From positions 1 through 20,574 of the IMG/VR virus record IMGVR_UViG_3300035670_007870: a stretch of 20,574 bases of DNA; one strand, given 5' to 3'. The position numbers and the translations under genes are program-made. Shown piece after piece: positions 1 to 20,574 of this stretch. Source of the stretch: a virus. Each line of letters starts with the position of its first letter. The first letter of the stretch is position 1. Under the pieces are notes generated by a model, which saw only the letters and a list, made by a program, of their open reading frames with translations, did no database searches and was not told the DNA's origin.

Positions 1-71
1 CCCAACCTGAGGCAGGGAGAAGAGAAGGAGGGGATAAGGTGTAAGGGGTGGGGGTTAGGTTATCATGTTCT

Positions 72-91
72 CATGTTAACACGCTAACATG
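72..91. repeat. Inverted repeat, possible operator or hairpin
   Basis: CATGTTA (72-78) and TAACATG (85-91) are perfect 7-base complementary arms around a 6-base centre. A further CATGTT lies just upstream at 64-69. This could be a protein-binding site or a small hairpin. No T-run follows, so it does not look like a terminator. Confidence 0.4.
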
Positions 92-243
92 CACCAGATA
101 CACATACCCATTAATAACAGTCGCATAACTATTATTGTGCGCATATACACCAGAGGTAGGGGTAAGTTATCAGGGGTACACCCCCCACCTCCTGTTTCTC
201 TGGAGTACCTACCCTAGGGGTTCATATATATAGATGTGGGGGC

Positions 244-286
244 ATGCTCAGGCTCTTAAAGTCCATGCTCCAGCCCATTAAAGTCC
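244..286. repeat. Imperfect tandem repeat, two units of 21 and 22 bp
   Basis: Units at 244-264 and 265-286 both begin ATGCTC and end TTAAAGTCC. Aligned with one gap they match at 18 of 22 positions. They lie directly upstream of the GTGTACAC palindrome and the first gene. Short phased repeats like this are typical protein-binding sites, for example of a regulator or a packaging or replication initiator. The role here is unknown. Confidence 0.5.
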
Positions 287-302
287 CATTCCCACTTGTA
301 CT

Positions 303-310
303 GTGTACAC
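303..310. promoter_or_regulatory. Candidate Phd/YefM-type operator (GTGTACAC)
   Basis: This perfect 8-bp palindrome with a TGTACA core lies 23 bp before the start of the Phd/YefM-like gene at 334. YefM-family antitoxins are known to autoregulate through palindromes with a TGTACA core. A weak promoter could surround it (TTGTAC at 296-301, AT-rich TAAATA at 319-324), in which case a bound protein would block RNA polymerase. The palindrome is seen; its function is inferred from the neighbouring gene. Confidence 0.5.
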
Positions 311-333
311 AATTATGCTAAATATGTATCCAT

Positions 334-732
334 ATGACTAAAGTCAATATCAGAGAGTTTAGGTCACATCTGGGAGAGTACTTAAAGAATCTGCCAATTA
401 CTATCACAAATAGGGATAAACCTATTGCAATTGTGTACACCCCTCAAGACAACCCTAATAAAGAGATAGATTTACTCAAGGCCTACATTAAGGAATTGGA
501 GTCACAATTAGAGAATAATAAAGAAGACCGTGTACACAATGTAGAACCCTTTCAAGAATATAAGAAATTAATCTTAGATAAGTGTGAACATCCAGGTTGT
601 AAGTCAACAGCCGTAGGAGTATTTAATATCATCATCCACGACTGGGAATTGGGCGATATTAAGAAAGATGCATATTTATGTGATAAACATAGGAGGCACT
701 ATGAAAAAGGGGATGCTGAAAACAGTAAATAA
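334..732 (+). CDS. Phd/YefM-like DNA-binding protein with C-terminal zinc-finger-like domain
   Basis: The 132-residue protein begins with a Phd/YefM-type antitoxin fold signature: VNIREFRSHLGEYL at residues 4-17, then a strand region ITITNRDKPIAIV at 22-34. Residues 42-65 look like a short coiled coil, a likely dimer extension. Residues 84-119 carry C84, C89, C116 and H119, with spacing fit to hold one zinc ion. In Phd/YefM proteins the N-terminal domain dimerises on DNA palindromes and the C-terminus neutralises a toxin; here the tail is replaced by the Cys/His module. The next gene is not a recognisable toxin, so this is probably a stand-alone transcriptional regulator. Three GTGTACAC sites in or just before the gene fit autoregulation. 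No strong SD is visible before 334. Confidence 0.7.
   Translation: MTKVNIREFRSHLGEYLKNLPITITNRDKPIAIVYTPQDNPNKEIDLLKAYIKELESQLENNKEDRVHNVEPFQEYKKLILDKCEHPGCKSTAVGVFNIIIHDWELGDIKKDAYLCDKHRRHYEKGDAENSK
433..440. promoter_or_regulatory. Second GTGTACAC palindrome inside the Phd-like gene
   Basis: This is an identical 8-bp palindrome within the 5' part of the Phd-like coding region, 130 bp after the first copy. It could be an auxiliary operator, or the repetition could be chance constrained by coding. Confidence 0.35.
530..537. promoter_or_regulatory. Third GTGTACAC palindrome inside the Phd-like gene
   Basis: This third identical copy lies 97 bp after the second. Reading the rest of the window by eye I noticed no other TGTACA, so the clustering near this gene looks non-random. 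I have not run an exhaustive count. Confidence 0.35.
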
Positions 733-892
733 ACCAGAAGAGTCTCTTCCTGGAAAGATGAAACAAATGATTAGATCACTCTACACTGACAGGCAGAAAC
801 TGATTGATGCAGGTAATGGTTCGGATTTCACATTCTTTATAGGAAACAGGATATTTAGGTTAACTAAGAAAGGCCTCCAATATGAGGTCTAA
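701..892 (+). CDS. Small hypothetical protein
   Basis: This is a 63-residue protein of unknown function. I chose the start at 701 because a perfect AGGAGG (691-696) lies four bases upstream; an in-frame ATG at 668 has no such site. The gene overlaps the end of the preceding one by 32 bases, so translation is probably coupled. The protein is basic at its N-terminus, with a predicted helix (KMKQMIRSLYTDRQKLIDAG) followed by a short beta-rich end (DFTFFIGNRIFRL). No known motif is recognised. It has no features of a toxin of the Doc, YoeB or RelE families, although its position after a Phd-like gene is where a toxin would sit. Confidence 0.75.
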   Translation: MKKGMLKTVNKPEESLPGKMKQMIRSLYTDRQKLIDAGNGSDFTFFIGNRIFRLTKKGLQYEV

Positions 893-1175
893 GTATGAGG
901 TAAAGGCTCAGAAAGACCTGGTTAAGGAAGGTTACTTTGTTGATAATAAAGCGGGGATGGGTCGGTGGGCTAAAAATAGAGACTTCTTTAATCTGTTTGA
1001 CTTAGTAGCGGTTAAAAAAGGAGAACCCCTTCGGTGGATTTCTATTAAAGGAAAACAAGGTATCCCCCCCCTACACCGGAAAGAAATAGAAGCCTTTTGG
1101 CTACCACCTAATAATGTTAAAGAAATATGGAAGCGCAGTATGGGAAAGGAATACTGGTATAAACAGATCATATAA
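882..1175 (+). CDS. Putative PD-(D/E)XK-fold endonuclease-like protein
   Basis: This 97-residue protein resembles the core of small PD-(D/E)XK nucleases such as resolvase-like proteins. It has an N-terminal helix with E6 (SKYEVKAQKDLVKEGY), then FDLVAVKKGE with D40, then a strand RWISIKGKQG with K56. The usual acidic residue two before the Lys is Ser54, so catalysis is uncertain; some family members carry Gln or Ser there. It overlaps the preceding gene by 11 bases. AAAGG at about 869-873 may serve as the SD. A second in-frame Met gives a shorter alternative start. Small nucleases next to terminase genes are common in phages, with roles in DNA processing. The family call is a pattern-level inference. 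Confidence 0.5.
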   Translation: MRSKYEVKAQKDLVKEGYFVDNKAGMGRWAKNRDFFNLFDLVAVKKGEPLRWISIKGKQGIPPLHRKEIEAFWLPPNNVKEIWKRSMGKEYWYKQII

Positions 1176-1194
1176 TCAAAAGGCCAATAAGAAG

Positions 1195-1422
1195 ATGAAA
1201 GAATACTGTATGGAACACGGTATCCAAAGCTGTGAATTAAGGTTGCCTGGATGCACCGGCAGTATCTTCTTAACCTTTGCTCACCGTAAAAAGAGGCGTT
1301 TCTATACTGAGCCTGAGCAATTGTATGACCGGTCACAATGGCGTTTGGCCTGTGTTAACTGCCATGAACAGATTGAATACGATAAAGAGCTGACAGAAAG
1401 GGTCTTTAATGGGACGGCCTAA
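1195..1422 (+). CDS. HNH endonuclease-like protein next to terminase
   Basis: With this start the protein has 75 residues. It shows an HNH-type layout: a Cys pair (C13, C20), FAHRKK with the candidate general-base H30, a middle Asn/Trp region, and a C-V-N-C-H knuckle (C53, C56, H57) that would hold structural zinc with the first Cys pair. An in-frame ATG at 1114 would give 102 residues but would overlap the previous gene by 62 bases and has no SD. 1195 is preferred because it falls just after the previous stop. Neither start has a strong SD. The gene overlaps the terminase start by 14 bases. HNH proteins beside large terminases assist genome cleavage and packaging in HK97-like phages; the same role here is a reasonable guess. 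Confidence 0.6.
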   Translation: MKEYCMEHGIQSCELRLPGCTGSIFLTFAHRKKRRFYTEPEQLYDRSQWRLACVNCHEQIEYDKELTERVFNGTA

Positions 1423-2779
1423 AAAGAAAGAAGCTATTGAATTAAATCTGTACTACTCTAATAAAGAGGGTAGGCCGTCTAAACCCCATGAGGGCCAACA
1501 GCATATTCTAGATGAGTTAGATAAAGGGACCCGGTGGGTCATGATCCGGGCCGGGAGAAAATGGAATAAGACTTCCCTCTTAATTAGTTGGGGGATGGAA
1601 CAAGTAATAAAGAGTGGTTTAAACGTGCCTTTCATTGCGCCCAATAAGGTGCAAGCGAAAAATATCGTCTGGGACGACCATGTAGCCAGACTCCTGTACC
1701 ATTTTAAAGAAATAGGTTTTCCCTACAAAACTAACGAAAATGAGTTGACAGTGCAACTGCCGCACATTAATAAAGACATATTTGATCCCAATGGGGGAAA
1801 GTTGCAGTTATTTGGAGTGGAGAATGCTGACTCACTGAGAGGTATCTCTAACTGGGGTGCAGCCGTCCTAGATGAGTATGACGACTGGACCGAGGATATC
1901 TGGCCTCTAATTATCCGGCCCAACCTAGCTCCTCATATGGCCCCGGCGATTATAGCCGGAACACCCAAGGGCTTTAAAAACCTATACCGGATACAGGAAC
2001 AGGGTCTATTCAGGTGCTTCCACTACACTTCCTACGATAACCCGTATATGAACCGGGAAGAGCTGGAAGCAATGGAGAAAGAGTATAAGAGCTTGGGCAT
2101 GGCCTACTACCGGCAAGAGATCCTAGCTGAGTATGAGCGACCATATGGAACCGTTTATGAGGAGTGGAGCAGTGATAATTATAGGGAATTTGACTATGAT
2201 CCCTTCCTACCGGTGCATATTTCTATTGATTTTGGAGTGAATGACCCTACCGCTCTGATTTGGATCCAGCCCAATAATGGTGAATTTCGGGTTATAGATT
2301 ACTACGAGGCTTCTGATGCTAATGTAGAACACTTTGTATCAGTAATTAGAAGTAAGCCCTACAAGAAAGCTGACCTTTATACGGGCGATGCTGCCGGTAA
2401 AGCCAGATCTATCACTACCAATACTTCCCCAATAGACGATTATGGTAAGTTTGGGATTCATATTCGGACTAAAGACGGCCTACAGATACCAGACCAGATC
2501 AGATTAACCCATAAATACATCCCCATGTTGATTTTAAAGCAGAATAAAACCGAAAGATTAAGGGATTGTTTAATGAATTACCGTTATCCGACTAAAAAAA
2601 GTACGATTATGGACCAATCTAATGAGATTCCGGTCCATGATGAGTGGTCCCACGGCTGCCGAGCCTTAGAATATTACTTTGCAAACATCCACGGCGGTGG
2701 TTTAATGCGTAGTAGTGTGAATACCCAATTCCATAACAAAGAAATGAGGAAGAAATGGACCCTGGGTCAGAAGATTTGA
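1409..2779 (+). CDS. terL: Terminase large subunit (packaging ATPase and nuclease)
   Basis: This 456-residue protein pumps DNA into the prohead and cuts the concatemer. The ATPase half shows a Walker A-like AGRKWNKT (48-55), Walker B AAVLDEYDD with D155/E156, and a coupling motif IIAGTPKG (181-188). The RNase H-fold nuclease half shows three acidic positions: D274 in SIDFGVNDP, D327 in YTGDAAG and D411 in VHDEWSHG. Length and order fit a complete TerL. The Walker A is deviant, with Asn53 where Gly normally precedes the Lys. AAAGGG (1397-1402) lies six bases before the ATG. The gene starts inside the end of the HNH gene and its end overlaps the next gene, so it lies in a coupled operon. No small terminase is recognisable upstream. 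Confidence 0.93.
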   Translation: MGRPKKKEAIELNLYYSNKEGRPSKPHEGQQHILDELDKGTRWVMIRAGRKWNKTSLLISWGMEQVIKSGLNVPFIAPNKVQAKNIVWDDHVARLLYHFKEIGFPYKTNENELTVQLPHINKDIFDPNGGKLQLFGVENADSLRGISNWGAAVLDEYDDWTEDIWPLIIRPNLAPHMAPAIIAGTPKGFKNLYRIQEQGLFRCFHYTSYDNPYMNREELEAMEKEYKSLGMAYYRQEILAEYERPYGTVYEEWSSDNYREFDYDPFLPVHISIDFGVNDPTALIWIQPNNGEFRVIDYYEASDANVEHFVSVIRSKPYKKADLYTGDAAGKARSITTNTSPIDDYGKFGIHIRTKDGLQIPDQIRLTHKYIPMLILKQNKTERLRDCLMNYRYPTKKSTIMDQSNEIPVHDEWSHGCRALEYYFANIHGGGLMRSSVNTQFHNKEMRKKWTLGQKI

Positions 2780-3036
2780 CCGACAATCAAATGAAATATG
2801 GTTGGAGTAAATGGGGTGGACCGAGATATGGCTTATTAAAAGACGAAAAAGAATGGGTATGTCAAGCTTGTGGTGAACCACAGCCCAAAGAACTACCAAC
2901 TTACATGCTCCCACTAGATTCTTTTTACCGGGATTTTGTCAGAATATGTTCTAATTGCAAACATATACAGTATTCTCGCAGAATAAGCTATTACACACTA
3001 ATTAAAATTGTCCGTTATCACGGAAACTGGGGATAA
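2755..3036 (+). CDS. Small zinc-ribbon protein between terminase and portal
   Basis: This 93-residue protein has two Cys knuckles, CQACGEP and CSNCKHI, about 29 residues apart. The pattern suits a four-Cys zinc ribbon. The N-terminal part is rich in Gly and Trp and the C-terminus is basic and aromatic. The start at 2755 is supported by AGGA (2747-2750) four bases upstream and overlaps the terminase end by 25 bases. A later in-frame Met follows the terminase stop but lacks an SD. I do not recognise the family. Its place between terminase and portal suggests a packaging accessory or nucleic-acid-binding role, which is inference only. Confidence 0.7.
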   Translation: MDPGSEDLTDNQMKYGWSKWGGPRYGLLKDEKEWVCQACGEPQPKELPTYMLPLDSFYRDFVRICSNCKHIQYSRRISYYTLIKIVRYHGNWG

Positions 3037-3038
3037 TT

Positions 3039-5111
3039 ATGAAGAAACAGTTACCCATTGAGCCATTTTCCCAAGCAGCTAAGTCAAATGACGACTATTT
3101 GCTGGAAGCCACCCAACATTATCAGTGGTGGACTGACGATAACGCTCAAAGAGCCTCCCGTGATAATGGTTGGGATGATATTACCGATGCTTATTGGGGT
3201 AAGTTGCCGGATGATTGGCCGTTTATTAGTAGAACGGTAGATCCCCGTATCCGAACCGCCTTATTAGAGAAAAACGCCCGTCTGACTAACCGCAGTTTAA
3301 AGGGTAGAGTAGATCCTCGTGAGGGCGGGGATGTAGTTAAGGCTAAAATCCACAATGCGATCATTTCCTACCAATGGGATACCGCCAATGAGGGTGGAAC
3401 CATGAACCAGAAAATTGGAGTGTGCGACATTGATGGCAGGATGTATCAAAGTAAATTCGCTTATGTTTACTGGAAGACTGAGAAGGACGGGAAGAAACTA
3501 ATCTTTGATGGTAATGAGATGAAGCCTTTAAATATCCGTGATTGTGGTTTAGATCCCAACTGCGAACACGTTAGAGATGCTAAATGGTTCCAACACCGGA
3601 TGTGGAAAGAGTGGGAAGACATTGTTGCCAACAAAGATATGTTCCCAGGTTTTAGTGATTTGGAAAAAGTCATGGACAAGAAACGTCCGGCTCAGAAAAG
3701 ACGTGACACTGAATGGAAACACCGCATTAAAGAATTAGAGGGCTTAGAAGACAGACTGGGAACAGACGAGGCCTTTCCGGTCGTTGAGATTGTCTTTGAA
3801 TACCGCCGGGATAAATGGATTGTGTTTGCGCCTCAATACAACATCCTTTTAGGAGTGTTAGATAACCCCTATGACCACCGCAGGATTCCCATTTCTCAAT
3901 TGAGGTACTATCCCATAGATGGAGATAACTTGGGCGAGAGTGAGGTGGGTTCGGTAATGGAGTTATGGATTGCTATCCAAGCTATTGTCTGTGCTTTCTT
4001 GGATGAGGTTATCTTAAAGATGCGACCACCACTAAAAGTAGTAGAGGGGGCAGCCAGGGTAGAGACTTTGGTTTATGAGCCTGAGGCCCACTGGCTAATG
4101 GATAACGTCAACGCCGTTACAGAGATGGAATCCAGAGCCGATAGTGTCCGTTATTTCCAGAATACCTATCCGGCCTTAGTAGCGGCTTTCAACTCGGCCA
4201 TAGGCGAATTGTCACAGGGTATTAGTAACCTTGATCCCACCAAAGCTGACACTACTGCCACTGAGGTTAAATACCACGCTAAACAACAAAACACCCGTGA
4301 CCAGAAGAACCAGTCCGAATTATCTGAGTTTGTTCGGGATGTGGTTTCTATGTGGATTTCCAACAACAAACAATTCCTATTCAGAGACCCCAACAAGAGT
4401 GAACACATTTTAAGGATTGTGGGCCGGGAAGCCTATGATTACTTTAAACGCATGGGCATGGGCGACATGGAAGTGCCTCCAGAAGCCAGTGAGATGATTG
4501 GTCAAACTGTGGGTGATTTGATTGATGGCGGCAATGAAGTTAATGAGAACGACTTGGCCCAAATGTTTGAGGCTTCCCAAATTCCCAAATTCCCAATCAT
4601 TGAAAATCCTGGGGAGAGAAATCCCAACAAGTTAGTTATCAAGCCCAAACTAAGGGAGTCTGAATTAGAAGACAATGCTGAACTTAGTGTTGTTCCAGAA
4701 GACTTAGATGGATCATACGATTATGTTCCTGATATTAAGTCTATGGAAGCTGGCTCTAAAGAAGATATGGCTTTCGCTAGGAACCAGGCTGTTGCCTTGT
4801 TAACGAATCCGGTGATTCAGCAAGGATTGACAACCGAGGGGGTCCGGCCTATATTGAGAGGGCTATTAACCGATATATTTGAAGAATCAGGACTAACAGA
4901 TGCGGGCAAATATTTCCAGAATATCCAAGGACAACCGGGTCAAGCAATTCCAGGAGGAGTTGGAGGTCCAGGAGGCTTACCACCGAATCAGCCAAACCCC
5001 GGAATGGCAGCTCCACCTCAGGCCACACCTCAACAAACAGCTCCTCAACCGATGGCCCAAACCGGGGGACTACCCAACGGACCAGGACTTCCTCAGGGCC
5101 TACCAGCTTGA
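3039..5111 (+). CDS. Portal protein (P22-like)
   Basis: The 690-residue protein would form the dodecameric ring at the head vertex through which DNA enters and leaves. Its position after terminase and before scaffold and capsid, its size, and a Trp/Asp-rich N-terminus (about residues 20-60: QHYQWWTDDN, DAYWGKLPDDWPF) fit P22-like portals. The middle has long alpha-helical stretches expected of the stem and wing. Residues from about 630 to the end form a Gly/Pro/Gln-rich, probably disordered tail. GGGGA near 3029-3033 can serve as the SD. The DNA encoding this tail also carries a long open frame in +1 (see 4900-5244). The family assignment rests on overall pattern and context, not on a specific motif. 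Confidence 0.85.
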   Translation: MKKQLPIEPFSQAAKSNDDYLLEATQHYQWWTDDNAQRASRDNGWDDITDAYWGKLPDDWPFISRTVDPRIRTALLEKNARLTNRSLKGRVDPREGGDVVKAKIHNAIISYQWDTANEGGTMNQKIGVCDIDGRMYQSKFAYVYWKTEKDGKKLIFDGNEMKPLNIRDCGLDPNCEHVRDAKWFQHRMWKEWEDIVANKDMFPGFSDLEKVMDKKRPAQKRRDTEWKHRIKELEGLEDRLGTDEAFPVVEIVFEYRRDKWIVFAPQYNILLGVLDNPYDHRRIPISQLRYYPIDGDNLGESEVGSVMELWIAIQAIVCAFLDEVILKMRPPLKVVEGAARVETLVYEPEAHWLMDNVNAVTEMESRADSVRYFQNTYPALVAAFNSAIGELSQGISNLDPTKADTTATEVKYHAKQQNTRDQKNQSELSEFVRDVVSMWISNNKQFLFRDPNKSEHILRIVGREAYDYFKRMGMGDMEVPPEASEMIGQTVGDLIDGGNEVNENDLAQMFEASQIPKFPIIENPGERNPNKLVIKPKLRESELEDNAELSVVPEDLDGSYDYVPDIKSMEAGSKEDMAFARNQAVALLTNPVIQQGLTTEGVRPILRGLLTDIFEESGLTDAGKYFQNIQGQPGQAIPGGVGGPGGLPPNQPNPGMAAPPQATPQQTAPQPMAQTGGLPNGPGLPQGLPA

Positions 5112-5244
5112 TTACTACCGCATGTCGGCCTACCGAGAGATTATTCTTCTAATAGACGGAGCCTCGGCTCGGATAGAAGATATTAGGAATAGGACCAAAA
5201 ATGCCACTATCACACTCGGCCAAGCTCCCACCCCTAAAGTTTGA
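4900..5244 (+). CDS. Candidate overlapping gene out of frame with the portal tail
   Basis: An open frame of 114 residues runs in the +1 frame relative to the portal, sharing 212 bases with it and continuing 133 bases beyond its stop. CAGGA (4888-4892) lies seven bases before the ATG, a good SD. The non-overlapping part reads like real protein: RAYQLDYYRMSAYREIILL, then DGASARIEDIRNRTKN, mixed helical composition unlike the low-complexity portal tail. If this frame is not used, 5112-5200 would be an unexplained gap in a tightly packed operon. A minimal alternative is a 40-residue protein from ATG 5122, which has no SD. A +1 frameshift extension of the portal is also formally possible. No known function is recognised. 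Confidence 0.5.
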   Translation: MRANISRISKDNRVKQFQEELEVQEAYHRISQTPEWQLHLRPHLNKQLLNRWPKPGDYPTDQDFLRAYQLDYYRMSAYREIILLIDGASARIEDIRNRTKNATITLGQAPTPKV

Positions 5245-5413
5245 AGATGAAGTTTCTGAATTTGAGGCTAGGCAGGAAAAGAAAGATATTTCCTTTAAAA
5301 GGTGTGACCATAAACATAAAGTTGTTTGGTCTAATGGTTGGGTGAAGTGCCGTTGTGGGGCTGGTTGGACTGGTCCCAGATCACAAGAGCTTTATAAATA
5401 TCTTACAAATTGA
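5201..5413 (+). CDS. Small zinc-ribbon-like protein
   Basis: This 70-residue protein has CDHKH followed 11 residues later by KCRCGAGW, a plausible Cys/His zinc knuckle pair, with a charged helical N-terminal half (EDEVSEFEARQEKKD). Small proteins with a terminal CxCG-x-W pattern are frequent in phage structural operons but have no agreed role. AGGA at about 5188-5191 may act as SD. The gene overlaps the preceding candidate frame by 44 bases. It is the second Cys-knuckle protein flanking the portal. Function unknown. Confidence 0.65.
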   Translation: MPLSHSAKLPPLKFEDEVSEFEARQEKKDISFKRCDHKHKVVWSNGWVKCRCGAGWTGPRSQELYKYLTN

Positions 5414-5439
5414 CAACCCCCCCGAACATATTGTTTACT
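5410..5439 (+). promoter_or_regulatory. Possible promoter for scaffold and capsid genes
   Basis: TTGACA at 5410-5415 is a perfect sigma70-type -35 hexamer, followed after 18 bases by TTTACT (5434-5439), which matches the -10 consensus at four of six positions. It lies in the 108-bp gap before the scaffold gene, one of the larger gaps after the leader. The -10 is weak and the -35 overlaps the preceding stop, so this is tentative. Confidence 0.3.
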
Positions 5440-5521
5440 CCATCCATATATCCGAACTCTAATGCCTGGAGTCTAAATTTGGCAATTACAATTGGATATA
5501 GCACTTTGAAAGAAAGGTTCT

Positions 5522-6319
5522 ATGCCTAACGAACCGAAACCAGGTCAAGAAAATGTGGCTGAGGAGAAACAGCCGGTAGAAGTGACCGCTACCGAACCAA
5601 CCCAGGATACCGATTCCCTTCCTGAAGGGGTTCCCGAAAGAACGGCTAAAGAGTTTGAAAAACTCAAACAGCATAATAAAGAGCTTTCGGAAAAGATTAA
5701 GGCCTTAGAGGCCACTAATCAGAAAACTGTGTTTGATGAATTACGTCCCCAGGAGACAGCTCCCGTTCCTGATGCAAGTCAGATACCGGGATTGACTCAA
5801 CCTCAGGTCAACCAAATTTACGACAATTTGGTGGATAAGGACGGATACATTGATGAACGCTTGTTAAAACAGACATTGAAGCAAGCTCAGGATGAGGCTA
5901 GACAGGCTCAAGCCAGAACCGCTCAATTAGAAAAAAGAATTGAGAATATGGAAGAGTCGGCTCAAGTCAGGGTAGCTCACAAAAAGTACCCCCAACTTGA
6001 TCCAAAGTCGCCTGAATTTGACCAGAAGTTTTTTAACGAAGTTAAGAAAACCGTGGTCTATCAGATGGTCCAAGGCCATCGTGATTTACTTCAGGCAGCC
6101 GATGAAGTAGCCGAGTTGTATTACAAAAATACACCATCTAAACAGGCAGAAGAGGTTGCTCAAAAGAAGGAAGAACAAGTCGCTCAAGCTAATGTCGCAA
6201 GCGGGGCAAGCGTAAAGACAGCTAGATTTACTCAGGCTGACACTAACGAAATTGTTAAAGCTATGCAGCATGGTAGTCGTGATGCTCTCCTAGAAAGGCT
6301 AAAGAGAGCGGGATATTAA
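5522..6319 (+). CDS. Capsid scaffolding protein
   Basis: The 265-residue protein lies directly before the capsid gene, the usual scaffold position. It is very rich in Glu, Gln, Lys and Pro, with a disordered acidic N-terminus (about 1-38). Predicted coiled coils lie at about 39-67 (AKEFEKLKQHNKELSEKIKA) and 115-150. The C-terminal helix is basic (SRDALLERLKRAGY), as in scaffolds that touch the capsid shell through their C-terminus. Scaffolds guide prohead assembly and leave before or during packaging. AAAGG (5513-5517) lies four bases before the ATG. No protease domain is visible, so the scaffold is probably released or cleaved by something else. Confidence 0.85.
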   Translation: MPNEPKPGQENVAEEKQPVEVTATEPTQDTDSLPEGVPERTAKEFEKLKQHNKELSEKIKALEATNQKTVFDELRPQETAPVPDASQIPGLTQPQVNQIYDNLVDKDGYIDERLLKQTLKQAQDEARQAQARTAQLEKRIENMEESAQVRVAHKKYPQLDPKSPEFDQKFFNEVKKTVVYQMVQGHRDLLQAADEVAELYYKNTPSKQAEEVAQKKEEQVAQANVASGASVKTARFTQADTNEIVKAMQHGSRDALLERLKRAGY

Positions 6320-6338
6320 TTAGCAATTAAAGGAAATT

Positions 6339-7271
6339 ATGCCAGTTGGAAAAGATACTTATGTAGGCTCTTCGGAGATGAGAGAGTCGCTTCTTTCTAT
6401 TTTGAAAGATGTTTCTCCAAACGAAGATAACTACTTCGTATCAAACTTGGGTAAAGGTCCTAACGCTCTGAATACTCTTCACGAGTGGAATACCTATTAC
6501 GCAGCTAGACCGACTAGTGTAACCGTTATTGCTGAAGGTGCAGCTACTTCTTACGCTGACCTAACTGCCGAAAGCAGAACCTCTAACTATACGGCTATTG
6601 CCGCCCGACCTGTTCGTGTTTCACGGACTAAGGCCTCAATCGCTATGGTTACTGGTGAAGATGCAGTTGGTAAAGAGAAAGAACGTGCTTTGAAGAACCT
6701 TAAAGCCGACATGGAATACCTCACCATCAATGGTGCTGGTCCCAGTGCTGGTCTTTCTGGTGTCGCTCGTGGTATGGCTGGTATTGATCTTTGTATCTCT
6801 ACCAATGTCACGGGTCGTGCTTCCGGTACGTCCTTCACCGAGACTGAATTGAACGATATGGTTCAAGAGTCTTGGACTCAGGTTGGCAGCGAATATGTAG
6901 CCGACCTTTTAGTGGCTCCAGTAGTCATTAAGAGGCGTGTTGCCGGGTTCGGAACTAACTTAACCCGCAACGTGCAAGCAGTGGACAAACGCTTAACCCA
7001 AGAAGTCCGGGTGTACGATTCACAGGTTGGTCCTACCATCACTGTAATCGCCCACAAGGATGTGCGTGCAACCGCAGGGACCTTAACCGCCTATATGTTA
7101 AGAGAGGAATGTTTTGAACACTCCTTCTTAACCGATTCCGGTGAACCCCATTGGGAAGATCGTGCCAAAGATGGTGACTACGTCAGTGGTACTTATATCA
7201 CTGAGTTCTCTTTGGTCTCCTACGCTCAACGTGCTTCAGTACGCAGAACCGGTTACAACACAGGTCTGTAA
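6339..7271 (+). CDS. Major capsid protein, SU10-like
   Basis: The 310-residue protein is the likely shell subunit. It follows the scaffold with AAAGGA (6329-6334) as a strong SD. It has an N-terminal arm, then a segment ARPTSVTVIAEGAA, then ARPVRVSRTKASIAMVTGE and a long helix (EKERALKNLKADMEYLT). This is the pattern I associate with the SU10-type HK97-fold capsid family found in some podoviruses. The C-terminal third is beta-rich and ends in basic RASVRRTGYNTGL. No long N-terminal propeptide is evident, consistent with a separate scaffold. An intrinsic terminator follows directly, as is common for very highly expressed capsid genes. Confidence 0.88.
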   Translation: MPVGKDTYVGSSEMRESLLSILKDVSPNEDNYFVSNLGKGPNALNTLHEWNTYYAARPTSVTVIAEGAATSYADLTAESRTSNYTAIAARPVRVSRTKASIAMVTGEDAVGKEKERALKNLKADMEYLTINGAGPSAGLSGVARGMAGIDLCISTNVTGRASGTSFTETELNDMVQESWTQVGSEYVADLLVAPVVIKRRVAGFGTNLTRNVQAVDKRLTQEVRVYDSQVGPTITVIAHKDVRATAGTLTAYMLREECFEHSFLTDSGEPHWEDRAKDGDYVSGTYITEFSLVSYAQRASVRRTGYNTGL

Positions 7272-7298
7272 TAGTTTGATACAGATAGATACCAATTT

Positions 7299-7325
7299 AG
7301 CCCACTTGCAAGAGTGGGCTTTTTG
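7299..7325 (+). terminator. Intrinsic terminator after the capsid gene
   Basis: AGCCCAC (7299-7305) and GTGGGCT (7314-7320) form a perfect GC-rich 7-bp stem with an 8-base loop, followed by TTTTT (7320-7324). This is a classic rho-independent terminator. It ends or attenuates the packaging/head transcript before the next gene and so probably lowers read-through into the glycan cassette. Confidence 0.85.
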
Positions 7326-7340
7326 GTGTAATTTGGATTT

Positions 7341-7742
7341 ATGGGCAACATCATTCAAATGGGTGAAGAAGAGTACGAGATACCCACTGACCAAGCGATT
7401 CTGCTTTCCAAATATTTAACTGAGGCCTGGGACAAATTAGGTAAACCCAATGATTTATTTACCGAATCTGGTAGGAAACTCATGACGGTAATTATTGCTG
7501 CCTGGGAGGATACCTATCCGACTCAGTATGCCCAATGGAAGGCAAATAGGGATGAACACCTGGCTTCAGAGTTGCCCATCAGGGAACAGGCCCTACATAC
7601 AGGCAGGAGCTTATCATCTACCCCAACCTTTGTCTGGTATTTGATGAAGAAGTTTTACACCGGCAATAATATTAATGAGCGTAAATTTCAATTAAAGTTT
7701 GTCAAGGAATATCCGATATTTAGATATACACAGCGTATATGA
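7341..7742 (+). CDS. Hypothetical protein between capsid and glycan cassette
   Basis: This is a 133-residue protein that I do not recognise. It is mostly predicted helix (DQAILLSKYLTEAWDKLG, KLMTVIIAAWEDTYPTQY) with a basic aromatic C-terminus (KEYPIFRYTQRI). No signal peptide or membrane segment is visible. The ATG lies 16 bases after the terminator and GGA at 7335-7337 is only a weak SD; a second in-frame ATG follows six codons later. Its stop overlaps the next start as ATGA, coupling it to the large glycosyltransferase. It may be a virion accessory protein or part of the cassette. Confidence 0.7.
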   Translation: MGNIIQMGEEEYEIPTDQAILLSKYLTEAWDKLGKPNDLFTESGRKLMTVIIAAWEDTYPTQYAQWKANRDEHLASELPIREQALHTGRSLSSTPTFVWYLMKKFYTGNNINERKFQLKFVKEYPIFRYTQRI

Positions 7743-9529
7743 TGATCTCGGCCTGTCTAATTGTTAAAGACGATAGTGAACTGTCTAAGTTAAAGTCGGC
7801 AGTTGCTTCCTTTGAAGAATATGTAGAAGAGATATGTATTACCGCTAATGGTGATAAGGTAGAACAGATTGAGGCATGGTGCAAAACTCAACCCAAGATT
7901 AAATACTCTTACTTAAAGTGGGGCAAGGACTTTTCCGAACAGAGAAACTATAACTTCCTCCAGGCAGATAATAAGGCTGATTGGATCTTTTGGGTGGATG
8001 CTGATGATGTGCTTATTGGTGGGGAGAACCTTCGGTCTATTGCCAAAGCCGCTCTTAATAAGCGGCAAACCTGTGTTTATTTTGAATACTGGTATGGGTG
8101 TCAGTTTGAGGGAGAACCTTCGGCCAAAACCCTAACTAGGGTAGAAATAAAACACATGAAGGAGAGACTCATTAGTCCTAAGAAGATGGTGTGGCAGAAA
8201 CGGATTCATGAGAACCCAGTTCACCTTGAGGGCTTGGATTTTAGATATGCCAAACAACCTTACACCGAAGAATTACCCATAGCCATTCTCCATCTAGGTG
8301 CGCCTAGAGCCGAGAGTGAGGGTAAGACTATGGGTAGGACTTTAAGGAATAAGGAGCTTTTAGAACTTGAGTTAGAAGACGAGAGGCAATCAGGCCAACC
8401 AGATCCTAGAACTATTCTCTACCTAATGAAGATTTATAAAGAATTAGATGAACCCGAAATTCTAGAGAGATGTATCTTACTTGGGCATGAATACCTCCAA
8501 CTGTCTGGTTGGGATATGGAACGTGCAAGTGCTTGCGAATTGATGGGCCAATGCGCCCAGAAACTTGGTAGGGTAGATGAGGCTGAGGACTTCTATCTAA
8601 GAGCCGTTAAAGAATACCCCAATTACGTCATTCTCTATATGAGACTGGCTGCGCTCTATTTCTCCAAGAAAGATTACAGCAAAATGAAGTGGTGGATGGA
8701 GAAGTCACTCCAGATGGATGAAGATGATCCAGGCAACCAGATAGACAATGTTTTAGAGAAGGAACTTTTATCGGCAGAACTTTTAATGAATTACTACTGG
8801 AATGTAAGTCGCAACACTAAAAAGGCTTACAAAGTAGCCCAACAACTAGAGGAATTGAATCCTACCGAGCAAAACAAAGAAAACACTAAATACCTAAAGG
8901 AGTTAAGCCAACTAGATGAGGCCTGTGAGTGGGTGGATAAACTCTCTAAGTATCTGGTTAGAACTGATGAGCAAAAAGCGGTGGTAGAGTTAATGAAGGC
9001 CCTGCCAAACTCTATCTCCATGCAGCCTTTTGCGATAGGACTTTACAACAAATATGTTAAGCCTAAAGTCTGGGCCTCAAATGAAATTTGCTACTATGCC
9101 AACTTTAACCAGAAGCACTTTGAAGAGTGGAGCGGTCTGAGTCTAGAAAGGGGCATTGGTGGCAGTGAAACGGCCGTAATTCAGCTTTCTAAAGAGTGGG
9201 CCAAGAATGGTTACAAAGTCTATGTTTACTGTGATCCGGGTGGAGAGAGGGGCTTAATAGATGGGGTTTACTATTTACCCTGGTATTATTTTAATCCTAA
9301 AGATAAGTTTAATATCTTCATTCAATGGCGGTCTGGATTTATGTCTAATATTGTCAGCAGCAAGAAGTTTTATGTGGACCTTCATGATGTTTGGAATGAG
9401 GCAGATTATCTTAACCGACTGGACTCTATTGATGGCTTCTTTGTAAAGAGTAAATATCACCGCTCTATGGGGCCAAGTATCCCTGATGAAAAATTTATTG
9501 TTGTTTCAAATGGTGTTTCTGAATGTTAA
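7739..9529 (+). CDS. Multi-domain glycosyltransferase, N-terminal half (GT2 + TPR + GT-B N-domain)
   Basis: The 596-residue protein has three parts. Residues 1 to about 200 are a GT2-type GT-A domain: ISACLIVKDD at the start, catalytic-type WVDADD at 85-90 for metal and nucleotide-sugar binding. Residues about 260-400 contain TPR-like helical repeats (KLGRVDEAEDFYLRAVKEYP). From about 442 a GT-B N-terminal domain begins, with GIGGSETAV near residue 475, and it ends abruptly at EKFIVVSNGVSEC. In GT4-like enzymes the segment ending in NG is followed at once by the second Rossmann domain. Here that domain is encoded after the HNH gene, at 10159. This is therefore one half of a gene split by insertion. 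Start and preceding stop overlap as ATGA. Confidence 0.87.
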   Translation: MMISACLIVKDDSELSKLKSAVASFEEYVEEICITANGDKVEQIEAWCKTQPKIKYSYLKWGKDFSEQRNYNFLQADNKADWIFWVDADDVLIGGENLRSIAKAALNKRQTCVYFEYWYGCQFEGEPSAKTLTRVEIKHMKERLISPKKMVWQKRIHENPVHLEGLDFRYAKQPYTEELPIAILHLGAPRAESEGKTMGRTLRNKELLELELEDERQSGQPDPRTILYLMKIYKELDEPEILERCILLGHEYLQLSGWDMERASACELMGQCAQKLGRVDEAEDFYLRAVKEYPNYVILYMRLAALYFSKKDYSKMKWWMEKSLQMDEDDPGNQIDNVLEKELLSAELLMNYYWNVSRNTKKAYKVAQQLEELNPTEQNKENTKYLKELSQLDEACEWVDKLSKYLVRTDEQKAVVELMKALPNSISMQPFAIGLYNKYVKPKVWASNEICYYANFNQKHFEEWSGLSLERGIGGSETAVIQLSKEWAKNGYKVYVYCDPGGERGLIDGVYYLPWYYFNPKDKFNIFIQWRSGFMSNIVSSKKFYVDLHDVWNEADYLNRLDSIDGFFVKSKYHRSMGPSIPDEKFIVVSNGVSEC

Positions 9530-9538
9530 ACTTAATAT

Positions 9539-10162
9539 ATGTCTAAAATAACTAGAATTTGTGAAAACTGTAAGCAACCTTTTGAGTGGTTTACGTGGTG
9601 TGGTAAGGGTTTGTTTTGTTCAAAAAAATGTTTTTATGAAAGTAGAATCGGAAAACCAAGTGGGGCCAATGGTAAAAGATGGAAATTGTCAACCGCAACA
9701 AAAGAAAAAATGTCTTTGGCTCTTAAGAAGAGATATAGAAATAATCCTAAATATAAAAAGATAGTGGCAAGCATAGGCAAATCTAACGCTGGGAAAAAAA
9801 GAACATTAGAATGGCGAAAAGAGAGAAGCGAGTTATATAAAAAACTTGGCTATGGTTATTGGTTGCCAGTAAAAAGAGGCAGTGAGCATTGGCATTGGAT
9901 GGGGGGAATTACACCAGAAAAAATAAGTTTAAGAAAATCCCAAACATATAAATGCTGGAGAATTGGGGTTTTTGAAAGAGATAACTATATATGTCAACTT
10001 TGTGGAATAAGGGGAGCAAACATGGAGGCAGATCATTATCCTATACCATTTTATAAATTGTATAGAGATAGAGATTTGAAAACAATGTGGGATATAAATA
10101 ATGGTAGAACCCTTTGTAGGAGTTGCCACAAATTAGAAACTAAAAAAGAGAAATATCTATGA
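9539..10162 (+). CDS. HNH homing-type endonuclease inserted in the glycosyltransferase gene
   Basis: The 207-residue protein starts with a four-Cys zinc motif (CENCKQPF ... FCSKKCF). It continues with Lys-rich NUMOD3-like DNA-binding repeats (around LSTATKEKMSLALKK and GKKRTLEWRKERSEL), then GSEHWHWMGGITP, a signature often seen before HNH domains. It ends in a canonical HNH nuclease: CQLCG, EADHYPIPF and TLCRSCHKLE. Such enzymes cut an uninterrupted allele and spread by repair. The gene is visibly more A-rich than its neighbours, a sign of separate origin. It has no SD and begins 9 bases after the stop of the first glycosyltransferase half, in the same frame. Its own stop overlaps the start of the second half (ATGA). 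The coding region fills nearly all of the insert, leaving no room for a self-splicing intron core. Confidence 0.88.
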   Translation: MSKITRICENCKQPFEWFTWCGKGLFCSKKCFYESRIGKPSGANGKRWKLSTATKEKMSLALKKRYRNNPKYKKIVASIGKSNAGKKRTLEWRKERSELYKKLGYGYWLPVKRGSEHWHWMGGITPEKISLRKSQTYKCWRIGVFERDNYICQLCGIRGANMEADHYPIPFYKLYRDRDLKTMWDINNGRTLCRSCHKLETKKEKYL

Positions 10163-11700
10163 AGCATAATTTAAAACACAACCTAGCCAGACCGCATAGA
10201 CTGTTCTGGGGTAGTTCTTATGACCGTGGGCTAGATATTCTCCTGTTTATGTGGCCTGAGATTAAAAAACAATATCCTGATGCTGAGCTACATATTACTT
10301 ATGGTTGGGATTTGTTTGATAAGGCTGCTTCCGGCAATCCAGAGAGAATGAAGTGGAAAGAATCAGTTTCCAGAATGATGGAATATGATGGCATTAAGCA
10401 TTATGGCAGGGTGGGCAAAACAGAACTAAGACGGATTAGAAGAAACTGTGGTATCTGGGCCTATCCGACTTACTTTACTGAGATTAACTGTATAACCGCC
10501 CTGGATTGTCAGAAAGACGGGGTAGTGCCTGTAGTTTGTAATTTCAAAGATAAAAACAGATATACCGCTCTAGATGAAGTCGTCCAGTCTGGCATTAAGA
10601 TAGAGGGCAATATTACCGATGAGGCCGTCCAAGATGAGTTTAAAAAGGAATTATTAGCATTAATGGGTGATTATCCCCGATGGAAACATTTAAGTCATGA
10701 GGGCAAGAAGTTCTCCCGCCGGTTTGAGTGGCCCACCATTGCCGAGAAGTGGAGCCATATATTTGCTGGAATCTTACCCAATCCTTTGGTGAGTATTATC
10801 ACTCCCACCATTCGTAAAGGTTTCTGGAACATTATGGCCCACAACATTGCCGAGCAGACCCATCAAAATATTGAGTGGATTGTGGTGGATGATTATCCGA
10901 AAAACAGAAAACAGGTAATGGAATTGTATGTTAGTGGGTTAACACATAAATATGTGAGAGGCCTTAAAAGCGATAAATACTTCTTTTCTCTCTCTACTGC
11001 CAACAATATTGGGTGGAGAAATTCTAATGGAGAATTATTGGTTTACTTGCAGGACTTTATTTTAATGCCAAAAAACGGCATAGAAATGTTGGTAGATATT
11101 TACCGCCATCAACCCAATGCTTTAATTGCTCCTACCGATAGATTCTACTATCCAAAATACGAACCAGATGTTGACAGTGAAGACTGGTTTAATGGCAAAA
11201 CAGACGTGGTTGGGGAGTACATTAAAAGCAATATCCGAAATCAATATTTGGGCATGAGATTAACTGAGAATCCATCTGACTTTGAAATGAATTATGGCGC
11301 TATTCCTAGAAAGATCTTAGACCACCTTGGTGGCTGGTATGACTTCTTTAATGATGGCTTGGGCTACGACAACACCGAAATAGCCCTAAGAGCTTTAATG
11401 GCCGGTTACAAGATTATTATTGATGATACTAATCAGGCAGTGGGCTTGGATCACTGGGAACCCTTAAAAGAAAAACAGAATGAGTTGGGAGAAAAGCGGA
11501 CAACCAGATTAAATGACCTAAGATACATTTGGTTGAAGTATCAGCTTGAATCGGGAAAACTAACTCCAGTTAGAAATGAGAAGCTAAACCAACGCCGACT
11601 AGAGTTTGAACTACCAGAAGAAATGAGCATAACCGAATCCAGAAAGTATATGGACAAAGTTAGCGATAAATATTTTAAAATCTGGGATACCTATGTCTAA
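10159..11700 (+). CDS. Multi-domain glycosyltransferase, C-terminal half (GT-B C-domain + GT2)
   Basis: The 513-residue protein opens with what should be the second Rossmann domain of the GT-B enzyme begun upstream: RPHRLFWGSSYDRGLDILL, then PDAELHITYGW, then TYFTEINCITALD, the donor-binding Glu region of GT4-like enzymes. From about residue 208 a separate GT2-like domain follows: LVSIITPTIRKG, IEWIVVDDYP, GELLVYLQDF in place of a classical DxD, and GLGYDNTEIALRALMAGY as acceptor-side motif. The ATG overlaps the HNH stop, so the insertion supplies a restart codon. The product could pair with the upstream half to rebuild one GT-B enzyme, or its GT2 domain could work alone. It overlaps the next gene by 8 bases. 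Confidence 0.87.
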   Translation: MKHNLKHNLARPHRLFWGSSYDRGLDILLFMWPEIKKQYPDAELHITYGWDLFDKAASGNPERMKWKESVSRMMEYDGIKHYGRVGKTELRRIRRNCGIWAYPTYFTEINCITALDCQKDGVVPVVCNFKDKNRYTALDEVVQSGIKIEGNITDEAVQDEFKKELLALMGDYPRWKHLSHEGKKFSRRFEWPTIAEKWSHIFAGILPNPLVSIITPTIRKGFWNIMAHNIAEQTHQNIEWIVVDDYPKNRKQVMELYVSGLTHKYVRGLKSDKYFFSLSTANNIGWRNSNGELLVYLQDFILMPKNGIEMLVDIYRHQPNALIAPTDRFYYPKYEPDVDSEDWFNGKTDVVGEYIKSNIRNQYLGMRLTENPSDFEMNYGAIPRKILDHLGGWYDFFNDGLGYDNTEIALRALMAGYKIIIDDTNQAVGLDHWEPLKEKQNELGEKRTTRLNDLRYIWLKYQLESGKLTPVRNEKLNQRRLEFELPEEMSITESRKYMDKVSDKYFKIWDTYV

Positions 11701-12622
11701 AATTGCCATAACTGGTAGTTCAGGATTAATCGGTTCTAATCTATCTAAAAAGTTAGTAAGTCTGGGACATGATGTGGTTGGTATTTCTACCACCACTGGT
11801 TGTGACCTGACCAATGAGAAACAAACCGATGCTGTCTTTGAGCGAGTTAGGCCCGATGTGGTTTATGCCTTGGCAGCAGAAGCAGCCGAGTCTAGGGGGC
11901 AAAACTCTCCTGTTTATATGACTCAGAATAACTCTGGTATTTTTGTTAACACTCTAAAGGCCTCAATTAATGCTGGCGTTAAAAGATTTATCTACACCTC
12001 ATCCGTGGCAGTCTATGGAGAGGCTAACGTCCCATATAAAGAAGATGGACCCACCATTCCTAAAGACATTTACGGGGTAAATAAGTTGGCCTGTGAGCAA
12101 ATGCTGCAAATAATGAGTAAGGTTCACGCCTTTAATTATGTGATTTTCCGACCTCATAACATTTATGGACCAGGGCAGAACATGAGGGACCCATATAAAA
12201 ACGTAGTGGCTCTGTTTATGAGGAAGTTAATTGAGGGTGAGCCATATAAACTATTTGGTTTTGGTAAGATGCGCCGGGCTTTCTCCTATGTAGATGATGT
12301 GGTTGGGGTTATGGTGGATTCTTTAAGACCGGAATACAACAATAAAACTTTAAATGTGGGTTCAGAGAAAGACATCTCTATTAAAGAACTGTCTGATTTA
12401 ATTCAAAATATAACTGGCTTAACCGGTGAGATTGAAATGCTTAAGGGAAGACCCCAGGAAATATCCATGTTCTTGGCTGACCACACCCGACAACGAGAAC
12501 TTACGAGATATAACGAGACACCGATTGAAGACGGTTTAATGAAAACTTGGGAGTGGGTTAGGAGTAAAAAGTTGCAGCCAATTATTCAAAAGGAGACAGA
12601 AATATGTTTAAAAAAAGAATAG
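11693..12622 (+). CDS. NAD-dependent nucleotide-sugar epimerase/dehydratase (extended SDR)
   Basis: This 309-residue, full-length extended short-chain dehydrogenase has the nucleotide-binding glycine motif GSSGLIG (G8, G11, G14), catalytic S103/S104 in YTSSVAVYG, and the Tyr-Lys pair in YGVNK (Y127, K131). RPHNIYGPGQ and AFSYVDDVVGVM are typical of UDP-galactose 4-epimerase and GDP/CDP-sugar relatives. It probably oxidises a nucleotide sugar at C4, either to epimerise it or as a step to a deoxysugar. The following DegT-family enzyme would accept a 4-keto sugar, so the two may act in sequence. The exact substrate cannot be read from the sequence. It overlaps both neighbours by a few bases. Confidence 0.92.
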   Translation: MSKIAITGSSGLIGSNLSKKLVSLGHDVVGISTTTGCDLTNEKQTDAVFERVRPDVVYALAAEAAESRGQNSPVYMTQNNSGIFVNTLKASINAGVKRFIYTSSVAVYGEANVPYKEDGPTIPKDIYGVNKLACEQMLQIMSKVHAFNYVIFRPHNIYGPGQNMRDPYKNVVALFMRKLIEGEPYKLFGFGKMRRAFSYVDDVVGVMVDSLRPEYNNKTLNVGSEKDISIKELSDLIQNITGLTGEIEMLKGRPQEISMFLADHTRQRELTRYNETPIEDGLMKTWEWVRSKKLQPIIQKETEICLKKE

Positions 12623-13767
12623 ACAGAATTGAGTATGGTGGTGCTATGTGCGGTTCAGAAGAGCGTGAGGCAATGTTACGAATTTACGACTCGCAGGGTG
12701 GCAAAAGGTGGACTATTGGACCGGAAAGTGAGGCTCTTGAGGTAGAATTGGCAAATACTACCAGAGTAAAACGTGCTGTAGTGGTCAATTCCGGCAGTTC
12801 TGCTTTATTGCTGGCTGTAGCAGCCTTAAAATTACCACCTGAAAGTCTAATTGCTATTCCGGCTCTTAATTTCCCCACGGCTTTTAACGCTATCATTCAA
12901 AATGGTCACATTCCGGTCGTAATTGACTGTGATAAGAATATGCTTTTGGATTTAAATGCTTTAAAAGAAGTGGTTGAGGTAGAAGACATAGCGGCAGTGA
13001 TTGCAGTTCATGTCGCTTCTAACCCCGTAGATTTGATTAAGCTTAGAAAGATTGTGGGTTCTAAAGTAAAAATCATAAGTGACAACTGTGACGGATATGG
13101 AACCAAACTAAATGGTAAATTTATTGACACCTATGCCGACCTTTCCTGCGTTTCCTTTCATGCCGCCCATATTATTACCATGGGTGAGGGTGGGGCCATT
13201 CTAACCAACGATAATAAGTTGGCTGATGCGGCCAAGAAAATGAGGGAGTGGGGTAGAGCTTCTGGAACAGATAAGATTTACACTTATCCGGGATTCCCGG
13301 ACGACTACCGGGAGCGTTATGTTTATGAGGAAATAGGTTACAACCTAAAGCCTTTGGAATTACAGTGCGCCATTGGCAGAATCCAATTAAAGAAGTTGGA
13401 AAAGTTTAAACAGGCTAGGGCCAAAAACTATCAGAGATTGCAAAAAGTCTTTTCTAAGTTGCAGTTATTTGAAACGGTTAACACGATAAAGGGGGCTGAT
13501 GTTTGTTGGTTCTCCTTTCCCTTCTATTGCCGGGGCATAGCCAGAAAAGATGTGATGAGTACCTTAGAGGCTAATAATATTGAGTGCCGCACTATATTTT
13601 CCGGCAATATTACTAAACACCCGGCGTATGATGGGATAAATATGTCTGTCCCATTTAAATTAACCCACGCTGATGATGTCATGGAAAATGGGGTCTTTAT
13701 TTCTGTTCATCCATCTATTACCCAAGAAATGATTGACTTCATTGGGGAGGTATTAAAAAGCCTATGA
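12604..13767 (+). CDS. DegT-family sugar 3-dehydratase-like enzyme (active-site His in place of Lys)
   Basis: The 387-residue protein has the DegT/DnrJ/EryC1/StrS PLP-enzyme fold: VVNSGSSALLLAV near 61-73, ALNFPTAFNAI, ISDNCDGYG with cofactor-binding D160, and SFHAAHIITMGEGGAI at 184-199. In aminotransferases of this family the loop reads F-H-x-x-K, with the Lys forming the Schiff base; here that position is H189. His there is the hallmark of sugar 3-dehydratases: RfbH/E1 (CDP-hexulose 3-dehydrase) and ColD (colitose pathway). The loop closely matches RfbH. However, the Cys-rich RfbH segment after the DWGR motif, which holds an iron-sulphur cluster, is absent: here EWGRASGTD has no Cys. That makes it more ColD-like in mechanism. 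AGGAG (12591-12595) is the SD. Confidence 0.85.
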   Translation: MFKKRIDRIEYGGAMCGSEEREAMLRIYDSQGGKRWTIGPESEALEVELANTTRVKRAVVVNSGSSALLLAVAALKLPPESLIAIPALNFPTAFNAIIQNGHIPVVIDCDKNMLLDLNALKEVVEVEDIAAVIAVHVASNPVDLIKLRKIVGSKVKIISDNCDGYGTKLNGKFIDTYADLSCVSFHAAHIITMGEGGAILTNDNKLADAAKKMREWGRASGTDKIYTYPGFPDDYRERYVYEEIGYNLKPLELQCAIGRIQLKKLEKFKQARAKNYQRLQKVFSKLQLFETVNTIKGADVCWFSFPFYCRGIARKDVMSTLEANNIECRTIFSGNITKHPAYDGINMSVPFKLTHADDVMENGVFISVHPSITQEMIDFIGEVLKSL

Positions 13768-14468
13768 AAGTAATTTACCGAATGACGGATATTCCCTCTA
13801 CTAATCCGTCACCAATATTTCAAGAAAACAAATATGCTTTAAACAAGCTATGCTTAACCTCTTTCCTACAGGCATTTGAGGGACAGGATATTCATATTCA
13901 CTTCATTTTGGATCATGCTCCCCAGGGAAAGTATGAAAAGCTTCTCCAAATGGTGACTGTACCATTTTCAGCCGAATATACTCAAATAGGCATAAATGGA
14001 ACCATGAATCATTCCTACTACACGGCTATTGGTTCGTCTGAATCCAAGTATGTTCTATTTCAGGAGTGTGACTACCTTTACCGGCCAGGAACCGGAAAGC
14101 AGTACCTTGAGGCCTTGGAGGGGCTGCCAGAAGGCAGTGTTCTGTCGCCATACGATCATCCTAACTTTTATCGTGATTCTGGGTTACATGCAGATGTTTG
14201 TGGGATTAAATTGATTGGTAATCACCATTACCGGACGACTGAGCGCAATACAATGACCTGGGGTTGTGAGGTTGAAACAGTTAAAAAGAATTACCCCCTT
14301 CTTACCAAATATGGCTACTTAGACGGTGACGTATGGTATGAACTTTATAAAAAGGGCCATAGACTTTTTGTTCCCATTCCCACCTTTGCTACTCATATGG
14401 TGAGTGAATATCTATCACCCGGATATGATTGGAGTGCTTTATGGCAAACACTGGAAACCCGAATCTAA
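13764..14468 (+). CDS. Putative GT-A-type glycosyltransferase
   Basis: This 234-residue protein lies inside the glycan cassette. It has a layout like a GT-A glycosyltransferase: an N-terminal strand (KVIYRMTD), helix KYALNKLCLTSFLQAF, a strand IHIHFILDHA, and KYVLFQECDYLYRPG near 93-107, where ECD would stand in for the metal-binding DxD. Later it has acceptor-side acidic residues in YLDGDVWYEL. I do not recognise a specific family. Its start overlaps the dehydratase stop (ATGA) with GGGGAGG some 13 bases upstream, so it is coupled to that gene. It may transfer the deoxysugar made by the preceding enzymes, but that is only inferred from position. Confidence 0.6.
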   Translation: MKVIYRMTDIPSTNPSPIFQENKYALNKLCLTSFLQAFEGQDIHIHFILDHAPQGKYEKLLQMVTVPFSAEYTQIGINGTMNHSYYTAIGSSESKYVLFQECDYLYRPGTGKQYLEALEGLPEGSVLSPYDHPNFYRDSGLHADVCGIKLIGNHHYRTTERNTMTWGCEVETVKKNYPLLTKYGYLDGDVWYELYKKGHRLFVPIPTFATHMVSEYLSPGYDWSALWQTLETRI

Positions 14469-15166
14469 TTAAACCGACTTATTCGGTAATAATGTTGATT
14501 TATCACCGGACTCCGGCACTATTAGAAATGGGTCTGGAGTGCATTAACTCTATTCCCCAAAGAGCAGATCAGGAAATAATTGTGGTAGATAATGGTTCTA
14601 CGGTTAGGCATGACTGGGAGTGTGATACCTATATCCGACTGAATAAAAACTTTGGCATTAGTCATGGGTGGAATTTGGGTCTTAAGGCCGCTAGGGGGAA
14701 ATATTTAGTTATCATTGGTGACGACATTATTGTGAGGGATGGTTGGTTGGAGTGCATGAGAGAAGCTATGGATATGCCTGATGCTGGTATGGCTAATCCC
14801 AGGGTAGAGGGGCTTCCTGGTGGCATGGGCATACAGGAAAACTATCGCTGGCCTTCTGGGGCCTGTTTTATGTTGACTAGAAACACTATAGATAAAGTGG
14901 GTTATTTTGATGAAGACCGTTATTTCCCCGCTCAGTTTGAGGATACCGATTATTGGGTGCGTTTAATGGGAAAGGGTTTAAAGATTTATACCAACTTCTC
15001 CAAAACCATCCGACATAAAGAGGGTCAGACTGATAAGGCTCCTGACATTTCTGTCCATTTTGAGGCTAATAAGAAGCGATTCATAGATAGGCATGGTTTT
15101 GATCCCATTCCCTACTTTTATGGTACTGAGGAGATAAGTGAGCTATTCAAAAAGATAAGGACTTAA
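14441..15166 (+). CDS. GT2-family glycosyltransferase (rhamnosyltransferase-like)
   Basis: The 241-residue protein shows the usual GT2 order: YSVIMLIYHR, EIIVVDNGST, NKNFGISHGWNLGLKAARGKY, then VIIGDDIIV, where GDD is the metal/nucleotide site. It continues with WPSGACFMLTRNTIDKVGYFDE and FEDTDYWVRLMGKGLKI, typical of rhamnosyltransferase-like enzymes. I chose ATG 14441 because GGAG (14431-14434) sits six bases upstream; an upstream TTG at 14429 has no SD. The gene overlaps the preceding one by 28 bases and is the last of the cassette. The sugar donor and acceptor are unknown. Confidence 0.9.
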   Translation: MANTGNPNLIKPTYSVIMLIYHRTPALLEMGLECINSIPQRADQEIIVVDNGSTVRHDWECDTYIRLNKNFGISHGWNLGLKAARGKYLVIIGDDIIVRDGWLECMREAMDMPDAGMANPRVEGLPGGMGIQENYRWPSGACFMLTRNTIDKVGYFDEDRYFPAQFEDTDYWVRLMGKGLKIYTNFSKTIRHKEGQTDKAPDISVHFEANKKRFIDRHGFDPIPYFYGTEEISELFKKIRT

Positions 15167-15168
15167 TC

Positions 15169-15198
15169 TTTACAACCTCTATTTAGAAAACATAAAGT
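15169..15198 (+). promoter_or_regulatory. Weak candidate promoter before the tail genes
   Basis: In the 55-bp gap after the glycan cassette, TTTACA (15169-15174) is followed 18 bases later by TAAAGT (15193-15198), each matching sigma70 consensus at four or five of six positions. A promoter here would let tail genes be expressed independently of the cassette and of the terminator at 7299. The match is modest. Confidence 0.25.
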
Positions 15199-15221
15199 AA
15201 AACTAAAATTGGAGGTTAATT

Positions 15222-15857
15222 ATGCCACGGACATTAAATGAGATTTTAGTTGATGTAAACAGTTATGTTGATTTAGAGGCTTCTGCTCCTTCTGGTGACG
15301 AATTAAATACCCGTGTTAATTATGCCAATCAGGCTATTTGGGATGCAGTGGGAACTTACCAGTTCTCTGAGTTTGACCGGGTTTATGAAGTTAATCCGGC
15401 TGCCAATGCTTCCATCTCCCTGCCTACCGGCTTCCGAGAATTTAAAATTAACCCCAAACAATTAGTTGGTGGTACCTGGGTGGATTTTCCAGAAATAGAC
15501 CCGCATGAAAGATACAACAAAGGTTCTTCAGATAAGTACTGTTATGTTTTGGGTAATCCCAGAATTGGGTACACCACCGTCTTTAACAACTTAGAAGCTA
15601 ACTGTACGCTCTCTTTTACCTATCAAGCCTTTCCATCCGGCTTTGCTACCCTAAGCGATATTTGCGAACTACCAGACCCATCATATGTGGTGGCTAAAAC
15701 CGAATCATATGTTCTCCAGGCTAGGGGTGATGAGAAATTCCCCTATGTTGATGCCATTGCTGACCGGAAACTTAAAAACTTAGTATCCAGGGATATGAAG
15801 TCGCCGGGTGGTCAGTACCGGGTTTCCCCTGCAGGATTTCGTAACCCATTAGCCTAA
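15222..15857 (+). CDS. Probable head-tail connector/adaptor protein
   Basis: The 211-residue protein has an excellent SD (GGAGG at 15211-15215). It begins with a helical part (LNEILVDVNSYVDLEA, ELNTRVNYANQAIWDAVGTY) followed by a beta-rich middle (FREFKINPKQLVGG, NCTLSFTYQAFPSG) and a C-terminal helix (VVAKTESYVLQARGDEKFPYVDAI). Helix-beta-helix proteins of about 200 residues at the head end of the tail module are typical of gatekeeper or gp4/gp11-type adaptors that bind below the portal. I recognise no specific family motif; the call rests on size, fold pattern and being the first gene of the tail block. Confidence 0.5.
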   Translation: MPRTLNEILVDVNSYVDLEASAPSGDELNTRVNYANQAIWDAVGTYQFSEFDRVYEVNPAANASISLPTGFREFKINPKQLVGGTWVDFPEIDPHERYNKGSSDKYCYVLGNPRIGYTTVFNNLEANCTLSFTYQAFPSGFATLSDICELPDPSYVVAKTESYVLQARGDEKFPYVDAIADRKLKNLVSRDMKSPGGQYRVSPAGFRNPLA

Positions 15858-15858
15858 T

Positions 15859-17796
15859 ATGCCCTCATTCAACACAAAGCTCCCGCCATACCAAGCTGGT
15901 AAGAAAGTTCAACCAGAATGGAATACTTGGCGTAAAGGACTAAATTTACTGCTTCGCCCCACTGAATTAAAACGAGAAGAAATGGCCCAGGCAGACAATA
16001 TTCTTTTAGAAGGCTCTGGTGTCCCAACGGGTAGGTGGGGTTCCTCGGTGTATTTCACTGCCGGAACCAACGGCAGAGTCAGGGGACTGGGAACATTTAA
16101 TCAAGATGCTTTTAATGATGTTTTAGCCTTGACTGATGATGGTTATCTGGTAAAAAAGAACGGGGTCAGTTTTACTCAAATAAATGGAGCCTCATGGCCC
16201 TCTGGTACAACAGTTAGATTTGAACAACTTGGCGGGGAAACTTATGTGGTCTCGGAAGACGTATCTCTGGTTAGTTATGATGGCACTGATTTGTCTGTAT
16301 ATGCTACTATTTCAGCCCCAACTGGCGTTTACGCCTCTAATATCTCAGGAGTGGCTGGACCAGCCCGCTATTCCTACAAAGTAGTGGCTAACTCAATAAA
16401 TGGCGGTCATACCCAACCATCAACTAACTATGTAATTTCTAACGTTCCTTCAGATTTAACTCTTACTACCATTCAATTATGGTGGTCTGCTCCTTCGGCT
16501 GCCACCCTAAGTGGCTATGAGATTTACCGTGGCCTACAGGGAGATGAAACCTTCTTAACGGCAGTAGATGCTTCCACCCTTTCCTATCGTGACCTAGGAG
16601 CTGATTCAGCCGCCACCATTACACCCCCACTAACCAATACAACCGGTGGAGTTAAGTCTCCACTGATTAAAAGGTATCAAAATCGGCTTTTAATGGTGGA
16701 TAAGGATAATCCTAGTACCCTACTTATTAGTGCTAAATATCCAGACCATACTTCTTTTAGTTTAATGGATGGTGGTGGGAGTGTGGATATTGAGCCTGAT
16801 AGTGGTGATGACATTGTAGCGATTGAGGTCCAACCCATTGCTGACCGCATTGTGGTTTACAAGAATAACTCATCATATCTGGTTAAATTAGACTTCGTTA
16901 CAGTTGGACCATTCTACCTATTAGATCCTAGTTACATCCCCATTTCTACTTCGCTTGGGTGTTCTTCTCCAGATACGGTAGCCACCGTAGAGAATGATAC
17001 TTTCTACTTTGGCCGGGATGGTATTTATGTCACTGGCTATGAACCCAACTTCCTCAACATTATCCGCACTAATGAGGTTTCGGCTAGAATCAGACCATAC
17101 TTTGATAAACTTGGAGAGGAAGATTACGCAACTGCTTGCGCTTTCTATGTGGACCATAAATATATCCTTTCTTTCCCCAGATTAAAACAGTGCGTAGTTT
17201 ATGATCGGGAAAGAGGTTGTTTTGCTGGAGTTTGGACTCTGCCATACGGCCTTACTAAGCTCATGAAATATGTGGACTCTACTGGTACAGAGAGGTGGAT
17301 TATCGGGAGCAATGAAGATACAACTGTCTATGAATTTATTACTTCAGTTAATAACGATAATGGGACGGCTATTGTTAAAACCCTGAGAACCAATAAAGAG
17401 GACTTTGGTGACTGGACTAAACTCTCCATCCTAGAGTACTTCTACATCCTCTTTAGGGCTATTACCGGGACAGTGACGGTCAACATTATCGTAGAAGACA
17501 GGGATGGAACTAACTATAACGCCAAAACCTTTACTATTACTGGCTCTGAAACTGCTGGTTTATCCGGTTGGGGGGTGGATTTGTGGGGAACCGCCCAGTA
17601 TGGACTGTCTAACTCAACCGATTATTCTGTCTCGGTAGATGAATTAACCAGATGGGGAACCGTCTTTAAGCAGGTTAGGCAGGTGCAAACCGAAGTGACT
17701 TCTACATCCACTGACAGTAATTGGGAATTATTAAAAATAACCATGAAAGCCAAGCCCCAGAGTAGTGGGGTATTGTCATCGTCACAACGAGTGTAA
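15859..17796 (+). CDS. Large beta-rich tail protein with fibronectin III-like domain
   Basis: The 645-residue protein is dominated by short beta repeats and is probably a tail tube/nozzle or hub component, as expected after the adaptor in a short-tailed phage. The N-terminus (NTWRKGLNLLLRPTELKREEM, then QADNILLEGSGVPTGRWG) is a pattern I associate with podoviral tail-tube or nozzle proteins. Repeated blade-like units follow (LALTDDGYLVKKNG, VRFEQLGGETYVVSED). Residues about 153-250 look like a fibronectin III domain (SAPTGVYAS ... GYEIYRGLQGDETF), common on phage tail surfaces and thought to bind glycans or cell envelopes. It begins one base after the previous stop with no visible SD, so translation is likely coupled. 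Confidence 0.65.
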   Translation: MPSFNTKLPPYQAGKKVQPEWNTWRKGLNLLLRPTELKREEMAQADNILLEGSGVPTGRWGSSVYFTAGTNGRVRGLGTFNQDAFNDVLALTDDGYLVKKNGVSFTQINGASWPSGTTVRFEQLGGETYVVSEDVSLVSYDGTDLSVYATISAPTGVYASNISGVAGPARYSYKVVANSINGGHTQPSTNYVISNVPSDLTLTTIQLWWSAPSAATLSGYEIYRGLQGDETFLTAVDASTLSYRDLGADSAATITPPLTNTTGGVKSPLIKRYQNRLLMVDKDNPSTLLISAKYPDHTSFSLMDGGGSVDIEPDSGDDIVAIEVQPIADRIVVYKNNSSYLVKLDFVTVGPFYLLDPSYIPISTSLGCSSPDTVATVENDTFYFGRDGIYVTGYEPNFLNIIRTNEVSARIRPYFDKLGEEDYATACAFYVDHKYILSFPRLKQCVVYDRERGCFAGVWTLPYGLTKLMKYVDSTGTERWIIGSNEDTTVYEFITSVNNDNGTAIVKTLRTNKEDFGDWTKLSILEYFYILFRAITGTVTVNIIVEDRDGTNYNAKTFTITGSETAGLSGWGVDLWGTAQYGLSNSTDYSVSVDELTRWGTVFKQVRQVQTEVTSTSTDSNWELLKITMKAKPQSSGVLSSSQRV

Positions 17797-17818
17797 TAAC
17801 ATTAAATAAAGGAGAACT

Positions 17819-19453
17819 ATGGCAGTTGGGATATTACAACCACCTACACAAAATGCTTTACAGAAGCAGTTAAATGCGGACTTAAACACGGGAGCAACCA
17901 CCTCCCTTACCCTAAACAACACTACCGGGATTCAAAACAAACCTGGTTTGTTAGTAGTAAACCGCATTGATTCTGGTGGAAATGTGTTGGCAGCAGCCGG
18001 GAGAGAATATATTCAATTTACTGGCACTTCTGGGGCCACTCTAACCGGCTTAACCAGAGCTATGGGTGGGTCAACCGACCAAGATCATGCTACTGGTGAG
18101 GTGGTAGAGTTTATTAACGATGTGGTTCAACAACAAGCCATTATTGATACTTTTGATGTTGACCATGATATAGATACTGGAACCCACAAACTAACCCAAC
18201 TTTTAGATACAAGTGGTAATGAAACTATTAAAACCCCGGCAACTGCTTCTGCTGTCAACGAAATTACCGTTACTAATGCAGCCACTACAACTGCACCAAC
18301 TATTAGTGCTACTGGTGGAGATACCAATATTGACCTTAAATTGATTGGTAAAGGTACTGGTAATGCTCAAGCCTACTCTGAATATGACGCTCAATACTTT
18401 GATATTGTGCCTAATTACTCAATGGCAAGACAAGCCATCATGAATGGTAATTTTGATGTGTGGCAGAGAGGGACAAGTGTAGCGGTAACTGCTGCTGCTT
18501 CAACCTTTTTAGCTGATAGATGGCGAGAAACATCTAGTGTTGATGGTGGGACAAACCCAACCTTAACTAGAAGCAGACAAGCTTTAACTCCTGGCGATAT
18601 TTTTAATGCTTTTTATTATTCAAGGTTGGCTACAAATGGAGCTGGTTCTAGTTATGGGAATGATTCAAGACATTTTATTCTTCAACCCATTGAACATGGA
18701 ACAAGACTTTTGTGTGGCGATGGTAAAAAAGTCACAGTTTCATTTTGGGCTAAAAGTGATATTGCTAATAAAAAAATAGGAATAACTCTTAATCAAAACT
18801 ATGGAACTGGTGGAAGTCCAACATCTGATGAATCTATAAATGGAACTAATTGGACATTAACTTCAACCTGGACAAAATATACCCACACTTTTACTACAAA
18901 TACACTTGCGAGCAAAACATTTGGAACAGCTAATGATGATAGTCTTAGATTATCTATTTATTATATGTGGGGAACTAATTATGATGATAAAGTTGGTGCT
19001 ACTACTGCTGAAACCTTTGTTGGTTCCGGTAACATTGACATCGCCCAAGTCCAACTCTGTGCTGGAGAAGTAGCGTTACCTTTTCAAGCAAAGAGTTATG
19101 CTCAGGAATTAGCTGATTGTCAGAGGTATTATTTTAGGATTACTCCAGCCGCATCCTCAAGGATGGGAACTGGATTTAATACCTCTACTACTGTGGGCGT
19201 TTATATTACCAACTTCCCGGTTATTTTACGAACTGCGCCATCAGCTGTAGAGCAATCTGGAACGGCAACAGATTATAGTATTGCCCACACCAATACGACC
19301 ACGGCTTGCTCGGCTGTACCAGAATTTAGTATGGCTACAACTTATAGCGCACTGACAAACCTTACCGTAGCCTCAGGATTAACTGCCGGACAAGGTAGTG
19401 CAGCTAGGGCGGTAAATACTAGCGCTTATTTAGGCTGGAGTGCCGAACTATGA
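17819..19453 (+). CDS. Tail fibre / receptor-binding protein with carbohydrate-binding-like domain
   Basis: The 544-residue protein has a very good SD (AAAGGAG at 17808-17814). The N-terminal 110 residues (GREYIQFTGTSGATLTGLTR, DQDHATGEVVEF) form a module repeated among phage fibres for attachment to the virion. A linker rich in Thr and Ala follows. From about residue 201, RQAIMNGNFDVWQRG begins a jelly-roll module typical of phage fibre carbohydrate-binding regions, with VTVSFWAKSD in the middle and IAQVQLCAGEVALPF near 415. Then comes QELADCQRYYFR, a conserved fibre element, and a C-terminal beta domain. It should recognise the host surface. The DNA at roughly 18430-19015 is more AT-rich than its flanks, suggesting module exchange. 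The stop overlaps the next start (ATGA). Confidence 0.85.
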   Translation: MAVGILQPPTQNALQKQLNADLNTGATTSLTLNNTTGIQNKPGLLVVNRIDSGGNVLAAAGREYIQFTGTSGATLTGLTRAMGGSTDQDHATGEVVEFINDVVQQQAIIDTFDVDHDIDTGTHKLTQLLDTSGNETIKTPATASAVNEITVTNAATTTAPTISATGGDTNIDLKLIGKGTGNAQAYSEYDAQYFDIVPNYSMARQAIMNGNFDVWQRGTSVAVTAAASTFLADRWRETSSVDGGTNPTLTRSRQALTPGDIFNAFYYSRLATNGAGSSYGNDSRHFILQPIEHGTRLLCGDGKKVTVSFWAKSDIANKKIGITLNQNYGTGGSPTSDESINGTNWTLTSTWTKYTHTFTTNTLASKTFGTANDDSLRLSIYYMWGTNYDDKVGATTAETFVGSGNIDIAQVQLCAGEVALPFQAKSYAQELADCQRYYFRITPAASSRMGTGFNTSTTVGVYITNFPVILRTAPSAVEQSGTATDYSIAHTNTTTACSAVPEFSMATTYSALTNLTVASGLTAGQGSAARAVNTSAYLGWSAEL

Positions 19454-19698
19454 CCCGTCAAATAACCAACAATAATACCAACTCACAGAATATAGATGTA
19501 ATTGCTACTAAACTTGATTATATTCAGGCTGATATTCGTGAGATTAAGTCGGTTATAAAAGAGGTATCAGACAAGCAGGATAAACAGGATAATCGGATAA
19601 CAGCGGTTGAAACCAAAGTAGGAGTGTTAGCAGTTATCTCAATGGCTTTTACCACCCTGGCTGCTTCAATCTCTGCTTGGCTTGGAATAAAGAGCTAA
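19450..19698 (+). CDS. Coiled-coil plus single membrane segment protein (XhlA-like, lysis accessory)
   Basis: The 82-residue protein has a polar Asn-rich start, a heptad-like coiled coil from about 18 to 57 (DYIQADIREIKSVIKEV, then KQDKQDNRITAVETKV), and one hydrophobic C-terminal segment at about 58-78 (VLAVISMAFTTLAASISAWL). This resembles XhlA-type holin-associated proteins of phages infecting Gram-positive hosts. In that system a coiled-coil membrane protein works with a separate holin to release the lysin. The position just before another membrane protein and a CHAP lysin supports a lysis role. It is coupled to the fibre gene by an ATGA overlap. Confidence 0.65.
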   Translation: MTRQITNNNTNSQNIDVIATKLDYIQADIREIKSVIKEVSDKQDKQDNRITAVETKVGVLAVISMAFTTLAASISAWLGIKS

Positions 19699-19699
19699 T

Positions 19700-19951
19700 A
19701 TGAACAATTTTTGGGCGTATCTTAGAATCTTTGAGTATCTCTTAGTGATAATTCTGTGTTTCGGGTTACTAACTCACAAGAGAAGGTTTTACGTTTACGG
19801 AGGGAATATCTTAATAGCGGGGTTTCTGATGTTAAACGCTATCAACTACGTTTTAGGCAACCCCAACTCTCCAGCCTTTCAAATTGCCATTACCTTCTTT
19901 GTAGGATTTTGGGCTGTAACTCATTTATTAGACCTATTAAAAAAGGAGTAA
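19700..19951 (+). CDS. Small membrane protein with three helices, probable holin
   Basis: The 83-residue protein has three hydrophobic segments: about 12-27 (EYLLVIILCFGLL), 34-53 (GGNILIAGFLMLNAINYVLG) and 60-80 (FQIAITFFVGFWAVTHLLDL). It ends in a short charged tail (KKE). Size, topology and position directly before the lysin fit a class I holin that opens the inner membrane at lysis. No strong SD is visible before 19700 and the gene starts one base after the preceding stop, so coupling is likely. The sequence does not identify a holin family. Confidence 0.65.
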   Translation: MNNFWAYLRIFEYLLVIILCFGLLTHKRRFYVYGGNILIAGFLMLNAINYVLGNPNSPAFQIAITFFVGFWAVTHLLDLLKKE

Positions 19952-19952
19952 T

Positions 19953-20360
19953 ATGACGTTTGATTATTTTATCAATAAATATAACGGTCAATATATTGAT
20001 TATGATGGTCATTATGGATACCAATGTGTTGATCTGGTTAGACAGTACTTAAAAGAGGTTTTAGCAGTAGAACCTTATGTGGCTATTCCACCTGTTAAAT
20101 ATGCTAAAAATGTATGGGAGAAATATAATCCTAATTACTTTACTCGTATTACTAATGGTAGAGATAATTTTCCTGGTAATGGTGATATTGTTATATGGAG
20201 ATATTACCCAGGCGTAACAGGATGGCCTGGTCATATATCAGTTAATATCACCGGCGCCCCGATGAACTTTATCTCCTTTGACCAAAACTATAAAATTACG
20301 GCCTGCCACCGCCAATTACACAATTACAAAGGAGTAATGGGTTGGCTTCATAAGATATGA
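19953..20360 (+). CDS. CHAP-domain endolysin
   Basis: The 135-residue protein consists of a single CHAP (cysteine, histidine-dependent amidohydrolase/peptidase) domain that cuts peptidoglycan cross-bridges or the amide bond. Visible residues are catalytic C25 in YQCVDLVRQYL, GNGDIVIW at 75-82, H94 in GWPGHISVN, and a likely third residue in FDQNY (D110 or N112). It ends with GVMGWLHKI, the usual closing strand. There is no cell-wall-binding domain and no signal peptide, so it depends on a holin. AAGGAG (19943-19948) gives a strong SD. The first two thirds of the gene are AT-rich compared with the last third, possibly from exchange. Confidence 0.88.
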   Translation: MTFDYFINKYNGQYIDYDGHYGYQCVDLVRQYLKEVLAVEPYVAIPPVKYAKNVWEKYNPNYFTRITNGRDNFPGNGDIVIWRYYPGVTGWPGHISVNITGAPMNFISFDQNYKITACHRQLHNYKGVMGWLHKI

Positions 20361-20574
20361 TCCACCATATCAAAGAAGAATGGTTGGTAGAATTAGAGAC
20401 TAAATTGCAGATTGTGTCTAAAAAGACTGATAGGTTGGAGAAAAGACTAAAAGAGGTGTTGGCAGGTGTTGACTTCTTTCGCCAAAAGATTGATACTGAA
20501 CCAATCATTGATATATCTGTTAAGAATGAGGCTCCCAAAAAGCCTAACTTTCTTAAAAGATTAGCACTTAAGTT
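20357..20574 (+). CDS. Coiled-coil protein, 3' end beyond the window (partial)
   Basis: An open frame starts at an ATG overlapping the lysin stop (ATGA) and runs to the window end without a stop, giving at least 72 residues. It begins MIHHIKEEWLVELETKLQ, then has a charged heptad-like stretch (KKTDRLEKRLKEVLAG), followed by a Pro/Lys-rich part (NEAPKKPNFLKRL). No membrane segment is visible in the part seen. Its place behind the lysin suggests a lysis accessory or a small structural protein, but nothing more specific can be said. Confidence 0.65.
   Translation, partial: MIHHIKEEWLVELETKLQIVSKKTDRLEKRLKEVLAGVDFFRQKIDTEPIIDISVKNEAPKKPNFLKRLALK

Follow-up and report, generated by a model that had tools for sequence, protein, structure and literature searches.

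A two-gene GT-B glycosyltransferase in an uncultured-phage family with an HNH endonuclease gene at its junction, probably a later arrival

The stretch of viral DNA analyzed here at its full length of 20,574 nt (the window; IMG/VR record IMGVR_UViG_3300035670_007870) encodes a GT4-type GT-B glycosyltransferase as two ORFs with an intact, A-rich HNH gene between them. Comparison with homologues suggests that the enzyme gene was probably already split at its domain hinge when the HNH gene entered between the halves.

Organization of the locus

The features of the locus, in window coordinates, are as follows.

7739 to 9529, plus strand: N-half, comprising a GT-A domain (GT2, SunS-like), TPR and the N-terminal Rossmann domain of the GT4-type GT-B (ORF; Pfam Glycos_transf_2, TPR and Glyco_transf_4; homologous to fused L054)
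9509 to 9517, plus strand: AAT GGT GTT, encoding the conserved NGV that closes the GT-B N-domain, and the common break point (alignment of all split homologues)
9518 to 9538, plus strand: left junction, with three extra codons (SEC) and two in-frame stops (three-frame view)
9539 to 10162, plus strand: putative free-standing HNH endonuclease gene, 207 aa (Pfam PF01844, PHROG 589/1271, alignment)
10159 to 10162, plus strand: ATGA, in which the C-half start overlaps the HNH stop (ORFs, three-frame view)
10159 to 10188, plus strand: restart leader MKHNLKHNLA (AlphaFold2 of P0003)
10189 to 10767, plus strand: C-terminal Rossmann domain of the GT-B, beginning RPHRLFWGSSYDRG (alignments A2 and A3, model, fused homologues)
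10789 to 11700, plus strand: second GT-A (GT2) domain, in the C-half protein (Pfam Glycos_transf_2, model)

The N-half has 596 aa and ends in VVSNGVSEC, and the N-G of its NGV motif is invariant in alignments A1 and A4. The HNH gene starts 10 nt past the N-half stop. The gap between the N-half stop and the C-half start is 629 nt, and the ORFs and Pfam matches bear out the original prediction that an A-rich HNH gene interrupts a GT-B gene here. As that prediction had also stated, the HNH stop overlaps the ATG of the C-half, so that the restart position is tied to the HNH stop. The C-half ORF (10159-11700) encodes 513 aa and begins MKHNLKHNLARPHRLFWGSSYDRG. Residues 1-8 of its restart leader have pLDDT below 50 in the AlphaFold2 model of P0003 and are predicted to be disordered, and the model of its second GT-A domain matches polypeptide GalNAc-transferases. 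In the E-x7-E site of the C-domain, the window has FTEINCITALD; the first E, invariant in A3, is kept and the second position is D, while L003 has K at the second position. At the left junction, an ATG at 9523 opens the short frame MLNLIYV in the three-frame view. This frame may be what is left of an earlier C-half start, but the reading is uncertain, and the frame is too short to prove the entry point of the element.

The fused homologue L054 was modeled with AlphaFold2 (pLDDT 94.8), and its residues 448-805 adopt the GT-B fold of GT4-like enzymes, against which they score Z of 26-31 (30.9 at best) with rmsd of 2.4-3.7 over about 300-330 residues. In this model the NG motif lies at 592-593 and the first C-domain strand at 610, and the break therefore falls at the inter-domain linker. 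A break at the GT-B hinge had been foreseen and is supported by the model; its exact position needs correction, as the N-half continues past NGV with SEC, and the break is immediately before the linker, not within a domain.

Fission of the gene across the family

Single-sequence scans with P0003 and P0002 gave no viral relatives, and alignments were used instead. The resulting homologue set holds 147 unique loci with both halves, labeled fused or split from their ORFs. Uninterrupted homologues, which the original prediction had proposed to seek and align across the junction, proved common: 78 of the 147 loci have one fused ORF, and the other 69 are split, every one at the same point. At least 11 fused/split changes are needed on the tree, 10 of them forced by starred branches, and rooting on fused outgroups gives 11-12 fissions. 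These sequences indicate that, within a large group of uncultured phages, the gene for this enzyme was divided in two at one hinge on at least 10 occasions.

The window belongs to a 43-row clade with support 100, and every row in it is split. Most members have no insert, their halves overlapping by a few bases (4 or 11 nt), and the junction is typically a shared ATGA or an ATG within AATGG, the NG codons. The window's nearest relatives, L006 (57% identity) and L007, are also split without an HNH gene. Because these relatives are split and mostly lack the HNH gene, the enzyme gene of the window was most likely in two pieces before the HNH gene came in, and the proposal that the HNH gene itself split the window gene is not supported. 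Halves that are always separate with no insertion, named beforehand as the finding that would speak against that proposal, are nearly what the 43-row clade presents, but fused homologues exist further out. Among the homologues, none that lacks the HNH gene is near-identical to the window (57% at the closest), so the insertion event in the window is reconstructed from its relatives.

HNH genes and other inserts at the junction

Across the family, the junction holds HNH genes of three types, decayed HNH fragments, methyltransferases, GroEL and small ORFs. HNH genes are present at this site in the window and in L002, L025, L031, L032, L044, L048, L071 and L328, and HNH fragments in L017 and L029. 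L018, a candidate decayed HNH, was matched by a custom HMM only, with no Pfam or PHROGs match, and is left uncounted. In Pfam counts over whole records, 6 of the 47 HNH matches in 49 records fall at the junction, where 1.2-1.7 would be expected (P 0.001-0.007). These counts replaced an enrichment computed from HMMs built on the junction HNHs, which was biased. Grouping among the junction HNHs of the window, L031 and L032 is weak (no starred branch, support 78-89), and L071 lies near them. No site-specific HNH clade emerges: supports are low, and L357, whose gene neighborhood is unrelated, branches among the junction HNHs. Among 80 HNH relatives, only L422 adjoins a glycosyltransferase gene, a fused one.

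An HNH insertion, recent or in the ancestor of the split clade, could have broken a continuous glycosyltransferase gene, most descendants then losing the HNH gene and keeping the split. The abundance of fused homologues is consistent with such a course, as are the decayed pieces in L017 and L029, which point to past occupants. L071 is a candidate: an HNH gene of the same broad group lies exactly between the halves within a starred clade that is otherwise fused, and the C-half start retains linker-like sequence. Because of its place in a fused clade, it is plausible that the L071 split may have been caused by the HNH gene. Furthermore, the weak grouping of the junction HNHs of the window, L031, L032 and L071 leaves it conceivable that the clade began with an ancient HNH gene, which broke the enzyme gene and afterwards disappeared repeatedly. 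However, the HNH gene is absent from most of the 43-row clade, L006 and L007 included, and the halves there overlap by only a few bases. The linker of 31-52 nt found in fused forms is gone from the tight splits (5-25 nt), which resembles a short deletion or frameshift rather than insertion followed by precise excision, and the HNHs at the site are of three unrelated types. We therefore consider this course of events unlikely for the window, and the entry of the HNH gene into a gene already split remains the preferred reading.

At the homologous junction, mobility is seen in L025 and L032, which are near-identical (99.66% and 99.83% identity over 5.9 and 5.2 kb) and carry different junction HNHs, each without that of the other. 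They are the near-identical alleles with reciprocal HNH occupancy, whereas the closest HNH-free relative of the window is far more distant. Their N-halves diverge sharply over the last ~210 nt, a pattern like that of a co-conversion tract. A remnant of the old C-half start persists to the left of the HNH gene in L025, where the new C-half start is synonymously recoded until the shared sequence resumes. Similar remnants are retained in L031 and L044. A recent co-inheritance of the N-half tail of the window with the L032 HNH, considered on account of a shared 15-nt stretch, found no support in windowed identity.

Integrity of the two halves

Programmed ribosomal frameshifting that joins the halves into a fused protein in the split clade would fit the short ATGA-type overlaps of many members, and is nonetheless very improbable: the split junctions show both +1 and -1 offsets, variable overlaps and gaps of up to 2 kb that hold whole genes, a pattern that leaves no conserved frameshift signal, and no common slippery heptamer was seen in the aligned junctions. 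The many different inserts piled up at the break could also suggest a decaying pseudogene in which insertions are merely tolerated. This is equally hard to credit, since in dozens of lineages neither half is truncated, conserved motifs are kept in both, and dN/dS is about 0.05-0.12 for each in the close split pairs L021/L024 and L027/L038. By these ratios, the N-half and the C-half of these relatives are both under purifying selection.

The HNH gene of the window

The HNH gene matches Pfam HNH PF01844 with 22.8 bits (cut-off 21.4). In alignment A9, with junction and other HNHs, its HNH motif and four zinc cysteines are intact, and it has an N-terminal zinc finger. It is 40.4% A and 33.7% GC, its flanking halves being about 40-41% GC, and only 0.4% of equal-sized windows have a lower GC content. 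HNH genes are often located in group I introns, a general habit that would allow the region to be a self-splicing intron or an intein with one continuous protein made, a reading to which we give practically no credence: no Rfam family (cmscan, gathering score) matched anywhere in the window, and therefore no group I or II intron; only about 45 nt lie beyond the HNH ORF, too little room for such an intron, as had been predicted; two in-frame stops follow the N-half; and HNH-free relatives are still split, in different frames. On this evidence the HNH gene is free-standing, outside any self-splicing intron or intein, with a predicted nuclease role.

Discussion

Few phage genes split by homing endonucleases are known, and whether the break or the nuclease came first is usually unclear. 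In the window, with fission as the probable earlier event, the two domains would already have been encoded by separate ORFs with coupled translation in the ancestor of the 43-member clade. The junction would later have been entered by a free-standing HNH homing endonuclease, one of a kind that repeatedly invades it, and the newcomer would have been retained because coupled reading was preserved through the N-half stop, the HNH start and the HNH stop over the C-half ATG. The HNH protein would cut the uninvaded junction allele and its gene would be copied in by repair, the C-half would be translated by reinitiation, and the two polypeptides would pair through the GT-B interface into one enzyme.

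Compared to known systems, the locus shows several likenesses and differences. First, in Aeromonas phage Aeh1, nrdA is split by the HNH gene mobE and the two polypeptides reassemble; related phages have unsplit nrdA, and the HNH was therefore taken as the cause (PMC2988022). The window likewise has a free-standing HNH gene between two halves of an enzyme gene, and T4 mobE shares the stop/start codon overlap, there with the gene upstream (PMC2988022). By analogy with Aeh1, the halves of the window would be expected to reassemble. Here, however, the divided enzyme is a glycosyltransferase, and the division is at a domain hinge. The parallel with nrdA and mobE in the original prediction thus holds for the arrangement, which resembles endonuclease-split phage genes, but finds no support for the cause, as the close HNH-free relatives of the window are split and only those of L071 are unsplit.

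Second, gene 43 of Aeromonas phages 25 and 44RR is split, with seg43(25), an endonuclease that may have invaded an already split gene, and it yields two products, 43A and 43B, which purify together and are active (PMC2988022). In both systems the endonuclease is possibly later than the split. That system involves a GIY-YIG endonuclease, a DNA polymerase and few genomes, whereas here there are an HNH endonuclease, a glycosyltransferase, 69 split loci and at least 10 transitions. Third, Alg14/Alg13 and EpsE/EpsF are GT-B enzymes encoded as two genes, for which one fission and several re-fusions were inferred (PMC8993221). They too have separate genes for the N- and C-domains, but they are cellular members of a MurG-like family with a single inferred split and no HNH at the junction.

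Fourth, mobile ORFs of fungal mitochondria, for example at atp6 in Allomyces and Glomus, consist of an endonuclease gene with a diverged partial copy of the host gene that replaces its native end (PMC3630166). The L025 element is built in the same way, with a replacement gene end and a native remnant left behind. The fungal elements are mitochondrial, carry LAGLIDADG or GIY-YIG endonucleases and replace the 3′ end, whereas here a phage HNH element replaces the 5′ end of the C-half. The remnant and the diverged duplicate are clear in L025, L031 and L044, and the candidate in the window, MLNLIYV, is very short.

A wider reading is offered tentatively, as possible rather than probable. The GT-B hinge may be a long-lived insertion slot that has been broken again and again. 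HNH elements of several lineages would target the conserved NG...GSSYDRG codons and bring along a recoded C-half start that rebuilds the host gene and protects it from re-cutting, and they would themselves have caused several of the independent fissions. Such breaks would be tolerated because the Rossmann domains work as separate subunits, which would also allow a methyltransferase to be fused to one half.

The 147 homologues, with at least 10 fused/split transitions at a single point, a near-identical reciprocal pair, decayed nucleases and a candidate HNH-made split in L071, open the order of events to statistical study. Two-subunit assembly could also be tested on the split GT-B glycosyltransferases of this family, which form a natural series.

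The split glycosyltransferase and the position of its break

The window, a 20.6-kb IMG/VR virus record, carries an SU10-like capsid gene with the glycosyltransferase pair downstream. The original prediction described a split glycosyltransferase gene and an HNH nuclease gene between its two halves, and both the description and the coordinates were correct:

7739-9529: N-half, in which a GT2 domain and TPRs precede the N-terminal part of the GT-B enzyme; C-terminus VVSNGVSEC
9539-10162: HNH gene, between the N-half and the C-half
10159-11700: C-half, starting MKHNLKHNLARPHRLFWGSSYDRG, with the second GT-B domain followed by a further GT2 domain

The HNH gene is compositionally foreign (GC 33.7%, A 40.4%; just 0.4% of equal windows have lower GC), and no intron family gave a match in the window. 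A small ORF near the terminase gene (1114-1422) looks HNH-like by eye (CELRLPGC...CVNCHEQ), with zero Pfam matches at E 0.01. Genes for an NAD-dependent epimerase and a DegT aminotransferase follow the pair (11693-13767), which suggests that the phage produces a modified nucleotide sugar of its own.

The break had been placed at the GT-B hinge, and structure prediction bore this out. A fused, one-ORF homologue (L054) was folded from a 66-row alignment (pLDDT 94.8), and its residues 448-805 resemble GT4-type GT-B enzymes in structure comparison (Z up to 30.9). As its NG lies at residues 592-593 and the first strand of the C-domain at 610-616, the break falls between the two Rossmann domains. 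The C-half of the window is predicted to fold alone (pLDDT 84), and disorder is limited to its first eight residues, which are part of the restart leader.

Age and recurrence of the split

Alignment-based searches gathered 147 unique loci with both domains. Uninterrupted homologues were common among them, 78 loci having one ORF and 69 having two. The window locus and its nearest relatives, L006 and L007, belong to a 43-row clade (support 100) in which every member is split; fused forms make up its sister group (L052, L063, L065, L072 and others). L006 and L007 are without an insert, the end of the N-half overlapping the beginning of the C-half by four bases at the stop and start codons; the commonest junctions in the clade are ATGA overlaps or an ATG within the NG codons AATGG. 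The idea that HNH insertion broke the gene is therefore not supported for the window, whose HNH gene is most likely a latecomer to an ancient split that predates it. Programmed frameshifting is an unlikely explanation of the paired ORFs, since both frame offsets occur among split junctions. The split pair was also seen on two contigs (L118, L117) binned into a Micrarchaeota MAG and a MAG named only "bacterium", reflecting either a virus within the bin or mis-binning.

The fused or split state changed at least 11 times on the tree, 10 of these changes being forced by supported branches. Rooting with fused outgroups gave 12 fissions with re-fusion forbidden and 11 changes in total with re-fusion allowed. 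The distance from NG to the C-domain is 31-52 nt in fused forms (two outliers, 88 and 91) compared to 5-25 in tight split forms; thus, the linker is the part lost. Purifying selection acts on both halves (dN/dS 0.07 and 0.07 for L021/L024; 0.05 and 0.12 for L027/L038).

The junction as an insertion slot

The junction is occupied by HNH genes, which fall into three or more types, and by other genes:

Genes at the junction between the glycosyltransferase halves
PF01844/HNH_2-like type: window, L031, L032, L071, L328 (an 81-aa core)
HNH_3 type: L025, L044, L048
Endonuclease-VII-like type: L002 (cut off by the contig end)
GroEL, three related phages: L004:5640-7208, L110:4467-6026, L114:3106-4824
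DNA methylase: L104
SAM methyltransferase: L083
FkbM-type and Methyltransf_24-type SAM methyltransferases, fused in-frame to the C-half GT-B domain at its N-terminus: L049:7876-8526 and L051:7737-8420, respectively

Decayed N-terminal HNH pieces are left at the junctions of L017 and L029, and small ORFs occur in further loci. L027 and L038, whose N-half proteins are 95% identical, differ in a ~140-nt junction insert encoding a 51-aa Cys-rich ORF. In an unbiased Pfam count (49 records), 6 of 47 HNHs lay at the junction against 1.2-1.7 expected, making it a modest HNH hotspot.

Turnover is visible in L025 and L032, phages from two metagenomes with 99.66% and 99.83% identity across the 5.9 and 5.2 kb flanking the junction. 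Their junction HNHs differ, and neither phage has the other's. Over the final ~210 nt, their N-halves diverge abruptly, as expected of a co-conversion tract. With this tract and the reciprocal occupancy, they form a natural before/after pair for homing. The L025 HNH sits within the C-half start: on the left side, MKHHKLFWGSSYDR persists; on the right side lies a reconstructed start in which most of the changes are synonymous (AAA>AAG, CTC>TTG, TTC>TTT, TCA>AGT, AGC>TCG; one W>Y), and beyond it the sequence again matches that of L032. L031 and L044 hold similar remnants. The L025 element resembles mobile ORFs of fungi that bring along a replacement gene end (PMC3630166), and the recoding may shield it from its own nuclease.

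Probable mechanism and implications

The sequences show ORFs that overlap or lie close together, repeated fission, HNH turnover and selection on both halves. The C-half would be translated by reinitiation at the overlapping codons, the two GT-B domains would pair as subunits, and the HNH would home via cleavage of an empty junction. Split phage enzymes that remain functional have been reviewed, as has a case in which the nuclease may have entered a gene that was split beforehand (PMC2988022); Alg14/13 and EpsE/F are known split GT-B enzymes (PMC8993221).

In L071, an HNH lies between the halves, both its sister L075 and the clade around them have fused forms, and its C-half start retains the linker-like MENLDLTKTDRNPHRLIYMSSP; the HNH may have made this split. 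The original interpretation is partly supported: in the family as a whole, HNHs may have made some of the splits.
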